Shown: positions 1 to 64,000 of the stretch, one piece after another
Layout: the number at the start of each line of letters is the position of its first letter
Position numbering within the stretch: the first letter of the stretch is position 1
Source: a bacterium GBS-1
GTDB taxonomy: Bacteria; Synergistota; GBS-1
Direction of reading: 5' to 3'
Assembly (NCBI GenBank): GCA_001443005.1
Contig: LEKQ01000001.1
Coordinates: forward strand, 392,792 to 456,791
DNA: 64,000 nt
Translations under genes and position numbers: made by a program
The notes under the pieces: generated by a model
What the model was told of the DNA's origin: nothing
What the model saw: the letters and a program-made list of their open reading frames with translations, nothing else
The model's database searches: none

Positions 1-86
1 ATTTTATTTTTACTTCTGGTCTATAAAGGTGATTTTAATTGTATAAGCTTAAAGTCATAGAGGATCCACTTACTATTAAGCAATCC

Positions 87-1367
87 CTACCTTACAAACC
101 CCAAGACCTTCGGAAGAAACATGGAAATGGCTTCAAAATAAGTCACAATGGCAAGAACCACTATCTCAGCTATAACGAACTTATAAACCGCAGCAGATAT
201 TTTCTCAAGCGAAAGTCCAGTTATTCCACAGCTAACGAACAAACAAACGCCTACTGGAGGGGTAGCCATACCTATGGCGAGGTTCAAAACGACTATAAAG
301 CCAAAATGAAGAGGATGTATGCCCATCTTTACCGCAATAGGAGCAAGAATAGGAGCCAAGATTATGATCGCAGCACCAGTCTCCATAAACATTCCTACTA
401 TAAGCAAAAACAGATTAACCAATAGGAGAAAGACATATTTATTCTGGGAAACTGAAAGAAAAGCTTCGGCTATCTTTTGAGGAATAAGATTCGCTGCTAT
501 GACCCAAGCGAAAACGTTAGCCATGGAAATTATAAGAAGTATAGCAGCTACAGTTACTCCGCTTTGTAGCAAAACATTAGGAAGATCTCTCCATCTCAGT
601 TCCCTATATATAAACTTTCCAACAATGAAGGAATATATAACCGCAACAGCTGCAGCTTCCGTTGGAGTAAATATACCGAAAAGTATGCCCCCGAGAATTA
701 TAAGGGGGGAGAGAAGCGCCCAAAAGGCAACCTTAAACTCACTCCAAACCCTACTTAAGGAAAAAACCCCAGTGGCTGGGTAATTCCTGGTTTTAGATTC
801 GAGAAATATAACAACCATCATTGCCAAGCCCAACATAACCCCTGGAATAAAACCTGCTGCAAAAAGCCCCCCTATAGAAACCCCTACAGAAACGCCGTAT
901 ATTACCATTATTATGCTTGGGGGTATAATTGGACCTATGGTAGCTGCAGCTGAAGTCAAAGCAGCGCTAAAATCCTTCTCGTAACCACTCTTCTCCATGG
1001 CAGGGATAAGGATAGAGCCTATAGCTGAAGCATCAGCAACGGCAGAACCGCTTATTCCCGCAAAGAACATATTAGCTACCACATTGGTGTGAGCTAACCC
1101 ACCTTTTATATGACCTACTAAAGCATTGGCAAACCTTATTATCCTTAACGTTGTACCACCACGATTCATAAGCTCACCCGCAAGTATGAAAAAGGGAACT
1201 GCCATCAATGGAAAAGAGTCTATCCCTGTAAACATGCGTTGAGTAACGACTTGAAGGGGAACACCCATAGCAAGTATACACACAAAACCTGTGATCCCTA
1301 AGACAAAGGCCAAAGGAACCCCCAAAAGAAAGGTAACTGTAAAAGCTATAATCATAAGAGTTATCAT
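87..1367 (-). CDS. dctM: TRAP transporter large permease (DctM family)
   Basis: Large membrane subunit of a tripartite ATP-independent periplasmic transporter, the ion-coupled channel that takes substrate from the DctP binding protein. The 426-residue product is hydrophobic throughout, with about twelve membrane segments and glycine/proline-rich DctM motifs such as GISGSAVADASAIGSILIPA near residues 108-127 and ATPPVGVCLF near 369-378. Length is normal for the family. The ATG overlaps the dctQ stop by 4 bp (ATGA), so the two permease subunits are translationally coupled. The substrate cannot be read from the permease. It is the last gene of the operon; the 86 bases between its stop and the window edge show no gene or clear terminator. 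Confidence 0.95.
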   Translation of the reverse strand: MITLMIIAFTVTFLLGVPLAFVLGITGFVCILAMGVPLQVVTQRMFTGIDSFPLMAVPFFILAGELMNRGGTTLRIIRFANALVGHIKGGLAHTNVVANMFFAGISGSAVADASAIGSILIPAMEKSGYEKDFSAALTSAAATIGPIIPPSIIMVIYGVSVGVSIGGLFAAGFIPGVMLGLAMMVVIFLESKTRNYPATGVFSLSRVWSEFKVAFWALLSPLIILGGILFGIFTPTEAAAVAVIYSFIVGKFIYRELRWRDLPNVLLQSGVTVAAILLIISMANVFAWVIAANLIPQKIAEAFLSVSQNKYVFLLLVNLFLLIVGMFMETGAAIIILAPILAPIAVKMGIHPLHFGFIVVLNLAIGMATPPVGVCLFVSCGITGLSLEKISAAVYKFVIAEIVVLAIVTYFEAISMFLPKVLGFVR

Positions 1368-1885
1368 CGCTCACCCTCCTCCAGTCTCCTAAGCTCGACG
1401 TTAGTCGTAGAAAGGAGCTCACTCGATCGCGAAAGAACTCTATCCAAAAGATGAAGAAGCATATGAAAACAACCAAAAGGGATCGCAAAGTAAGGTATCA
1501 CCATTGGCAAGCCCATTGCAGGTGAGATCTGGGTCCTGAGCGTCAAAAGAAGATTTATGCCCTGGTAAACTAAAATGGAAAGAAAAAGTATAACAACCAT
1601 CTCAGCTAAAAAAATCAAATATCCTCTCACTCTCAGTGGAACTCTGCTTATAAACATGGTGACACCTATGTGTCTACCCTTCTTTACTGCGATTCCAGCT
1701 CCAAGGTAGGTTACCCATATCATCATGTATCTTGCTGCTTCCTCAGACCATGTTAAAGGACTGTGAAGAACAAATCTAAAAAACACACCTGCGAAGGTTA
1801 TTAAACTCATCAGAGCCATTAGAGCAACTATTACCCAAACCGCTACTAAATCGAAAAGTCCCATCAAACGCCTTAGAAAAAGCAT
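1364..1885 (-). CDS. dctQ: TRAP transporter small permease (DctQ family)
   Basis: Small membrane subunit of the same TRAP transporter, binding DctM and bridging it to the binding protein. The 173-residue product has four predicted membrane segments, with the family-typical run LTWSEEAARYMMIWVTYLGA at about residues 39-58. An AGGAGGTG sequence lies about 14 bases before the ATG, rather far, so an internal Met at residue 8 is a possible alternative start. It follows dctP after a hairpin that may lower permease expression relative to the binding protein. Family assignment is secure; the substrate is unknown. Confidence 0.92.
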   Translation of the reverse strand: MLFLRRLMGLFDLVAVWVIVALMALMSLITFAGVFFRFVLHSPLTWSEEAARYMMIWVTYLGAGIAVKKGRHIGVTMFISRVPLRVRGYLIFLAEMVVILFLSILVYQGINLLLTLRTQISPAMGLPMVIPYFAIPFGCFHMLLHLLDRVLSRSSELLSTTNVELRRLEEGER

Positions 1886-1913
1886 CTGCTAGAAAAACAC
1901 CTCCTTAAAAATA

Positions 1914-1944
1914 ATGAGGGGTAGAACTTCAATCTACCCCTCAT
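1914..1944 (-). terminator. Intercistronic hairpin between dctP and dctQ
   Basis: Perfect 12-bp inverted repeat (arm ATGAGGGGTAGA at 1914-1925, its complement at 1933-1944) with a 7-base loop. On the minus strand it begins 23 bases after the dctP stop and is followed by TTATTTTT, then by the dctQ ribosome binding site. This is the form of a leaky terminator or mRNA-stabilising hairpin that lets binding protein be made in excess of permease, an arrangement known from other binding-protein transporters. Confidence 0.8.
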
Positions 1945-1967
1945 CGAAATTTCCAAACCCTTACATT

Positions 1968-3005
1968 CTACCTAATCATCTCCTTTTGCTTAGCCTCAGC
2001 CCCCTTAACAGCTTCGATCACCTCATTCACCCACTTTTCCCCTACTTCTTTCCTAACGTACTCCAAAACAGCGGGCTGAGAAAGATCTCTAAACTGCTTG
2101 GCTTCATCCGCATTGGGAACATAAACCTTCATACCTTGCTTCTGAAGGTTAACCAAACCAGTCTGAACCTGCCTTTCGGTTAAGGCTCTCTGAGCGATCT
2201 TAAACAGCTGAGCTCCTTCATATATTATAAGCTTCTGCTCTTCGCTAAATTTGTTCCAAATCTTATCATTCACGAACATTATAAGAGGATTATAAAGATG
2301 CCCATCTAAAACAACGTACTTAGAGACTTCATAGAACTTCATGTTATTAATCAACGTTATAGGACACTCCGCACCATCTACAACGCCCTGCTGCAACGCC
2401 ATATAAAGCTCACCAAAAGCTATAGGTGTGGGAGATGCCCCTAATGATTCAACAAGCTTCATGTGCGCTGGGTTTTCCATGGTTCTGATCTTCAACCCTT
2501 TCATATTCGCAGGAGAGCGAATTTCTTTCTTTATAGTGAAGAAGTGTCTGTAACCATTCTCGCTTATAGCAAGACAGCGTATGCCTGTTTCCTTGAGCAT
2601 TTCTCCCATAAGCTTCTGCCCAAAGGGACCATCCAATACCTCCCATGCAACATAGACATTAGGAAATAGATAGGGGATATCAAAAACCATGATAGGTTTG
2701 AACAAGGTCGGTATGGGACCTGTAGTTATAGTACCAAATTCGATGGAACCAATCTTTAACCCCTCAAGTATCTCCTTCTCATTACCAAGCTGAGAAGCGT
2801 GAAAGGCATCTACCTTTATCTCCCCATTGGTTTTAGTAAATACATAGTTAGCAAAGATATCAACTGCAATGACAGTCCTATCTGCCGGATCTGCAGGACC
2901 CGCGTTCGCCAGCTTAAACCTCATAGCAGCGAAAGAAAGGCTCAGCATGAAAACCAAAACCAATGAAACCGCCAAGAGAGAAACCAACCATCCCTTCCTC
3001 AACAT
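1968..3005 (-). CDS. dctP: TRAP transporter substrate-binding protein (DctP family)
   Basis: Extracytoplasmic solute receptor of the TRAP system. The 345-residue product starts with a lysine/arginine n-region and a hydrophobic stretch (residues 7-26, ending SLSFA), a secretion signal. The mature part carries DctP hallmarks: GLKIGSIEFGTITTGP (~84-99), GLKIRTMENPAHMKLVESLG (~169-188, with the conserved arginine that usually pairs with a substrate carboxylate) and GVVDGAECPI (~209-218). GGAGGTGATC sits 5 bases before the ATG. A TATAAT-like hexamer on the minus strand at 3046-3051 may be its -10. The ligand is probably an organic acid (inference from the family). Confidence 0.95.
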   Translation of the reverse strand: MLRKGWLVSLLAVSLVLVFMLSLSFAAMRFKLANAGPADPADRTVIAVDIFANYVFTKTNGEIKVDAFHASQLGNEKEILEGLKIGSIEFGTITTGPIPTLFKPIMVFDIPYLFPNVYVAWEVLDGPFGQKLMGEMLKETGIRCLAISENGYRHFFTIKKEIRSPANMKGLKIRTMENPAHMKLVESLGASPTPIAFGELYMALQQGVVDGAECPITLINNMKFYEVSKYVVLDGHLYNPLIMFVNDKIWNKFSEEQKLIIYEGAQLFKIAQRALTERQVQTGLVNLQKQGMKVYVPNADEAKQFRDLSQPAVLEYVRKEVGEKWVNEVIEAVKGAEAKQKEMIR

Positions 3006-3077
3006 TAAACGATCACCTCCACCTTAAAGCTTCCTATTTAAGAAGATTATATATCATATCCCAATTGTAATCCAGCC

Positions 3078-3106
3078 TTGGAATAAATAAAAACAAGTTG
3101 TAAAAT
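3078..3106 (+). promoter_or_regulatory. Sigma70-type promoter of the malY-like gene
   Basis: TTGGAA (3078-3083), 17-base spacer, TAAAAT (3101-3106), followed by the Shine-Dalgarno run GGGAGGAGG at 3141-3149 and a TTG start at 3156. The spacing is ideal and the -10 matches consensus at five of six positions. Confidence 0.65.
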
Positions 3107-3155
3107 AAAAGGGTACCTGAACCTTACAGCCAACCTTAAAGGGAGGAGGATCTGC

Positions 3156-4337
3156 TTGCAAACCTCTATATTTGATGAAGTAGTAGAAAGAAGGAAAACA
3201 GGATGTGAGAAGTGGGATATGCTAAAGGAACTTTTTGGTAGGGAAGATCTAATTCCCCTGTGGATCGCAGATATGGACTTTAAAGCTCCAAAGGAAGTGA
3301 TAGAAACCCTGAGAAAAGCGGTAGACCATGGAATATTCGGATATGCCTACAGACTTGAGGGATATTATGAGGCCATAGAAATGTGGGTTAAAAGAAGACA
3401 TAACTGGAGCGTAAAAAGAGAGTGGATAACGCACGCTCCAGGAGTCATTCCTGGAATAATAGTCGCCATCCTTGCCTTAACCGTTCCTGGTGATAAGGTA
3501 ATCATCCAACCACCTGTTTATCCACCGTTTAGTAAAAGCGTCCTTGAAAACGGAAGGCAACTCGTTCACAACCCACTCAAGCTCATAAACAACAGGTTCG
3601 TTATGGATTTGGAGGATCTCGAAAGAAAGATAGATAAAAGAACTAAGCTGATTATTCTATGCAGCCCTCACAACCCAGGAGGAAGAGTCTGGCAGAAAGA
3701 AGAACTAGAAAGATTAGGCGAGATTTGCCTGAAGCATAATCTAATCATACTATCAGATGAAATCCATTGTGACATAGTGTATCCAGGTAACAAGCACATT
3801 CCTATTCAAACCCTATCCGAAGACATAGCACAAAGGAGCATAGCCTTCTTCTCACCAAGTAAAACATTCAATCTCGCTGGATTAAGAACGTCTGTTACCA
3901 TAATACCGAATAAAAACATCAGAGAGGCTTATAACTCTATCCTTGAAGCTCTAAAGATTGGAGAGCCAAATACCTTTGGAATGGCAGGATTGGAAGCAGC
4001 CTACAGATATGGAGAAAGATGGTTAGAAGAGCTTATAAACTACCTTGTGGAAAACCTTAAATTTTTAGATAGCTTCCTCAAAGAGAGAACTCCAAAGCTT
4101 GAGCTAATGTACCCTGAGGGGACCTTCGTTCCTCTTATAAATTGTTCGAAATTAGGCATGAACCCAACTCACTTAAGGGATTTCTTCATAAATAAGGCTC
4201 AAGTAGCGGTCAACATAGGAACCGATTATGGACCGGGCGGAGAAGGCTTTGTAAGAATAAACATAGCAACACCCAGAAAGATACTCGAAGAGGGGCTAAA
4301 GAGGATCGAAAGGGCCTATAGAGAATTAAATCTTTAA
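3156..4337 (+). CDS. MalY/PatB-type PLP-dependent aminotransferase or C-S lyase
   Basis: Fold-type I PLP enzyme of the MalY/PatB branch, members of which cleave cystathionine or cysteine by beta-elimination or transaminate. The 393-residue product shows the branch N-terminus PLWIADMDFKAPKEV (~34-48), the PLP-phosphate and cofactor region SPHNPGGRVW (~170-179), SDEIHCDIVY (~201-210) and the Schiff-base lysine K236 in SPSKTFNLAGLR. Start is TTG, chosen for the strong GGGAGGAGG eight bases upstream. It is transcribed alone and converges on acoX, overlapping its 3' end by 12 bp. The exact substrate is not determined; methionine/cysteine metabolism is likely. Confidence 0.9.
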   Translation: MQTSIFDEVVERRKTGCEKWDMLKELFGREDLIPLWIADMDFKAPKEVIETLRKAVDHGIFGYAYRLEGYYEAIEMWVKRRHNWSVKREWITHAPGVIPGIIVAILALTVPGDKVIIQPPVYPPFSKSVLENGRQLVHNPLKLINNRFVMDLEDLERKIDKRTKLIILCSPHNPGGRVWQKEELERLGEICLKHNLIILSDEIHCDIVYPGNKHIPIQTLSEDIAQRSIAFFSPSKTFNLAGLRTSVTIIPNKNIREAYNSILEALKIGEPNTFGMAGLEAAYRYGERWLEELINYLVENLKFLDSFLKERTPKLELMYPEGTFVPLINCSKLGMNPTHLRDFFINKAQVAVNIGTDYGPGGEGFVRINIATPRKILEEGLKRIERAYRELNL

Positions 4338-5315
4338 AAAGCCACGCTCACTGGATAATCTCAAAACTTTCCTAACATCTACAAGGAGAGGACCTCTTCT
4401 CGTCACTTGGATTTCCCATTTTCCATCGAAGAAATCTATCTCCCTTTCGCCATCGAGAGCTATAACCCCCCTATCAAGAGAAATGGGGAACTTCTCATCG
4501 AGCGGTATCTCCCGGAAATCCTCCACATATATTTCCCTTATTATCCCGGGGACTATGGGGGCAAAAAGTCTTTTCCCAGATCTACCCAACCTTACATAAA
4601 CTCCTCTGTCATCGAGCTCATCCGTAGGCATCAGCAAACCACCTATCGAAGAAACACCTATCGAATCAGGCTTAGCTACCGTAGAGAAAACCTCCCTTAT
4701 CTCCTCTGGATGCCATATAGCTCGTGATCCTATAAAGGAACAATCAAGAGAAACCAGATCTATCAAAGCTATGTCTTTAAGCTCTCCATCTTTAAATAGC
4801 TCCACTCTCTTAACTCTATAACACCCCTCATCCTTAGAGACTACTCCCTTAGCTAAAGCTGCAGCTGCCAATGCCGCAATTGTTCCCTCCATCATGTAAG
4901 GAAAAACATTATTTGTTCCTGTCGATATGGGAAGGAGGGGAACCTCACTATTGGGAGAAAGCCCTTTAGCCACTACTCTATTTGTTCCATCCCCTCCAAG
5001 GGTGATTAAGCAATCTACCTTCTCCCGCTCAAATATAGAAGCAGCTTTGGTTGAATCGTCCTGAGTAAAGCTTACATCCATATCGATGACTCTAGCCTTA
5101 AAGCTAACCCTTCCTAAAGCATTAAGAGCCTTTAAGCATATCTGAAAATAATCCGGCATAAACAAAACCTCATCTATACCTATCTCTTCAAATACCGAGA
5201 GCATCCTCTTCACTATATTAACTTTCTCATTATTATCAAACACAGAACCATGCGCTACAAGCCTTCTTATATCTTTTCCCGAAGCTGGATTAGCTATTAT
5301 CCCTATTTTCCCCAT
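4326..5315 (-). CDS. acoX: AcoX-like ATP-NAD kinase family protein
   Basis: Diacylglycerol/NAD-kinase-fold protein. The 329-residue product has the nucleotide-binding signature LITLGGDGTNRVVAKGL (~108-124) and the N-terminal GIIANPASGKDIRRL (~4-18). Proteins of this type sit beside acetoin dehydrogenase genes as AcoX; their biochemical role is unproven. Here it is the last gene of the E1 operon, separated from acoB by a hairpin, which fits that association. It could be a true NAD kinase, but location and divergence favour AcoX. Its stop overlaps the convergent malY-like gene by 12 bp. Confidence 0.85.
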   Translation of the reverse strand: MGKIGIIANPASGKDIRRLVAHGSVFDNNEKVNIVKRMLSVFEEIGIDEVLFMPDYFQICLKALNALGRVSFKARVIDMDVSFTQDDSTKAASIFEREKVDCLITLGGDGTNRVVAKGLSPNSEVPLLPISTGTNNVFPYMMEGTIAALAAAALAKGVVSKDEGCYRVKRVELFKDGELKDIALIDLVSLDCSFIGSRAIWHPEEIREVFSTVAKPDSIGVSSIGGLLMPTDELDDRGVYVRLGRSGKRLFAPIVPGIIREIYVEDFREIPLDEKFPISLDRGVIALDGEREIDFFDGKWEIQVTRRGPLLVDVRKVLRLSSERGFLKI

Positions 5316-5347
5316 GGTAGGTAACCATCCTCCTCTTCCAAGAAGAC

Positions 5348-5377
5348 ACGGGAAGCCCTTGGTAGAGGGCTTCCCGT
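5348..5377 (-). terminator. Hairpin between acoB and acoX
   Basis: Perfect 11-bp inverted repeat (ACGGGAAGCCC at 5348-5358, complement at 5367-5377) with an 8-base loop, directly after the acoB stop. On the minus strand the following bases are TCTTCTT rather than a clean U tract, so it is probably a partial terminator or a 3'-end stabiliser, with acoX read at a lower level. Confidence 0.65.
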
Positions 5378-5380
5378 AAA

Positions 5381-6352
5381 CTATAGCAAAGATTTAACAG
5401 CGTTAACTATATCCTCAACCTGCGGTATGACAAACCTCTCTAGAGGCGGAGAGAATGGTATCGGGGTGTTCTTCCCACAAACCCTTTTAACAGGAGCATC
5501 TAAGTACTCAAAGGCCTTCTCCATTATTATGGCAACTATTTCTCCGCCAAACCCGTTCCTCTCGACCGCCTCGTGAACGACTATAGCCCTATGAGTTTTC
5601 TTAACAGAGTTAATTATCTTTTCTTCATCAAGCGGATAAAGAGTCCTCGGATCGACGACCTCGACGCTTATACCTTCCTTTTCAAGAAGCTTTGCTGCCT
5701 CAAGGGATTTATAAACCATAAGAGACGTAGCTATTATAGTAACATCCCTTCCTTCCCTTTTGACATCTGCAACTCCCAAGGGAATGACATACTCCTCTTC
5801 AGGAACCGTACCTTTAACACCGTAAAGCATTTTGTGCTCCAAGAATATAACAGGATTATCATCCCTTATAGAAGCTTTTAGCAATCCCTTGGCATCGTAA
5901 GGAGTCGATGGCATTACAACCTTCAATCCAGGCAAATGGGTAAACCACGCCTCAAGGCTTTGAGAGTGCTGAGCTGCAGCACAAAGTCCACCACCCACAG
6001 GAGTCCTTATAACCATTGGCAACTTAACCTTACCACCGAACATATACCTCATCTTGGCAGCTTGATTTGTTATCTCATCCATAGCCACACCCATAAAATC
6101 ACAAAACATTATCTCAGCTACAGGTCTCATCCCTGTCGCAGCTGCCCCAACGCTAGAACCAATTATAGCTGTCTCACTTATGGGGGTATCTTTAACCCTA
6201 TCATCTCCAAACTCCTCCCATAATCCTTTGGTAACTCCAAAGCACCCTCCAAACCTACCCACATCTTCCCCTATGATGTAAACCCTCTCGTCACGCTTCA
6301 TTTCCTCCCTTAAAGCTTCCCTTATAGCTTCCGCATAAGTAATTTCTCTCAT
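5381..6352 (-). CDS. acoB: 2-oxoacid/acetoin dehydrogenase E1 component, beta subunit
   Basis: Beta subunit of a thiamine-diphosphate E1 (pyruvate, branched-chain or acetoin dehydrogenase family), which forms the active site with the alpha subunit. The 323-residue product begins [18 protein letters not shown] and has the E1-beta motifs [10 protein letters not shown] (~26-35), [11 protein letters not shown] (~56-66) and the glutamate of the ISE motif that activates TPP. The ATG at 6352 is preferred over a GTG nine bases upstream because GGGGGTG then lies at normal distance. It follows acoA by 12 bases. No E2 or E3 gene is present in the operon. Specificity (acetoin versus 2-oxo acid) is inferred from acoX. 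Confidence 0.92.
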
Positions 6353-6364
6353 CCCAGACACCCC

Positions 6365-7321
6365 CTAAGCGTAAACATCCTCAAGCGCTTCTTCTGGTTC
6401 AGGGTATGGGCTCTCTTCAGCGAACCTTACCGCTTCTTCCACTTCCCTAGCTATCATGCTCTCTATTTCCCTTATCTTAGCCTCGTCTAATATGCCCATC
6501 TTTATAAGCTTTTCCTGAAATCTCATTATGGGACATTTTTTCTTCCAATCCTCAATCTCCTCAGGTGTTCTATATATCTGAGGATCTCCCTCAAAATGTC
6601 CTCTCCAACGCGCCGTCTTAGCCTCTATAAGAGTAGGACCTCCACCTGCACGAGCTCTAGTCACCGCTTCCTTAACAGCTTCGTAGACAGCTATGACATC
6701 GTTACCATCTACAACCACACCTGGAATACCATAGGCAGCGGCTCTATCCGCTATGTCCTCAACGGCCATACCTTTCCTCTGAGGCATGGAGATACCATAC
6801 ATGTTGTTCTCGCACAGGAACACCACAGGAAGCTTCCATATAGAAGCCATGTTCAGGCTCTCATGAAATGTTCCTCTATTAGAAGCACCATCACTGAAGA
6901 AACAAAGCGCAACCCTTCCATTCCTTTGAAGATAACTTGATAACGCAGCTCCCGTAGCTATGGGAAGGCCGGCACCAACTATCCCGTTAGCTCCGAGAAT
7001 ACCTAAGTCAACATCAGCTATGTGCATGGAGCCGCCCTTTCCCTTGCAATATCCCGTCTTCTTACCGTAAAGCTCCGCCATCATATACTTAAGATCTCCA
7101 CCCTTGGCTATAAGATGCCCATGCCCTCTGTGAGTACTCGTTATGTAATCAGTCGGCTCCAAGGCAGAACAAGCCCCTACGGCAACAGCTTCTTCACCTA
7201 TATAGGAGTGAACGAAACCCGGGATCTTTCCTTGAGCAAATAGCTCAACCACCTTCTCCTCAAACTTCCTAATCCTAACCATCGAGATATACATGTCAAG
7301 CCAAAGCTTCTCCTCACCCAA
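6365..7321 (-). CDS. acoA: 2-oxoacid/acetoin dehydrogenase E1 component, alpha subunit
   Basis: TPP-binding alpha subunit of the E1 heterotetramer. The 318-residue product shows GFVHSYIGEEAVAVGACSAL (~35-54), the substrate-side histidines in STHRGHGHLIAKGG (~61-74) and the TPP/Mg motif GDGASNRGTFHES...ENN (GDG at about 142, NN near 170). Start is TTG, placed by GGGGGGAGAAGG just upstream. It lies between the small Lin0512 protein and acoB in one operon. The alpha chain is about the length of AcoA rather than PDH E1 alpha of mitochondria. Lack of a lipoyl E2 nearby leaves the electron acceptor open. Confidence 0.92.
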   Translation of the reverse strand: MGEEKLWLDMYISMVRIRKFEEKVVELFAQGKIPGFVHSYIGEEAVAVGACSALEPTDYITSTHRGHGHLIAKGGDLKYMMAELYGKKTGYCKGKGGSMHIADVDLGILGANGIVGAGLPIATGAALSSYLQRNGRVALCFFSDGASNRGTFHESLNMASIWKLPVVFLCENNMYGISMPQRKGMAVEDIADRAAAYGIPGVVVDGNDVIAVYEAVKEAVTRARAGGGPTLIEAKTARWRGHFEGDPQIYRTPEEIEDWKKKCPIMRFQEKLIKMGILDEAKIREIESMIAREVEEAVRFAEESPYPEPEEALEDVYA

Positions 7322-7354
7322 GACCTTCTCCCCCCCTTTTTAGGCAACGCAAGC

Positions 7355-7714
7355 TTACCCGGGAACCTTGACCACTACACAAGCGTTAACCACCACTATA
7401 CTTGAACTTTCACCAAACATTGGGACGAAAATCCCGGGCACCCTCAAGCCTCCCTCAACAACCCTAAGCTCCACCTTCCCTACCGGAAAAGCTTTGATGA
7501 CATCCTCTTCCCTCACCTCACCCCCTTTAGGAACACCAAGTATAACCTCTATGAAAACATCCTCAAGGGAAAGGTTCAAAACCTCAACTAACCCACTTAA
7601 GCAAACGCGCGATATTGCATCCTTAACCGCCTTTACGCTAGCCTTAGTGTAATCCTCACCATGAAGATCAATTCCCATTCCAAACTCGATAGCAAACCTC
7701 TTATAAACCGTCAT
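7355..7714 (-). CDS. Lin0512 family small protein
   Basis: The 119-residue product matches my recollection of the Lin0512 family: N-terminal KRFAIEFGMGIDLHGEDYTK (~5-24) followed by a helix and a compact alpha/beta domain ending in an acid-rich strand set (VVNACVVVKVPG). No catalytic motif, signal or membrane segment is seen; it should be cytoplasmic. The ATG overlaps the preceding gene's stop (ATGA), so the two small proteins are made together. The family has no assigned function. Its place inside the aco-like operon suggests a role in assembly or regulation of the E1 enzyme or in handling its substrate (inference). Confidence 0.75.
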   Translation of the reverse strand: MTVYKRFAIEFGMGIDLHGEDYTKASVKAVKDAISRVCLSGLVEVLNLSLEDVFIEVILGVPKGGEVREEDVIKAFPVGKVELRVVEGGLRVPGIFVPMFGESSSIVVVNACVVVKVPG

Positions 7715-8016
7715 AGAAAGAGATCATCCCCACTTTTGTAGTTAAGACCCGGATGCAAGTCGAACCTCACAACTCCAACCCTGACCTTGCCTCTAAGCGC
7801 ACGGGAAATCATCCCTACACCCTCGTTACCAAATCCACCACAGAGCTCTATGCAAGATATCCCCTTATCCGAAAGCTCCTTAGCCACCTTCACTCCCTCT
7901 TCATAGCTTGAAACTCCCACGACATGAAGCTCCACCTCTCCACCTTTTACCACCGTTCTATCCCTGTCAGGATTTGCTCCAGGAGCTATAAACATGAAAG
8001 CAGCCTTTAAGGACAA
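7711..8016 (-). CDS. DUF6506-like small protein
   Basis: The 101-residue product begins LKAAFMFIAPGANPDRDR and contains the glycine-rich segment IELCGGFGNEGVGMISRAL (~57-75), as in the DUF6506 family to my knowledge. It looks like a small alpha/beta domain; no signal or membrane span. Start is TTG with GGGGTGATA about six bases upstream. It overlaps the Lin0512 gene by 4 bp and follows the SDR gene by 15 bases. Function unknown. The regular pairing with Lin0512 in one transcript suggests that they act as a pair. Confidence 0.7.
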   Translation of the reverse strand: MSLKAAFMFIAPGANPDRDRTVVKGGEVELHVVGVSSYEEGVKVAKELSDKGISCIELCGGFGNEGVGMISRALRGKVRVGVVRFDLHPGLNYKSGDDLFL

Positions 8017-8031
8017 AGTATATCACCCCCC

Positions 8032-8844
8032 TTAAATATAAGCTGCCTTAATCATACCCCCATCCACGTTAATAGCCTGACCAGTTATGTAACTCGCTTT
8101 TTCTGAAGCCAAAAATAGCACAACGTTAGCTATCTCCTCAGGATAACCATACCTACCCAAGGGAATGTTCTGCTTAGCGAAAGTCTCAATGGCTTCAGAA
8201 GAGGATAAGCCCAGGATCTTACCAAGCTGATCCCCTAACTGACCTGACCCTTCCCAAAGAGGAGTCCTTATGGGACCTGGACATACAGCATTAACAAGTA
8301 TCCCATCCTTAGCCAAATAGTTAGCGAAGTCCTTAGTAACCATAATCACAGCAGCCTTCGCAGTATCGTAGTCTAAGAGCCCACCAGGCTGCTTACCAAA
8401 TATTGAGGAAATATTAATTATCCTACCCCATTTCTTCTTGCGCATATAAGGAACAACAGCTCTACTTAAGCGAATGACCGCATAAACCATAAGATCCATG
8501 TTAAAAACTATCTGCTCTTCGGAAAGCTCCATAAGATCACTGAACCGGGCTGTCCCAGCGTTGTTGACGAGAATATCTACACCACCAAAGCTTTCAACAG
8601 TCTTAGCCACGAACTTATCGATGTCCTCCTTTTTAGTAACATCAGCACGAACTGTTAAAACTTCAACACCCCTTGAAGTCTTTATCTCATCAGCGGTCTT
8701 GATGAGTTTCTCTTCATTGATATCACACAAAGATAGTTTGCAACCTTCCTCAGCAAAAGCCATAGCACAGGACTTACCTATACCTTGAGCTGCTCCAGTT
8801 ATCATAACCACCTTTCCCCTTAAACCAAGGTCTAAATCTATCAC
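8032..8844 (-). CDS. Short-chain dehydrogenase/reductase (SDR)
   Basis: NAD(P)-dependent oxidoreductase of the classical SDR family, 270 residues. Rossmann motif GAAQGIG (~17-23), NNAG (~92-95), catalytic serine in NISSIFG (~144-150) and Y-x3-K in YDTAKAA (~158-164); C-terminal PLGRYGYPEEIANVVLFLAS and GQAINVDGG are family standard. In this operon an acetoin/diacetyl reductase or a hydroxy-acid dehydrogenase feeding the E1 enzyme is plausible, but FabG-like proteins cannot be told apart by eye. GTG start; AAAGGGA is very close, and an in-frame stop just upstream leaves no earlier choice. First gene of the operon, 41 bases from its promoter. Confidence 0.9.
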   Translation of the reverse strand: MIDLDLGLRGKVVMITGAAQGIGKSCAMAFAEEGCKLSLCDINEEKLIKTADEIKTSRGVEVLTVRADVTKKEDIDKFVAKTVESFGGVDILVNNAGTARFSDLMELSEEQIVFNMDLMVYAVIRLSRAVVPYMRKKKWGRIINISSIFGKQPGGLLDYDTAKAAVIMVTKDFANYLAKDGILVNAVCPGPIRTPLWEGSGQLGDQLGKILGLSSSEAIETFAKQNIPLGRYGYPEEIANVVLFLASEKASYITGQAINVDGGMIKAAYI

Positions 8845-8885
8845 TCCCTTTCAGAAAGAATATATTTAAAGCTTAATCCGAATAA

Positions 8886-8914
8886 ATTATAGTCTTAAGC
8901 AAAGATTCTGTCAA
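8886..8914 (-). promoter_or_regulatory. Consensus sigma70 promoter of the aco-like operon
   Basis: On the minus strand TTGACA (8909-8914), a 17-base spacer and TATAAT (8886-8891): both hexamers match consensus exactly and the spacing is ideal. It reads into the SDR gene and the following five genes. Such a perfect promoter implies high expression unless repressed; no clear operator palindrome is seen around it. Confidence 0.88.
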
Positions 8915-8974
8915 ACCTAAAAAAGAGAATTAGCTCCCAAATCTACCAAAGGGTACTGAAATCAATAAAGATCA

Positions 8975-10498
8975 CTAACTTCTTCTAAATGGCAAAAAGA
9001 TTCTTTCGATGAAGATATTAGCTTCCTCTATACCGAGGATCCGCGAAATAATGACATAGGGTATGAAAGATAATAAGGAAAGAAGCATAGAAACCCAGAT
9101 ATTAGATAGGAAGTTGAAGGAAAAGAGAGAAATAGAAAGAAAGATTAGTGAAGGTAAGGCTAAGCTTGAAAGAAACTTGTGAAGACCAAAATAGATACCC
9201 CTCAATCTTAGGGTTCTCCACAAGAGGAAGAGATTAACTGCGGAGGCAAAAGACGTAGCCAAGGCTAAGCCTGGCGGACCAAAAAGCTTTCCAAAAATCA
9301 GGTTTAAAACAGCGTTAAGGATAACTACCCAAAAACCTATTAAAGCGGGGGTTTTCGTATCCTTAAGCGCATAGAAGGCCCTTAAGGATATATGGGTCAA
9401 AGCTGAGAAGGCAAGCCCGAGTGAGTAAAACATTAGGGCCCTATAGGTATTCTCAAAAGCCCATTCCGAGAAGGCCCCCCTATAAAAAAGCAGGCTAACT
9501 AACGCTGGAGAGTAGATAAGGATGAATATGGAGGCGGGGATAACTACGAAAAGAGCTAATCTCAAGGCCGAGGATAGGGTTTCCTCCAACCCCTTACTTC
9601 CATCTCTAAGAACATCCTTAGAGAGGAGCGGAAGGGCAACCGTTGAAAAGGACACAGCGAAAACCCCCAAGGGAAGCTGATAGAGCCTAAAGGCATAGTT
9701 TATAACCGAAATTCCTCCCGGTGAAAGCAAGGAAGCTATTATTTTATCTACTAGATTTTGGATCTGATTTATAGCCAAACTAAAGGTAAGAGGGACCATC
9801 ATCGCTCCTATCTCTCTTACGCCTTTGTGATTAAGATCTAAGACAATCTTGTATCTCCAACCCAGATTCCTTAACCAAAATAGTTGAAAAAGCCATTGAA
9901 AAGCTCCACCGATTGTTGTACCTAATGCAACAGCATATATACCAAAAGATTTGTAAAAGAGAAGGGCAAATATTATAATTGATATATTGAAAAATCCAGA
10001 GGCCACACCGGGAACGAAAAAGTTACCGAAGGAGTTCAGCACTCCCATGGTTAAAGCTGCAAGGCTTATGAAGAGTATAAATGGCAAGGTTATCTTTGAA
10101 AGAGAGATACAGAGCTCATAGGTATCGCGAGAAAAACCAGGAGCTAAGATTTTTACTAAGTAGGGAAGGAGCGAATAACCCAAAGGTATTATAAAGCCAA
10201 ATAGCAATAGGATTAAATTTAAAAGCATGTTTAGCAGCTTCCAAGCCTCATCCTTGCCATCTTTTAAGAGATACTCGTTAAATACGGGTACAAAGGAGGA
10301 ACTCAAAGCTCCTTCAGCAAGCAACTGTCTTAAAAGATTTGGAACAAGAAAGGCTATGAGAAATGCATCGTATTGAGGAGAGGCTCCAAAGAGAAAGGCC
10401 ATGATGCTTTCCCTTAGGAGGCCTAAAAGCCTACTTATGAAGGTTCCTATCATCATAAGGAGTGCACCGGAAAAGATACCTCTCCTATCCATATTCAT
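8975..10498 (-). CDS. murJ: Lipid II flippase MurJ (MviN family)
   Basis: Integral membrane flippase moving lipid-linked peptidoglycan precursor outward. The 507-residue product has about fourteen membrane segments and MurJ hallmarks: GTFISRLLGLLRESIMAFLFG (first 38 residues), FLVPNLLRQLLAEGALSSSFVPVF (~49-72, the conserved N-L-x-R-x-L and EGA-x-SSAF-like run) and basic loops. Length is normal. No good Shine-Dalgarno precedes either ATG (residues 1 or 3), and only 24 bases separate it from the divergent hycI start, so its promoter must overlap hycI coding sequence. Function is secure from family; regulation cannot be read. Confidence 0.94.
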   Translation of the reverse strand: MNMDRRGIFSGALLMMIGTFISRLLGLLRESIMAFLFGASPQYDAFLIAFLVPNLLRQLLAEGALSSSFVPVFNEYLLKDGKDEAWKLLNMLLNLILLLFGFIIPLGYSLLPYLVKILAPGFSRDTYELCISLSKITLPFILFISLAALTMGVLNSFGNFFVPGVASGFFNISIIIFALLFYKSFGIYAVALGTTIGGAFQWLFQLFWLRNLGWRYKIVLDLNHKGVREIGAMMVPLTFSLAINQIQNLVDKIIASLLSPGGISVINYAFRLYQLPLGVFAVSFSTVALPLLSKDVLRDGSKGLEETLSSALRLALFVVIPASIFILIYSPALVSLLFYRGAFSEWAFENTYRALMFYSLGLAFSALTHISLRAFYALKDTKTPALIGFWVVILNAVLNLIFGKLFGPPGLALATSFASAVNLFLLWRTLRLRGIYFGLHKFLSSLALPSLIFLSISLFSFNFLSNIWVSMLLSLLSFIPYVIISRILGIEEANIFIERIFLPFRRS

Positions 10499-10522
10499 GC
10501 AAAAGGAGGGCTATAAAACCTG

Positions 10523-10972
10523 ATGAAAAAGGTATTACTAGGTATAGGAAACGAGCTCTTAGGAGACGATTCCATTGGCCCATGGATAGCGAAAAAAATA
10601 AATGGAAAGAATAACTGGATAGGAATCAACGCAGGAACAGCCCCAGAAAACTTCTTATCGCTGATAAAAAGGGAGAAACCTGACCTTCTCGTCATAGTAG
10701 ACGCAACCGAAATGGGGCTTTCTCCTGGTGAGATCAGGCTGATCCCAAGAGAAAAGATCCCAAAGCTCACATACTTTTCAACCCACACGCTATCCTTAGC
10801 ATTTTTAATAGAAACCCTTGAAAGTGACGTGGGGAAAATCCTCTTTATAGGAATACAACCCAAGGCAATTGCCTTGGGTTGTCCTATATCTGAAGAGGTA
10901 GTTTTATCTGCCAAAAGGCTGCTAGGGATCCTAACGCAAGAAGAAGATTTAAATGAAATCACTTCACTATAA
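10523..10972 (+). CDS. hycI: Hydrogenase maturation protease (HycI/HyaD family)
   Basis: Nickel-dependent endopeptidase that trims the C-terminus of a [NiFe]-hydrogenase large subunit after metal insertion. The 149-residue product has the family start KVLLGIGNELLGDDSIGPWI (metal-ligand Asp near 16), a second acidic site in VDATEMG (~63-69) and the histidine in YFSTHTLSL (~87-95). It faces and converges on the mbh operon, overlapping mbhN by 14 bp; its substrate is expected to be MbhL, whose C-terminus still carries a removable tail. An antisense open frame over the gene is a shadow. A perfect 28-bp palindrome lies inside (10855-10882). Confidence 0.92.
   Translation: MKKVLLGIGNELLGDDSIGPWIAKKINGKNNWIGINAGTAPENFLSLIKREKPDLLVIVDATEMGLSPGEIRLIPREKIPKLTYFSTHTLSLAFLIETLESDVGKILFIGIQPKAIALGCPISEEVVLSAKRLLGILTQEEDLNEITSL
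10855..10882 (-). repeat. Perfect 28-bp palindrome inside hycI, possible mbh terminator
   Basis: Fourteen-base arms (ACAACCCAAGGCAA and its complement) meet without spacer. It lies within hycI codons but also 77-104 bases past the mbhN stop on the minus strand, where a transcript would form a strong hairpin with an AAUU loop. No clean U tract follows on either strand (minus: ATTCCTATAAAG), so it may be a processing or Rho-associated 3' end rather than a classical terminator. Confidence 0.55.
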
Positions 10973-11405
10973 GAGATTCCGAATATTTATCATAGTCTGC
11001 CAAAAGAAACTCTGGACTCATGTGAAGACATTTGACAGGGCAAATGTCATTACACTGAGAGCAAAAAGTACATCTCGAAACGTAGATCTTAATCTTCTTC
11101 TCATCTGGAATGAACTCTATAGCATTTGCCGGACAAACTCTAATACACTGTCTGCACCCTATACACTTATCCCTCTCATAGACGATCTTTCCTCTATAGT
11201 CTGGAGGCGTTTCAATTGGCGGATTTATCTTCACCTCTCCCCTACCAACGGCCTCCAAAAATTCGATTATAGAATCGGGCGCATATTTCGCGGGGAAGAG
11301 GTTCGTCTCGGGACCACCAAAAAGCTGCTTAAACAGCTCAACTATCATAGGAGTCGCCATACCCTTTAAAGCACCTCCTCCAACGAATTTAAACCAACTT
11401 ATCAC
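10959..11405 (-). CDS. mbhN: Membrane-bound hydrogenase ferredoxin-like subunit MbhN
   Basis: NuoI-like subunit that carries electrons from ferredoxin towards the [NiFe] site. The 148-residue product holds two [4Fe-4S] motifs: CIGCRQCIRVCP (~82-93) and CTFCSQCNDICP (~112-123). The N-terminal part is longer than in a simple ferredoxin, as in MbhN. GTG start, overlapping mbhM by 17 bp. It is the last gene of the 14-gene operon and overlaps the convergent hycI by 14 bp. Confidence 0.93.
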   Translation of the reverse strand: MISWFKFVGGGALKGMATPMIVELFKQLFGGPETNLFPAKYAPDSIIEFLEAVGRGEVKINPPIETPPDYRGKIVYERDKCIGCRQCIRVCPANAIEFIPDEKKIKIYVSRCTFCSQCNDICPVKCLHMSPEFLLADYDKYSESLIVK

Positions 11406-12375
11406 AAACTACCAAAAGCAAACCAACCATGCTCGTTAAAAGCAAAGGAAACCAGTAAAACCTCGCTATCTGATCCACCTTTAGCCTAGCAAAGGCTACT
11501 CTAACCAGCGTAACAGAGATAAGAAGCAGAGCTAAAACCTTAACCCAGAAGAAGATGAAATCAAGAAGGTAAGCACCAACCCCAGAAAGCCCAAAGAAGG
11601 AGGAGAGGTTCCAAGGGAAAAACATGTTAACCACCAAAGCAGTCATCGCTAATGTTTTAACTCCATCAGCTATGTAGAAAAGAGCGTAATTCTTACCAGA
11701 ATACTCAACCATAACCCCCTCAGCTATTTCAGTCTCCGCCTCAGCTATATCAAAAGGTATCTTACCAAGCTCAGCGGGAGCCACAACGAGAATAGTCAGC
11801 ATTATAAGTAGCATTCCAAGAAAACCAAGTGGCCCAACATGAGACCAGATAGGCTTAAGAACATAGGTATAAAGTGAAAAAGCTGGAAGGTCGGAAAAGG
11901 TCTTGGAGTAATACCAGGCCAAGGCTATTATAGCAGTGGCTAAAGGAAACTCATAACTCATAAGCAGCACCATCTCTCTTTGAGCTCCAACAGTCGCAAA
12001 GGGAGACCCAGACGCGAACCCTCCAGCCACTATCGCTATAGCAGCAACGGTAAACACGTAAAGGATGAGGATTATATCCCCTCTATCGCCTAAAATCGGT
12101 GGCAAGCTTCCCATAGGTTGATAGAAAAAGAGGCTTATGGAAGCGAGCAACGCTAACCATGGAGCCCCGTTAAATATCCATGGAACGGCATTCTCGGGCA
12201 CGATGTTCTCCTTCTGAAGTAACTTTATAACGTCATAAAAGGGCTGGATTATAGGTGGACCAAACCTCGCCTGAAGGCGAGCTGCGATCTTCCTATCTAT
12301 ACCTTTATAGAGCAACCCAATAAACATAACCCAGGCTGAAAGAAATACGGTAAGGATAAGCTTAAGGAAAATCAT
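11389..12375 (-). CDS. mbhM: Membrane-bound hydrogenase subunit MbhM (NuoH-like)
   Basis: Complex-I NuoH-type membrane subunit anchoring the hydrogenase arm to the ion-pumping arm. The 328-residue product has eight or so membrane spans and the conserved loop GRPPVIQP-like AARLQARFGPPIIQPFYD (~31-48) and the acidic segment LGKIPFDIAEAETEIAEGVMVEYSG (~203-227, split here for description). Its ATG overlaps the mbhL stop (ATGA). Family membership is clear; the Mbh assignment comes from gene order. Confidence 0.94.
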   Translation of the reverse strand: MIFLKLILTVFLSAWVMFIGLLYKGIDRKIAARLQARFGPPIIQPFYDVIKLLQKENIVPENAVPWIFNGAPWLALLASISLFFYQPMGSLPPILGDRGDIILILYVFTVAAIAIVAGGFASGSPFATVGAQREMVLLMSYEFPLATAIIALAWYYSKTFSDLPAFSLYTYVLKPIWSHVGPLGFLGMLLIMLTILVVAPAELGKIPFDIAEAETEIAEGVMVEYSGKNYALFYIADGVKTLAMTALVVNMFFPWNLSSFFGLSGVGAYLLDFIFFWVKVLALLLISVTLVRVAFARLKVDQIARFYWFPLLLTSMVGLLLVVCDKLV

Positions 12376-13604
12376 CTCCTGCTCAACCTCCTCGTTTTTT
12401 CGACGCTTAACTTGTGAAGCTCCTCATGAGTTAATACCTCTTTTCGACCGGAGGGGTAGACTAACGTTGCCCTGTTAAGGCAGGACATGCATGGATCCGT
12501 TGATGCCACTATTATAGGTATGTCAGCCACTTCGGCATCTTTAAACATCGGGACCCAAGGAAGGAGATTAGAATAGGTTGGAGCTCTCACCTTCCAAACG
12601 GCGAGATTCTCACTTCCAGGAACGAACTTAACATAGTGGACATCCTCTCCCCGAGGAGCTTCATGTCTACCCACGCCTTCCCCTTCTCCTTTCTTTATGA
12701 GAGCGAGAAGCTTAACGAGGTTCTTCTCATAAACTATCTCACCATCGGGCATATTGGTCAAAGCCTTATCTATCAGGTCTATAGACTGGTCTATCTCAAG
12801 CAGACGCACCACGGTTCTATCATAAACATCTCCCTTCACTTCACCGGTGTAAAGATCAGGTGTTATGGCCTTAACCCCTATATCCGCATAAGCTATGTAA
12901 GGCTGATCCTGACGGACGTCCTTAGGTACACCTGAAGCCCTTGCGGTTGGACCAACTGCACAAAGGGATAGAGCATCCTCCTTAGTAAGTACTCCTACAT
13001 CCCTTGTCCTCAGAGTAAAGGTAGGATCCTCAAGCAGCAGAACCTTTATCCTCTCAGAAAGGGTCCTATAATAATCGAGGGACTTCCATATCTCGTGACG
13101 AAGTTCCTCAGTTATATCTCTTCTGACGCCGCCTATCTGAATTATAGCGTAATTCACTCTATTTCCAGTGAGCTTTTCCAGAAGATCCATTACGTTTTCT
13201 CTAACCTTCCATAAAAGCATGAAAGCGGAATCAAACCCCACCTCATGCGCCGCAACACCAGCCCAAAGTAAATGAGAGTGAATCCTCTCAAGCTCGGCAA
13301 CGATAAGTCTTATATACTGAGCCCTTGGCGGGACTTCTATATTAAGCGCTCTCTCAACAGCCAAAGCCAAAGCCAAAGCATGAGTTACAGAGCATATCCC
13401 ACATATCCTTTCAGCAAGATAGAGATTCTGGATGGGATTCCTCCTCATTCCCATCCACTCTATTCCTCTATGAGCATGCCCAGCATATATCTTGACTCCC
13501 TTAACCTTTTCCCCCTCTATATCAAAGACGAACTCGATGGGTTCCTTAAGGGCAGGGTGTATAGGCCCTATAGGAACGCTATATCCATAGCTTATCTCTG
13601 CCAT
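12372..13604 (-). CDS. mbhL: [NiFe]-hydrogenase large (catalytic) subunit MbhL
   Basis: Catalytic NuoD-like subunit that reduces protons to H2. The 410-residue product retains both nickel-binding pairs: RICGICSVTH (C68, C71) and DPCMSCLNR (C372, C375), so it is a true hydrogenase and not the cysteine-poor Mbx/complex-I version. Thirty-two residues follow R378; a tail after this motif is what HycI-type proteases remove, and hycI lies next door. It overlaps mbhM by 4 bp and follows mbhK by 14 bases. Confidence 0.95.
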   Translation of the reverse strand: MAEISYGYSVPIGPIHPALKEPIEFVFDIEGEKVKGVKIYAGHAHRGIEWMGMRRNPIQNLYLAERICGICSVTHALALALAVERALNIEVPPRAQYIRLIVAELERIHSHLLWAGVAAHEVGFDSAFMLLWKVRENVMDLLEKLTGNRVNYAIIQIGGVRRDITEELRHEIWKSLDYYRTLSERIKVLLLEDPTFTLRTRDVGVLTKEDALSLCAVGPTARASGVPKDVRQDQPYIAYADIGVKAITPDLYTGEVKGDVYDRTVVRLLEIDQSIDLIDKALTNMPDGEIVYEKNLVKLLALIKKGEGEGVGRHEAPRGEDVHYVKFVPGSENLAVWKVRAPTYSNLLPWVPMFKDAEVADIPIIVASTDPCMSCLNRATLVYPSGRKEVLTHEELHKLSVEKTRRLSRR

Positions 13605-13618
13605 TTCTAAAATTCACC

Positions 13619-14140
13619 TCACTCGTTAACCTTTCTTATCAAGGACTGAGGTCCTTTCTCATCTTTTCTCCAGGGATAGATATCACGCGGGAAGTCGTCA
13701 GCGATGAACACATGCCTTCTTTCCGGAAGATCTTCATAAATCACACCGATCATCTCCTCCTTCTCCTGCTCAGTTATCAACGCCCCTGGAATAAGATGAC
13801 TTATAGAAGGCAACCTAGGATCGCTCTTCGGCACTTTAACTCTAACATTAATCTGTATTTCCCTATTAAACTCTCCACTATATACGGAAAGATGATAGAT
13901 AACTGCTATATCATCACCGAGATCCTCAGCAGAAGCAACTAAGGAATGAGGAGCTTCATCGAGCTCCTTCAGAAGCTTAACGAAGTCTGGTAACACGTTT
14001 GGCTTTATCTCTAACCATATCTCCTTACACTCTACCTTCTTAAGACCAGCGGTCCAGCTCCTTAACTCACAGCTAATTAGGTTCTCTCCAAGTTTTTCCT
14101 TAAAGAAGGACATCATCTCTTGAACATCTAAGATTCTCAT
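13619..14140 (-). CDS. mbhK: Membrane-bound hydrogenase subunit MbhK (NuoC-like)
   Basis: Complex-I 30-kDa (NuoC) type subunit, 173 residues, with the conserved C-terminal half containing DPRLPSISHLIPGA (~106-119) and ERRHVFIADDFP (~140-151), equivalent to the NuoC segment ending in the reshaped DDFP/PWRK motif. It supports the NuoD-like MbhL and binds no cofactor. The ATG overlaps the mbhJ stop (ATGA). Confidence 0.9.
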   Translation of the reverse strand: MRILDVQEMMSFFKEKLGENLISCELRSWTAGLKKVECKEIWLEIKPNVLPDFVKLLKELDEAPHSLVASAEDLGDDIAVIYHLSVYSGEFNREIQINVRVKVPKSDPRLPSISHLIPGALITEQEKEEMIGVIYEDLPERRHVFIADDFPRDIYPWRKDEKGPQSLIRKVNE

Positions 14141-14586
14141 CTTTGAACCACCACCTCCTCACCCTTACGCAGTTTCTCAAGCTTCACCCAAGCCTTAGCA
14201 ACACCATAAACTATAGCCTCAGGGCGAGGGGGACAACCAGGAACATAAACATCAACAGGAATAATTTTGTCTACGGGACCAGGTATGTTATAGGATTCGT
14301 AAAATACTCCTCCTGTAGAACCACACCCCCCAACAACCATAACAACCTTAGGATCAGGAATTTGCTCGTATATCCTCTTTAACTTATCAGCCATCAGCCG
14401 AGTCACAGGTCCTGTAACAACTAGAACATCAGCATGGCGAGGTGATCCAACGAGCTTTATACCGAACCTTTCAGGATCATGGCGAGGCATTAAGGCTGCT
14501 AATATCTCTATATCACAGCCGTTACAGGAACCGCTATTAAAGTGAAATACCCAAAGAGCTTTATGGAAATACTTATTTATCACCAT
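14137..14586 (-). CDS. mbhJ: Membrane-bound hydrogenase small subunit MbhJ (NuoB-like)
   Basis: Small electron-transfer subunit holding the [4Fe-4S] cluster nearest the [NiFe] centre (N2 position of complex I). The 149-residue product has the four expected cysteines in GSCNGCDIEI (~19-28), GGCGSTGG (~86-93) and VPGCPPRPEAI (~114-124). GGAGGGG precedes the ATG closely. Downstream genes overlap or nearly overlap, consistent with one transcript. Confidence 0.95.
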   Translation of the reverse strand: MVINKYFHKALWVFHFNSGSCNGCDIEILAALMPRHDPERFGIKLVGSPRHADVLVVTGPVTRLMADKLKRIYEQIPDPKVVMVVGGCGSTGGVFYESYNIPGPVDKIIPVDVYVPGCPPRPEAIVYGVAKAWVKLEKLRKGEEVVVQR

Positions 14587-14596
14587 TACCCCTCCT

Positions 14597-14932
14597 TTAG
14601 ACTACCAAGATAACAAAGGTTAAAAGAGCCAAACCCCCTATGAACCACCCCACGTAATCGGAAAGCTCTCCCGTATGCATCCCTATCAAGGGCTCATAAT
14701 AACCCTTCAAAGCCTCAACGAAACCCCAATATATGTTGCTAGCCCTAACATGAATCTCACTCTTTCCAGGTTCAGGATTGCCGCAAAGAAAGGGCTTTAC
14801 CTGTTCAGTTCCCTTCTTATAATCTCCTCTACCCTTACTCCATATCCAATAAACCAAGATCGACGCAAAAGCTGTACCAAAAAGCCAGGCTATTGGGTCC
14901 CAAAACCCCTGACCTGTATATAGAAGCGTCAT
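14597..14932 (-). CDS. mbhI: Membrane-bound hydrogenase small membrane subunit MbhI
   Basis: The 111-residue product has an N-terminal membrane span (~13-30), a polar middle with VKPFLCGNPEPGKSEIHVRA (~45-64) and a C-terminal span (~92-111). It sits between the MrpD-like MbhH and the NuoB-like MbhJ, the position of MbhI, which links the ion-translocating and hydrogenase modules. Recognition relies on gene order as much as on sequence. Confidence 0.8.
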   Translation of the reverse strand: MTLLYTGQGFWDPIAWLFGTAFASILVYWIWSKGRGDYKKGTEQVKPFLCGNPEPGKSEIHVRASNIYWGFVEALKGYYEPLIGMHTGELSDYVGWFIGGLALLTFVILVV

Positions 14933-14934
14933 AA

Positions 14935-16494
14935 TTACATCCCTCCCATCACTTTGGAAATGTAGGAAGCTTGATCAACTAAAGCCTTGGCTGCCGGATC
15001 AACTATAGTTCTAACTATAAGCTCAGGGAAGAGACCGAAGAAAACCACCACGAAGGCAAGAATCCCCATGCCTACAAGCATACTCATGGGAGCTTCCTTA
15101 ATATCCTTATACTCAGGTAGCTGAGGGCCCAAAAAGGCGCTTTGGAATATCTTAACGAAGGAAGCAAGCGTCAAAACGCTTACTATCATAGCCATGATTG
15201 AAAGGATGGGATTAAATTTATAAACAGACTCGTATATCATAAGCTTGGAAGCGAAACCGTTGAAGGGAGGTAAACCTGCTATAGCCGCTGCCCCAATTAT
15301 GAAGTAAACAGTGGTCCAAGGCATATTATGAGCCAATCCTCCAAGCTTATTTAAATCTCTCGTCCCTGCTCTATAAAAAACGGCACCTGCCGTTAGGAAG
15401 AGCAGTCCCTTATACATCGCGTGATTTATAATGTGAAATATGCCACCCTTCATGGCCATAAGTCCATAGCTCTTCAAGTCAAAGGGGTTACCAAGTACAG
15501 CGAGCCCAACGCCGACTCCCAACAACATATACCCTGTCTGCGATATAGCGTGAAAGGCCATCAACCTCTTTATTTCTTTCTGAACCAACGCCATTGTAAC
15601 ACCTATAAACATTGAAAGCACTCCAAAAATTATGACTATCCAACCAACTGTCAAGGTCGACATCTTCACCCCGAACAAGCTAAAGCAAACCCTGAACAGC
15701 CCGTAAAGGCTTGCCTGACTCACACTAACTAAAAGAGCAGTGACGGAAGCTGGAGCCTCAGCGTAAGCGTCGGGAAGCCACATATGAAGCGGAACAGCAC
15801 CACACTTTAAAGCCAGGGAAACCACAAGCAAAGCCAAAGCAATCTTATCCGCCCATGAAAACTCCATCCTTTTAGCGATAGCGGCGAAGTTAAGAGCGTC
15901 ATACTTGCCATAAAGGAAACCAACAGCTATAAGAACGAATAAAGCGGATAAGCTCCCTACGACCATGTACTTTATAGCAGCCTCAATCGACTCCGCCTTG
16001 TAATACCTGAAGGCCACCAAAGCAGCGGAAGCTATCGATGAAATCTCAAGAAAAACGAAGAAGTTAAATATATCACCTGTTAGCTCCATCCCAAGCATAC
16101 CAACAACCAGCAGAAGGAAAAGAACATAGAATCTATCCTTTCCAGTTTCGTCTTTCAGATAGGCTATGGAATATATAGCCGCAGCTAAAGCTGCGATGCT
16201 CCCAGAGAGCGCCATGAAAGCGCTCATTCCATCAACTTCAAACATTATCCTAATTGGAACCTTCATACCTGTAGGCAGCGTCAGGGTGGGAAGCGCAGCA
16301 CCGAAAACGTAAACCTGGGGACCTAAAGCAGCAACCCTCTTAAGGAGAAGTATCATACCTATTAGAGAGAAGAGCAAAGATCCAACGGTTACACCCTCCT
16401 TAGCGTACCTACCTCCTCCAACCTTATCGATCAATGGAATCGCAAAGGCCACAAAAAGAGGTACAGCAACCACTAAAATAGGTAAATGCTCCAT
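14935..16494 (-). CDS. mbhH: Membrane-bound hydrogenase antiporter-like subunit MbhH (MrpD/NuoN-like)
   Basis: Large proton/sodium channel subunit of the complex-I antiporter family. The 519-residue product has about fourteen membrane spans, the conserved glutamate in LTGDIFNFFVFLEISSIA (~131-148), lysine in AIKYMVVGSL, the PLHMWLPDAYAEAPASVTAL loop (~235-254) and IKRLMAFHAISQTGYML (~307-323). The ATG at 16494 is chosen because GAGGG then lies 8 bases upstream; earlier GTG and ATG codons are too close. It couples H2 evolution to ion pumping. Confidence 0.94.
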   Translation of the reverse strand: MEHLPILVVAVPLFVAFAIPLIDKVGGGRYAKEGVTVGSLLFSLIGMILLLKRVAALGPQVYVFGAALPTLTLPTGMKVPIRIMFEVDGMSAFMALSGSIAALAAAIYSIAYLKDETGKDRFYVLFLLLVVGMLGMELTGDIFNFFVFLEISSIASAALVAFRYYKAESIEAAIKYMVVGSLSALFVLIAVGFLYGKYDALNFAAIAKRMEFSWADKIALALLVVSLALKCGAVPLHMWLPDAYAEAPASVTALLVSVSQASLYGLFRVCFSLFGVKMSTLTVGWIVIIFGVLSMFIGVTMALVQKEIKRLMAFHAISQTGYMLLGVGVGLAVLGNPFDLKSYGLMAMKGGIFHIINHAMYKGLLFLTAGAVFYRAGTRDLNKLGGLAHNMPWTTVYFIIGAAAIAGLPPFNGFASKLMIYESVYKFNPILSIMAMIVSVLTLASFVKIFQSAFLGPQLPEYKDIKEAPMSMLVGMGILAFVVVFFGLFPELIVRTIVDPAAKALVDQASYISKVMGGM

Positions 16495-16499
16495 AATCA

Positions 16500-16835
16500 T
16501 CACCCTCTCAGTCTTCTTAACTCCCTTATATCCAAGGTTCCATAGTGCTTATAAGCCATAACTATAAGGCTTAAGAGCATAGCGGTAGTAGCAAGCCCTA
16601 TAACTATAGCGGTTAAGGTTAACGCCTGTGGCGTTGGAAGAACCATCTTCTTACCAGCAGGAGCCATCGTATAGATAGGAGCTACCGCCCCCTTAACATA
16701 CCCAAGCGTTATTAAGAAGAGGTTGACTGCGGACTCCACTATAGATAATCCTATCGCTATCTTTATCAAGTTCTTACTAAACAGAATCGCATAGAGTCCG
16801 AGCGCCAACATAACACCTACAACAACAAAGGGCAT
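16500..16835 (-). CDS. mbhG: Membrane-bound hydrogenase subunit MbhG (MrpC/NuoK-like)
   Basis: Small three-span membrane subunit of the Mrp antiporter module. The 111-residue product (ATG at 16835, GAGGAG eight bases upstream) contains GLSIVESAVNLFLITLGYVK (~29-48), the MrpC/NuoK signature with its buried glutamate, and ALTLTAIVIGLATTAMLLS (~70-88). Overlapping or adjacent stops and starts show translational coupling to mbhF and mbhH. Confidence 0.92.
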   Translation of the reverse strand: MPFVVVGVMLALGLYAILFSKNLIKIAIGLSIVESAVNLFLITLGYVKGAVAPIYTMAPAGKKMVLPTPQALTLTAIVIGLATTAMLLSLIVMAYKHYGTLDIRELRRLRG

Positions 16836-16840
16836 ATAAG

Positions 16841-17329
16841 TCACTCCTCATGCACCTCGCTTTCCTTACTAAAGGGTTTTAAGTAAGCTCCAAGAAACAT
16901 AAATAAAAGTATCAAACTTAACCCTCCAAATACCTCGAGACCCACAGCTATATTCATAGGGGGGAGAGTTCCAGCGGTATTTAGATCTCCGTCATTTATA
17001 CCTATAGGGGTAGGGCTTCCAAAAATCCCACCTGAGTTAGCCATGAAGTTATAGAAGAAAGTAGCTCCTATTCCAAGGAAAGCTATGGATATAAATAGCA
17101 AAAGCCCACCGCTTTCTGCAACCGAAAGAAAAACATCTTTATATTTCCTCAAAAACTCATCTTTAGAAAAGGCTATTAAGAAAAGAGCTGTAGAAGAGGC
17201 TATAACAGCTCCTCCCTGAAAACCTCCGCCTGGCGTTAGGTGTCCGTGTATGACAATATAGAACCCAAAGACCAAAACAGCCCAGAACAATAGAGCAGTT
17301 ATCGTCCTAACTATCTTAGACATTCTCAC
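16841..17329 (-). CDS. mbhF: Membrane-bound hydrogenase subunit MbhF (MrpB-like)
   Basis: MnhB/MrpB-domain membrane subunit, 162 residues with four spans. Signature [16 protein letters not shown] (~30-45) is typical of MrpB. GTG start overlapping the mbhE stop (GTGA), with GGGGAG ten bases upstream; an ATG six bases further in is an alternative. Part of the sodium/proton antiporter module of Mbh. Confidence 0.92.
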
Positions 17330-17595
17330 TTCTTCATCACTCCCCTGAAAACAGCGGTCACTCCTATAACTGCAGTAAAGAGAACCGTGGCCTCCCCAAG
17401 GGTATCAAAACCACGGTAGTCAAACACTATAGAGGTAACAACGTTGTTAGCAGCAGCTTCCTTTTGAGCGTTATTGATAAAGTACTCATCCATATCAGTT
17501 TGCAAAGGCTCCCCAAAGGGGTGGATATTAACCAAACCCCATATCAAGATGAGAGAGAAAAAGATAAAACTTACCCACTTCAAGGCTCTTCCCAT
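17326..17595 (-). CDS. mbhE: Membrane-bound hydrogenase subunit MbhE
   Basis: The 89-residue product has an N-terminal membrane span (~7-24), a soluble loop and the C-terminal motif [20 protein letters not shown] (~60-79), which is shared with the C-terminal part of MrpA and with MbhE. GGAGGG precedes the ATG. Its position between MbhD and MbhF agrees with the archaeal operon. Confidence 0.88.
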
Positions 17596-17598
17596 GCC

Positions 17599-17838
17599 TT
17601 AATCCCTCCTGATGCCTCTTAAGGCAAATATAAATATAGCCGTGGTTAAACCCGCACCTATACCAGCTTCAGCTATAGCCACGTCAGGAGCATGAAGAAG
17701 GTAAAATTCCAGTGAAAGAGCAAGACTCATAGCAGATAAAGCTATAACGGAAGCGATAAGGCTTCTTAGAAAAACCGCAAGATAGGCCCCAACAACCAAA
17801 ACTATAAGCGTGAAAAAGTGAGCCCAATATTCCATCAT
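17599..17838 (-). CDS. mbhD: Membrane-bound hydrogenase subunit MbhD (DUF4040)
   Basis: Three-span membrane protein corresponding to the middle-to-C-terminal part of MrpA (DUF4040). From the preferred ATG at 17838 it has 79 residues, with SLIASVIALSAMSLALSLEF and APDVAIAEAGIGAGLTTAIF (about 50-69), the conserved MrpA/NuoJ-like motif. The start overlaps the mbhC stop in the form TGATG. Two GTG codons just upstream are less likely starts. Confidence 0.9.
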   Translation of the reverse strand: MMEYWAHFFTLIVLVVGAYLAVFLRSLIASVIALSAMSLALSLEFYLLHAPDVAIAEAGIGAGLTTAIFIFALRGIRRD

Positions 17839-18194
17839 CACCACTTCCCTTCCCTCTCAGCCAATCTATCAACCACCGCTCTCTTAGGCATGACACCGCT
17901 TCTATGAGCAGCTTTTGCGATAGCATGAGCTCCCGTAGGATTCGTAAGAAGAAGTGCTATCAGTGCAACTATAGCGTGAATGGCCAAAACGCAGAACCTT
18001 GCTTCTCCAGTGTATGCCCATTTCGTAAACCCATAGGCTATCACTCCCAGAGAGGTGAAGATGGAACCAAAAGTGGTGGCCTTGGTAGCCCCGTGAAGAC
18101 GAGTGTAAACGTCAGGAAACCTATACAACGCTATGGCGCCAAGACAGTTGAAAGCTATGCCAATCACCAAAAATAGCGCAATTAGACCAGACAT
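17838..18194 (-). CDS. mbhC: Membrane-bound hydrogenase subunit MbhC (MrpG-like)
   Basis: MnhG/MrpG membrane subunit, 118 residues with three spans. Signature GAIALYRFPDVYTRLHGATKATTFG (~19-43, described in two parts: RFPDVYTRLHGATKA then TTFG) is diagnostic of MrpG. It has a charged C-terminal extension. Coupled to mbhD by overlap. Confidence 0.92.
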   Translation of the reverse strand: MSGLIALFLVIGIAFNCLGAIALYRFPDVYTRLHGATKATTFGSIFTSLGVIAYGFTKWAYTGEARFCVLAIHAIVALIALLLTNPTGAHAIAKAAHRSGVMPKRAVVDRLAEREGKW

Positions 18195-18197
18195 ATC

Positions 18198-18464
18198 TTA
18201 AAGCCCCCTTTCAAGGTAACGAGCTATAAACAGAGTAGCTATGAAGGAAAGAAGCGCATAAACTATTGCAATATCAACATATATGACGGAATCGTAGGCA
18301 GCACCGAAAACAATCATGGCAGCCACTATGTAGGTGTTAAGGGTATCCAAACCTACAACTCTATCAGGTACCGTTGGACCCAAAGCAGTCCTTCCTATAG
18401 CCAAAAAACCAAATATTACCAGAAGAACTCCGGTCGCCATAAACCAACCTGACATATCCATCAT
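18198..18464 (-). CDS. mbhB: Membrane-bound hydrogenase subunit MbhB (MrpF-like)
   Basis: MnhF/MrpF membrane subunit. From the ATG at 18464, which overlaps the mbhA stop (ATGA) and has GAGGAGG eight bases upstream, it has 88 residues and three spans. The motif GPTVPDRVVGLDTLNTYIVA (~24-43) is the MrpF signature. The reading frame could open earlier at a GTG, but that codon has no proper ribosome site. Confidence 0.92.
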   Translation of the reverse strand: MMDMSGWFMATGVLLVIFGFLAIGRTALGPTVPDRVVGLDTLNTYIVAAMIVFGAAYDSVIYVDIAIVYALLSFIATLFIARYLERGL

Positions 18465-18967
18465 TCCACGATCCTCCTCGCCCACTCAGGAAAATCTCCA
18501 CACACATCCCTAGGTTCTGGTGTAACATCTTTCACATCGATCCAGTGAACATATAGGTCATTTTCTTCCTCATCCACATCAACGCTTAAAGTCCCAGGCG
18601 TCAAAGTTATAGAGTTAGCGAGAAACGTCAAAGCCATGTCCTTCTTTAAGCCAGTTTTAATCTTGACTATACCGGGGTTGATCTTCCCCGTGATAACCCT
18701 CATAGCCACATCTATATTAGCCTTGGCCATCGCTGTGAAAAAGGGAACGAATAGGTAGTAAATGAACAAGCACCAGCGGTAAGGATTTAAGAGAGAAGAT
18801 GGAATATACTCACCAAAAATCCTGCCACCAGCCAAACCAGCTATTACAGCAACGGGAATTCCCACCAAGAGCTCGCTTGAGCTCCACAGACCGATGTTCC
18901 CGCTACCCATGGTTAAAAAAAGATAAAACAGATAGGATAATATCATCGTAGCTATATAAGATCCCAC
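18461..18967 (-). CDS. mbhA: Membrane-bound hydrogenase subunit MbhA (MrpE-like)
   Basis: MnhE/MrpE membrane subunit and first gene of the operon. The 168-residue product has N-terminal spans and the family segment KANIDVAMRVITGKINPGIV (~83-102) followed by the conserved NSITLTPGTLSVDVDE (~118-133). GTG start with AAAGGAGGGG upstream. All fourteen genes mbhA-mbhN follow in the order known from Pyrococcus. Confidence 0.92.
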   Translation of the reverse strand: MGSYIATMILSYLFYLFLTMGSGNIGLWSSSELLVGIPVAVIAGLAGGRIFGEYIPSSLLNPYRWCLFIYYLFVPFFTAMAKANIDVAMRVITGKINPGIVKIKTGLKKDMALTFLANSITLTPGTLSVDVDEEENDLYVHWIDVKDVTPEPRDVCGDFPEWARRIVE

Positions 18968-19006
18968 TTAAGCTACCCCTCCTTTCATGAAAGCTCCCGA
19001 AGGTTA

Positions 19007-19035
19007 ATTTTACCACATTTTCTCAAAATTAGAAA
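19007..19035 (-). promoter_or_regulatory. Putative promoter of the mbh operon
   Basis: Minus-strand extended -10 TGGTAAAAT (hexamer 19007-19012) with a weak -35 TTTCTA (19030-19035) at 17 bases. It lies about 40 bases before the mbhA GTG. The weak -35 suggests that an activator may help, but no palindrome is evident. Confidence 0.5.
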
Positions 19036-19054
19036 AAGCAATTTGACTAAAATC

Positions 19055-19927
19055 TTACACAAAAATGCCCTTAGCAATCAATATTACTTTACCTCCAATC
19101 CAAATCTCCATTTTATCTCCACCACGAGCCCTTAGAAAAATCAGAGAAGGTCTCTTAATCTCATAACCTTGCTCAACCTTTATATTAATTTCATCTCCAA
19201 AATATCTATGTCTGCAAAGATATGCCGCTAAACATCCATTTGCACTTCCAGTGGCAGGATCTTCAGGAACACCATAGTAGTGGGCAAAAACACGAACGCT
19301 TAAAGCGGTATCTCCTCTTCTTGTCTCCGGACAAAAAGCCAAGATAAGTTTCGCATCGAGGTCTTCAATAAGAGAGTAATATCTATCCAAATTCACCTTG
19401 ATCCTCTTTAAGGCGTCCAAACTCCTTAAGGGAACTATTAAGCATGGGAGCCCCGTAGACACTTCCTCAACAGGATAATCGTTATCTAAATCAGCCACCT
19501 CGACTCCCAAAACCTCAGCCATAAGAGAGTGGCTCACATGTTTCCCAAAGGAGGGCGGCTTCTGCCTCATCCACAATAATTCATGAGCCTCCTCTGTAAA
19601 GAAAACGGGTATTTGACCAACCTTAAGGTTCAGATTCAACTCCTTTACATTCTCTTTGATCAGCTCCCTTTTAATGATATATGCTGTACCAAGCGTAGGA
19701 TGTCCAGCAAAGGGAACCTCAGTTTCCGGTGTAAAGATACGCACATCATAACCTCCGTTTCTCAACTCCCTTGACAAAACAAAAGTAGTTTCAGAAAAAT
19801 TTATCTCTCGGGCTATAAGTTGCATCTCTTCATCCGGGATTCCCTCAGCATCGATGAAAACCGCAAGCGGATTTCCCGAGTATCTACCTTCCGCAAAAAC
19901 ATCTACTATAAAAAATTGTTTATTCAT
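19055..19927 (-). CDS. PhzF family isomerase/epimerase
   Basis: Member of the PhzF/diaminopimelate-epimerase-fold family, 290 residues from the internal start MNKQFFIVDVFAEGRYSGNP. Visible motifs: the catalytic glutamate in EINFSETTFVL (~41-51), FAGHPTLGTAYI (~71-82) and DPATGSANGCLAAY (~202-215). The frame opens 126 bases earlier, but a promoter-like extended -10 lies inside that extension and AGAGGTGAT precedes the internal ATG, so the short form is preferred. Actual substrate unknown; most family members outside phenazine clusters are uncharacterised. Confidence 0.88.
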   Translation of the reverse strand: MNKQFFIVDVFAEGRYSGNPLAVFIDAEGIPDEEMQLIAREINFSETTFVLSRELRNGGYDVRIFTPETEVPFAGHPTLGTAYIIKRELIKENVKELNLNLKVGQIPVFFTEEAHELLWMRQKPPSFGKHVSHSLMAEVLGVEVADLDNDYPVEEVSTGLPCLIVPLRSLDALKRIKVNLDRYYSLIEDLDAKLILAFCPETRRGDTALSVRVFAHYYGVPEDPATGSANGCLAAYLCRHRYFGDEINIKVEQGYEIKRPSLIFLRARGGDKMEIWIGGKVILIAKGIFV

Positions 19928-19969
19928 AGCGCTATCACCTCTTGAAGGGAGAAAATCCAACCTATCAAG

Positions 19970-19975
19970 ATAATA
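19970..19975 (-). promoter_or_regulatory. Extended -10 element for the PhzF gene
   Basis: Minus-strand TGCTATTAT (hexamer 19970-19975) about 43 bases before the ATG at 19927. The -35 position is poor (TGTAAA at 17 bases), as often with extended -10 promoters. Its location supports the shorter PhzF start. Confidence 0.45.
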
Positions 19976-20046
19976 GCACAAGCCACCCAGTTTTACATCA
20001 CAAAGCTTAAGCAAGATATTAGTGCTATATATACACATATCTCTCA

Positions 20047-20076
20047 TTGACAAATATTAAATTTTGCATTTATGAT
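20047..20076 (+). promoter_or_regulatory. Sigma70 promoter of the globin-sensor gene
   Basis: TTGACA (20047-20052, exact consensus), 18-base spacer, TATGAT (20071-20076). A second TATAAT begins one base later (20077) but would need a 24-base spacer. AGAAGGAGG and ATG follow at 20094 and 20111. Confidence 0.72.
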
Positions 20077-20110
20077 TATAATATAGGGTTCTAGAAGGAG
20101 GTTAAATCTA

Positions 20111-20833
20111 ATGTTCGAGGACACGAAAATAATCGAAAAGAAAGAATTTACTATGATAACCGAAAAAGAAGAAGAGGCTCTCAAAGAAGCAAGCGAGCCC
20201 CTGGAGAGAAAAACGGAAGAATTCACGAACATAGTTTTCTCACACCTCATGCGTATGGAAGAGAAAGTAAAGCGAGGTTTTGGAGGCAAGAAAAAAGAGG
20301 AATGGAGAAGCATTATAAGAGATTATCTTAAAAGTCTTTTTAAAGATGCCATAGATAAAAGTTACTTTGAGAGCAGAAAAGCGTTGGGGAATAAAATATA
20401 CAATAGGGGCATTGCAATCGAAAGTTTCATAGGGATCTATAATCCCTTAATAAAGCCAGTTCTTGAGGAGATATTTAGTACATTTGAAGAAGAAAGAGAG
20501 AAAGTAATTCTTGCCGTAGCCGCTTTAATGAAAAGGACAAATCTTGATATCCAAATAGTAACGGAAACTTACATGAACCTCGTTGGTGAAGGTATAGCTA
20601 AGGCAAGTGAGGATCTTAAATCTATGGTTAAAACTATATCCAAGATCGCAGGACAAACTAAGCTTATAGCCTTGAACGCAGCTATAGAAGCAGCTCGCGC
20701 CGGAACGTCAGGAAAAACCTTTGCTGTTGTAGCTCAGGAGATAAGCAAACTTGCCGCCTCCTCAGCTAAAGCGGCTGAAGAAGCAGACGAAATGATAAGA
20801 AAGCACTTAGAAAGCTTCGTTAAAGGATGGTAG
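20111..20833 (+). CDS. Soluble globin-sensor-like chemotaxis transducer, short, lacking the haem histidine
   Basis: The 240-residue product has no membrane span. Residues ~15-155 resemble a protoglobin/HemAT sensor domain: [19 protein letters not shown], then [20 protein letters not shown] and [20 protein letters not shown]. By eye the position of the HemAT proximal histidine (IHLRIGL) reads as NKIYNRGI, with no histidine, so haem binding is doubtful. Residues ~165-230 hold only the tip of an MCP signalling domain: [20 protein letters not shown] and [14 protein letters not shown]. The usual long coiled coil and methylation helices are absent. It could signal to CheA/CheW or act as a dominant modulator; no che gene is in the window. 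Confidence 0.75.
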
Positions 20834-20849
20834 TAATCCAATTAAAGAC

Positions 20850-21578
20850 ATGGATATCCTAACCCTTTTAGAGGAAAGAACCCCAAGCAAGGGATTAGCG
20901 ATATCGGTGGTAATCTTAGGAGTTCTTTCAACGCTTTTTTCAATATCCGCTTCGCTCTCCCTAAGATACGCAATTATGCACTTTCCTCATGTGATGAGCT
21001 TCTATACCCCATTTGGATTGATAGGTATATCTATAATCCTAAGCCTAATAGCTGGCCTTTTACAGCTTCTTCTTTTATTCTCTTGGAACAGAGCCATTAA
21101 AAACAATATCGAAAACACAAAGCTTCTCTTCCAGTTTATCCAAGGGAAGATAAGCGAGAGCAAGAGGGAAAGCATAATCCTCTTTTTGCATAAGATCTCC
21201 CAGCTAGAGATAGCCACATGGGCATTTTGGATCTATGCTCTATTCTATACAGTAGCTCTGATAAGCGGAATAGGTTTAAAAGTTCTATTAAACATCTTGG
21301 CGTTCATATTTCTAGCGATATATCTTCAATCTCTCTTCTCGGTCAGTTTCGAGCTCTCGAGGTTAAAGAGCACAGCATACAGCTACTTCTTAGGAAAACC
21401 GGCTCTGATAACGGAAATAAAAGGGAGAAATGTGATAATAGTCGCAATCCTTTCAATAATCACATTTACAATATATTGGCTTTACCTACTGATAAAGATA
21501 ACTTATGAGATAAGCTCCTTCATAGAGGAGGACCAAAGGGTAAGGCAAGGGGTATTAGAAGCTATAAAAGGCCCCTAA
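20850..21578 (+). CDS. Uncharacterised multi-span membrane protein
   Basis: The 242-residue product has about six hydrophobic segments (roughly 17-38, 49-72, 117-136, 141-160 and a C-terminal pair near 194-218). The last segment, VAILSIITFTIYWLYLLIKI, resembles the DUF4234 type of helical protein. It follows the globin-sensor gene by 16 bases, with only a weak ribosome site, so the two are probably cotranscribed and may work together as sensor and membrane partner. I do not recognise a defined family. Confidence 0.65.
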   Translation: MDILTLLEERTPSKGLAISVVILGVLSTLFSISASLSLRYAIMHFPHVMSFYTPFGLIGISIILSLIAGLLQLLLLFSWNRAIKNNIENTKLLFQFIQGKISESKRESIILFLHKISQLEIATWAFWIYALFYTVALISGIGLKVLLNILAFIFLAIYLQSLFSVSFELSRLKSTAYSYFLGKPALITEIKGRNVIIVAILSIITFTIYWLYLLIKITYEISSFIEEDQRVRQGVLEAIKGP

Positions 21579-21656
21579 GCCATCTATAACAATCAGAAAG
21601 ATCTAATGTGCTAAAGGATTAGTTCCAATCGGGAACTCCTTCTCCCTAATCTTCTT

Positions 21657-21767
21657 ATGGGAAATTTTAAATCCATGATCATTATGAAAGCTCGCTTGTT
21701 TCACGGCTTTACGAAAGAAGTATTCACCCAGATTATAGGCGTCGACGTTAAAACTCTACAGCACTAA
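21657..21767 (+). pseudogene. HTH fragment resembling an IS607-type TnpA N-terminus
   Basis: A 36-codon open stretch ends with KEVFTQIIGVDVKTLQH and a stop. The pattern (K-E-V-x3-I-G-V-x3-T-L) is that of the MerR-like DNA-binding domain that opens IS607-family serine recombinases. The catalytic domain that should follow is missing. It lies just upstream of TnpB debris, the order found in IS607 elements. Short and degraded, so the family call is tentative. Confidence 0.4.
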
Positions 21768-21840
21768 TAAGAGGGGAAGCATGTTCCCTTACAAAAACAA
21801 AGCCAGAAAATACATCCCCTTTAGAAAAGGGTAATGAAGA

Positions 21841-22165
21841 GGTGAACATCTTTCAAAATCGGTGCACTACAGCGCGGTAGGAACAACTAAAAGAAAACTG
21901 AGTAACAGTCTTCTGATCCCTGCTGTGGCAATTAAAAGTTCCGTGTCAACAACGAAAGCATGCAGTAGGTGCAGCAGTTTCCCTGAAGGATAAGGGCTTG
22001 CAGAGTTATTTTTTCTTTAAACCACCACAATAAACACTCGGATCGGTTCCACCATTACCACCAGAAAGTGGAGTGGTGTTAATATTGGCTGGAATATTAA
22101 TGGCTCTCGCTACCTTACCAGTACATGAAGGCCGAGGTTGTGGTCAAAGTTGGCGGTCAAAAGGT
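21841..22165 (+). pseudogene. Decayed TnpB (IS605/IS607 OrfB) C-terminal remnant
   Basis: In frame from 21841 to the stop at 21991 the translation reads HLSKSVHYSAVGTTKRKLS and then VSTTKACSRCSSF: the TnpB pattern of L-x-K-S-I...G...F-x-x-x-L followed by P-S-T-K-x-C-S-x-C-G. After a frame break, 22100-22153 reads MALATLPVHEGRGCGQSW, resembling the TnpB tail N-A-A-x-N-I-L...A-T-x-G-H-x-G-x-x-A-C-G. Stops, a frameshift and loss of the second zinc pair show that the gene is dead. No terminal repeats were recognised. Confidence 0.6.
22079..22100. repeat. Short inverted repeat TTAATATT-N6-AATATTAA
   Basis: Perfect 8-bp arms separated by GGCTGG, inside the TnpB debris. It may be chance in AT-rich decayed DNA or a remnant of a transposon end hairpin. 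Confidence 0.3.
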
Positions 22166-22209
22166 TGCCCAAGACTACCTTTATCTTTTCAATAACTGGC
22201 AATTGAAGG

Positions 22210-22394
22210 AAGCTGGCTGACGTCTTAGGCTGTGCTACTGACTATCTTTTGGGTAGGGTAGATAACCCCGATGTAAAATATAACGCCCCCCTACTTCTCA
22301 CCCCACTGACGACTCATTAAAGGGCCTTCCTGAAGAGGTGCAGCGAAGCCCGGAAGAGTTTAAAGAGTTCCTTTTATACAAGTACGTCAAAAAG
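22210..22394 (+). pseudogene. Decayed Xre-family transcriptional regulator
   Basis: The stretch 22210-22320 translates to KLADVLGCATDYLLGRVDN, the region just after the HTH in many small Xre repressors, and then runs into a stop. In another frame from 22323 the translation is GLPEEVQRSPEEFKEFLLYK, the usual C-terminal helix of the same proteins. Two frames, an upstream frameshift at LK-KLAD, and no HTH upstream indicate a broken gene. It was probably carried with, or hit by, the neighbouring insertion sequence. Confidence 0.65.
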
Positions 22395-22455
22395 AGTCTC
22401 AATATAAACGCTTATATTGGAGAAGATCGCCCAGCTAGCAAACTCTCCATAAGTC

Positions 22456-22578
22456 TTAAAGAAGCTTATCCACTCCTTGACTTACAAGAAATCCACATTT
22501 ACTGCAAAAGCGCATCCCAACTTTAAGTTGAGCACCACAATTATCGCATATACCCCTCTTAACTCTTCCATCGCTCAC
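22456..22578 (-). CDS. 40-residue zinc-ribbon microprotein
   Basis: Starting with GTG at 22578, sharing one base with the stop of the upstream gene (TAGTG), the frame encodes 40 residues with four cysteines in CDNCGAQLKVGMRFCSKCGF: C11-x2-C14-x10-C25-x2-C28. This is a compact zinc ribbon like those fused to many bacterial membrane or PH-like proteins. The spacing, basic flanks and coupled start argue for a real gene despite its size. It may once have been the C-terminal domain of the upstream protein, now separated by a stop codon; read-through or frameshift would fuse them. Function unknown. Confidence 0.65.
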   Translation of the reverse strand: MSDGRVKRGICDNCGAQLKVGMRFCSKCGFLVSQGVDKLL

Positions 22579-22892
22579 TACATAACGCCCCCATTTGAAA
22601 ACCTCTTTTTAAACACACTCTTTAAAAGCTCAATAGCATTAGCCATATCGTAAGGGGTTTGAAAGACTCCCACAAAGGTCTCGTCCACCGTTTTAATCTC
22701 CAGCTCAACAGGCGCTCTCCCAAAGATCACGATCCTCTCAACCTTACTACAAGGAATTTTAATCCGATTTTTATCCTCAGCCTCATCTAAAGGAGTAAAG
22801 GTTATATCCTCCAAGGACACCGTAACCGAGTAAGGCTTAACCTTGAAAAAACCGGACCTCAAGTTTATCTTAAAATGTTCAACACCATCCAT
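22578..22892 (-). CDS. Small beta-rich protein, possibly PH-like
   Basis: From the ATG at 22892 (GGGAG eight bases upstream; another in-frame ATG lies 15 bases earlier but has no ribosome site) the product has 104 residues. Alternating hydrophobic strands (FKVKPYSVTVSLEDITFTPL, IPCSKVERIVIFG, LEIKTVDETFVGVFQT) and a C-terminal helix (PYDMANAIELLKSVFKKRF) match the plan of a bacterial PH or GRAM-like domain. No signal or membrane span. The zinc-ribbon gene starts at its stop codon. I do not recognise a named family. Confidence 0.6.
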   Translation of the reverse strand: MDGVEHFKINLRSGFFKVKPYSVTVSLEDITFTPLDEAEDKNRIKIPCSKVERIVIFGRAPVELEIKTVDETFVGVFQTPYDMANAIELLKSVFKKRFSNGGVM

Positions 22893-23001
22893 GACACCAT
22901 CTCCCATCTTCTCGAAAAGCTTGGATATTCTAGTATAATTTTATAACTGCATACTAAGAAAAAACAGATCCTTTAAAAAATTGGTCAATGACAAATAAAG
23001 C

Positions 23002-23017
23002 GTCACATCTTAGTGAC
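23002..23017. promoter_or_regulatory. Candidate operator GTCAC-N6-GTGAC
   Basis: Inverted repeat GTCAC (23002-23006) and GTGAC (23013-23017) about 50 bases upstream of the -10 of the HTH gene. Flanking copies of ATGACAAA/GTGACAAA make a partial direct repeat. It could bind the product of the HTH gene or another regulator. Confidence 0.4.
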
Positions 23018-23045
23018 AAACCGCTGATACCTAATGATAAAATAA

Positions 23046-23074
23046 GTTTATGCAGGTCAGTAATGTGATATAAT
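23046..23074 (+). promoter_or_regulatory. Promoter of the HTH gene
   Basis: Consensus -10 TATAAT at 23069-23074 with a weak -35 (GTTTAT, 23046-23051) at 17 bases. AAAGGAG at 23092-23098 and ATG at 23108 follow. Confidence 0.55.
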
Positions 23075-23107
23075 TTAAAAAAGATTAAAACAAAGGAGTT
23101 GTTTTAG

Positions 23108-24652
23108 ATGTCTTTCAGCGAAAAGCTCAGTTTGTTAATGACAACCATGGGCATATCTAACAGCAAACTGGCTAAACTTCTTTCGGTAGATACTTCGCTT
23201 GTAAGCCGTTGGCGTACAGGCAAAAGAACCCCGATAAGAAACAAGGAATATATAAGAAAAATAGCTACCTATTTTGCAGAACAGGCCCAAAGAGGCTCTC
23301 AAAGGATGGCCTTATACGAAATTATGGGGTTTCCTTCACAGGTAGGGCAAAGAAGAGAATCCTTAGGACTCGCAGATGCGCTATATAAGTGGCTCTCTGA
23401 CGAAATTACACAAGATCCAGAGCTAATAGAAAAATTGGTAAGCCAACTAAACACCTTCAATGTGCAAAGAATGGCTCGAGGTTGTTTAGACACAGATAGA
23501 ATACCTACGCATCATGGCAAACCAAAGCACGCAGAAGTTTTTTACGGAAACGAAGGTAAACGTCAAGCAGCTATTAAATTTCTTTCACTTGTTAAAGCTA
23601 ATGAAAAGGCGTGTACCCTTCTTTTACATAGCGATGAGAGTATCGAATGGCTTACAAAAGATGAAGTTTTTTTAGCGAAGCTTACCAACCTGCTATTTGA
23701 AGTAATAGCTAAAGGTAACCACATTAAAATCGTGCACGTGATTAGTCGTGATATAGCAGAAATACTCACCTCTATTAACTTTTGGTTGCCCTTTTACATG
23801 ACCGGAGTTATTGAACCATATTACTGTCCGAAGCACCGGGAATACTACTTTCGAAGAACGATGTTCATCGCACCAGGAGTAGCAGCACTGACCTCTACAA
23901 CTTTGGCAGGTCAGGAGGAAAACGCCCCCAACTTCCTTTATACCGACCTAGATATCATAGGCTCACTAACGAAGGAGTTCAATGAGTTTCTAAAGATATG
24001 CCGACCCCTTATGCGCATATTTACGGAAAATAATTTCTCCGACTTAAACTTGTTAATAGCGGAGTTTGAAGAACAACGGGGGGATCACTTATCCCTTTCG
24101 AACACCCTTTCCTGTGCAACAATGCCGGAAGAAACTTTTTCCTTTATCTTAAACCGAAACGATATAGACAACATAACCAAAGAGAGAATGGTTTCTCTTC
24201 AGCAAACAAAAGCTAATGCCTTCCTAAAAAACGTTGGGCAAAGCAAATATGTAGAAATAGTTAATCTCCCCTGTACAAGCGACATTAAGGCTGGACGCAT
24301 TCCCATACAGATGCCGAACCTCTTCTACAACAGATTCATATTCTATAAGCCAGAAGAATATAAAAGCCATCTAATAAGAACTATCGATCTGCTTAAAAGC
24401 CTCAACAACTATGAGCTTTACATCTGTGCACGAGAGCTTCACAAAAACCTTCACATTGATGTAAAAGATGAGATAGGTGTAATTGTCGCAAAGACTGACC
24501 ATCCCCCCATTGTATTCGCTATTAATCAACAGAACATGATAAATGCCTTTTATTGGTACTTAGAGGGAAAATCTTCTATGATTCCTCACAGTGAAAGGAA
24601 CAAAAAAGAAGTGATAAATAAACTTCAAAGGGTCATTCAGGAGATAGGATAA
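23108..24652 (+). CDS. HTH (Xre/Cro-like) protein with a large uncharacterised C-terminal region
   Basis: The 514-residue product opens with a helix-turn-helix domain: MGISNSKLAKLLSVDTSLVS (~14-33) followed by RWRTGKRTPIRNKEYIRKIA. The remaining ~440 residues contain no motif that I recognise; they include alpha/beta stretches such as IKIVHVISRDIAEILTSIN (~211-229) and a possible metal or disulphide site YYCPKHREYYF (~239-249). No membrane segment. The length is far above a simple repressor, so the C-terminal part is likely a sensor or effector domain. It stands alone behind its own promoter and operator-like repeat and converges with hcp 12 bases away. Confidence 0.7.
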   Translation: MSFSEKLSLLMTTMGISNSKLAKLLSVDTSLVSRWRTGKRTPIRNKEYIRKIATYFAEQAQRGSQRMALYEIMGFPSQVGQRRESLGLADALYKWLSDEITQDPELIEKLVSQLNTFNVQRMARGCLDTDRIPTHHGKPKHAEVFYGNEGKRQAAIKFLSLVKANEKACTLLLHSDESIEWLTKDEVFLAKLTNLLFEVIAKGNHIKIVHVISRDIAEILTSINFWLPFYMTGVIEPYYCPKHREYYFRRTMFIAPGVAALTSTTLAGQEENAPNFLYTDLDIIGSLTKEFNEFLKICRPLMRIFTENNFSDLNLLIAEFEEQRGDHLSLSNTLSCATMPEETFSFILNRNDIDNITKERMVSLQQTKANAFLKNVGQSKYVEIVNLPCTSDIKAGRIPIQMPNLFYNRFIFYKPEEYKSHLIRTIDLLKSLNNYELYICARELHKNLHIDVKDEIGVIVAKTDHPPIVFAINQQNMINAFYWYLEGKSSMIPHSERNKKEVINKLQRVIQEIG

Positions 24653-24664
24653 ATATAGCTTCAC

Positions 24665-26314
24665 CTATCCAACAGTTAAAATATCGTTCAAATCTCTTTC
24701 AGGATTAGAAATAGGCTTGATGTTAAACTTCTCAACGAGAACCTGCCATATATTCGGTGAAATGAAAGCTGGAAGCGATGGGCCTAAATAGATATTCTTA
24801 ACACCTAAAGAGAGGAGAGTCAAAAGTATAGCTACCGCTTTTTGCTCAAACCATGAAAGAACAAGCGTTAGAGGCAAATCATTTACAGATACACCAAAAG
24901 CCCTCGCAAGCTCAATTGCTATAACGATTGCGGAATAGGCATCATTACACTGACCCACGTCGAGGAGCCTAGGAAACTCTCCAATGAAACCAAAATCTTT
25001 CTTATTAAATCTATACTTACCACAAGCGAGCGTTAAGATGAGCGTATCCTTAGGGGTCTTCTCAGCAAAATCAGTATAGTAGTTTCTGCCTGGCTTCGCA
25101 CCATCGCACCCTCCTATGAGGAAGAAGTGTCTGATTTGCTTGCTCTTCACAGCCTCAATTATCTTGTCTGCAAGGCTAAGTACAGTGTAGTGAGCAAATC
25201 CGACCAGTATCTTTCTTTCTTCCTCATCCTCCTTCCATCCTCCAAGTTCTAAAGCTTTTTGAATGATAGGTGTGAAATCCTTCTTACCGTCCACCTCCTC
25301 GATGTGGGCAACGCCATCAAAACCTACAACTCCTGTAGTAAATATTCTATCTTTATAGCTATCAAGTGGCTTTTGTAAACAGTTCGTGGTCATCAAAATG
25401 CAACCCGGTATGCCATCAAACTCTTTCTGTTGGTCCTGCCATGCACCACCATAGTTACCCACAAGATGCTTATACCTTTTAAGCCCTGGATAGCCGTGGG
25501 CCGGTAACATCTCACCATGGGTGTAAATGTTTATCCCCTTCCCCTCGGTTTGCTCTAACAGATCTTTTAGATCTTTTAAATCATGCCCTGAAACTATTAT
25601 AAACGGGCCTTTTTTTCTTGAAATCAGTACCTCTGTAGGCTGCGGATGACCGAAAGTATCGGTATGGGCTCTATCCAAAACCTCCATACATCTAAAGTTC
25701 TTCCTCCCAAGTTCCATGCACAGAGTGTAAAGTTCACCGGTCGATAAGTTTCTATCTAATGTCTTCGCAAGTGCTGTAAAGAAAAAGGCATTCACATCAT
25801 CATCTTTATAACCAAGCCTATAAGCGTGATGAGCATACGCGGCCATTCCCTTTAAACCATAGATCAAAAGCTCCCTTAAGGACCTCACATCCTCATCAAC
25901 ATCATCTGCCAGAATCCCAACCTTTTTGCCATCAGCTATCATCTTCTCCACATCACTGGGTGGTCTATAATGTACAGCAAGTGGAGCACTCTCCAAATTC
26001 GAAAAAAGCCTTTTCAGATTCTCTTTAATGTTATCTGCCTCAAGGATATACTTCACAAATCTTTTCTCATCAAAGTTTACATTGGTAAGCGTGGAGAATA
26101 AAGCATCTAACATAAACCTAACTACATTTTCGTCAACTTTACCCCCATCAGCTAAGATTCTATCACCCAAATAGGCAATCCCTTTTAGTTGGTAGATTAA
26201 GAGATCCTGAAGTACAGCAACCCTGCTATCCTTTCCACAAACGCCAACCTTCGTGCACCCTTTACCACCTGCGGTTTGCTCACACTGAAAGCAAAACATG
26301 TCAAACTGAGCCAT
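24665..26314 (-). CDS. hcp: Hydroxylamine reductase / hybrid cluster protein
   Basis: Prismane protein that reduces hydroxylamine and, in vivo, probably nitric oxide. The 549-residue product has N-terminal cluster cysteines C8, C11, C20 and C26 (CX2CX8CX5C, the class I spacing) and later hybrid-cluster ligands in MTTNCLQKP (~309-317), GGCDGAKPGRNYY, LTLACGKYRF and DVGQCNDAYSA (~451-461). Full length for the family. GGGAGGTG lies ten bases before the ATG. It is divergent from an HcpR-like regulator and has a palindromic site centred at -41.5 of a plausible start. Confidence 0.95.
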   Translation of the reverse strand: MAQFDMFCFQCEQTAGGKGCTKVGVCGKDSRVAVLQDLLIYQLKGIAYLGDRILADGGKVDENVVRFMLDALFSTLTNVNFDEKRFVKYILEADNIKENLKRLFSNLESAPLAVHYRPPSDVEKMIADGKKVGILADDVDEDVRSLRELLIYGLKGMAAYAHHAYRLGYKDDDVNAFFFTALAKTLDRNLSTGELYTLCMELGRKNFRCMEVLDRAHTDTFGHPQPTEVLISRKKGPFIIVSGHDLKDLKDLLEQTEGKGINIYTHGEMLPAHGYPGLKRYKHLVGNYGGAWQDQQKEFDGIPGCILMTTNCLQKPLDSYKDRIFTTGVVGFDGVAHIEEVDGKKDFTPIIQKALELGGWKEDEEERKILVGFAHYTVLSLADKIIEAVKSKQIRHFFLIGGCDGAKPGRNYYTDFAEKTPKDTLILTLACGKYRFNKKDFGFIGEFPRLLDVGQCNDAYSAIVIAIELARAFGVSVNDLPLTLVLSWFEQKAVAILLTLLSLGVKNIYLGPSLPAFISPNIWQVLVEKFNIKPISNPERDLNDILTVG

Positions 26315-26364
26315 ATCACATTACACCTCCCAACTCTTATGTTGCCCCAAGGTATTGCAAATCT

Positions 26365-26406
26365 ATCTTACATTAATTTAAAATTATCGTCGGTAACCTA
26401 TGTTAC
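26365..26406 (-). promoter_or_regulatory. hcp promoter with candidate HcpR operator
   Basis: The palindrome GTAAC-CTAT-GTTAC (26393-26406) resembles sites of CRP/FNR-family regulators and, as I recall, the proposed HcpR motif of some anaerobes. On the minus strand a TAAGAT hexamer (26365-26370) would place the start near 26358, so the palindrome centre falls at -41.5, the classical class II activator position. The same site lies 31 bases before the regulator's ATG and could also control that gene. Confidence 0.65.
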
Positions 26407-26437
26407 GCCCTTACAGGCTATAAGAGGGGTGAAAGGA

Positions 26438-27133
26438 ATGGATTTCGAAGCATTAACTCGAAACAAACTATTTAAGAATATGTCTCAAGAAGAAATTAAA
26501 TCTTTACTATCCCCTTCAGCTCTCGTCCAAAGAAGAACCTTTAAGAAAGGTCAGATCGTAGCAATCGAAGACGAGGTTTGCAACTCCATCGGAATAATAC
26601 TAAGAGGAACAGTAGAGGTTAAAAAAGCTTCAACATCAGGGAAAGAATATACCATAGCAATGTTAAGCGAAGGTGAAACCATCGGTGAAGCTATAATTTT
26701 TTCCTCAAAAACTATCTTTCCCGCTACGATCTACTCAAAATCAGAAACTGAAATCATGTTCATCTCTAAAGATGCCATAATGGAAATGTGTAAAATAAGC
26801 GAAAAATTCCTCTATAACTTCCTAAACATCCTTTCGGATAGAATTCTTCTTTTAAATGCTAAGCTTAAAGAAAGCACACTTTTAACCCTAAGGCAAAGGC
26901 TCTGCAAATTCCTAATCGAAGAATACAAAAAACAACAAAGTTTAAGGATAAAGCTAAGTTTAACCAGAGAAGAGCTTGCTGAAGCTTTTAACGTTCAACG
27001 CCCCTCACTTTCAAGGGAGCTCGCGAGGATGAAGAAAGAGGAACTCATTGATTTTAAGGGGAGAGAAATCTGGATTAAGAGCTTAGATGGAATAGAAAAG
27101 TGGCTCCTCAACCCTAAAGCTGAGGAGCCCTAA
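26438..27133 (+). CDS. hcpR: CRP/FNR-family regulator, HcpR-like
   Basis: Transcription factor of 231 residues with an N-terminal cyclic-nucleotide-fold sensor (EDEVCNSIGIILRGTVEVKK and GEAIIFSS) and a C-terminal winged helix: LTLRQRLCKFL, LTREELAEAFNVQRPSLSRE (~187-206). The internal ATG at 26438 is preferred because AGAGGGGTG precedes it and the upstream extension would run through the operator. Divergence from hcp and the shared palindrome support the role of HcpR, a nitrosative-stress activator. A cysteine near 46 could contribute to sensing, but no FNR cluster pattern is seen. Confidence 0.85.
   Translation: MDFEALTRNKLFKNMSQEEIKSLLSPSALVQRRTFKKGQIVAIEDEVCNSIGIILRGTVEVKKASTSGKEYTIAMLSEGETIGEAIIFSSKTIFPATIYSKSETEIMFISKDAIMEMCKISEKFLYNFLNILSDRILLLNAKLKESTLLTLRQRLCKFLIEEYKKQQSLRIKLSLTREELAEAFNVQRPSLSRELARMKKEELIDFKGREIWIKSLDGIEKWLLNPKAEEP
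27102..27129 (-). terminator. Terminator of the por operon inside the end of hcpR
   Basis: Nine-bp inverted repeat GGCTCCTCA (27102-27110) and TGAGGAGCC (27121-27129), 10-base loop. For minus-strand transcripts leaving porB, it starts 12 bases after the stop and is followed by ACTTTTCT. It uses the last codons of the convergent hcpR gene. On the plus strand no U tract follows. Confidence 0.65.
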
Positions 27134-27140
27134 TTAAAAA

Positions 27141-28070
27141 CTACTGGGTTTCACCGCACATCTTCAGAACGAAGCTCCACTCCCTATCTACATGTTTCTG
27201 TATCTCATCTATCAGATGACGATTCTCAGGGGTAAATAGGTGACGGAATCTCCCCTGAACTTTAAGAAACTCTTCAATGGGTTTTTTCTCCTTCGGCTTA
27301 TAGGATAGTTTCCACTCATCATTCACTATCTCAAAGACAGGCCAGAAACAGGTATCAACTGCAAGCTTGCAAATCTTTATCATATCAGCTGGATTAACTC
27401 TCCAGAACCTCACGCAAGGAGCAAGAACGTTTATAAAAGCAGGACCAGGAGTTTCTATCGCTTTCCTAACTTTATTAACGAGATCGAGGGGATTATGCAG
27501 TGTAGTTTGAGCTACATAAGGTATATGATGGCCAGCGACTATTGTGGTCAAATCCTTCCTCCACTGCATCTTTCCAGGGATAACTTTCCCAGCAGGAGCA
27601 GTCGTCGTATCAGCGCACATGGGCGTTCCACCAGACCTCTGGGCACCGGTGTTCATATAACCCTCATTGTTATAACATATGTAAAGGAAATCATGCCCTC
27701 TCTCAAGGGCACCAGATAGGGCCTGAAAGCCTATGTCGTATGTCCCACCATCTCCACCAAAGGCTATAAACTTTATATCTTTATCTATCTTTCCCTTTTT
27801 CTTCAATGCCTTATAAGCAGCTTCAACACCGGAGATGGTAGCCGCAGCGTTTTCAAAGGCGTTGTGGATCCATGGCACCCTCCAAGCGGTGTAGGGAAAT
27901 ATCGTAGTGGAAACCTCAAGACAGCCTGTGGCGCAAGAAACGACCACGGGTTCGTTAACAGCAAGCATCACAAGTCTTGCAGTTAAAGCAGCTCCACAAC
28001 CCGGACACAATCTATGACCATATGAAAATCTCTCTTCCCTTTTAAGAAGATCTCTAACAGTTAATGCCAT
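27141..28070 (-). CDS. porB: 2-oxoacid (pyruvate):ferredoxin oxidoreductase, beta subunit
   Basis: TPP- and cluster-binding beta subunit. From the ATG at 28070 (GGAGGTG nine bases upstream) it has 309 residues. CPGCGA near residue 22, CATGCLEVS near 46 and a later C near 220 are the [4Fe-4S] ligands; the TPP motif is GGDGGTYDIGFQALSGALER (~105-124) with YNNEGYMNTG (~132-141). It is the last gene of porGDAB. Substrate is pyruvate or another 2-oxo acid; the PorA/PorB lengths fit the four-subunit POR/VOR group. Confidence 0.93.
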   Translation of the reverse strand: MALTVRDLLKREERFSYGHRLCPGCGAALTARLVMLAVNEPVVVSCATGCLEVSTTIFPYTAWRVPWIHNAFENAAATISGVEAAYKALKKKGKIDKDIKFIAFGGDGGTYDIGFQALSGALERGHDFLYICYNNEGYMNTGAQRSGGTPMCADTTTAPAGKVIPGKMQWRKDLTTIVAGHHIPYVAQTTLHNPLDLVNKVRKAIETPGPAFINVLAPCVRFWRVNPADMIKICKLAVDTCFWPVFEIVNDEWKLSYKPKEKKPIEEFLKVQGRFRHLFTPENRHLIDEIQKHVDREWSFVLKMCGETQ

Positions 28071-28085
28071 TCTAAGCACACCTCC

Positions 28086-29252
28086 TCACTCTCTGACCCC
28101 GAGATACTTCTCTTCCTTAGATATGTTGCCGCTTATAAGATCCTCAAAGACACTCCTTATCAAGGAAGGTGGCGTATCCCTACCACCGAGACCGTATACG
28201 TAAGAAGCAAGCTGAGGCTTCACCTTAGCATCATAAAGCGCTGACTTAATCTCGCAGAATAAGGGGGCTTCGGCACCTATGGAGTAAGCTCTATCAAGAA
28301 CAGCTACCGCTTTTCTTCCATCCAATAAACTTGCTATCTCCTCTTTGGGGAAAGGACGGTAAAGCCTGACCTTCAATAGCCCTACCTTCTTGCCCTCCTT
28401 CCTCATCTCCTTAACCACGTACTTGGTCGTCCCAGCTGTTGAAGACATAACAACTATTACATAATCTGCATCATCTAGGAAAAACCCCTCCACCTTGGGA
28501 TATTGCCTTCCCGTAATCTTGGAAAGCTCCTTTGCCGCCTCCTCATAAACCCTCGGAACGTTCTTCATGGCTTCAAACTGTTGGCGCTTATGCTCGAAGT
28601 AGTAATCGAAGAGGTCCAGCGCTCCATAGGTCTTAGGATTATCAGTATCAAGGAGGGGATACCACGGCTTAAACTCTCCTATGAAATTCTTAACCACATC
28701 ATCGTCTAACACCTCTACAGGTTCAACACCATGGGAAGTTATAAACCCATCTTGGCAGACCATAACGGGCAAACGAACGTCCTCATGCTCAGCAAGCTTA
28801 AGCGCTAATATGGTATGGTCGTATACCTCCTGAGCTGTCTCACTATAGATCTGAATCCAGCCAGAATCCCTTTCGGCCATGGTATCGGCATGATCGCAAT
28901 GTATGTTTATTGGAGCAGAAAGTGCCCTATTAACAACGCACATGACGATTGGAAGCCTTAAAGCCGAAGCTATGTAAACCACCTCGTGCATCAGTGCTAA
29001 ACCCTGAGCAGAAGTAGCGGTCATTACCCTAGCGCCAGCTGCAGCTGCCCCAACGCAAGCTGACATGGCAGAGTGCTCACTTTCAACCGTAACTAGCTCC
29101 GTATCAACCAAACCATCAGCAACAAACTCCGCAAAGGTCATCATTATCTCGGTCTGAGGAGTTATCGGATAAGCAGCTACCACATCAGGGTTGATCTGTC
29201 TCATAGCTTCAGCAGCGGCAGCATTTCCCGTCAAAGGAACTCTCTTTTTCAT
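28086..29252 (-). CDS. porA: 2-oxoacid (pyruvate):ferredoxin oxidoreductase, alpha subunit
   Basis: Alpha subunit that binds substrate, 388 residues from the ATG overlapping the porD stop (TGATG). Family segments: GNAAAAEAMRQINPDVVAAY PITPQTE (~8-34, given in two parts) and EHSAMSACVGAAAAGARVMT (~60-79). PITPQTEIM is the usual pyrimidine-domain signature. It acts with PorB, PorG and PorD to oxidise a 2-oxo acid to acyl-CoA and reduced ferredoxin, the likely electron donor of the Mbh hydrogenase in this window. Confidence 0.93.
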   Translation of the reverse strand: MKKRVPLTGNAAAAEAMRQINPDVVAAYPITPQTEIMMTFAEFVADGLVDTELVTVESEHSAMSACVGAAAAGARVMTATSAQGLALMHEVVYIASALRLPIVMCVVNRALSAPINIHCDHADTMAERDSGWIQIYSETAQEVYDHTILALKLAEHEDVRLPVMVCQDGFITSHGVEPVEVLDDDVVKNFIGEFKPWYPLLDTDNPKTYGALDLFDYYFEHKRQQFEAMKNVPRVYEEAAKELSKITGRQYPKVEGFFLDDADYVIVVMSSTAGTTKYVVKEMRKEGKKVGLLKVRLYRPFPKEEIASLLDGRKAVAVLDRAYSIGAEAPLFCEIKSALYDAKVKPQLASYVYGLGGRDTPPSLIRSVFEDLISGNISKEEKYLGVRE

Positions 29253-29551
29253 CACTTCTCACCTTCCTCAAAAAGCGATTCTGGTTTCATCTCTATAGCG
29301 CTCTTGGGACAAATAGATGCGCAAACCCCACACCCCTTACAATAGTCATAGTTTATGCCAGCAACCTTACCATCCTTGACCAAGATAGAACCATCTGGGC
29401 AGTGAAGCCAACACATAAAGCAACTTATGCACTTGGAAACATCCCATACAGGCCTTATGCTTCTCCAGGTTCCAGTTTTATACTTAGAGGCATTTCCAGC
29501 CTCAAGTATTACTCCTGCAGGAGGAAGATCCCTCCACCCCTTTAAACTCAT
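29252..29551 (-). CDS. porD: 2-oxoacid:ferredoxin oxidoreductase, delta (ferredoxin) subunit
   Basis: Two-cluster ferredoxin subunit of 99 residues. Cluster motifs are CISCFMCWLHCPDGS (~40-54) and CKGCGVCASICPKSA (~71-85). Its ATG overlaps the porG stop by 4 bp and its stop overlaps porA. It relays electrons from the TPP site to soluble ferredoxin. Confidence 0.94.
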   Translation of the reverse strand: MSLKGWRDLPPAGVILEAGNASKYKTGTWRSIRPVWDVSKCISCFMCWLHCPDGSILVKDGKVAGINYDYCKGCGVCASICPKSAIEMKPESLFEEGEK

Positions 29552-30120
29552 TCTCCACGCACCTCCTCATAACCACGGCGTATAGCCCTTAAATTAGCCT
29601 CCACCTTGTCTGGCGTCAGCTTACCTTCAAACTTGCTTTTAAAGTGCTCCTCAAAGCTTTCAATTGGAATCTCACCTATTATCCTCGCCAAAGCCCCAAG
29701 TATGGGTGTGTTAGGGAAATTAGCCTTCATCTCTTCAAGAGCTATCTTAGTAGCATCAACCGTATAAACCTTCTGCGTCTTCAATCCTAACTTTTGCTTT
29801 ATTTCCTTAGGAGAATTAGGTGTATTAACTAGCAAAACCCCATCCTCCTTCAATCCCTCAACGACGTTAATCGCCGTAAGTAAGGTAGGATCAACTACGA
29901 CAACTATATCAGGGTTTTCCACTTGACAGTGAAGTAAAATTTCATCTTTACTCAAGCGATTGAAAGCTTTCATAGGAGCTCCTGACCTTTCCGCACCATA
30001 CTCAGGAAAGGCCTGAATATAATATCCCTTCTCAAAGAATACTTCCGCTAAGATTTGCGCTCCCGTTTTGGCTCCCTGGCCTCCCCTACCGTGCCAGCGA
30101 ACTTCAATGAGTTTTTCCAA
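29548..30120 (-). CDS. porG: 2-oxoacid:ferredoxin oxidoreductase, gamma subunit
   Basis: Gamma subunit of 190 residues with the family start EVRWHGRGGQGAKTGAQILA (~6-25) and FPEYGAERSGAPMKAF. Start is TTG at 30120: AGGAGG lies eight bases upstream, whereas an in-frame GTG at 30129 falls within that ribosome site. First gene of porGDAB. Confidence 0.92.
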   Translation of the reverse strand: MEKLIEVRWHGRGGQGAKTGAQILAEVFFEKGYYIQAFPEYGAERSGAPMKAFNRLSKDEILLHCQVENPDIVVVVDPTLLTAINVVEGLKEDGVLLVNTPNSPKEIKQKLGLKTQKVYTVDATKIALEEMKANFPNTPILGALARIIGEIPIESFEEHFKSKFEGKLTPDKVEANLRAIRRGYEEVRGE

Positions 30121-30162
30121 GATCTCCACCTCCTAATCCTTAAACCAAGTAAAACCTATCAC

Positions 30163-30191
30163 ATTATACACTTGCAGGAATAATTTTTCAA
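30163..30191 (-). promoter_or_regulatory. Sigma70 promoter of porGDAB
   Basis: Minus strand TTGAAA (30186-30191), 17-base spacer, TATAAT (30163-30168), about 40 bases before the porG TTG. Close to consensus, fitting a central catabolic operon. It begins right behind the stop of the upstream phosphatase gene. Confidence 0.82.
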
Positions 30192-30194
30192 TTA

Positions 30195-30827
30195 CTAAAC
30201 CTCTTCTATAACAAAATCTGATAAATGCTTGGTTTCATTAAGTAAAACAAGAGTGAATCCACGATCTTTATTATATTCAACTATACTATAGGATGCGGTA
30301 TCGAAATGGAACTTCCAAAAGTAAGGTTTTTTAACCTCAAACATCGCAGCAAAGAGGGGCTTTAAAACCGCCCTATGAGTAACGATAACTATGGTTTCCC
30401 CATTGTGCTTAGGGAGGATTCTCTTAAGGGCGGCAAACGCTCTCTCTTTCACGTCATCAACTCTCTCCGCACCGGGAAGGGCTAGCTCCTCTGGGGCAGT
30501 AACCCATATCCTCCACTCTGAAGGTTGCTCCTTCTCTATCTCAGACTTAGCTCTACCCTCCCATGGACCGAGAGATATGTTTGTGAAACCCTCCTCAACT
30601 ATCGGGGTTAAGCCATGAGGAACAGCTATAATCTGAGCGGTCCTAAAGGCCCTCGAAAGGGGGCTTGTATAAACCGCATCTATCTTAAAACTCTTAATCT
30701 CGTCCCTTAATAGCTCAGCTTGCCTTATACCGTTATCATTTAATGGAAAATCTATCCTACCCCTGAAAAGTCCAACCCTATTTCCCTCACACTCACCATG
30801 TCTTACAAATATTATCCTAGTTTTCAA
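30195..30827 (-). CDS. Histidine phosphatase family protein
   Basis: Phosphoglycerate-mutase-like phosphatase of 210 residues. Phosphohistidine motif FVRHGECEGNRVGLFRGRID (~7-26), substrate-side SPLSRAFRTA (~55-64), GPWEGRAKSEIE (~88-99) and the second histidine in VIVTHRAVLKPL (~146-157). TTG start set by GGGGGTG upstream. It ends the lactate operon or is transcribed with it (38-base gap after larA). Substrate unknown: sugar phosphate, alpha-ribazole phosphate or another ester. Confidence 0.85.
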   Translation of the reverse strand: MKTRIIFVRHGECEGNRVGLFRGRIDFPLNDNGIRQAELLRDEIKSFKIDAVYTSPLSRAFRTAQIIAVPHGLTPIVEEGFTNISLGPWEGRAKSEIEKEQPSEWRIWVTAPEELALPGAERVDDVKERAFAALKRILPKHNGETIVIVTHRAVLKPLFAAMFEVKKPYFWKFHFDTASYSIVEYNKDRGFTLVLLNETKHLSDFVIEEV

Positions 30828-30865
30828 AACCACACCCCCTAAATTAAAATACTTTTAAGATTATA

Positions 30866-32167
30866 TCATCTTCTTTTTAAAATTGGTAGCACTTTATGCC
30901 CTTCAGGAATAATATATGTTGAGGGATTTTGTCCAACGATAGCCTTAGCCTTTTTAATACCTTCTCTAAGGCTACTTATGGGCTCCATACCGGCTTCTTT
31001 AACCACACTATCAGGCAAATTAGACATTAGAAATATCTTGAACTTCTCGGCCATTATCGCCATATGAAGGGCCATATGCCCTCCTATAGTGTAATTCCTC
31101 CTTAAGGCTTCCTCCCTCTCCTTATTATCCCTATAGTCTACAAACATGCGATAGAAATCCTCATTTCCTATACCCTCTCTACACTCTGAGAGAAGGATTA
31201 TAACACCACCTTCACGGGTTGCCTTTTCAGCGTTGTACAAGGTCTTATAAGTCTGATACAGGTTTATATCCTCAGGATAACCTCCACAAGAAACTATAGT
31301 TAAGTCAGCCATCTCATCAATAAGAACGCTCCCGTATTCGCCATAAAATTTAGCTCCCTCCTCATGAGCAGTAATATAGTTACCCGCGACGATATAAGAT
31401 ATCTTCCTCTTTGAGTTTACCACAGCGTTAACGAGAAAAGATGGATTTACAAAGCTAGCAACCTCTACAGCATCCTCGCTAACCCTATTGCCGCGCATAA
31501 CTCCCGCACGCACCTTCGGGTCAAAGCCTTTTCCTGAGACGGGGTTAAGGGCAAGGGCATGATTCTTCATTATGGAGTCCCTTGAACTCACACCAGGCAT
31601 GATGGATTTTTTCCCACCGCCAAAGCCATAAAGGAAGTGGTGAACTATCCCACCCGTCAAGATAACCTTATCAGCCTCAAGTACTCTTTTATTTATCTCC
31701 ACGGGTGTACCAAAGCTCGTTCTCCCAAGATAAAGGTTATTTTCTTTACTCCGGGCACAATGATTATATATCCTACCTTTAAGAAACTCATAGGATTCTT
31801 CCCCCAAGATCATCTTAAATTCCTCATCCGTATGTTCTCTGTGATCTCCATTAGCGCAAATAGCAAAAACGTTTTCTTGCCTAACACCAGCAACCTTAAG
31901 CTCCCTCAATATGAACGGCATGAAAACATAATGTCTGACCCAAAGCCTTGTGATATCACTGAATATTATGCAAACCCTATCACTAGGCCTCACTATCTCC
32001 CTCAACGGTGCAGAATCTATAGGCTTTTTCAGAGCTTCCTCAACAAGCTTCTCCTCACTTTCTACATCTGGCATCTCCTTAGGTCTTAAAAGCTCTATTA
32101 GGTTCTCCCCCTCATATTCAAACTCTACAAAGCCACTACCAAAAGCCAAACCGAAGATTTCTCTCAA
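30866..32167 (-). CDS. larA: LarA-family (nickel-pincer lactate racemase-like) protein
   Basis: Homologue of nickel-dependent lactate racemase, 433 residues from the TTG at 32167 (GGGGTGG six bases upstream). Conserved elements: SDRVCIIFSDITR near 60-72, NGDHREHTDEE with the catalytic-type histidine (~105-115), and GGIVHHFLYGFGGGKKSIMPG (~172-192; second histidine and the pincer-carrying lysine region). It follows a GlcD-type dehydrogenase and etfAB, so it could interconvert lactate enantiomers for the dehydrogenase. LarB/C/E, which make the cofactor, are not in the window. Other LarA paralogues act on different 2-hydroxy acids. Confidence 0.87.
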   Translation of the reverse strand: MREIFGLAFGSGFVEFEYEGENLIELLRPKEMPDVESEEKLVEEALKKPIDSAPLREIVRPSDRVCIIFSDITRLWVRHYVFMPFILRELKVAGVRQENVFAICANGDHREHTDEEFKMILGEESYEFLKGRIYNHCARSKENNLYLGRTSFGTPVEINKRVLEADKVILTGGIVHHFLYGFGGGKKSIMPGVSSRDSIMKNHALALNPVSGKGFDPKVRAGVMRGNRVSEDAVEVASFVNPSFLVNAVVNSKRKISYIVAGNYITAHEEGAKFYGEYGSVLIDEMADLTIVSCGGYPEDINLYQTYKTLYNAEKATREGGVIILLSECREGIGNEDFYRMFVDYRDNKEREEALRRNYTIGGHMALHMAIMAEKFKIFLMSNLPDSVVKEAGMEPISSLREGIKKAKAIVGQNPSTYIIPEGHKVLPILKRR

Positions 32168-32184
32168 GATAAACCACCCCAAGC

Positions 32185-33603
32185 TTAAAAAAGCTTCCCA
32201 GGATTCATTATACCATTAGGATCCCACAACCTCTTAATATCTTTCATAAGCTCCAACTCTCTCTTCTTAGTCTCGCTAAGGGCTTTCTTCTTAAGGAAGC
32301 CTACACCGTGCTCACCGCTCACAGCCCCTCCCAAGGAGGCAGCCTTTAAGGCTATCTTGTCAAGTATTTCCTCAGATAACTCCTTCCACTCCTCTGGAGC
32401 AATGTGAGATGGCTTTAAAGGAGCCGGGTGAAGGTTCCCATCCCCCGCGTGGGCGGCCACAGGAATCTTAACGCCATAGCTCTCGGAGATCTCTTCTATG
32501 AAGGACATCATTCTAGGAATCTCTGAGGTTGGGACGACCACATCTCCTGTAGGAACATAGGGGTCAATAGCCCTCAAAGACTCAAACCAGTTTCTCCTCA
32601 CCTTCCATATGACCTCAGAGGCACTTCTATTATCAGCTATAAATACATCGAAGGCTCCCTTCGATAAAAAGGCTTTGCCTATCTTTTCATAGGTTCTCTC
32701 AAGATCATCCCTGGTTTTCCCCTCAAGCTGAACTATGAGAAACGCTTTAGCTTCATCCTGAAAGGGAAGTTTCGCGTTGTTATACTTAGCGCTAATCCGA
32801 AAGGAAAGCCCATCTATGAACTCAATAGCTGAAGGAAGCTCCTTGCTCTCTGTTACAGCTATCGAGACGCTATCTATAGCATCTTCCACGCTCCTAAAGG
32901 GGATAAAAAGGTCGATGGTCTTGCCAGGAAGGGGAATCAAGTTAAGATATATCTTTGTGAACACTGCAAGAGTTCCCTCCGATCCTACCAAAAACCTAAC
33001 GAAGTTATAACCACTCGAGTCCTTCCTTCTCTTACCGCCGAACTCCACTATCTCTCCATTTGGAAGCACAGCCTCTATACCAAGAACATGATGCCCAGTA
33101 TTACCATACTTTATAACTTTACTTCCTCCAGCGTTTGTCGCCACGTTACCTCCTACAAAGCTCGTCTCCAAACTCATAGGATACCCTGCATAGTAAAGCC
33201 CATCTTCCGCAACCCTTTTACACAGGTCATTGGTCACCACACCAGGCTCCACAACTGCAACGAGATTTTTTTTATCTATCTCTATAACCCTATTCATTCT
33301 CTCAAGAGAAAGAACTATACCCCCATATATAGGGATGCACCCTCCAGCAAGCCCGCTGCCAGCCCCTCTTGGAGTTATAGGAATCCCTTCCTCATTAGAG
33401 AGCTTAACTATCTTAGAAATCTGCTGAGCATCCTCTGGCTTAACCACAACGTCTGGCATGCGAAAGTAAAACTTACTACCAGACTCATCGTGGGAGTAGG
33501 CTTCAAGGGCGCCTTTATCTTCATATATAACCCCAGCATCCCCTACTATTCTCCTTAACTCCTTAACAAAAGAAGGGGTAACCTTACCGAAATCCCTAAT
33601 CAT
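32185..33603 (-). CDS. FAD-linked 2-hydroxyacid (lactate/glycolate) dehydrogenase, GlcD family
   Basis: Flavoprotein of the VAO/GlcD family that oxidises D-lactate or glycolate. From the ATG at 33603 (GGAGG about nine bases upstream) it has 472 residues. FAD-binding signature ITPRGAGSGLAGGCIPIYGG (~61-80), GGNVATNAGGSKVIKYG (~130-146), and C-terminal AHAGDGNLHP (~381-390) and SGEHGVGFLKK (~423-433). It overlaps etfA by 8 bp. With EtfAB it matches the electron-confurcating lactate dehydrogenase arrangement of acetogens. Confidence 0.92.
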   Translation of the reverse strand: MIRDFGKVTPSFVKELRRIVGDAGVIYEDKGALEAYSHDESGSKFYFRMPDVVVKPEDAQQISKIVKLSNEEGIPITPRGAGSGLAGGCIPIYGGIVLSLERMNRVIEIDKKNLVAVVEPGVVTNDLCKRVAEDGLYYAGYPMSLETSFVGGNVATNAGGSKVIKYGNTGHHVLGIEAVLPNGEIVEFGGKRRKDSSGYNFVRFLVGSEGTLAVFTKIYLNLIPLPGKTIDLFIPFRSVEDAIDSVSIAVTESKELPSAIEFIDGLSFRISAKYNNAKLPFQDEAKAFLIVQLEGKTRDDLERTYEKIGKAFLSKGAFDVFIADNRSASEVIWKVRRNWFESLRAIDPYVPTGDVVVPTSEIPRMMSFIEEISESYGVKIPVAAHAGDGNLHPAPLKPSHIAPEEWKELSEEILDKIALKAASLGGAVSGEHGVGFLKKKALSETKKRELELMKDIKRLWDPNGIMNPGKLF

Positions 33604-34618
33604 TTCCACGTTCCTCCTTATACTTTTTAATCCTCTCAATCAGAACAGGGATCACCTCAAACAGATCCCCAACTATTCCGAAATCACACACCTTAAAAAT
33701 GTTCGCATCAGGATCGCTATTTATCGCCACTATCGTCTCAGAAGAAGACATCCCCGCAAGATGCTGAACCGCCCCTGAGATGCCTATAGCCATGTAAAGC
33801 TTTGGAGTAACAGTCTTACCGCTTAAGCCAACCTGATGTGGGTAAGATATCCACCCCATATCCACAGCAGACCTTGAAGCTCCAACCGCTCCACCCAGAA
33901 GTCTCGCAAGCTCATGTAGCATCTGAAAATTCTTCTCCCCCTTAAGCCCTTTACCTCCGGAGACAACTATGTCCGCCTCATGAAGAGGAGTTTCCAAAGT
34001 ATCATCCTTTATGAATCTTAGGAAGTTTATCTTAGATTTATAAAGATCCTCAGGATACTCTTTGAAGATAATTTCCCCCCTTCTTGATGGATCTCTCGGA
34101 AGTGGTTTCCTCGAGCGAGGTCTAACGGTCGCCATCTGGGGTCTATGATTAGGCGTCTTTATGGTAGCCATAACGTTTCCACCGATAGCCGGCCTCGTCT
34201 GCAAAAGAAGCCTAGTCTCAGGCTCTATATCAAGCCCAGTGCAATCAGCCGTAAGGCCCGTTCCTATCCTAGCAGCCAATACAGGCATCACGGTCCTTCC
34301 AAGAGTAGTAGCTGAAGCTATAAATACCTCGGGTTTATACTCTTTAACCAAGGCCTCTAAGACCCGAGCGTAAGCATCTGGAGTAAACCTCTCAAGAAGA
34401 GGGTGATCCACAATATAGACCCTATCTGCTCCCCTATAAATTAGCTCCTCAACACCTTCAATCTTATATCCTATGATTATGCTCGATAGCTCAACACCAA
34501 GCTTATCAGCTAGCCCCCTTCCCCAGTTCAACAACTCATAGGAAACCGAGCTTATTTTACCCTCTCTCTGTTCCCCAAGCGTCCACACGCCTTTAAAGCT
34601 ACTAAAATCAGCAAGCAT
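33596..34618 (-). CDS. etfA: Electron transfer flavoprotein, alpha subunit
   Basis: FAD-binding alpha subunit, 340 residues. The C-terminal FAD domain shows VVSGGKGLKGEKNF, LLGGAVGASRSAVDMGWI (~225-242), HQVGLSGKTVTPKLYMAIGI SGAVQH (in two parts, ~247-272) and NSDPDANIFKVCDFGIVGD (~286-304). It pairs with EtfB and passes electrons between the adjacent GlcD-type dehydrogenase and NAD+ or ferredoxin. Whether it bifurcates cannot be decided by eye. Confidence 0.94.
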   Translation of the reverse strand: MLADFSSFKGVWTLGEQREGKISSVSYELLNWGRGLADKLGVELSSIIIGYKIEGVEELIYRGADRVYIVDHPLLERFTPDAYARVLEALVKEYKPEVFIASATTLGRTVMPVLAARIGTGLTADCTGLDIEPETRLLLQTRPAIGGNVMATIKTPNHRPQMATVRPRSRKPLPRDPSRRGEIIFKEYPEDLYKSKINFLRFIKDDTLETPLHEADIVVSGGKGLKGEKNFQMLHELARLLGGAVGASRSAVDMGWISYPHQVGLSGKTVTPKLYMAIGISGAVQHLAGMSSSETIVAINSDPDANIFKVCDFGIVGDLFEVIPVLIERIKKYKEERGND

Positions 34619-34629
34619 CAGGATCCCCC

Positions 34630-35424
34630 CTAGATTATCCCTTTTTCCGCGAGAAACTTTATAAGCTCATCCACTGCCTCTTGAGGATTTTTACCTGACA
34701 TTATCCTGCCATTTCTCGATAGCTTAGGATAGAATATCTTGACCACCCTAGTTGGAGAACCTTCAAGCCCTATCATCCTTCTTTCAAGCCCCAACGTCTC
34801 CGCCGTCAATATCGGAATTTTCGCCTCTTTAGCCTTAAGCTTTCCAGCAAGATTAGGCAACCTTGGTTCATTTATCTCCTTAACCACGCTCAAGAGAACC
34901 GGAAGGCCCGTTTCTACAACCTCATATCCCCCCTCAACAGCCCTCCAAACCCTTATATATCCGTCTCCTATCTCCTCTATCTTGCTAACGTAGGTTAGGG
35001 GGATTATGCCAAGCCAAGAAGCAACGCTAGGTCCAACCTGACCAGTTTCACCATCAGTCGCCCTTTCACCACAGAAAATTAGATCGAAACCGCCAAGATA
35101 CTCAATAGCCTTGGAAAGTGCATAAGATGTGGCCCACGTATCTGAACCGGCGAGAAGTTTGTCGGAAAGAAGGTATCCATCATCGCAACCCATAGAAATA
35201 GCGTCCCTAATAGCGTCAATCGCCATGAGAGGCCCCATGGATATCGCGGTTACCCTGGCTTTTCCACCTAAACGCTCCTTAACCCTAATGGCTTCCTCAA
35301 CGGCATACATATCTAAAGGATTCAACTCTGCTTCCATCTCCGTTCTTATCATGGTCCCAGTACTCTCATCAATCTTAACCTTATCAGTGGCAGGAACCTG
35401 CTTCACTAAGACACAGATCCTCAA
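34630..35424 (-). CDS. etfB: Electron transfer flavoprotein, beta subunit
   Basis: Beta subunit, 264 residues: MRICVLVKQVPATDKVKID at the start, AELNPLDMYAVEEAIRVKER (~34-53), and FCGERATDGETGQVGPSVAS (~115-134), the family signature. TTG start overlapping the gntR stop by 4 bp (TTGA) with GGGAGGGAGG upstream. Translational coupling ties its expression to the regulator. Confidence 0.94.
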   Translation of the reverse strand: MRICVLVKQVPATDKVKIDESTGTMIRTEMEAELNPLDMYAVEEAIRVKERLGGKARVTAISMGPLMAIDAIRDAISMGCDDGYLLSDKLLAGSDTWATSYALSKAIEYLGGFDLIFCGERATDGETGQVGPSVASWLGIIPLTYVSKIEEIGDGYIRVWRAVEGGYEVVETGLPVLLSVVKEINEPRLPNLAGKLKAKEAKIPILTAETLGLERRMIGLEGSPTRVVKIFYPKLSRNGRIMSGKNPQEAVDELIKFLAEKGII

Positions 35425-36095
35425 TGCTCCTCCCTCCCCATATTTAAAACCCTTTCAAGCACCCTCTCCACATGTTTTCTCATCAAAATCTCAGCCCCCT
35501 CAGCATCTCTACGCTTTAAAAGATCAACCAGATTCAAGTGATCCTCAAAGGACTTCTCCATCACCCCAGGGATGTGAAGGGACCTAAGTCTATAAGCATC
35601 TATATAAGGCACTACACTATCAAGAACCTTAAGAAGCCTATTGTTTCCAGAAAACAACCATAGCAATCTGTGAAATTTAGAATCAGAATCAGCATAGGAA
35701 ACGATATCTCCTTTACCTATAGCCTTCCTCATCTCGCATAGCTTCGATTCAAGCTCCATCATTTTTCCCTCATCCCACCTCAACGCAAAAAGCTTTACCG
35801 CAAGTCCCTCAAGAACGCTTCTAATCTGAAAGACCTCCTCTACATCCCTCAAGGATATCCCCGCGACGAAAGCCCCTTGATTCGGAACAAGCTCAACCAA
35901 ACCTTCCATAGCTAAACGGTGAATAGCTTCCCTTACAGGCGTTCTACTCGTTCCAAGCTGACGAGCTATTTGAAGCTCAACAAGCCTCTCCCCCTTAGAG
36001 ATATCCCCCTTTAAGATCGCTTCTTTTAAAACCTTATAAACCTTCTGAGTTAAGAGTTCATACCCCTCAATTCTATTTAAGGCGATAAACCCCAC
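35421..36095 (-). CDS. GntR-family (FCD) regulator of the lactate operon
   Basis: Transcription factor of up to 224 residues. N-terminal winged helix: QIARQLGTSRTPVREAIHRL (~44-63) and ELVPNQGAFVAGISLRDVEE; C-terminal FCD sensor with FQIRSVLEGLAVKLFALRW and the metal-ligand histidines in DSKFHRLLW (~135-143) and KHVERVLERV. The start is uncertain: the GTG at 36095 sits directly on AAGGGGG. It heads the etf-lactate operon behind an operator-like palindrome and is probably an autoregulated, lactate-responsive LldR/PdhR-type repressor (inference). Confidence 0.85.
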   Translation of the reverse strand: MGFIALNRIEGYELLTQKVYKVLKEAILKGDISKGERLVELQIARQLGTSRTPVREAIHRLAMEGLVELVPNQGAFVAGISLRDVEEVFQIRSVLEGLAVKLFALRWDEGKMMELESKLCEMRKAIGKGDIVSYADSDSKFHRLLWLFSGNNRLLKVLDSVVPYIDAYRLRSLHIPGVMEKSFEDHLNLVDLLKRRDAEGAEILMRKHVERVLERVLNMGREEH

Positions 36096-36108
36096 CCCCT
36101 TATTGTGG

Positions 36109-36146
36109 ACTGTATACAGTATACCAAATAAAAATTAAAAACTCAA
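36109..36146 (-). promoter_or_regulatory. Promoter and operator of the lactate operon
   Basis: Minus strand TTGAGT (36141-36146), 17-base spacer, TATACT (36118-36123). The perfect 12-bp palindrome ACTGTATACAGT (36109-36120) overlaps the -10 and start site, the right place for a repressor. Its core TGTATACA fits the short palindromes bound by FCD-type GntR proteins. Confidence 0.7.
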
Positions 36147-37241
36147 TCACTTTAAAAGATGCACGTTTCCCACGGATACATTTTTTAAGCCCGCCCTTTT
36201 GGCTGCATCGTAGCATTTATAAGCCTGCTCCTTTGACGTTAAAGGTAAATCCTTCATGTAAAAGTGAGGATAAAAAGCCAAAAGCCTATAAGGGATCTCT
36301 GTATTTATATCGGCTATAAATTTCGCTATTTCACTTACCTCCTCTTCATCTATATAACCCGGAACAAGCAGAGTGCTAGCTATAAGAAGAGGAACTTCAG
36401 GTCTGTCTTTAATATACTGAGCAACCAAGCCAAAGTTCTCTAATATCTTCTTGTTAGAGATACCGGTCAGAGCTATATGAAGATCCTCGCTCCAAGCCTT
36501 AAGGTCAAACTTTATACACCCTCCAGATTCAAGAGAAAGCCTTATAACCTCCTTAAGGAGATCACCATTCATCAAACCGTTAGTTTCCCAGCAAATCCTA
36601 AGTATCTCCCCCTTTTTAAGCTTAAGCGCCTCCTCAGATGCCCTAATGGCAAAGGGCATCTGAGGAGAGGGATCTCCACCAAAATAACATATACACGAAA
36701 CCTGAGGAGTTAAACAATCCACCAGATCATCTACGCTCTTAACTTCACGCTCAAACGTGAGCTTCCTAAAATGCCAATTTTGACAGAAAAGGCAGTTTAA
36801 GCTACAGGCATGAAAGAAAACGGCTAAATTATAATAACCGTACTCAGGCCCCCTCTTATAGGCATATCTAGGATAACCGCACCCTGTGCCAGCGGGACAA
36901 ACCCAATCAGCTACGCAGTTAGTAGGAAGAGGATCTAAATACCAAGAAACCTTAGCATGATTGGAAGATGGTCCTTTAAGCTTTCCTCCCGAGTTCTCTC
37001 TCAAACCGCAATACCCTTTCCCCCCTTCAGGTATCCAACACTCATTAGCACATATGCCACACTTAACACCCTCAGGATCCTTTGGTGGAAATGGAGGTAG
37101 CTTAAATTCTCCTCTGCTCCTCTCATGAGCCCTTATAATGAAGGGCGCAGCCTCTTTAGGAAAACTTCTTATACAATCAGCACACACACTCAATATCTCA
37201 GAAATAGATTTATCTTCTCTACCACAGATATTGCACCTCAT
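36147..37241 (-). CDS. Radical SAM protein (PflA-like) with extra zinc-type cysteine pairs
   Basis: The 364-residue product has an N-terminal zinc-finger-like region CNICGRE...CADC (C3, C6, C20, C23), a second set [11 protein letters not shown]...CGL (~61-79) and the radical SAM motif [11 protein letters not shown] (CX3CX2C, ~146-156), then GGDPSPQ (~189-195). It resembles PflX/AmmeMemoRadiSam-type proteins related to pyruvate-formate-lyase activases, but no glycyl-radical partner is nearby. ATG overlaps the ddl stop (ATGA), so it is coupled to cell-wall genes. Reaction unknown. Confidence 0.8.
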
Positions 37242-38428
37242 GTCTCACGCCTTTTTCCTAACTTTGAGCCCCTAAGGCTCGCCTTAATCAAGAGATCGGT
37301 ATCAAAAGTATAAATATTTCTCGTATACTCTCTATGACGCCTAATAGCCAAGTTTATAAGTCTATCAAGAAGTTCCCTAAAAGGTATTCCTAAGGGTTCC
37401 CATAAATAGAAAGCAAAGGAGCCAGGCAAAGTATTAACCTCATTCGCATATATCTTCATTTCCCTCTTATCTATCAGGAAATCCACCCTAACAACCCCTG
37501 CACAATCCAAAAGCTTAAATATCTTAACCGCCAACTCTTTTATTTCCTCTTCCAAATCCTTGGATATAGGAGCTGGTACCTTGCGCAAGGCCCCCTTTAA
37601 ACCTTCCCCGACTTCGCCCTTCATATACTTGTCGCTATAGCTTAGAAACTCCTGCCAGGGGACAGGCATTTCACACAGAGAAGTCGCGACATCATTATCG
37701 AAACCCATCACCGAACAGTTAACCTCCATAACATCCTCTACTCCTTCTTCTACCAGAATCCTTCTATCATATTTGGTCGCTACCTCTATACCATAGATTA
37801 ACTCATCCCTGTTCTTAGCTTTGCTTATCCCTATGCTAGATCCCAAGTTCGAAGGCTTAACAAATAAGGGATATCTAAGGCTCTTCTCGATGTAAGACAA
37901 TACCGTCTCTTCATCCTCCTCATAATCTCTTCTAAGAAACCAAAGGTAGTTAACGATGGGGATGTTATTCGCCTTAAAAATCTCCTTCATTAAAATCTTA
38001 TCCATACCGAGAGCTGAACCAAGCACACCACTTCCAACGTAGGGTATGTTAAGGAGTTCCAAAAAACCTTGCATAGAACCATCTTCACCATAGGTTCCGT
38101 GAAAGGCAGGTATAACTATATCTACATCTAAGGACTCAGCATCACCTTTGAAAAACCCCCGCTTAAACGGGTAGAAGTAAGCTTTCCTCAAACCAGGGAT
38201 CGGAAGCATAACCACACGCTTGCATTTGGAAAGAAGCTTTGGAACATCTCTATAATTTTCTATATCAAGCAATTCATTACCTGTATACCACCAACCATCC
38301 TTACCCACATAAATAGGAATCACGTTATACTTGGCTCTATCCAAATTTTCCATTATCTGTAAGCCAGTAATCACAGAAACCTCGTGTTCAACAGACCTAC
38401 CACCAAACATAACAGCAACGTTTAACAT
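37238..38428 (-). CDS. ddl: D-alanine--D-alanine ligase
   Basis: ATP-grasp ligase that makes the D-Ala-D-Ala dipeptide for peptidoglycan. From the ATG at 38428 (GGAGG eight bases upstream) it has 396 residues, longer than typical (about 300-370). Motifs: [19 protein letters not shown] (~4-22), [20 protein letters not shown] (~112-131), [16 protein letters not shown], and the C-terminal metal site [24 protein letters not shown] (in two parts). A lysine-rich mid-segment around [17 protein letters not shown] may account for extra length. Lies between murF and the radical SAM gene. Confidence 0.92.
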
Positions 38429-38453
38429 CTCCATCCCCTCCAATAAATTATCA

Positions 38454-40058
38454 TTATTCACTATAGTTATCAGGAAGGTCATTTTCAAAAAGAACGATGT
38501 CTCCCGGTCTTAGGATTCTCGCAAGCTCTCTTTTGGCCTCCTCAAGGTTAGAGACCACCTTAATCTTATCTGAGGGGAAACCTGCATCACATAGACCTTC
38601 AAGGATAGGCTTAGACCTTCCCTTACCCACAAGAATTACATAATCACAGGTTTCAGCCAATAGTAATCCCGCTTTCCTGTTTTCCTCATACTCGATCTCA
38701 CCCAGCTCTACCATGCCTGGGGTAACGACCACCTTTTTACCCCCCTCCATCTCCTTTAAGCAGCTTAAAGCTTCCCTAAACCCCACAGGGTTCGAATTGA
38801 AGGAGTCATCTATCACCGTAATCCCCGATTCTGAGTTTATCAGCTGCAATCGATGAGGAACAGGAGCAATTCTCTTTATACCTCGCTCTATCTCCTTAAG
38901 GTTCATGCCTAGAACTAAAGCAACCGCTATAGCAGCAAGTAGGTTCCCCACGTTATGTCTACCAAGCAAGGAGGTGCGACATCTGAACTCCTGACCATCC
39001 CTTACCTTAACGGTAAACTCTAAACCACGACATGTAGTCTTAATATCCTCTGCCCAAACATAAAGATCAGGAGTTATCCTTTCATACCCAAAGAAGAGCA
39101 CTCTTCTCCCATTAGCCACTTTATCCGAGTAGCTCAGGCAATACTCATTATCGCCATTTAAAATGGCTACTCCATCTGGAGGGAGCTCTTCCACAAGCTC
39201 GAACTTCGTCTTAATAACGTTCTCAATGCTCTTAAAGCTCTCCAAGTGTTGAGGCCCAATAGAGGTTATAACCCCAACCTTGGGGCGAACAAGCTTGGCA
39301 AGCTCCCTTATATCACCTATCTGATGAGCTCCCATCTCGCACACAAAGACCTCATGCTCTTTACCAAGCTTCTCCCTTATAACTTTGGTTACTCCCATCA
39401 AGGTATTGTAGCTTCCAGGCGTCATCAAGACGTTAAACTTCTCAGAGAGAATAGCAGCAACAAAGTGCTTCGTGCTTGTCTTCCCATAGCTACCAGTAAT
39501 TCCTACGGTTGTAATATGGTTTAACTCCTTAACCCTATTTTGAGCAGACCTAAGATAGGTAAGCTGAACGAGCAACTCCAAGGGATAAATCAAAGTGTTA
39601 GCCAAGATAAGGGTCAAGGGCGAGATCAAAAGAAGAAGGTTTAATCCAATAAGGTATAGTAGAAGATCCCTAATATGCTCATCTAAGAGCAAACCAAAGA
39701 GCACTTGCAAACCCATAAATAATATGAACAATCTAGTAGCCCTATAGGTGAAAACAAGCGGCTTTTTAACATTTCTCCTCGATTTAAACTTAATATACTC
39801 CGAATAAGAAAGTATCAAAATCCAACCAACGAGGAGCTCATAGGTGAACCCTAATTTAAAAGACCTAATCGCAAAGAGCAGTAAAACGTATAGGTAAATG
39901 TACTTATTCTCGTTGAGGAATCTGCTCAAGCCCCTCCTTAAACACCTCAGATATCTAAAGTTCTTATAACCTTCAAGCTGCAACATATGAAGATGCCTCT
40001 TCCCCTCAAGGAAAGCAAATAAGAGGAATGAAAAGTAGGCTAGAAGCTTTAACAACAT
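38454..40058 (-). CDS. murF: MurF-type Mur ligase with an N-terminal membrane domain
   Basis: The C-terminal two-thirds (from ~185) is a Mur ligase: P-loop [20 protein letters not shown] (~185-204), [14 protein letters not shown] (~237-250), ILNGDNEY (~289-296) and [17 protein letters not shown] (~400-416), as in MurF, which adds D-Ala-D-Ala to UDP-MurNAc-tripeptide. The first ~180 residues are unusual: four or five membrane spans (about 55-90, 108-125, 134-170). Classical MurF is soluble. The neighbouring ddl makes its substrate. Start ATG overlaps the hydrolase stop (TAATG). Anchoring to the membrane near MurJ/MraY is inferred. Confidence 0.88.
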
Positions 40059-40810
40059 TAGCTTTGTGTACCCCCTTTCAGAAATTCTAAGACCATCTTA
40101 TTGAACTCATCCAAGCGCTCAAGGTAGGAAAAGTGCCCCGCTCCCTTAAAAACGAAGAGCTTAGCTTTCGGGATCTCCCTCTCCATAATCTCTCCGAAAT
40201 AAAGTGGGGTTTCCCTATCCTCATCTCCCCAAACCAAAAGGGTTGGGCACCTTATCAATGGAAGGTGATTTCGTAAATCCTGGTTAACGACTCTCACAAA
40301 TATAGGTCTAAGCGGTCCGGCTTCCCTATAATCTTTTGACCCCCAGATCCTATAAAGAGGAGTTAGATCCATGCCTAACAAGAGGAAAAGCCTCTTAAGA
40401 AGCTTAAAGGAATAAACCTTCAAATAATAATTAAGTCTACGCTTAGGAATCAATCCAGCGCTGTTTACCAAGACCAGTTTGCCAACTAGTTCCGGATAAC
40501 TTGAAGCCAAGACTATGGCAACTCTACCTCCGAAGGAATGAGCAATCACGTAAACTCTATCTATCTTAAGCTCCTTAAGAAAGCTATAGACTAACTCCGA
40601 ATAATCCTCAACCCCCCATACCTCTCTTGGCAAAGAAGACCTTCCAAATCCTGGGAAATCTATAGCATAAACTTCAAAGTACGCCTTCAAAAAGTTAAAG
40701 ACAGGGAAAAAGCTATCCGCACTACCCCCCCAACCGTGTAAGAGCAAAACAGGAAAACCCTCTCCACCCTTCTTATAGAATACCTCCACGCCATTTATAT
40801 TAACGAACAT
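40058..40810 (-). CDS. Alpha/beta hydrolase
   Basis: The 250-residue product has the alpha/beta hydrolase plan: oxyanion-hole LLLHGWGGSADSFF (~22-35), nucleophile elbow VIAHSFGGRVA (serine ~92), acid in PTLLVWGDEDRETPL (~203) and catalytic histidine in GAGHFSYLER (~230). No signal peptide, so it is probably cytoplasmic. First gene of the cell-wall operon, one base overlapping murF; role unknown. An extended -10 (TGGTATCAT, 40842-40847) lies upstream. Confidence 0.88.
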   Translation of the reverse strand: MFVNINGVEVFYKKGGEGFPVLLLHGWGGSADSFFPVFNFLKAYFEVYAIDFPGFGRSSLPREVWGVEDYSELVYSFLKELKIDRVYVIAHSFGGRVAIVLASSYPELVGKLVLVNSAGLIPKRRLNYYLKVYSFKLLKRLFLLLGMDLTPLYRIWGSKDYREAGPLRPIFVRVVNQDLRNHLPLIRCPTLLVWGDEDRETPLYFGEIMEREIPKAKLFVFKGAGHFSYLERLDEFNKMVLEFLKGGTQS

Positions 40811-40870
40811 AGAACATCCCCCACAAAAGGAGTCTTTAAATATGATACCATGAAAAGGGAACTTGAGGGA

Positions 40871-40898
40871 TAGACAAAGTAAAAGCAGACATTATAAT
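40871..40898 (+). promoter_or_regulatory. Promoter of ttuA-like gene
   Basis: TAGACA (40871-40876), 16-base spacer, TATAAT (40893-40898). AAGAGGTGATC and a TTG start at 40944 follow. Confidence 0.7.
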
Positions 40899-40943
40899 AC
40901 TTATTAAGCGAAACTCCAATATCGCACAAGAGGTGATCAACGA

Positions 40944-41885
40944 TTGAGAAAATGCAAGCTTTGTGAAAAGGAAGCGATGGTTTTCTTCAGATCCCATAGG
41001 ATAGCCCTGTGTAAAGATTGCATTAAAACTTTCGTTGAAAGAAGGGTAGAAAGGACAATAAGATCCTATAAACTTATGTCGAAAGGAGAAAGGATTCTCG
41101 TAGCTGTTTCCGGAGGGAAAGATAGCTTAGTCCTTTGGCAGATATTGACAAACCTAGGATACGAAGCGGACGGAATGTTTATAGACCTGGGCATACCAGA
41201 GTTCTCTGAAGTATCCTGGGAGAAATGCGAAAAAATAGCCCAAAAGCTCTCAAGGAAATTGTTTAAAGTCAAGCTAGAAGATTACTTCGGAACGAATCTA
41301 ATAAATATAGCTAAGATCGAGAGAAGAGAGCCTTGCGCCTTCTGCGGGATGGTTAAAAGGTACATCATGAATCAAAGGGCTATCAGCGAAGGATATCAAG
41401 TAGTCGCCACAGGGCATCATCTTGATGATGAAACTTCGGTCCTCTTAGGAAACGTCCTTAACTGGCAGGTAGATTATTTAAGAAGACAAGGCCCAAATCT
41501 TGAGGAAAGCGACGGATTCGTTAGAAAAGTGAAACCTCTTGCTCTTTGCAGCGAAGATGAGATTAAGAGCTATGCCGAAGCCTCAGAAATAGATCACGTT
41601 GAAGGTAGTTGTCCATTATCCAAAGGCGCTACATCTCACTTTTACAAAAGCATAATAAATCAGATAGAGGAAAGAATGCCCGGAACTAAACTAAGATTTT
41701 ATAAAGAGTTTTTAAAGGCAAAGAAGGAAATATTCATGGAGAATAAAAGCGTTAAGCTTATGCCCTGCTCAAGATGCGGCTATCCTACAACGGCGGGCAT
41801 TTGTGCTTTCTGCAGGTTAATAGATAGAGTTAAAACCCGAATCCAACTCTTTCAAGAAAGGACTCAATTTGGGGAGGAACCCTGA
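40944..41885 (+). CDS. ttuA: tRNA 2-thiolation enzyme, TtuA/Ncs6 family
   Basis: PP-loop ATPase that activates U54 of tRNA for sulphur insertion (s2T54 stabilises tRNA at high temperature); family name inferred. The 313-residue product has an N-terminal zinc finger CKLCEKEA...CKDC (C4, C7, C19, C22), P-loop ILVAVSGGKDSLVLW (~51-65), the cluster/catalytic cysteines in EPCAFCGMVKRY (~130-141) and GSCPLSKGA (~218-226), HHLDDE (~157-162) and a C-terminal zinc finger CSRCGYPTTAGICAFC (~274-289). TTG start. Its end overlaps the convergent aminotransferase by 56 bp. Confidence 0.88.
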   Translation: MRKCKLCEKEAMVFFRSHRIALCKDCIKTFVERRVERTIRSYKLMSKGERILVAVSGGKDSLVLWQILTNLGYEADGMFIDLGIPEFSEVSWEKCEKIAQKLSRKLFKVKLEDYFGTNLINIAKIERREPCAFCGMVKRYIMNQRAISEGYQVVATGHHLDDETSVLLGNVLNWQVDYLRRQGPNLEESDGFVRKVKPLALCSEDEIKSYAEASEIDHVEGSCPLSKGATSHFYKSIINQIEERMPGTKLRFYKEFLKAKKEIFMENKSVKLMPCSRCGYPTTAGICAFCRLIDRVKTRIQLFQERTQFGEEP

Positions 41886-42924
41886 CCCTGACGAAGGAAG
41901 AATTAAGCCCTAAGAAGTCACACCCTTTAACGCAAAGTATCCCCCGCTCTCTAAAGTAATCATATAGGTTAATCCCCTTTTGCCACAGGAGAAATATAGG
42001 CACATCTAAATGCGTATAGGAAAGACAAAAGCCTTTACGCTGAAGGGAAGCTATCATCTCTTCCTTAATCTTCCTTATTAAGACCCTACTCTCCTCAACG
42101 AAGCTTTTATATTTAAGCGCCTTAATGGCTATCTCCTCAGATATGGAGCTCACCTCAAAGGGGAGATTAACCTTCCTGTAAAACTCCTTAACTTCTTCCC
42201 CTTTTATAACGGCATAACCAACCCTTAGCCCTGCTAAACCAAAGCCTTTAGAGAAAGACCTAATGACGATGAGGTTCGGATAATTAAGAGTTAAAGCGGA
42301 GTTTTCGTCATCCATAAAATCACCATAGGCCTCATCCACAATCACAACCACATCAAGCCTCATAGCACGCTCCACTATCAATCTAATTTCATCGATCGGT
42401 ATAACCTGTCCTGTGGGATTATTAGGATTATCTATATAGACCAATATATGCTCTTTACTAAGCTTAGATAGTAGTTTCTCTGAATTGAACCTAAAACCAT
42501 CACTTTCATCAAGCATTATAGAGTCGTATACTCCTCCCAAGGCTTCAACCTCGCTTATGTACTCCGTGAACTGTGGTAAATAACCCAGAACAGTAACCCC
42601 TTCCCTCATCAAAGCCTTGTTTATCTTCTCTAAGCAGCCCATCGAACCAGCGCCGATAAAAACATCGTCTTCCTTAAAGAGCCCACCCCAGCGCTCAACC
42701 AAAGCCTTCCTTAAACGAAGATGATAGGGATCAGGATAACCACCGATCCCTATCGCTCCAAGGTCGATTTCCTTTAAAAGCTCCTTCGGGAAACCAAAAG
42801 GATTTTGCCCCAGAGAGCAATCAATGAGATTGCTCTCTGGGAGCTCTTCTTTAACGTAACTTCTTCTCTCGAAGAGAATCAAACTTTTCCTAACCTTATC
42901 TCTGAAGTTAAAAAAGGCTACCAC
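41830..42924 (-). CDS. HisC/CobD-like PLP aminotransferase or decarboxylase
   Basis: Fold-type I PLP enzyme of 364 residues. DNPNNPTGQVIP (~164-175), VIVDEAYGDFMDDEN (~194-208) and the Schiff-base region IRSFSKGFGLAGLRVGYAV (~221-239, lysine ~226) match histidinol-phosphate aminotransferase and threonine-phosphate decarboxylase. No his or cob genes are nearby. It overlaps the class III aminotransferase by 7 bp in an operon with a membrane transporter, so a catabolic or modifying role on an amino acid is as likely. Its end overlaps ttuA by 56 bp on the other strand. Confidence 0.85.
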   Translation of the reverse strand: MVAFFNFRDKVRKSLILFERRSYVKEELPESNLIDCSLGQNPFGFPKELLKEIDLGAIGIGGYPDPYHLRLRKALVERWGGLFKEDDVFIGAGSMGCLEKINKALMREGVTVLGYLPQFTEYISEVEALGGVYDSIMLDESDGFRFNSEKLLSKLSKEHILVYIDNPNNPTGQVIPIDEIRLIVERAMRLDVVVIVDEAYGDFMDDENSALTLNYPNLIVIRSFSKGFGLAGLRVGYAVIKGEEVKEFYRKVNLPFEVSSISEEIAIKALKYKSFVEESRVLIRKIKEEMIASLQRKGFCLSYTHLDVPIFLLWQKGINLYDYFRERGILCVKGCDFLGLNSSFVRVRVPPQIESFLERVGFGF

Positions 42925-44309
42925 CCTCTCAAGAATCTCAGGACCTCATCATTAACCTTACCATCACGTACATCTTTCATTGAAGACCTTATTATGTCTA
43001 TCGCTCTTTCAAGCTCCTCTTCCTTTATTATGAGAGGAGGCGCTATCCTCAGAACATTTCCACCTTTACCGAAGGTCACAAGGATAAGCCCCTTCTCCCA
43101 AGCCCGCCAACAAATCTTTAAAGCTGTGTTCCTATCAAACTCCTTGGTCTCTCTACTCTTAACTATATCTATCCCTATAAGGAAACCTATCCCCCTGACA
43201 TCTCCAATAAACTCGAACTCATCCCTCATCCGCTCAAATTCCCTTAACGCTCTTTCTCCCAATCTCCTTGCCCTTTCAAGAAGCCCCTCCTCTTCCACCG
43301 CCTCAAGGGTAGCTAAGGCAGAAGTAGCGCTAACCGCATGCCCTGAATGGGTGAAAACGAAAAGCGGAGGTGGAACGCTCTCCATTACCTCCTCTTTACC
43401 TATCGTCGCAGATATCGGCATACCCCCACCAAGAGCCTTTGCGCTAACTATGATATCAGGAACGACCCCAAAGTTCTCTACCGCCCACCATTTTCCAGTC
43501 CTGCCTATCCCCGTTTGGACCTCCTCATCTATTAATACTATCCCATACTTATCAGCAAGCTTTCTTAACTCTGGTATAAAATCAGCGGGAGGAACGACCA
43601 CGCCAGCATCCCCTTGGATTGGCTCGAAAACTATGGCTGCCACGTCCCCACCAAGCTCATTTATCTTGCTTTCAATCTCACCTAAAACCTTGGAAACTAA
43701 CTCTTTAGGATCCTTATACCCATCTATCCCCCAGCTATTTCTGTAGGGATCGGGATACTCAATGAAGTAAACATCGGGTATAGGATAGACCTTACCTCTG
43801 ACTTCCGGCTTAACTATCCCCGTTAAGGAGAGAGAACCGTAAGTCGTTCCATGATAGGAATCTTTAAAGGCTATTATTCCCTTTCTGCCCGTAAATGCCC
43901 TTGCCGCCTTTATAGCTGAATCAACCCCATCAGACCCCGAGAAACCAAAGGTAACCTTCTTCTTGAAATCACCGGGTGTTATCTTAACCAGCTTCTTCGC
44001 GAGCTCAACAGGAGCATCCTCGTAAAGGTAGGCTATAGTGTAATTCAGAACTTTATCTATCTGCCTACTTATAGCTTTTAAGATCTTAGGGTGCCTATGG
44101 CCTATGTTATAGACACAAGCGCTCGTCAGAAAATCGATATATTCGTTTCCATCCTTATCCCATACCTTAGCTCCCTCTGCCTTTTCAACGCATAAAGGGT
44201 AATACTTTAAGCCAGCTGCCGAAGCGATATATTCATCGGATTCTTTCGCCCACCTCAAGCTCTCGCTCACCTTTAAGGATACGTATCTCTCGACGTCTTC
44301 CCACCTCAT
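42918..44309 (-). CDS. Class III PLP aminotransferase
   Basis: The 463-residue product is an omega-aminotransferase-like enzyme: GSDGVDSAIKAARAFTGRKG (~128-147), YHGTTYGSLSLTG (~154-166), IVFEPIQGDAGV (~225-236), LIDEEVQTGIGRTG KWW (~260-276) and the PLP lysine in DIIVSAKALGGGMP (~287-300). Candidates are 4-aminobutyrate, beta-alanine/pyruvate or ornithine-type transamination; sequence by eye does not decide. It follows the YkvI-type transporter by 18 bases, suggesting that the imported compound is its substrate. Confidence 0.9.
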   Translation of the reverse strand: MRWEDVERYVSLKVSESLRWAKESDEYIASAAGLKYYPLCVEKAEGAKVWDKDGNEYIDFLTSACVYNIGHRHPKILKAISRQIDKVLNYTIAYLYEDAPVELAKKLVKITPGDFKKKVTFGFSGSDGVDSAIKAARAFTGRKGIIAFKDSYHGTTYGSLSLTGIVKPEVRGKVYPIPDVYFIEYPDPYRNSWGIDGYKDPKELVSKVLGEIESKINELGGDVAAIVFEPIQGDAGVVVPPADFIPELRKLADKYGIVLIDEEVQTGIGRTGKWWAVENFGVVPDIIVSAKALGGGMPISATIGKEEVMESVPPPLFVFTHSGHAVSATSALATLEAVEEEGLLERARRLGERALREFERMRDEFEFIGDVRGIGFLIGIDIVKSRETKEFDRNTALKICWRAWEKGLILVTFGKGGNVLRIAPPLIIKEEELERAIDIIRSSMKDVRDGKVNDEVLRFLRGW

Positions 44310-44327
44310 CAGATCCCCTCCCTTTCT

Positions 44328-45464
44328 TTAAGCTTTTGTCCAAAAATCCTTTTTCCAATTTGGGTTTATAATTCTAATCACTCCAACAGTTACAAGAGGA
44401 ATGAAGTATACAGCAAAGAAAACCCAAGCCAGCGTTCCATAACCCTTTGCAACAAGGGCTATTATGCCATACCTCGCAAAAAGTATAGAAACTACAGCTA
44501 TTAAAGCAGCTATCACACCCTCCTGTACCCTCGAAAGCCCTACCCCTTTTAGCTCTCTAAGTTGAACATCCGCCCTCCTAATTATCGCATGAATCATGCC
44601 CACACCTGTTTCAATTAAAGTCCAAAAAACAGCAAGAACATAAAAGCCTCGGAGCCATAACCCCCCTACCACCTTCATTATCTCATACCAAGGTATAGGT
44701 GCATTCACGATCTCCGGTCTAGTATAAAAGCCCAATAAACATAGCCAGGTCAGGAAGAAAGCAACGCTCACAAGCAAGCTCGAGTTAAAACCAGCAATTA
44801 GAGAATCGCTTCTTCTCTCAAGTCTATCGATAGTAAACAAAACTGCAGGGAAGGCTGGCATATTATAGGCGAAGTACATAATACCAGCTATAGAGGCACT
44901 CCAAGGCGTCTCAGCAGATAACCCCTTCTCAAAAGTCATCCCTATATCTCCCCATGCGTATTTAAGGGTTATCCCCCATAGAAGAACATACATTGCATAA
45001 AGTATAACGGTACCTATGGTCTCAAACCACTCTATAGCACCCCTTCCATAAAAGTGAAGAAAACCTATAGCTCCTATAACTACTATAGCGCTAATCATAT
45101 AGGGAAGATGCAACATGTCCTGCATTATGTTAGCAGCGGCAGATCCAACAACAGCAATAACGATGATAGCAAGGATTATAAAGGCCACGTCAAATATGGG
45201 CCAGAACTTCCAAAGGATCTGCTTAACCCACGTCCTGTAATCGAAGGCCTTATAAACTCTTGCAACCTCATAGGATAAAAAGGCAGATACGAAAAATCCT
45301 AAGGAAATGAAGATTACAGAGTAAATACCGTTGACGCCAAACCTACCACCAAATTCCATTACCTCTCTCCCCGTTGTAAAGCCTCCCCCCATGTAAACGG
45401 ACTGAAAGATTATGGCTGGAAGAAGCCAACGGTAAAAAAGACCCCTACTCTTTCTCCTCTCCAC
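44328..45464 (-). CDS. YkvI-like membrane transporter (APC superfamily)
   Basis: Integral membrane protein of 378 residues from the GTG at 45464, which has GGAGGTGAG nine bases upstream (an earlier in-frame TTG lacks a site). About ten to eleven spans. The first span carries SVYMGGGFTTGREVMEFGG (~21-39), the unwound-helix glycine motif found in YkvI-type members of the amino acid/polyamine/organocation fold. Heads the operon with two aminotransferases, so amino acid or amine uptake is inferred. Confidence 0.78.
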   Translation of the reverse strand: MERRKSRGLFYRWLLPAIIFQSVYMGGGFTTGREVMEFGGRFGVNGIYSVIFISLGFFVSAFLSYEVARVYKAFDYRTWVKQILWKFWPIFDVAFIILAIIVIAVVGSAAANIMQDMLHLPYMISAIVVIGAIGFLHFYGRGAIEWFETIGTVILYAMYVLLWGITLKYAWGDIGMTFEKGLSAETPWSASIAGIMYFAYNMPAFPAVLFTIDRLERRSDSLIAGFNSSLLVSVAFFLTWLCLLGFYTRPEIVNAPIPWYEIMKVVGGLWLRGFYVLAVFWTLIETGVGMIHAIIRRADVQLRELKGVGLSRVQEGVIAALIAVVSILFARYGIIALVAKGYGTLAWVFFAVYFIPLVTVGVIRIINPNWKKDFWTKA

Positions 45465-45536
45465 TTTAAGCTCACCTCCACTTTTCGTTTCTTTCAAAAT
45501 ATCACAAAGTTAAAACACTTGTCAAGGAGAAAAACA

Positions 45537-45579
45537 AAAGCCAAGCAGGGTGGGGGTTATCTCCATCCTGCTTGGCTTT
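45537..45579 (-). terminator. Rho-independent terminator of ilvD
   Basis: Thirteen-bp inverted repeat (AAAGCCAAGCAGG and complement; arms 45537-45549 and 45567-45579) starting 17 bases after the ilvD stop, extended by four further pairs, followed on the minus strand by TTGTTTTTC. Textbook form. Confidence 0.9.
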
Positions 45580-45595
45580 ATCTCCAAACAAGTTT

Positions 45596-47266
45596 TTACT
45601 CGCTTAACAAGATAGCCCCTCTATTAGCTGAAGACACAAGCTTGGCATACCTTGCTAAATACCCACTCTTATACTTCGGAGGAGGCGGAGTCCAACGTGC
45701 TAGCCTTCTTTTGATCTCCTCATCTGGCACACGAAGGGTCAACCTTCTATTTGGGATATCTATTTCTATTTCATCCCCATCCTCAACTATCGCTATTGGA
45801 CCTCCTCTTTGAGCCTCAGGTGAAACATGGCCTATGACCGCCCCTCGGCTCGCCCCAGAAAATCTTCCATCAGTTATCAGGGCAACACTACCATCAAGAC
45901 CCATACCAGCTATAGCAGATGTGGGAACGAGCATCTCTCTCATGCCAGGGCCTCCAGCGGGACCTTCATACCTTATTATCACTACATCTCCCTCTTTTAT
46001 CTTCCCACCATATATGGCTTCCACAGCCTCCTCTTCCGAGTTAAAGACCCTAGCCTTACCTACGTGATAGAGCATCTCCTTCCTCACGGCAGATTCTTTC
46101 ACAACCGCACCATCTGGGGCCAGGTTCCCCCAAAGTATGGCAATACCCCCACGCGGACTATAGGGATTCTCAACGCTCTTTATAACATTCCTATCAAGAA
46201 CCTCAGCGGACTTTATAACTTCGCCTAGCGGTACCCCCATCACTGTCATGGCATCAAGATGAAGGAGGTTAAGCTTTGAAAGCTCCTTTAAAACAGCCGG
46301 AATTCCCCCTGCTCTATTTAAGTCCTCTAAGTGTTGCTTACTGGCAGGAGAGAGTTTACAAAGAGTGGGAGTCTTTCGCGAAAGCTCGTCAAACTTGCTT
46401 AAGGGTAAATCCACTCCCGCCTCATAGGCTATAGCAGGTAGGTGAAGCACCGAATTAGTGGACCCTCCTAAGGCAAGGTCCAGAACTATGGCATTCTCAA
46501 AAGCTTTTTCCGTCATTATGTCCCTTGCCTTAATTCCACTTTTAACCATCTCAACAACTCTGACACCAGCCTTAAAAGCTATTCTCTTTCTCATCCCATC
46601 ATAGGCAGCAGGAACAGTCCCATTGCCAGGAATTGCCATGCCCAACCCCTCTGACAAACAATTCATAGTATTAGCTGTAAACATGCCAGCGCAAGAACCA
46701 CAACCTGGGCAAGCAACCATAGCAAGGCTCTCAAGCTCTTCTTCCGTTATCTCACCCTTCTTAAACCTGCCAACCCACTCAAAGACCGTCGATAGATCAA
46801 CGCTTTCCCCCTTGTAAATCGATGAAAGCATCGGACCCCCACTGACTATAACAGAAGGCAAATTTAGCCTGGCAGCGGCCATAAGCATACCAGGGATTAT
46901 CTTATCGCAGTTAGTTATAAGAACCAGACCATCAAACTGATGTGCTTTCGCCATAAGCTCGATCGAATCAGCTATTATCTCCCTCGAGGGAAGAGGGCTC
47001 TTCATACCCTCATGCCCCATCGCTATACCATCACATATACCTATAACGGGAAACTCTATCGGTGTTCCCCCTGCATACATGACCCCTCTTTTCGCGGCAT
47101 AAGATATGAAATCAAGGTGAACATGGCCGGGTATAACCTCATTAGCCGCGTTAACGATACCTATTATAGGTCTTTTAAGCTCCTCTGGAGAATAGCCAGC
47201 TGCATAAAAAAGAGACCTATGAGGAGCCCTTTCAGAACCCTCTATAACATTTCTGCTTCTTAACAT
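45596..47266 (-). CDS. ilvD: Dihydroxy-acid dehydratase
   Basis: Fe-S dehydratase of valine/isoleucine (and pantothenate) synthesis, 556 residues. Cluster and metal motifs: [14 protein letters not shown] (~75-88), [11 protein letters not shown] (C120), [20 protein letters not shown] (~190-209), C-terminal [20 protein letters not shown] (~467-486). Normal length. GGAGGGGG precedes the ATG. It has its own terminator and lies after the TRAP terminator, so it is probably monocistronic; no other ilv gene is present here. Confidence 0.96.
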
Positions 47267-47323
47267 AAGAAAAGCACCCCCTCCTTGAGCTTCTTAAAAC
47301 TCAACATCTCTGGAACACAAAAA

Positions 47324-47349
47324 GCGGGGTGGAAGTGTTGCCACCCCGC
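47324..47349 (-). terminator. Rho-independent terminator of the second TRAP operon
   Basis: Nine-bp GC-rich inverted repeat (GCGGGGTGG at 47324-47332, complement at 47341-47349), 8-base loop, followed on the minus strand by TTTTTG. It starts 30 bases after the dctP stop and ends transcription ahead of ilvD. Confidence 0.9.
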
Positions 47350-47379
47350 CACAAATCTAATCCAGGTCCCTTTTACCTC

Positions 47380-48426
47380 CTAAGGTCTTGGCCATATGGA
47401 TCTAAAGGTCTCCTTGAACTTATTGTAAGATTCAAGAACCTTAGCGGTAAATGGATCTTGCTTAGCTTGTTCTGCGTAATAGGCGTCAGCTTCTTTCAGG
47501 AAAGCATCTTCGATCTCCTTAGGCAGAGGAAGAACCTGTATCCCAGCCTTACGGAACTTCTCCAAAGCATCGATATCTGCCATTATCGCCCTTGCATAGT
47601 AAAAGTAAGCTTCTTCTCTCCATGCAGCTTCAATGATGTTCTTTAAATCTTCAGGAAGCTCTTCCCACTTCTTCTTGTTAAAGAAGAAGGGGTTCCACTC
47701 ATAGGGGTGTCTGACCGGTGAAAGATAGATATACTTCCCAGCTTCCTGTAGACCCATCGTCCAGTTAACGGCAGGGCTTGCAACCTCATAGGCATCGATG
47801 ACACCACGGTGCATAGCTTCAAAAACCTCACCAACGGGAAGCAACGTGCAAGCTGCTCCCAACCTATTTAGAATAGCTGCTCCGTCCCCTGCAGAACGAA
47901 TCCTTAAGCCCTTCAGGTCAGCCACAGTATTAAGAAGTTTATTGGTGGTTAGGAAGATCTCAGGAGGAGCCATCTGTCCAGCTCCATTGATTATCTTCAC
48001 GTTGTAACCCTTAAGCATCTCCAAGATAAGCTCATGTCCTCCACCCTCTATCACCCACGCTAAAGCCTCCATCGGTGACATGCCACCAGGTTTGGCTGTA
48101 AATATCGGAGCTGCAGGCCACCTATCCCTGTAATACATATAGCAAGTATCAGCGAAGTCAAGGACTCCTCTGTGAACGCCATCGAGCTCTTTAGTAGCTG
48201 CATAGATAGCCCCTGCTGGATGAACCTTGAAAACCAACCTCCCCCCACTGGCAGCTTCGGCTCTCTTACAAGCTCTTACCAGTGACTCGAAGAAGACGTT
48301 CCCAGAAGGCATGCGAGACTGACCGTTAAACGTGAAAACCTTCTTATCCTGTGCGTAAACTGTAGATAGAGAAAGAGCAGTAACCACGAAGCAAACGAGC
48401 ACCACCACTACCCACAGCTTTTTCAT
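47380..48426 (-). CDS. dctP: TRAP transporter substrate-binding protein (second system)
   Basis: Extracytoplasmic receptor of 348 residues with a clear signal (MKKLWVVVVLVCFVVTALSL, cleavage after VYA ~25). DctP-fold motifs: GGRLVFKVHPAGAIYAATKE (~56-75), LKGLRIRSAGDGAAILNRLG (~169-188, conserved arginine) and GVIDAYEVASPAVNW (~208-222). The aromatic and alanine-rich pocket region differs from the first system, closer to the receptors for 2-oxo or monocarboxylates (inference). Last gene of the operon dctQ-dctM-dctP. Confidence 0.94.
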   Translation of the reverse strand: MKKLWVVVVLVCFVVTALSLSTVYAQDKKVFTFNGQSRMPSGNVFFESLVRACKRAEAASGGRLVFKVHPAGAIYAATKELDGVHRGVLDFADTCYMYYRDRWPAAPIFTAKPGGMSPMEALAWVIEGGGHELILEMLKGYNVKIINGAGQMAPPEIFLTTNKLLNTVADLKGLRIRSAGDGAAILNRLGAACTLLPVGEVFEAMHRGVIDAYEVASPAVNWTMGLQEAGKYIYLSPVRHPYEWNPFFFNKKKWEELPEDLKNIIEAAWREEAYFYYARAIMADIDALEKFRKAGIQVLPLPKEIEDAFLKEADAYYAEQAKQDPFTAKVLESYNKFKETFRSIWPRP

Positions 48427-48457
48427 TTGTCCACTACCCCCTTCCTTTTAGGAGTAT

Positions 48458-49798
48458 TTAACCACCAAACATTCTGTTTGGCAGCCATAAAACTATTTGC
48501 GGGAAAGCCATACAAAGAGCGAGAGCAACCAATATGAGAATGATAAAGGGAATGACCCCACGAATTATGTGATTCGTCTCTATACCCAGCTCAGGTGGTG
48601 CTGTACCTTTGAGGAAGAAAATGGCATAAGCGAAAGGTGGGGTAAGAAAAGAGGTCTGAAGGTTGACGCATATCATCATGGCAAACCATATAGGGTCAAA
48701 GCCTACCTTAACCGCTATAGGAGTCACAATGGGAACTAAAAGGAGAACAATACCTAACCAGTCGATAAGCATTCCTAGGAAAAAGGCTATCAACATTATG
48801 ATGATGAACACTCCCCACTTTCCTCCCGGCGCCTTCAAGATAAACTCCCCAACCACATCACCACATCCCGCCTTAAGAAAGACTCCTACAAAAGCCGTAG
48901 CCATGGACAATATTAGGAAAACCATACCACTGAGCCTAATCGTGTCGATGGCAACACCCTTTAAAACATTCCAACTAAATCTACGATAAAAGACAGCTAA
49001 AAGAGTAGCAGCAAGGGCTCCAACCGCTGCTGCTTCAGTTGGAGGCGCTATGCCAAAGAAAATGCTTCCTAAAACTGCTAAGATCAAGATCGTCGGGGGG
49101 AGCAACGATACTAAGAGCATTTTAAGCTTAACCATAGCTGGTATATGCTTTACCTCCTCAAGTGGAATAGCCGGACCAGCCTCCTTATTGATGAGGCAGT
49201 AGATGAATATATAAAGGCAGTAAAGAAAAGCAAGCAGAAAACCTGGGAAAAACGCCCCAAAGAAAAGCTTACCTACCGAAATGCCAGCAGCAGGACCATA
49301 AACCACGAGCATTATGCTTGGAGGAATGAGTATGCCCAACGTACCTGCTGCGCACACAGTACCACTAGCCAACGCCTTATCGTAACCACGCCTGATCATG
49401 GGACCAAGAGCCAAAAGAGCCAAAGCCGTAACAGAGGCAGCTATAACACCGACACAGGCTGCCAGGATCGTTCCCATTAACACGGTAGCTATGGCCAAAC
49501 CGCCACGCAATCTACCAAGCAATATATAGAGGGTGTCAAAGAGCTTTTCAGTTATCCCCGAGCGCTCAAGCATATTACCCATGAAAACGAAGAGGGGAAC
49601 AGCTAAGAGGGTATAATTAGTAAGCTGTGCAAAGATGCGGGTATAGTAAAGCTCCAAAGTACCAGGTAAGCCAAAAAGCAGGGTCCCTATGACAAATCCC
49701 ACTGTTCCCAAGCCAAGAGCAAAGGGAAAGCCCGTTAATACTGCCAGAAAGACCCCTCCGAACATTAAGATAGTAACAATTTCAGGAGTCAAGCTCAT
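48458..49798 (-). CDS. dctM: TRAP transporter large permease (second system)
   Basis: DctM-type permease, 446 residues with about twelve spans; LLAVPLFVFMGNMLERSGIT (~59-78), GTLGILIPPSIMLVVYGPAA (~153-172) and LTPPFAYAIFFLKG (~385-398) are diagnostic. Its ATG overlaps the dctQ stop (ATGA). Gene order Q-M-P differs from the first TRAP operon (P-Q-M), so the two systems are not a simple local duplication. Confidence 0.95.
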   Translation of the reverse strand: MSLTPEIVTILMFGGVFLAVLTGFPFALGLGTVGFVIGTLLFGLPGTLELYYTRIFAQLTNYTLLAVPLFVFMGNMLERSGITEKLFDTLYILLGRLRGGLAIATVLMGTILAACVGVIAASVTALALLALGPMIRRGYDKALASGTVCAAGTLGILIPPSIMLVVYGPAAGISVGKLFFGAFFPGFLLAFLYCLYIFIYCLINKEAGPAIPLEEVKHIPAMVKLKMLLVSLLPPTILILAVLGSIFFGIAPPTEAAAVGALAATLLAVFYRRFSWNVLKGVAIDTIRLSGMVFLILSMATAFVGVFLKAGCGDVVGEFILKAPGGKWGVFIIIMLIAFFLGMLIDWLGIVLLLVPIVTPIAVKVGFDPIWFAMMICVNLQTSFLTPPFAYAIFFLKGTAPPELGIETNHIIRGVIPFIILILVALALCMAFPQIVLWLPNRMFGG

Positions 49799-50313
49799 AG
49801 CGACTCACCCTTTATAAGGTAATAGATGTTGCGAATAAACATCGCAACCCCCTGCAAAAAGAAAAGCAAAAATCCAATGAAAACCACTATCCTTAACGGA
49901 TAAAGTGGAGGATAAACATAAGTAAGAGCAGATTTTTCGCTAATCGAGATAGAAAACATCATCCAATCGTAAGAAGAGATAACCAATGCACTTATCAGTG
50001 GGAAGAAAAACAAAACAGAACATACGATATCTACGATTGCTTTTCCTTTTTGAGAAAGACGGCTATAAATGATATCAATCCTCGTATGAGCATTAAGCAA
50101 TAGCACGTAACCCCAAGAAAGAACATACATTGCCGCTCCAACCATAACTATAAGCTCACATTCCCACGCAGTAGATTGATGAAGAGCGAATCTTCGAAAA
50201 GCTCCAAGCACTCCAATCAAGACAAGGATCACAGAGAGCCATCTCGTTTGCACCCCTACCCATTCGTTTACGCGATCAATTGCCTTTAGCAGCTTTCCCA
50301 ACAGGAAGACCAC
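49795..50313 (-). CDS. dctQ: TRAP transporter small permease (second system)
   Basis: DctQ-type subunit of up to 172 residues with four spans and STAWECELIVMVGAAMYVLS (~48-67). The frame opens at a GTG that lies within GGGGGTGG; a TTG at 50301 has better spacing and may be the true start. First gene of the operon, about 90 bases behind a good promoter. Confidence 0.88.
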   Translation of the reverse strand: MVFLLGKLLKAIDRVNEWVGVQTRWLSVILVLIGVLGAFRRFALHQSTAWECELIVMVGAAMYVLSWGYVLLLNAHTRIDIIYSRLSQKGKAIVDIVCSVLFFFPLISALVISSYDWMMFSISISEKSALTYVYPPLYPLRIVVFIGFLLFFLQGVAMFIRNIYYLIKGESL

Positions 50314-50411
50314 CCCCTTAGACTCTGCCTCTTTAAGGTGAAGCTCTTGAAGGTATTACCTCCCTATAAGCTTATCAAGATGCCTTGTTTTTTTTATCAC
50401 TATGCATTTTA

Positions 50412-50440
50412 ATTATAACACTATCAAGGAGAGCAATCAA
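50412..50440 (-). promoter_or_regulatory. Promoter of the second TRAP operon
   Basis: Minus strand TTGATT (50435-50440), 17-base spacer, TATAAT (50412-50417). The implied leader before dctQ is about 90 bases, long enough for post-transcriptional control, but no known riboswitch was recognised. Confidence 0.72.
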
Positions 50441-50464
50441 CATAGATCCAGATACCTTATACCC

Positions 50465-50492
50465 TTGCAAACTAAACTTCACTTGCTATAAT
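50465..50492 (+). promoter_or_regulatory. Promoter of the KaiC-like gene
   Basis: TTGCAA (50465-50470), 16-base spacer, extended -10 TGCTATAAT (hexamer 50487-50492). GGAGGGGA follows only seven bases later, so the mRNA leader is very short (about 13-15 bases). Confidence 0.7.
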
Positions 50493-50511
50493 AATCTTGG
50501 AGGGGAGAAAA

Positions 50512-51369
50512 ATGAAAGAAAACAAGGTAGTGGACAGAGCTATATCCTTAGCGCGCGATCTTAAAGATAGAGCTCCTAAGCTATTTGGCATAGCTACAGG
50601 AGTAGATGGTTTAGACGATCTCTTCTTCACGGTTGATATAAAGGATGGAAAAGCCATAAAGAAAGCTCTGGGAGGATATCCTTTCAGAGCAGTAATAAAC
50701 CTGACAGGCATGCCAGATACGGGGAAATCATTAATGGCTGAACAATTCGCTATTAAACAAGCTTCTTTAGGATATCCCCCTTGCTTTGTAACTGTAGAGA
50801 CGCCCGCTCCCTTTTTAATCCAGGGGCTGAAGATGAGAGCTAACGCTATGGGAGTGAACTGGGAAGAGATAGAAGATAGAATAGTCTTGATTGACGCAGC
50901 AAGCTACGAGATACTGAGAGAAGACCTTCCCAGTTTGCTAAATACCTTAGAGAGGGCGATAGAGGAGTATGAAATTAAATCGGTCATAATTGACTCGATA
51001 ACCGGTCTTTACGAAGCTAAGGAAATGATGGCAAGGACAATAGTAAGAGAAGTATTTAGCTTCCTTAAAAGCCAAGGACAAACAGGATTGCTCATAAGTC
51101 AAAAAAGAAGCAGCCATGAAGCGGAATCAGCGGAAGCAGCAGGAGGCTACGCAGTAAGCCACATATGCGATGTTAATATGGTTACCGCGAAGAGGATCAT
51201 TCAAACTCAAAGGGATGAAAAGATATTCAGAAAACCGGTAGGATCACTGGTGAGGACTTTCAGGATAGACGGCTCAAGAATGTGCGGTCATGATACGGAT
51301 ACTCATATCCTTGAGATAACAGAACTTGGACTGGTGAGGATAGGGCCGAAAATAACCGAGGTTGAATAG
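50512..51369 (+). CDS. KaiC-domain (RecA-superfamily) ATPase, thermophile type
   Basis: The 285-residue product (ATG at 50512, GGAGGGGA five bases upstream) is a single RecA/KaiC domain: Walker A in LTGMPDTGKSLMAEQFA (~63-79), Walker B in EIKSVIIDSITGLYE (~158-172), and SQKRSS near 200. It is not the double-domain clock KaiC. As I recall, such proteins occur widely in archaea and in thermophilic bacteria next to a small partner, which is present 17 bases downstream. Function unknown; regulation or DNA/ATP-dependent signalling is possible. Confidence 0.85.
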   Translation: MKENKVVDRAISLARDLKDRAPKLFGIATGVDGLDDLFFTVDIKDGKAIKKALGGYPFRAVINLTGMPDTGKSLMAEQFAIKQASLGYPPCFVTVETPAPFLIQGLKMRANAMGVNWEEIEDRIVLIDAASYEILREDLPSLLNTLERAIEEYEIKSVIIDSITGLYEAKEMMARTIVREVFSFLKSQGQTGLLISQKRSSHEAESAEAAGGYAVSHICDVNMVTAKRIIQTQRDEKIFRKPVGSLVRTFRIDGSRMCGHDTDTHILEITELGLVRIGPKITEVE

Positions 51370-51386
51370 GAGGAAGGTGAAAAAGA

Positions 51387-51746
51387 ATGGTAGAGGTCTT
51401 AAGACCTCAAGAGGAAAACTATGACGAACTTGCTCTTCAGCTCTTCTCAGAAGTCATAAAGGAACTTGGAGGACCTAAGAAAATGATCCAGTATAAGCAA
51501 CTAACGTGGCTCCCAAGTCTCATGGAAGCTTGTTACGTAATAGCGCTTCACGAAAAAGGTAAGAAAACCGCAGATGAAATAGCCTCACTATTGGGAATAA
51601 CTAAGGAAACCGTTAAAAGGATACTCTCCGCAGATCCAGAAGCGGTTAGAAAAAAGATTGAGGGAGAGGAGAAGGATATAAGCGTTCACACGGCGGGAGG
51701 TTTAGCAAAACTCGCCTGGGAAAAGAGAAAGAGTCAACGTCTATAA
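51387..51746 (+). CDS. Small HTH partner of the KaiC-like ATPase
   Basis: The 119-residue product contains a helix-turn-helix-like segment KTADEIASLLGITKETVKRI (~59-78) and a C-terminal SVHTAGGLAKLAWEKRK. It matches the probable regulatory protein described beside KaiC-domain ATPases of thermophiles. GGAGGAAGGTG precedes the ATG; the 17-base gap indicates cotranscription. It may bind DNA under control of the ATPase (inference). Its end overlaps trkH by 13 bp on the other strand. Confidence 0.8.
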   Translation: MVEVLRPQEENYDELALQLFSEVIKELGGPKKMIQYKQLTWLPSLMEACYVIALHEKGKKTADEIASLLGITKETVKRILSADPEAVRKKIEGEEKDISVHTAGGLAKLAWEKRKSQRL

Positions 51747-53176
51747 GTCTCGGGTAAGAATATAAGCAAAATAGCATGAAGCTCAAGTCTACCTGCTACC
51801 ATACAGAAGCTTAAAATCCATTTCGCTAAGGGGTGGAAGAAAGCATAGTTCTCAACGGGCCCAACTTTCCCTAAACCTGGTCCAATGTTCCCAAGGGTGG
51901 CTGCTACTGAAGCTATAGTGGTAACTAGATCATACCCCATAGAGGCTATGATAATCGAAGCGAAAACGAAAATTAAAATGTACATTACGAAGAAGGTTAA
52001 AACCGAACTTATCATGTCCGAGGGTAAGGCTTTACCGTTGAGCTTGATAGATATAATGGCCTCAGGATGAACCAATCTATAAAGCTCTCTCTTAAAGGAC
52101 TTAAGAAGAATCAATATTCTAACATGCTTTATGGCTCCACCAGTGGAACCAGCACATCCCCCGATAAACATAAGTATAAGTAAAAAATATTGAGCAAAGG
52201 GATGCCATAAAGAGTAATCAGTAGTCACATATCCCGTAGTTGTTAGTATAGAAACTACCTGAAAGGAAGCATATCTTAGGGCAGAAGATAAGCTATCATA
52301 GTTACCTCCAAAATATAAGAACAATGTGGTAAGAGCTATTCCGCCCCCAGCCAAAGTGGCATAAAATTTAAACTCCTCATCCTTAAGAAAGCCCCTTAAA
52401 TCCCCTTTCAAAGCTCTATAGTGAAGAGCAAAGTTTGCCCCAGCTATGAACATAAAAATAGTTACCACTACTTCAAAGTAGAGATTATTATACTGACCTA
52501 TACTTTTATTAAGCGGGGAAAAGCCTCCGGTGGCCACTGTTCCAAAAGTATGACATAGAGATTCATAGAAGCTCATCCCTCCCAAGTAAAGTAAAAGGAC
52601 CTCCGTGGCTGAAACTATGAAGTAAACTTCCCAAAGTATCTTCGCTGTTTCTCTGACACGTGGCTTTATCTTCTCTGAAATAGGACCAGGAACCTCTGCC
52701 TTAAATAGATACATTCCTCCAACCCCTAAGGCAGGAAGCACAGCCAACGAAAGAACTATTATCCCCATGCCACCAAGCCAATGGGTAAAATCTCGCCAGA
52801 AAAGGATTCCCTTAGGCAGAGACTCGATATCCTTGAGTATGCTTGCTCCCGTAGTCGTAAAACCAGACATAGACTCAAAGAAACAATCAACAAATTGGGA
52901 GAAGAAACCACTGAAGTAGTAGGGAAGAGCACCCAAAGCAGCACAACCCAACCAACCAAAGGCAACTACACCAAACCCCTCCTTAGGGGTAAACTCTTCT
53001 TCCTTATCCCCTAATAGTATCAAAAGACCGCCCAGTGCTAAAGATATAAGTATCGCTTTAACAAAAGGGAAAATATTTTCATTAAAATAAAATGACCAGA
53101 GTAGCGATGGAATCATAGATAAACCCAAGAGGAAAAACAACCACCCCACGGGGTAGGCAACTATCTTGAAGCGCAA
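51734..53176 (-). CDS. trkH: Potassium uptake channel subunit TrkH/KtrB
   Basis: Ion-conducting subunit, 480 residues with four pore repeats. Selectivity-filter segments: SMSGFTTTGASIL (~103-115), TFGTVATGGFSP (~207-218), SILTTTGYVTTDY (~308-320) and ATLGNIGPGLGKV (~432-444); GGCAGSTGGAIKHVR (~341-355) is typical of TrkH. TTG start. It is the last gene of the TPR-cdaA-cdaR-glmM-trkA-trkH operon, two bases after trkA. Confidence 0.94.
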   Translation of the reverse strand: MRFKIVAYPVGWLFFLLGLSMIPSLLWSFYFNENIFPFVKAILISLALGGLLILLGDKEEEFTPKEGFGVVAFGWLGCAALGALPYYFSGFFSQFVDCFFESMSGFTTTGASILKDIESLPKGILFWRDFTHWLGGMGIIVLSLAVLPALGVGGMYLFKAEVPGPISEKIKPRVRETAKILWEVYFIVSATEVLLLYLGGMSFYESLCHTFGTVATGGFSPLNKSIGQYNNLYFEVVVTIFMFIAGANFALHYRALKGDLRGFLKDEEFKFYATLAGGGIALTTLFLYFGGNYDSLSSALRYASFQVVSILTTTGYVTTDYSLWHPFAQYFLLILMFIGGCAGSTGGAIKHVRILILLKSFKRELYRLVHPEAIISIKLNGKALPSDMISSVLTFFVMYILIFVFASIIIASMGYDLVTTIASVAATLGNIGPGLGKVGPVENYAFFHPLAKWILSFCMVAGRLELHAILLIFLPETYRR

Positions 53177-53178
53177 GC

Positions 53179-54537
53179 CTAGCTCTCACTCCCTTCAGAG
53201 AACCATTCTTGAACTTCCCTTAAGGCCTCACCCATGAGAAAAACTATAGCCTCATCTCCTTCAAGAAGGTGGGTATCTCCACGAGGTATTATAACCTCAT
53301 CCCCCCTTACCACTGCTCCAACGAGAAGCCTCTCAGGAAGAGAAAGCTCGCGAAGCCTGCCTCGGGTTATCATAGATCCCCTTCCAACCCTAACATCAAC
53401 AACTCTAACATCAGCCTCCTCTATCAAAGAGATCGACAAAACATCCTCACGCCAAAAGTGCCTAAGGATAGTGCTAGCTGTTGCAAGTCGTGGATTCACT
53501 ATCGCATCTATCTTCTCAAGGTAGTCCACGAGCCTCACATAATCGGATTTTTTAACCAGGGCTATACCCTTCCTTGCCCCTTGACTTTTAGCTAGAAGCA
53601 CCGAAAGCAAGTTAACCTCATCATTCTGAGTTAGGGCCACAAAACCATCTACATCCGAAACTCCCTCCCTCCTAAGAAGAGAGAGATCCGTCCCGTCACC
53701 CTTTATAACTAGGCTTGCCGATAGTTCCCTTGAAAGCTCTTCACACTTTTCTTGACTCTTGCTTATTATCTTTATATTTGAAATCCCGGCACTCTCGAGG
53801 TCCTTAGCGAGCCACTGAGTTATCTCCCCACCCCCAATCAACATGACCCTTTTAGGCTTCCTCCACTCAGCGCCAAGATAAAGAGCCAACCTATAAAGAT
53901 CCTCCTTCCTACCTACTACAAAAACCTTGTCTCCCACTTCTATTTTGTCCCTACCATGTGGAACAAACATCTCCCCCTTACGCAAAATTCCAACTATCAA
54001 AAAGGTGCCATCGATCTCTTGAGCCATATCAACCAAACTCTTGCCTACAGCTGGAGCACCATTCATAACCTTAAGGAGATAAACCATAATTCTACCCGAG
54101 GCAAATTCCATAACTTGAGAGGCTGGTGGTACCTGAAGGAGGTGGAATATTTCAGAAGCCACAACTCTAGTTGGATTTATAATTAAATCTACACCCATCT
54201 TCCGCGCAATTACATCCGTCGGTTCATCCATCCGCATCTCCTGAATTCTCGCTATAACCTTCTTAACCCCAAACTGCTTAGCTATAAGACAGGCAACTAT
54301 ATTCGTCTCATCGCTATCGGTAACCGCTATAAGCATATCCGCTAACTCTATCTTCGCTTCCTCAAGGGTATGTATATGAGAACCACTACCCTTAACTACA
54401 AGAACGTCAAGCTCGTCTTCTATCTCCGATGCTTTTCTCTCATCTTTCTCTATAACTACCACATCGTGCCCCTCATTGGAAAGAACCTTAGATAGATTAA
54501 AGCCCACCTCACCAGCCCCAACTATTATAACCCTCAT
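53179..54537 (-). CDS. trkA: Trk potassium uptake regulatory protein TrkA
   Basis: Cytoplasmic gating subunit of 452 residues with two RCK units. First NAD-binding fold VIIVGAGEVGFNLSKVL (~3-19), then an RCK_C domain (~140-220); second fold VMLIGGGEITQWLAKDLES (~231-249) and second RCK_C domain (~370-450). RCK_C domains of several K+ transporters bind c-di-AMP, and this gene sits in the same operon as the diadenylate cyclase, so such control is plausible here. Confidence 0.94.
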   Translation of the reverse strand: MRVIIVGAGEVGFNLSKVLSNEGHDVVVIEKDERKASEIEDELDVLVVKGSGSHIHTLEEAKIELADMLIAVTDSDETNIVACLIAKQFGVKKVIARIQEMRMDEPTDVIARKMGVDLIINPTRVVASEIFHLLQVPPASQVMEFASGRIMVYLLKVMNGAPAVGKSLVDMAQEIDGTFLIVGILRKGEMFVPHGRDKIEVGDKVFVVGRKEDLYRLALYLGAEWRKPKRVMLIGGGEITQWLAKDLESAGISNIKIISKSQEKCEELSRELSASLVIKGDGTDLSLLRREGVSDVDGFVALTQNDEVNLLSVLLAKSQGARKGIALVKKSDYVRLVDYLEKIDAIVNPRLATASTILRHFWREDVLSISLIEEADVRVVDVRVGRGSMITRGRLRELSLPERLLVGAVVRGDEVIIPRGDTHLLEGDEAIVFLMGEALREVQEWFSEGSES

Positions 54538-54540
54538 AGC

Positions 54541-55851
54541 TCAAGCATCTCCCTCATCGACGGATTTAATAACCTGGACCAGCCTCTTACCTATAGAATC
54601 AACCAACATAGGGTCTTTACCCTCAACCATTACTCTCATAACGGGTTCAGTACCTGAGGGCCTTAGAATAACTCTGACGCTCCTTTTCCATGCTTCCAAG
54701 ATCTTATCCACCTCCTCCTTAAGCAAGGAAGATGAGGAAACCTTTTCTTTATCTTTTACCCTGACGTTCCAAATCCTTTGGGGGTAGCGAGGAAAGCTAT
54801 CTATATAGTGCTCAAGACTCTCGCCAAAGCTCAGGACCTTTAAAGCCGTAACCATTCCATCCCCTGTATACACCTCAGGTCTAAAAATAATATGCCCTGA
54901 GGGTTCTCCCCCAAGGGGTAAATCCCTTTTCTTCATCTCCTCATAAACCCGTCTATCACCAACAGGAACCCTCAAAAGCCCTATCTTCATTGAGGATAGA
55001 ACCTCTTCAAGACCGAGATTGCTCATAATAGTTCCCACAACTGCTCTAGGTCTGATCTCAGAGGCCGAAAGATAAAGTATTATATCTCCATCAGCCACTT
55101 TACCCCGAGAATCAACCATTATAACCCTATCTCCATCCCCATCGAAGGCAAAACCGATATAAGCTTCTTCCCTAACCACTGCCGAAATTAACTCACCCGT
55201 AGAAGTAGAGCCAACTCCAGCATTTATGTTTATCCCATCAGGCTCACAACCAACCCTTATAACCTCCGCCCCTAACTCCTCAAATACAGCTGGAGCTATA
55301 TCAAAGAGAGCACCATTTGCAGCATCCACCACCACCTTCAATCCATTAAGTTTTACACCCTTAGCTACCTTCAGAAGGTAAGGTATATAGTAATCCTTAG
55401 GGTTTACCTTATGAAGTTTACCTACATAAATACCCGTCGGCAAAACCCAATCCTCATCAAGCACTTTCTCTATGGCTGATTCCTCATCCGAAGATAGTTT
55501 CTCTCCAAGAAAATTAAAGAATTTCACGCCATTGTATTCATAGGGATTATGAGATGCTGAGACGACCGCTCCCCCATCAGCCCTTAGCTCTCTAACAAGG
55601 AAAGAAACACCAGGAGTGGATAGGATTCCAACATCGATAACATCGCAACCTGAAGAGAGTAAGCCAGATATAAGAGCTGATGTCAAACTATCACCACTTA
55701 TTCTCGTATCTCTACCAACCACGACAACCGGCCTTTCCTTACCCCCCTTAAGCAAAAAACCATAAGCTCGTCCAAGCTTTAAAACTATCTCGGGTCTCAT
55801 GTTTCCAATATTAGCAATATCTCTAACCCCATCTGTTCCAAATAAGGCCAC
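54541..55851 (-). CDS. glmM: Phosphoglucosamine mutase
   Basis: Converts glucosamine-6-P to glucosamine-1-P for peptidoglycan precursors. The 436-residue product starts FGTDGVRDIAN, has the active-site phosphoserine in VVSASHNPYEYNGVKFF (~95-111), the Mg-binding FAFDGDGDRVI (~232-242), the sugar loop GGEPSGHII (~314-322) and phosphate loop RPSGTEPVMRVM (~396-407). GTG start. It follows cdaR by three bases in the cdaA-cdaR-glmM order common in Gram-positives and others. GlmM also inhibits CdaA in some bacteria. Confidence 0.95.
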   Translation of the reverse strand: MALFGTDGVRDIANIGNMRPEIVLKLGRAYGFLLKGGKERPVVVVGRDTRISGDSLTSALISGLLSSGCDVIDVGILSTPGVSFLVRELRADGGAVVSASHNPYEYNGVKFFNFLGEKLSSDEESAIEKVLDEDWVLPTGIYVGKLHKVNPKDYYIPYLLKVAKGVKLNGLKVVVDAANGALFDIAPAVFEELGAEVIRVGCEPDGININAGVGSTSTGELISAVVREEAYIGFAFDGDGDRVIMVDSRGKVADGDIILYLSASEIRPRAVVGTIMSNLGLEEVLSSMKIGLLRVPVGDRRVYEEMKKRDLPLGGEPSGHIIFRPEVYTGDGMVTALKVLSFGESLEHYIDSFPRYPQRIWNVRVKDKEKVSSSSLLKEEVDKILEAWKRSVRVILRPSGTEPVMRVMVEGKDPMLVDSIGKRLVQVIKSVDEGDA

Positions 55852-55854
55852 TTT

Positions 55855-57078
55855 TTACCCTCCCTCCTTAACTACAGAAACCTTCACAACTTCAGGACTA
55901 ACCGAGACTATCTCTACACCTGGAGGTGCAGAAACCTCCACGGGAAGCATCGCCTCCTTATTCTCCAAACCTGAAAGGTTTAAGGAGACCAAGATGTCTT
56001 GAGCGCTAAGCGAACTTACCCTTCTAAAAGGTCCTTTGACCCTAACCTTAACATGAGGGGGAGAAATCTTCCACTTTAAGAAGACGCTACTACCTGTGAC
56101 CTTCACCGGCACAAGATACTCCCTTTCCAACACTTTCTCTCTAAGCTCAACTATAACCCTAACGCTGCTTTTCTCCAAGAATTTAGTCCTTTCGTCAGGA
56201 GGAGAAATGTTTACCTCAAAGACGTTCGTCCTATCGAGATTAGAAACGTCTATTGGGGGGGTTAAGATCTCATCTATATTTTCAAGAACTGATGATGGTC
56301 CCATCAAGGTTATATGCGACGGTATGGCTTCAACGGAAGCTATATCAAAAGCCTCAGCAGGCTTCCCCATCACATTCACCTTTATCCTAACTATCTTTGT
56401 AGGCCAACCCGGCTTCAAAGATACCGCCAACTTAACTCTCGATGGAAGTATAGATATATCCGAGGAGGAGCGAGGCTCGGTACCGCCCTCTATCCTAACC
56501 TCTGAGAAGGTCTCAAAGTCCGATGAAACTCCACTAACATCAAGGGTAACAAAAGCGTAAGAGATCTTATCCAACAAATCCTTTGGTCCCCTAACAACGA
56601 CACTCTTAGGGATAACCTTTACCTCATTAAGCAAAAAACCTTCCGCTGGACTACCTATGGTTAAAACCCTCACAGGGATCTCCTTATCCGCTAACTCCCT
56701 AATAGATACCACAATGAAAGGTGGTTTAACCCTGACGACCTGAACGCCTGAAGGAACAAGAGTTTGAACCTGCAGCCTATATACGCCTGGCTTAAGCCCA
56801 GAAAGCTCCAAAAAAGCTTCCACATCCTTAGGGGTTATCTCTCCTACGAGGTTCTTGCTCCCCTTGAGACTCACCTCAACAGTGTTAACATCCTGCTCTA
56901 TCAAGACTTTCTCCGGGGGATTCTTTACCTTCACGGGGATCTCCAAGATTCTCTCTATAGCCTGAGGACCTTCTACCCAAACCGTGTAATACCAAAAAAC
57001 AACCGATAAAATTAAAGAAAGCAAGCCTAAAAAGACCCTGCTTTCAAAAACTCGCCAGATCTTATCCAACGCGTTCAC
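55855..57078 (-). CDS. cdaR: CdaA regulator CdaR (YbbR-domain protein)
   Basis: Membrane-anchored extracytoplasmic protein of 407 residues: one N-terminal span (~13-30, VFLGLLSLILSVVFWYYTVW) followed by about four YbbR repeats, each with a strand pattern like IPVKVKNPPEKVLIEQDVNT. In other bacteria it modulates the diadenylate cyclase next to it. It overlaps cdaA by 17 bp. GTG start; a TTG nine bases in is an alternative. Confidence 0.88.
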   Translation of the reverse strand: MNALDKIWRVFESRVFLGLLSLILSVVFWYYTVWVEGPQAIERILEIPVKVKNPPEKVLIEQDVNTVEVSLKGSKNLVGEITPKDVEAFLELSGLKPGVYRLQVQTLVPSGVQVVRVKPPFIVVSIRELADKEIPVRVLTIGSPAEGFLLNEVKVIPKSVVVRGPKDLLDKISYAFVTLDVSGVSSDFETFSEVRIEGGTEPRSSSDISILPSRVKLAVSLKPGWPTKIVRIKVNVMGKPAEAFDIASVEAIPSHITLMGPSSVLENIDEILTPPIDVSNLDRTNVFEVNISPPDERTKFLEKSSVRVIVELREKVLEREYLVPVKVTGSSVFLKWKISPPHVKVRVKGPFRRVSSLSAQDILVSLNLSGLENKEAMLPVEVSAPPGVEIVSVSPEVVKVSVVKEGG

Positions 57079-57859
57079 CCCTAAGCCAAACTAAAAACTC
57101 GCTCCAAAAGCTACCTTTCTGCCGCACAAAATAGTATCTCTCTAAAATCCTTCTTAATGCTTCCTCTTCAAGGTTTCTAACCAACCTACCATTTACAGCC
57201 AAAGATACCTCTCCCCTCTCCTCCGAAACAACTATTATCCACGCATCGGTAACCTCACTCAGCCCAACAGCTGCCCTATGACGCGTACCCAAACGCCTAT
57301 CAAGGTCTCTATCAGAAAGCGGTAAGAAACAACCTGCCGCTATTATCTTATCCCCCTTTACTATAATAGCCCCATCATGCAAGGGGCTCTTAGGGTTAAA
57401 TATCGAGAGTATAAGTTCTGCTGAGATTTCAGCGTTCACCTTTACAGCCTTCTCCCAAAAATCTTTCAAACTACTTTTACGCTCAAAAACAATTATAGCA
57501 CCGATTCTACCCTCCTTAAGCGATGTAATAGCAATGAAAAGCTCGCTCACTATCTGGGCTTCCCTACGAGAGAAAGTCCTGCTAGTCTCCCAAAAACCGC
57601 CACCTAAACCCTCTAACCCTCGCCTTAACTCCGGCTGAAAAACTATGGGTATGACTATAAAGGAAAGGCTTATAACCCTTTCGAGAAAATAACTTATGGC
57701 GTGAAGACCTAAAAATTTGGCCACCCCATTTAGGAGAAATATCAAAAGAAGCCCCTTAACAAGCTGAAAGGCTCTTGTCCCTCTAAGAAAAAGCAAAACT
57801 CTGTATATTATGTAAGCTATTATTATAATGTCAGCTAAGTCCTGCCATCTAAGGGGCAT
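57062..57859 (-). CDS. cdaA: Diadenylate cyclase CdaA (DisA_N domain)
   Basis: Makes the second messenger c-di-AMP from two ATP. The 265-residue product has three N-terminal membrane segments (~7-85) and the catalytic domain with SPLHDGAIIVKGDKI (~157-171, DGA motif) and RRLGTRHRAAVGLSEVTDAW (~188-207, RHR motif). C-terminal tail EERGEVSLAVNGRL is family typical. ATG start, overlapping the TPR gene by 11 bp. Confidence 0.94.
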   Translation of the reverse strand: MPLRWQDLADIIIIAYIIYRVLLFLRGTRAFQLVKGLLLIFLLNGVAKFLGLHAISYFLERVISLSFIVIPIVFQPELRRGLEGLGGGFWETSRTFSRREAQIVSELFIAITSLKEGRIGAIIVFERKSSLKDFWEKAVKVNAEISAELILSIFNPKSPLHDGAIIVKGDKIIAAGCFLPLSDRDLDRRLGTRHRAAVGLSEVTDAWIIVVSEERGEVSLAVNGRLVRNLEEEALRRILERYYFVRQKGSFWSEFLVWLRGERVG

Positions 57860-59330
57860 TTCCCTTTCTCTCCTCCTCCTCGATTTCCCTTAAAGCTCTT
57901 AAAGCTTCCTCATCGTTCGGATGAATCTTCAAAACCTTATTCCACTCGAGCTTAGCCTCTTCAAGCATACCCCTCTTCATATATCCCCTTGCAAGAAGCC
58001 TGTGAGTCTCAACATGCTCTGGTCTAACCTTAAGGTCAAACTTCAGAGAAGGGGGTTCTGAAACGGAAAGCTTGCTCAAGGCTTCCAAAGCCTCCTTATC
58101 ATCCGGATTTATATCTAATACGCTCCTCCAACAGCTCTGAGCATCAACGAACCTCCCCTGACTTTGATAGAGCTTGGCAAGCTGCTTTAAAATTTCAAGA
58201 TTCTTAGGCTCCTTACGAGAGAGATCCTCAAGCACAGAAATCGCCCTATCAGGCTCACCACTCCTAACGTAACTTAAGGAAAGGAGAAGAAGCATATCTC
58301 TATCATCAAACCCCTCCTTCAAGGCTTCTTCAAGAACGGCAACGGCGCTCTTAAACCTTTCCATAAAGATATAGCTTTTGGCTAGAATGTTATAAAGCTC
58401 ACGCTCACTAAATCCCAAGCCCCTCGCTCTCTCAAGGTGATCGATCGCCTGTTTATAGTCCTCGGTCCTATAGTAGTATTCTCCCATCAGATAATAGAGC
58501 TCCCCGTCTTCAAAACCAAGCTTCAGGGCCTTTTGCGACTCTTGAAAAGCTGCATCCCAAGCACCTTCCTCGGCGTAAGCTTTCGCTAACTTCAAGTGCA
58601 GGTCTTTCCTTTCTGGAGCTAGCTCTAACGCCTTCTTCCAAGACATAAGCGCCTTTAGCCACAATCCCTTACCTGCATAAGAATCCCCAAGAAAAACATG
58701 GGCATCTATATCCTGAGGATTCAACCTTAAGACGTCTCTCCAGATATCAACTGCACGAGAATAAAGTCTCTTCTCCATGTATAATAAACCCAGGTTAACC
58801 CGTGCTCCATAATGATCAGGATCAACCCTAACTGCCTCTTCCAGCTTCCCTATCGCCTCATCTATCAATCCCTGCCTCAGCAAGACTACAGCCAGATCAT
58901 TATAGGCATCAGCATTGCGAGGGTTCATTTCTATAACTTTCCTATAGCAAACTATCGCCTCCTCAAAGTTTCCCATCTCATCGTATATGTAACCTAAGCT
59001 CCACCAAGCTCTATCAAGCTCAGGTTTCAACTCTATAGCTTTCTTAAGTTCCCTTAAGGCTTCCTCCCTTCTACCCAAGCGATATAGTATCTCCCCCAAT
59101 AAGCTCCTTGCTTCAGCGAAATAGGGATCTATAAAAACCGCCTTTTCCACTTCTCTCTTAGCATCTTCGATGCTACCAAGCTCGAAGAAAGCTAAACCCA
59201 ATTTATACCTATACTCGCTATTCTTAGGGTCGATGCGAACAAGCGCTTTACCAACGGAAATCGCCTTAGCCCAATCTTTCCTTTCGATTAAACTGAGAAA
59301 CTCACTCGCAAGCTTGTCCTTTTCCTCCAA
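57849..59330 (-). CDS. Tetratricopeptide-repeat protein
   Basis: From the TTG at 59330 (GGAGGGA six bases upstream; an earlier TTG sits before that site) the product has 493 residues, almost entirely TPR units of 34 residues (for example AIVCYRKVIEMNPRNADAYN and AVDIWRDVLRLNPQDIDAHV), about thirteen in all. No signal or membrane span, so a cytoplasmic scaffold. First gene of the c-di-AMP/Trk operon, overlapping cdaA. Its partner could be CdaA, CdaR or the envelope machinery; nothing in sequence decides. Confidence 0.88.
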   Translation of the reverse strand: MEEKDKLASEFLSLIERKDWAKAISVGKALVRIDPKNSEYRYKLGLAFFELGSIEDAKREVEKAVFIDPYFAEARSLLGEILYRLGRREEALRELKKAIELKPELDRAWWSLGYIYDEMGNFEEAIVCYRKVIEMNPRNADAYNDLAVVLLRQGLIDEAIGKLEEAVRVDPDHYGARVNLGLLYMEKRLYSRAVDIWRDVLRLNPQDIDAHVFLGDSYAGKGLWLKALMSWKKALELAPERKDLHLKLAKAYAEEGAWDAAFQESQKALKLGFEDGELYYLMGEYYYRTEDYKQAIDHLERARGLGFSERELYNILAKSYIFMERFKSAVAVLEEALKEGFDDRDMLLLLSLSYVRSGEPDRAISVLEDLSRKEPKNLEILKQLAKLYQSQGRFVDAQSCWRSVLDINPDDKEALEALSKLSVSEPPSLKFDLKVRPEHVETHRLLARGYMKRGMLEEAKLEWNKVLKIHPNDEEALRALREIEEEERKGNAP

Positions 59331-59353
59331 AGGATCTCCCTCCAAAATAAACT

Positions 59354-59392
59354 AAGCAGCCCAAGGAATAAAAAATATCCCTTGAGCTGCTT
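59354..59392 (-). terminator. Terminator after nhaC
   Basis: Imperfect inverted repeat (arm AAGCAGCCCAAGG 59354-59366; complement 59380-59392 with one mismatch) beginning nine bases after the nhaC stop, followed on the minus strand by TAGTTTATTTTGG. It separates nhaC from the TPR operon, although partial read-through is possible since no separate TPR promoter is seen downstream of it. Confidence 0.7.
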
Positions 59393-59400
59393 TAGATGAA

Positions 59401-61005
59401 TCAATTTAAAGAAATCTTCTCCTCGGGCTTAAACTCCAAAGATCCAATGTCTGTAGGCTTTCCAAAAAGAAACACAATGGCCAGCAAAGCTCCCCATATC
59501 ATTAACAAGCAGATAACAGGATTCAAACCATAGCCTGCTGGGATATAACCTAATAGCGCAGCCACAACCGCTACGGTTAAAGCATAAGGAAGTTGAGTGC
59601 TAACATGATCCATATGATCGCACACGGAAGCCATGGAAGACATTATGGTCGTATCTGAAATTGGAGAACAGTGATCCCCAAAAACAGCTCCAGTGAGTAC
59701 AGCTCCTATCGTCGCTATCATAGAAGCATTCAAAGCATGGGCCAAAGGTATAGCAAGAGGCATAAGTATTCCCATCGTTCCCCAGGAAGTTCCTGTAGCG
59801 AAGGAAACAAAGATCGCAACCAAGAAAACGACAAAGGGAACAATCTGAGGGGATAAAACCCCTTTAGATAGATTGATTATGTACTCAGCAGTTTTAACAT
59901 CGTCGCAAACGCCTTTGATCGACCAAGCAAGGGTAAGTATCATCACAGCTATTATCAAGCTCTTCGCCCCATCAACCCACGCCTCGAAGGCTTGCGAGAG
60001 CGTAAGTATCCTTTGCGAAACTGCCATTATTATGGCAACAGCGCTCGTAGCGAATGAAGACCAGATAAGCGCCAAAGATGCATCCGCGTTACCTATAGCT
60101 TCACGAATCCCCGTAAAGGTTAAGGGCTTCTCCATACCCCCACCGTTATACCACAAACCAACAAAGGTAGCTACTATCATGGTTAATATAGGAATCCAAG
60201 CATTAATCGCCCTCACAGGTTTACCCTCAGGAACGTAAAGCTTTGTTAACTCAGAAGAAGCTAAGGGCTTTGCATCATCCCTTAAAAGCTTACCCGTTGT
60301 CCTTGCCCTGACCTCAGCGTGATACATGGGACCGTAATCTCTCCCGAGCAAGATTATGAAGAGAACCATCACCACCGCGCTCAGACAATAAAACCTATAG
60401 GGAATGCTCTTTAAGAAGACAAGATAGGCATTTTCCTGAATACCAAGTTTCTCGAAAGCCTGCTGAATCAAACCCAGCTCATAACCTATCCATGTCGATA
60501 CTATAGCCCAACTAGCCACGGGGGATGAGGTTGAATCAACTATATAGGAGAGCTTCTCACGAGAAACCCTCAAACTATCGGTAAGAGGCCTCATAGTATT
60601 GCCTACTAGAAGGGTATTAGCATAATCATCAAAAAACACTATAAGTCCCATAAGCCATGAGAAAAACTGCGCTCCCTTGGGCGTTTTAGCCCTCTTGGCT
60701 AAGCTCTGAGCTATCGCTAAAGTTCCTCCGCTCCTACTCATCACCCCTACTGCACCAGCTAAAGTCATGGAAAATATTATAACAGCCATATTCCAGGTCC
60801 CACCATCCTTAGGAACTAAAGCCCTCAACACATAGGTATCGAAGGTGGAAAAGAAACCATTCCACGGATTCCAACCGGCTACCATGGTTGCCCCGATCCA
60901 TATCCCCACGAAGAGGGAAAACAAAACCTCCTTAGTTAAGAAACAGAGAACTATCGCCACCAGTGGCGGGAGTAACGATAGGAAACCATAGGGATGGGCT
61001 TCCAT
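59401..61005 (-). CDS. nhaC: NhaC-family Na+/H+ antiporter
   Basis: The 534-residue membrane protein has about twelve spans and NhaC-family motifs: FFDDYANTLLVGNTMRPLTD (~119-138), STSSPVASWAIVSTWIGYEL (~153-172), FATGTSWGTMGILMPLAIPL (~392-411) and GDHCSPISDTTIMSSMAS (~434-451). Relatives exchange sodium for protons, or malate/lactate or amino acids. Located downstream of ornithine racemase and argF genes, it might instead move ornithine, arginine or a related amino acid. GAAAGGAGG precedes the ATG. Confidence 0.88.
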   Translation of the reverse strand: MEAHPYGFLSLLPPLVAIVLCFLTKEVLFSLFVGIWIGATMVAGWNPWNGFFSTFDTYVLRALVPKDGGTWNMAVIIFSMTLAGAVGVMSRSGGTLAIAQSLAKRAKTPKGAQFFSWLMGLIVFFDDYANTLLVGNTMRPLTDSLRVSREKLSYIVDSTSSPVASWAIVSTWIGYELGLIQQAFEKLGIQENAYLVFLKSIPYRFYCLSAVVMVLFIILLGRDYGPMYHAEVRARTTGKLLRDDAKPLASSELTKLYVPEGKPVRAINAWIPILTMIVATFVGLWYNGGGMEKPLTFTGIREAIGNADASLALIWSSFATSAVAIIMAVSQRILTLSQAFEAWVDGAKSLIIAVMILTLAWSIKGVCDDVKTAEYIINLSKGVLSPQIVPFVVFLVAIFVSFATGTSWGTMGILMPLAIPLAHALNASMIATIGAVLTGAVFGDHCSPISDTTIMSSMASVCDHMDHVSTQLPYALTVAVVAALLGYIPAGYGLNPVICLLMIWGALLAIVFLFGKPTDIGSLEFKPEEKISLN

Positions 61006-61031
61006 CTCTAAATCCTACCTCCTTTCTCAAC

Positions 61032-62099
61032 TCAGCTAAAAAAAACCTTGCTCACATAAGGAGAAGTGGAAGCCATTAACATTGCGCCATAGCTAAGCTC
61101 GAAACTTATAATGTCCCCAACCTTAAGCGGATTAGGAAAGTCCGTCACATCTACTACAGTATGATCACTCGATCCCCCTAAGACCTCAATACCATCAGCC
61201 TGAGGAAATAACCCATCGATAATCACATCCTGTTTACCCAAGGCCAATATGGCCCTCCTTCTCACCCCCTTATCCACGAATTGGGGTTTCTTTCCAAAAG
61301 CATCAACACCTATCTCACCGATAGGAACGGAAGGCTTGAACTTCAGCTCTACTATCTCAGCCTTAAGTAAAAAGGTATCTTGCCTCAGATAAGGAATCTT
61401 CCTCTCTCTCGTAGCATCCCTTCCGAGAAGAATAGCTTCGCCTATCCTAAGTTGATTAACCCCCTCAGGCATAACCCCATTTTCAAGCAGAAATAAAGCT
61501 ACCGTTCCTCCGATTGAAACTATAGGAACATCAAAGTGGGTATACTCTCGGGCTAAGGAAGCATAATCTACAAGCATGGATACCGATTCTGGTGTAGGTA
61601 AAACTCCACCAAAGCAACCAAAGTTGGCTCCAACCCCCCAAAGCTCCACATTCTTAAGCCCCTTGATCAAGTCAAGGTAGGAAAGCAAGTTAGTCGGCCA
61701 AACGCCTTCTCTCAAATCCCCCATATCTATCATAAGTACGACCCTAAAACGTTTCCCAAGCTTACCAGCCTCATAATCTATCGCCTTTATAACGCTTATC
61801 TCGCTAACCAAGGCCACATCAACTAACTCAACCACGTCTTTAACTTCTGAAAGCATAGGAATCCTTAAAAGCATAATAGGGCCAGCGATACCAGCCTTTC
61901 TGAGCTTCTTAACATTTTGAATTCGCGAATCCCCAAGAAACCTAACCCCTGCATCCATTAAAGCTATAGCTACTTCTGGAAAGGCAGAACATCCTTTAAC
62001 CACAGCAACGAGGTCTATACCCTTAGAGCTACAGAGGTCTAAAACCTTATAGGCATTGTCTTTTATCTTTTCAAGGTATACCTCTAAAAGAGGATACAT
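61032..62099 (-). CDS. orr: Alanine/ornithine racemase family PLP enzyme
   Basis: Fold-type III PLP enzyme of 355 residues (ATG at 62099; a TTG overlapping the argF stop is an alternative, and neither has a strong ribosome site). N-terminal YPLLEVYLEKIKDNAYKVLD and the PLP lysine in GIDLVAVVKGCSAFPEVA (~28-45), later VLMIDMGDLREGVWP (~122-136) and GVNQLRIGEAILLG (~213-226). This is the branch with ornithine racemase. Next to ornithine carbamoyltransferase, D/L-ornithine interconversion is likely. Confidence 0.82.
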   Translation of the reverse strand: MYPLLEVYLEKIKDNAYKVLDLCSSKGIDLVAVVKGCSAFPEVAIALMDAGVRFLGDSRIQNVKKLRKAGIAGPIMLLRIPMLSEVKDVVELVDVALVSEISVIKAIDYEAGKLGKRFRVVLMIDMGDLREGVWPTNLLSYLDLIKGLKNVELWGVGANFGCFGGVLPTPESVSMLVDYASLAREYTHFDVPIVSIGGTVALFLLENGVMPEGVNQLRIGEAILLGRDATRERKIPYLRQDTFLLKAEIVELKFKPSVPIGEIGVDAFGKKPQFVDKGVRRRAILALGKQDVIIDGLFPQADGIEVLGGSSDHTVVDVTDFPNPLKVGDIISFELSYGAMLMASTSPYVSKVFFS

Positions 62100-62101
62100 G
62101 C

Positions 62102-63040
62102 TCAAATAACTATAAGAGCCAATATTGCTTTATGGGCATGAAGTCTGTTTTCAGCCTCATCGAAAACTACCGAGTTGGGCCCATCCATGACATCATCGGT
62201 TATCTCCTCTCCCCTATGAGCGGGTAAACAGTGCATAACTATAACATCTTCCTTAGCCAAGGAGACGAGCTCATTATTAACCCTATAAGGCTCAAATATT
62301 TTCATTCTTTCAGCCTTTTCAGCTTCTTGGCCCATGCTAACCCAAACATCGGTGTATAAGATATCTGCACCTCTAACCGCTTCCTTAGGATCGCTTAAAA
62401 TCTCTATCTTAGATCCGCTTCTTTTAGCAAACTCCTTAGCTTTATCTAAAACATCCTTCTCAGGATAATAACCCTTAGGAGAGCAAATAGTTATATCCAT
62501 CCCCATTATGGTGGAGCCATAAAGCAGGGAGTGAGCCATGTTGTTTGCCCCATCACCTACGAAGACAAGTTTAAGTCCCTCAAACTTGCCTTTCTTCTCC
62601 CATATTGTTAGAAGATCACCAAGCACCTGCGTTGGATGATATTTATCGGAAAGACCATTTATAACGGGTACAGAGGAAAATCGAGCGAGCTCCTCAACCG
62701 TGGAGTGAGAGTAAACCCTCGCCATTATACAATCAACGTAGCGAGACAAAACCCTAGCAGTATCCGCCACCGTCTCTCCCCTACCAAGTTGAAGATCGTT
62801 TTTGCTAAGATAAAGAGCATGCCCTCCAAGCTGAAGCATAGCTACCTCAAAGGATACCCTGGTCCGCGTAGATGGCTTCTCAAAGATCATGGCAAGTGTT
62901 TTACCAGCGAGAAGCGGAGGAAACTCCCCCCTTTTAGCCTTAAGCTTTAGATCCTTAGCGGTCTCAAGTAAGGTCTCTATCTCCTCCCTCGTAAAATCCG
63001 CTAACGTCAAAAAGTGCCTACCCTTTAACTTGCAGACCAT
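62102..63040 (-). CDS. argF: Ornithine carbamoyltransferase
   Basis: Transfers carbamoyl phosphate to ornithine (or the reverse in arginine fermentation), 312 residues. Motifs: carbamoyl-phosphate site [12 protein letters not shown] (~54-65), [19 protein letters not shown] (~84-102), [11 protein letters not shown] (~135-145), [12 protein letters not shown] (~230-241) and the ornithine-site cysteine in [12 protein letters not shown] (~268-279). AAGGAGG precedes the ATG. Followed directly by the racemase and nhaC, pointing to catabolic use. Confidence 0.95.
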
Positions 63041-63055
63041 TTAAAACTACCCTCC

Positions 63056-64000
63056 TTAAGCTCCATATTTCTTTAACCTTAGGGCGTTAGCCAAAACAAG
63101 GGGCATAAGGTCAATCGCATAAATTATACCCAAGCTTCCCTTGAGGCACTCGCTCTCACAGAAGGATGATATTTTGCTCGGCAAGACATAGGGAGACCAA
63201 AGAAGGACGGGAACTGGATGCCAACTATGGGACTTAAGAAGAGCGGGTGTGGAGTGATCTCCTGTTATAACTAAAACGTCTGGGGAAGCCTCAAGCAGAA
63301 TCGGAAGGGCTTTGTCAACCTTCTCTATAACTTCAACTTTCTTATCGAAAGCTCCATCTTCACCGTAGGAATCAGCCTTCTTTACGTGTATATAAAAGAA
63401 ATCATACTTGTCTTTATTCTCCTTAACCGCATTAAAGGCATCCTCGGGCTCAGGACCAGTCTCGATCGGCTCCATCCCTACAAGCTGAGCTACCCCCCTA
63501 TACATAGGGTAGTAAGCTACCGAAGCACACTTAAGCCCGTAAAGCTCTTCCATCGTAGGGATATCTGGCGGCAAAGCAAACCCCCTTAGAAGAATAGTGT
63601 TAGCAGGCCACTCATCCTTTAAAACTTCGCTCGCTTTCTCTATAAACTTATTAACTATCTCCTCCGATCTTTTAGCTTCAGGAGAGAGAGCCTTCGCTCT
63701 CTCAGGTGGTAAGCCATTCTTCTGCGGATCAGCATCGCTAATCTTATCAGACAACCCCTCTCCCCTGAAAACCACCGCAAATCTGTGCTCCATGCCAGGG
63801 TATAAGTATACTTTGACCCCATCTATCTCCCTTATCTCCATGGAAAGCTTAGCAGTAAGTCTCTGATTCACCTCCGTTGAAATCCTCCCTGCTCTTCTAT
63901 CGATTATCATCCCATCCTTTAAAGTTGCATAGTTTCCCCTACAGGTCAGATCCCCCTTTCGAACGTCCGCTCCTACACCAAGCGTCTCAAGTATCCCTCT
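63056..64000 (-). CDS. apgM: 2,3-bisphosphoglycerate-independent phosphoglycerate mutase, archaeal type (partial)
   Basis: Cofactor-independent phosphoglycerate mutase of the alkaline-phosphatase superfamily, the ApgM branch. The frame stays open to the right edge, so the N-terminus with the first metal-site residues is outside. Visible parts: RGNYATL and IDRRAGRIST near the edge, then LSDKISDADPQKNGLPPE, FFYIHVKKADSYGEDGAFDK and the metal-site VLVITGDHSTPALLKSHSWH (Asp-His and His ligands). An in-frame ATG at 63910 is internal and should not be taken as the start. Fifteen bases separate it from argF. Confidence 0.92.
   Translation of the reverse strand, partial: RGILETLGVGADVRKGDLTCRGNYATLKDGMIIDRRAGRISTEVNQRLTAKLSMEIREIDGVKVYLYPGMEHRFAVVFRGEGLSDKISDADPQKNGLPPERAKALSPEAKRSEEIVNKFIEKASEVLKDEWPANTILLRGFALPPDIPTMEELYGLKCASVAYYPMYRGVAQLVGMEPIETGPEPEDAFNAVKENKDKYDFFYIHVKKADSYGEDGAFDKKVEVIEKVDKALPILLEASPDVLVITGDHSTPALLKSHSWHPVPVLLWSPYVLPSKISSFCESECLKGSLGIIYAIDLMPLVLANALRLKKYGA

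Follow-up and report, generated by a model that had tools for sequence, protein, structure and literature searches.

Control of potassium by c-di-AMP has been well studied in Firmicutes, where the cyclase and the potassium importer are encoded apart. The Firmicutes operon cdaA-cdaR-glmM corresponds, gene for gene and in gene order, to the core of the row of genes described here, and in representatives of other families of Synergistota this core mostly lies within the arrangement nfo-orr-cdaA-cdaR-glmM-galU-glmS. Our row comes from a window (the whole stretch of DNA that was analysed) of 64,000 nucleotides, taken from a genome, placed by its relatives in the phylum Synergistota, that comprises 1.81 Mb on 15 contigs, is 98.5% complete, and was searched by family. 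The row is a lineage-specific variant of the known operon. Our preferred reading, to which we give a probability of roughly 0.55, is that the widespread cdaA-cdaR-glmM operon has here received two lineage-specific additions, a TPR-repeat gene ahead and trkA-trkH behind, which couple the expression of c-di-AMP synthesis and of potassium import. A lineage that links cyclase and importer by gene order would provide a natural test of the need for their co-expression.

Profile searches of the window gave six intact open reading frames on the minus strand, in the transcription order TPR, cdaA, cdaR, glmM, trkA, trkH, and bear out what the first-pass annotation had said of the genes, their shared direction, and the gaps and overlaps between them. 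The first gene (57849-59330) encodes a soluble protein of around 493 residues with 28 predicted helices, matched by Pfam TPR families. Its start is better placed at the TTG at 59330, which is preceded by GGAGG, although an alternative TTG 15 bp upstream also opens the frame. There follow cdaA (57062-57859), for a membrane diadenylate cyclase (TIGR00159 at 236 bits, cut-off 188.8; PF02457 and CdaA_N) with both the DGA and the RHR catalytic motifs; cdaR (55855-57078), for a YbbR-domain regulator of CdaA matched by PF07949 in four stretches; and glmM (54541-55851), for phosphoglucosamine mutase (TIGR01455 at 475 bits, cut-off 447.55). A CdaA-type DAC protein with an N-terminal membrane domain, a YbbR-type CdaR and a GlmM are all present, on one strand and in operon order. 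The last two genes are trkA (53179-54537), for a gating subunit with the domain order RCK_N-RCK_C-RCK_N-RCK_C (NF007039 at 458 bits, cut-off 293), and trkH (51734-53176), for the potassium-translocating subunit (PF02386 at 251 bits); two RCK_N-RCK_C units in TrkA, together with TrkH, identify a two-RCK TrkAH uptake system. In transcription order the junctions measure -11 (TPR/cdaA), -17 (cdaA/cdaR), +3, +3 and +2 bp. Close packing is the norm in the window, where the distance is no more than 20 bp for 34 of 50 pairs of same-strand neighbours (median gap 4.5), so five consecutive tight junctions are unremarkable by themselves. The real evidence for the row is its conservation, not its spacing.

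The family of the window genome, here called f1, includes three further genomes, G001 (L112), G002 (L113) and G003 (L114). In G001 and G002 the order TPR-cdaA-cdaR-glmM-trkA-trkH is identical to that of the window, and in G003 it matches up to a contig end inside trkA, so that the row is kept across three genera (g1, g2 and g3). Protein identity to the window ranges from 60% for CdaR (60-68% among the relatives) up to 81% for CdaA, and recurrence in related genera at such distances indicates that the row is more than chance. When the positions of cdaA, TrkH and TrkA were compared across the 57 Synergistota genomes searched outside f1, no cdaA-trkH linkage nearer than around 27 kb was seen. No trkA or trkH was found beside cdaA in 36 non-Synergistota cdaA loci, a small sample with flanks of varying length that does not amount to a survey, and the literature searched contained no report of a cdaA-trk gene order or of a TPR partner of CdaA. 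The physical tie of cyclase to transporter, proposed from the window by itself, is thus conserved in one family as far as trkAH is concerned, while its TPR-cdaA-cdaR portion extends to two families and the 57 other genomes of the phylum are without the trkAH linkage. We also observed a loose, large-scale synteny in many other Synergistota, where KtrB-type genes recur at distances of around 27-53 kb from cdaA. Two sequence irregularities were seen in the relatives: in G001, trkH (L112:4322-5763) is broken into a pair of overlapping frames, through either a frameshift or a fault of assembly, and the CdaA of G003 (L114:2966-3754) carries DGG where the catalytic DGA motif is expected.

The second family to carry the TPR gene before cdaA is represented by G005, whose TPR protein is 32% identical to that of the window; within f1, an orthologue lies immediately upstream of cdaA in all three other genomes. 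In G005 one contig carries argF-TPR (L111:2-2190) and another carries TPR-cdaA-cdaR (L196:924-3194); identity between the two copies of TPR is 95%. Its trkA-trkH pair sits elsewhere, between murJ-like and type III pantothenate kinase-like genes (both named by eye). On this distribution, if f1 and G005 inherited the TPR-cdaA link from a common ancestor, the link is older than the trkAH addition: the TPR gene joined cdaA first and trkAH followed later in one lineage. From the older conserved link, we consider it most likely that the TPR protein contacts CdaA or the partners of CdaA. The further proposal that TPR-CdaA contact may tune synthesis takes gene order as its basis. An AlphaFold2 model of the protein forms a TPR superhelix (pLDDT 92), with which a fold search returned generic TPR superhelices, mostly eukaryotic, and no functional clue; the ‘scaffold’ role suggested in the first-pass annotation is a guess from the fold.

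The cyclase itself offers a second perspective on the TPR protein. In B. subtilis CdaA, residue R126 is needed for inhibition by GlmM (PMC8573169). We placed this position by our own residue count on the PDB sequence, with which some residue numbers in PMC8573169 disagree, and on that count the aligned residue (117 of the window CdaA) is G in the window, S, S and T in the f1 relatives, and Q in G005. Of 36 non-Synergistota CdaA proteins, 33 have K or R there, while Q or H predominates among other Synergistota. Inhibition of CdaA by GlmM may therefore differ in Synergistota, to the extent that the uncertain numbering permits. It is possible, though we hold this only tentatively, that the functional coupling in the row is that between TPR protein and CdaA, a cytosolic TPR regulator of the cyclase replacing or supplementing GlmM, and that trkAH is incidental. 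The persistence of TPR-cdaA-cdaR in both families, as genes that overlap or abut and whose products are 31-47% identical, speaks for such a coupling, as does the G, S, T or Q at the R126-aligned position. However, TPR proteins have many partners, the residue count is partly inconsistent with the published numbering, and the absence of R or K at this position extends to most other Synergistota, in which no TPR gene lies before cdaA.

For the trkAH addition, a tree of TrkA proteins places f1 and G005 in one group (support 100/100) against all other Synergistota sequences, with a long-branch warning. This grouping fits the relocation of a resident trkAH pair in the ancestor of f1, and a foreign origin of the pair is disfavoured, under the same warning. 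Relocation need not have had a functional reason. Given that genes are tightly packed throughout the window and that the upstream genes argF-orr-nhaC are also syntenic in f1, the linkage of trk may be a recent one of no consequence for function: a resident pair would have moved behind glmM in the family ancestor and been retained through little elapsed time in a compact genome. Confinement of the linkage to one family agrees with this account, and so does the broken trkH frame of G001, which reflects either an assembly error or an importer that is dispensable there, a second KtrB-type pair being present. Yet all five junctions have stayed tight in three genera whose CdaR proteins are just 60-68% identical, whereas the genes immediately past trkH have been rearranged between the same genera: a kaiC-HTH pair lies there in the window and in G001, and a TRAP transporter follows immediately in G002. 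On balance we find neutral linkage rather doubtful, and we retain functional coupling of synthesis and import as the preferred reading. The kaiC-HTH pair of the window (50497-51746), a thermo_KaiC_2-type ATPase gene and a small HTH gene that are absent from this place in G002, is convergent with trkH and overlaps it by around 13 bp.

Co-expression of the row depends on the extent of its transcription unit. Upstream of the TPR gene, also on the minus strand, are genes for an NhaC-family antiporter (59401-61005; PF03553), which is found upstream in L112, L113 and L114 as well and is not clearly in the operon, and for an orr-like alanine/ornithine racemase (61032-62105; NF040742 at 414.6 bits), an orthologue of which adjoins cdaA in most of the other Synergistota inspected. 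A terminator-like hairpin (59354-59392, minus strand), with a 17-pair stem followed by a T-rich tail, separates nhaC from the TPR gene. Hairpins of unrelated sequence occupy the same position in G002 (L113) and G003 (L114), which suggests that it is the hairpin structure that matters; G001 has no such hairpin, and there a PH-like gene, which scores slightly below the Pfam cut-off, overlaps both nhaC and TPR. With the hairpin where it is, an ordinary promoter would hardly fit ahead of the TPR gene, and no convincing promoter was found between hairpin and gene. Transcription may start inside nhaC, or may depend on read-through. A strong hairpin with no clear promoter behind it makes the upstream edge of the unit uncertain; the hairpin stands before the row and not within it, and the six genes probably form one transcription unit.

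We then consider whether c-di-AMP acts directly on the importer, as the first-pass annotation had predicted for TrkA. A signature for c-di-AMP-binding RCK_C domains, (I/L)(I/L)x2DxRx5N(I/L)(I/L), is given in PMC10117811 (citing Schrecker 2019), and scores here refer to the form printed there. On this measure S. aureus KtrA scores 7/7 and B. subtilis KtrA 5/7, while RCK_C1 and RCK_C2 of the window TrkA each reach at most 3/7, which is the commonest score of shuffled sequence; RCK_C1 of the G001 TrkA reaches 4/7. Aligned in register with the quoted signature, RCK_C1 has A in place of D, E in place of R, and F or L, depending on gap placement, in place of N. In sequence matches to the PDB, RCK_C1 meets the KtrA-c-di-AMP structure 4XTT at E=1.5 only, and RCK_C2 groups with the TrkA proteins of T. 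maritima and Vibrio. The AlphaFold2 model of the whole protein (pLDDT 89) matches Vibrio TrkA 4g65/4j9v with TM 0.88-0.89. Neither RCK_C thus carries the KtrA/KhtT-type signature, and the prediction fails in that form: with the signature absent, a canonical Vibrio fold and a poor match to 4XTT, KtrA-type binding of c-di-AMP by TrkA is unlikely, and we rejected it as a candidate on the signature and the structure-library matches. TrkA is most likely a canonical nucleotide-gated (ATP/ADP) subunit that does not bind c-di-AMP directly. As a separate observation, every complete f1 TrkA protein, that of the window (53179-54537) included, has S-K in place of the acidic residue at the end of the second strand of RCK_N2, a change that suggests altered nucleotide binding by the second RCK unit.

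A version of the prediction that would survive these results places the ligand at a site of another type, for example a CpaA-like one in RCK_C1, so that TrkA binds c-di-AMP and closes TrkH, and the operon forms a self-contained feedback loop. c-di-AMP is known to bind RCK_C proteins and to inhibit potassium import in Firmicutes (PMC5919688, PMC12453120). The closest PDB match of RCK_C1 is the RCK_C domain of the c-di-AMP binder CpaA (5F29, E=8.8e-5, with VPHG in common), and PHG is present in 3/3 complete f1 TrkA proteins compared with 1/27 of those from other Synergistota. However, the match to CpaA covers only a short stretch and is weak, RCK_C2 groups with the TrkA proteins of T. maritima and Vibrio as described, the window TrkA scores no better than shuffled sequence for the signature as quoted (4/7 in the G001 relative), and the S. 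mitis ‘TrkA’ that binds c-di-AMP is of another type, with a single RCK in 221 residues. CpaA-type binding by RCK_C1 is therefore weakly supported, and we judge a feedback loop of this sort unlikely. Most improbable of all would be a full potassium homeostat, in which CdaA is under cytosolic regulation by the TPR protein, and its product c-di-AMP gates the adjacent TrkA through the CpaA-like site; were it true, c-di-AMP would control a TrkA of the two-RCK type, and the TPR protein would represent a new class of CdaA regulator. In short, direct control of the gating protein of the importer by c-di-AMP is not supported by these comparisons.

A c-di-AMP system does exist in the organism, judging from its gene content: cdaA encodes the sole DAC domain in the genome, and one PgpH-type phosphodiesterase is encoded elsewhere, the single DHH match resembling RecJ. 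The genome has one TrkH/KtrB-type gene, the trkH of the row, and family searches found no Kup or KdpA, so TrkAH is the only potassium importer found among the TrkH, Kup and KdpA families. Three Pfam RCK_C domains are encoded: besides the pair in TrkA there is one in an RCK potassium channel, whose gene lies on contig C14 (L175:200-1168). The RCK_C of the channel (IEELDLRRKTGCFII) scores 5/7 for the signature as quoted, with D and R kept, a score reached in around 1.5% of shuffles, and it meets 4XTT at E=1.3e-7. It also matches the channels GsuK and MthK, neither of which is, to our knowledge, a c-di-AMP binder. An orthologue is present in G002; a short RCK and KtrB-type pair stands in place of the channel in G001, and in the incomplete genome G003 no such channel was seen and a KtrA-like protein has an RCK_C that matches KtrC and 4XTT. 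Should any potassium protein of this organism be a target of c-di-AMP, the RCK_C of the channel would be a better candidate than TrkA. A ydaO (c-di-AMP) riboswitch was ruled out as a link, as none was found in the window or in any f1 genome; one was found in G019.

Overall, we picture the row as built in two steps, with the TPR gene in front, cytosolic in product and common to two Synergistota families, and trkA-trkH behind, in f1 only. Co-transcription would set the capacity for c-di-AMP synthesis and the capacity for potassium import together, and the c-di-AMP made would in turn exert a homeostatic restraint on potassium uptake. Two points are the most useful of those that are new. The older link between TPR and cdaA offers a candidate cyclase regulator where the GlmM contact seems weakened, and the signature test makes the RCK potassium channel, in place of TrkA, the protein on which the ligand question now centres.

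Finally, we compare the row with the systems closest to it. Relative to the Firmicutes operon, it has a TPR gene before the core and trkA-trkH after it, and the Arg position for GlmM inhibition is apparently not kept. The Synergistota arrangement has in common with f1 both orr and the cdaA-cdaR-glmM core, but in f1 orr is separated from cdaA by nhaC and the TPR gene, and trkAH replaces galU-glmS. The c-di-AMP-controlled importers KtrAB/KtrCD and streptococcal TrkA/CabP likewise pair an RCK subunit with a membrane subunit of TrkH/KtrB type; however, these have single-RCK subunits and a cyclase encoded elsewhere, and KtrA has the signature, whereas here a two-RCK TrkA is without it. In the Vibrio TrkA-TrkH structures (4j9u, 6v4j-6v4l), whose ligands are ATP, ADP or analogues of these and not c-di-AMP, TrkA has the same fold and domain order (TM 0.88-0.89), and differs from the window protein in that the second strand of its RCK_N2 ends on an acidic residue and not on S-K.
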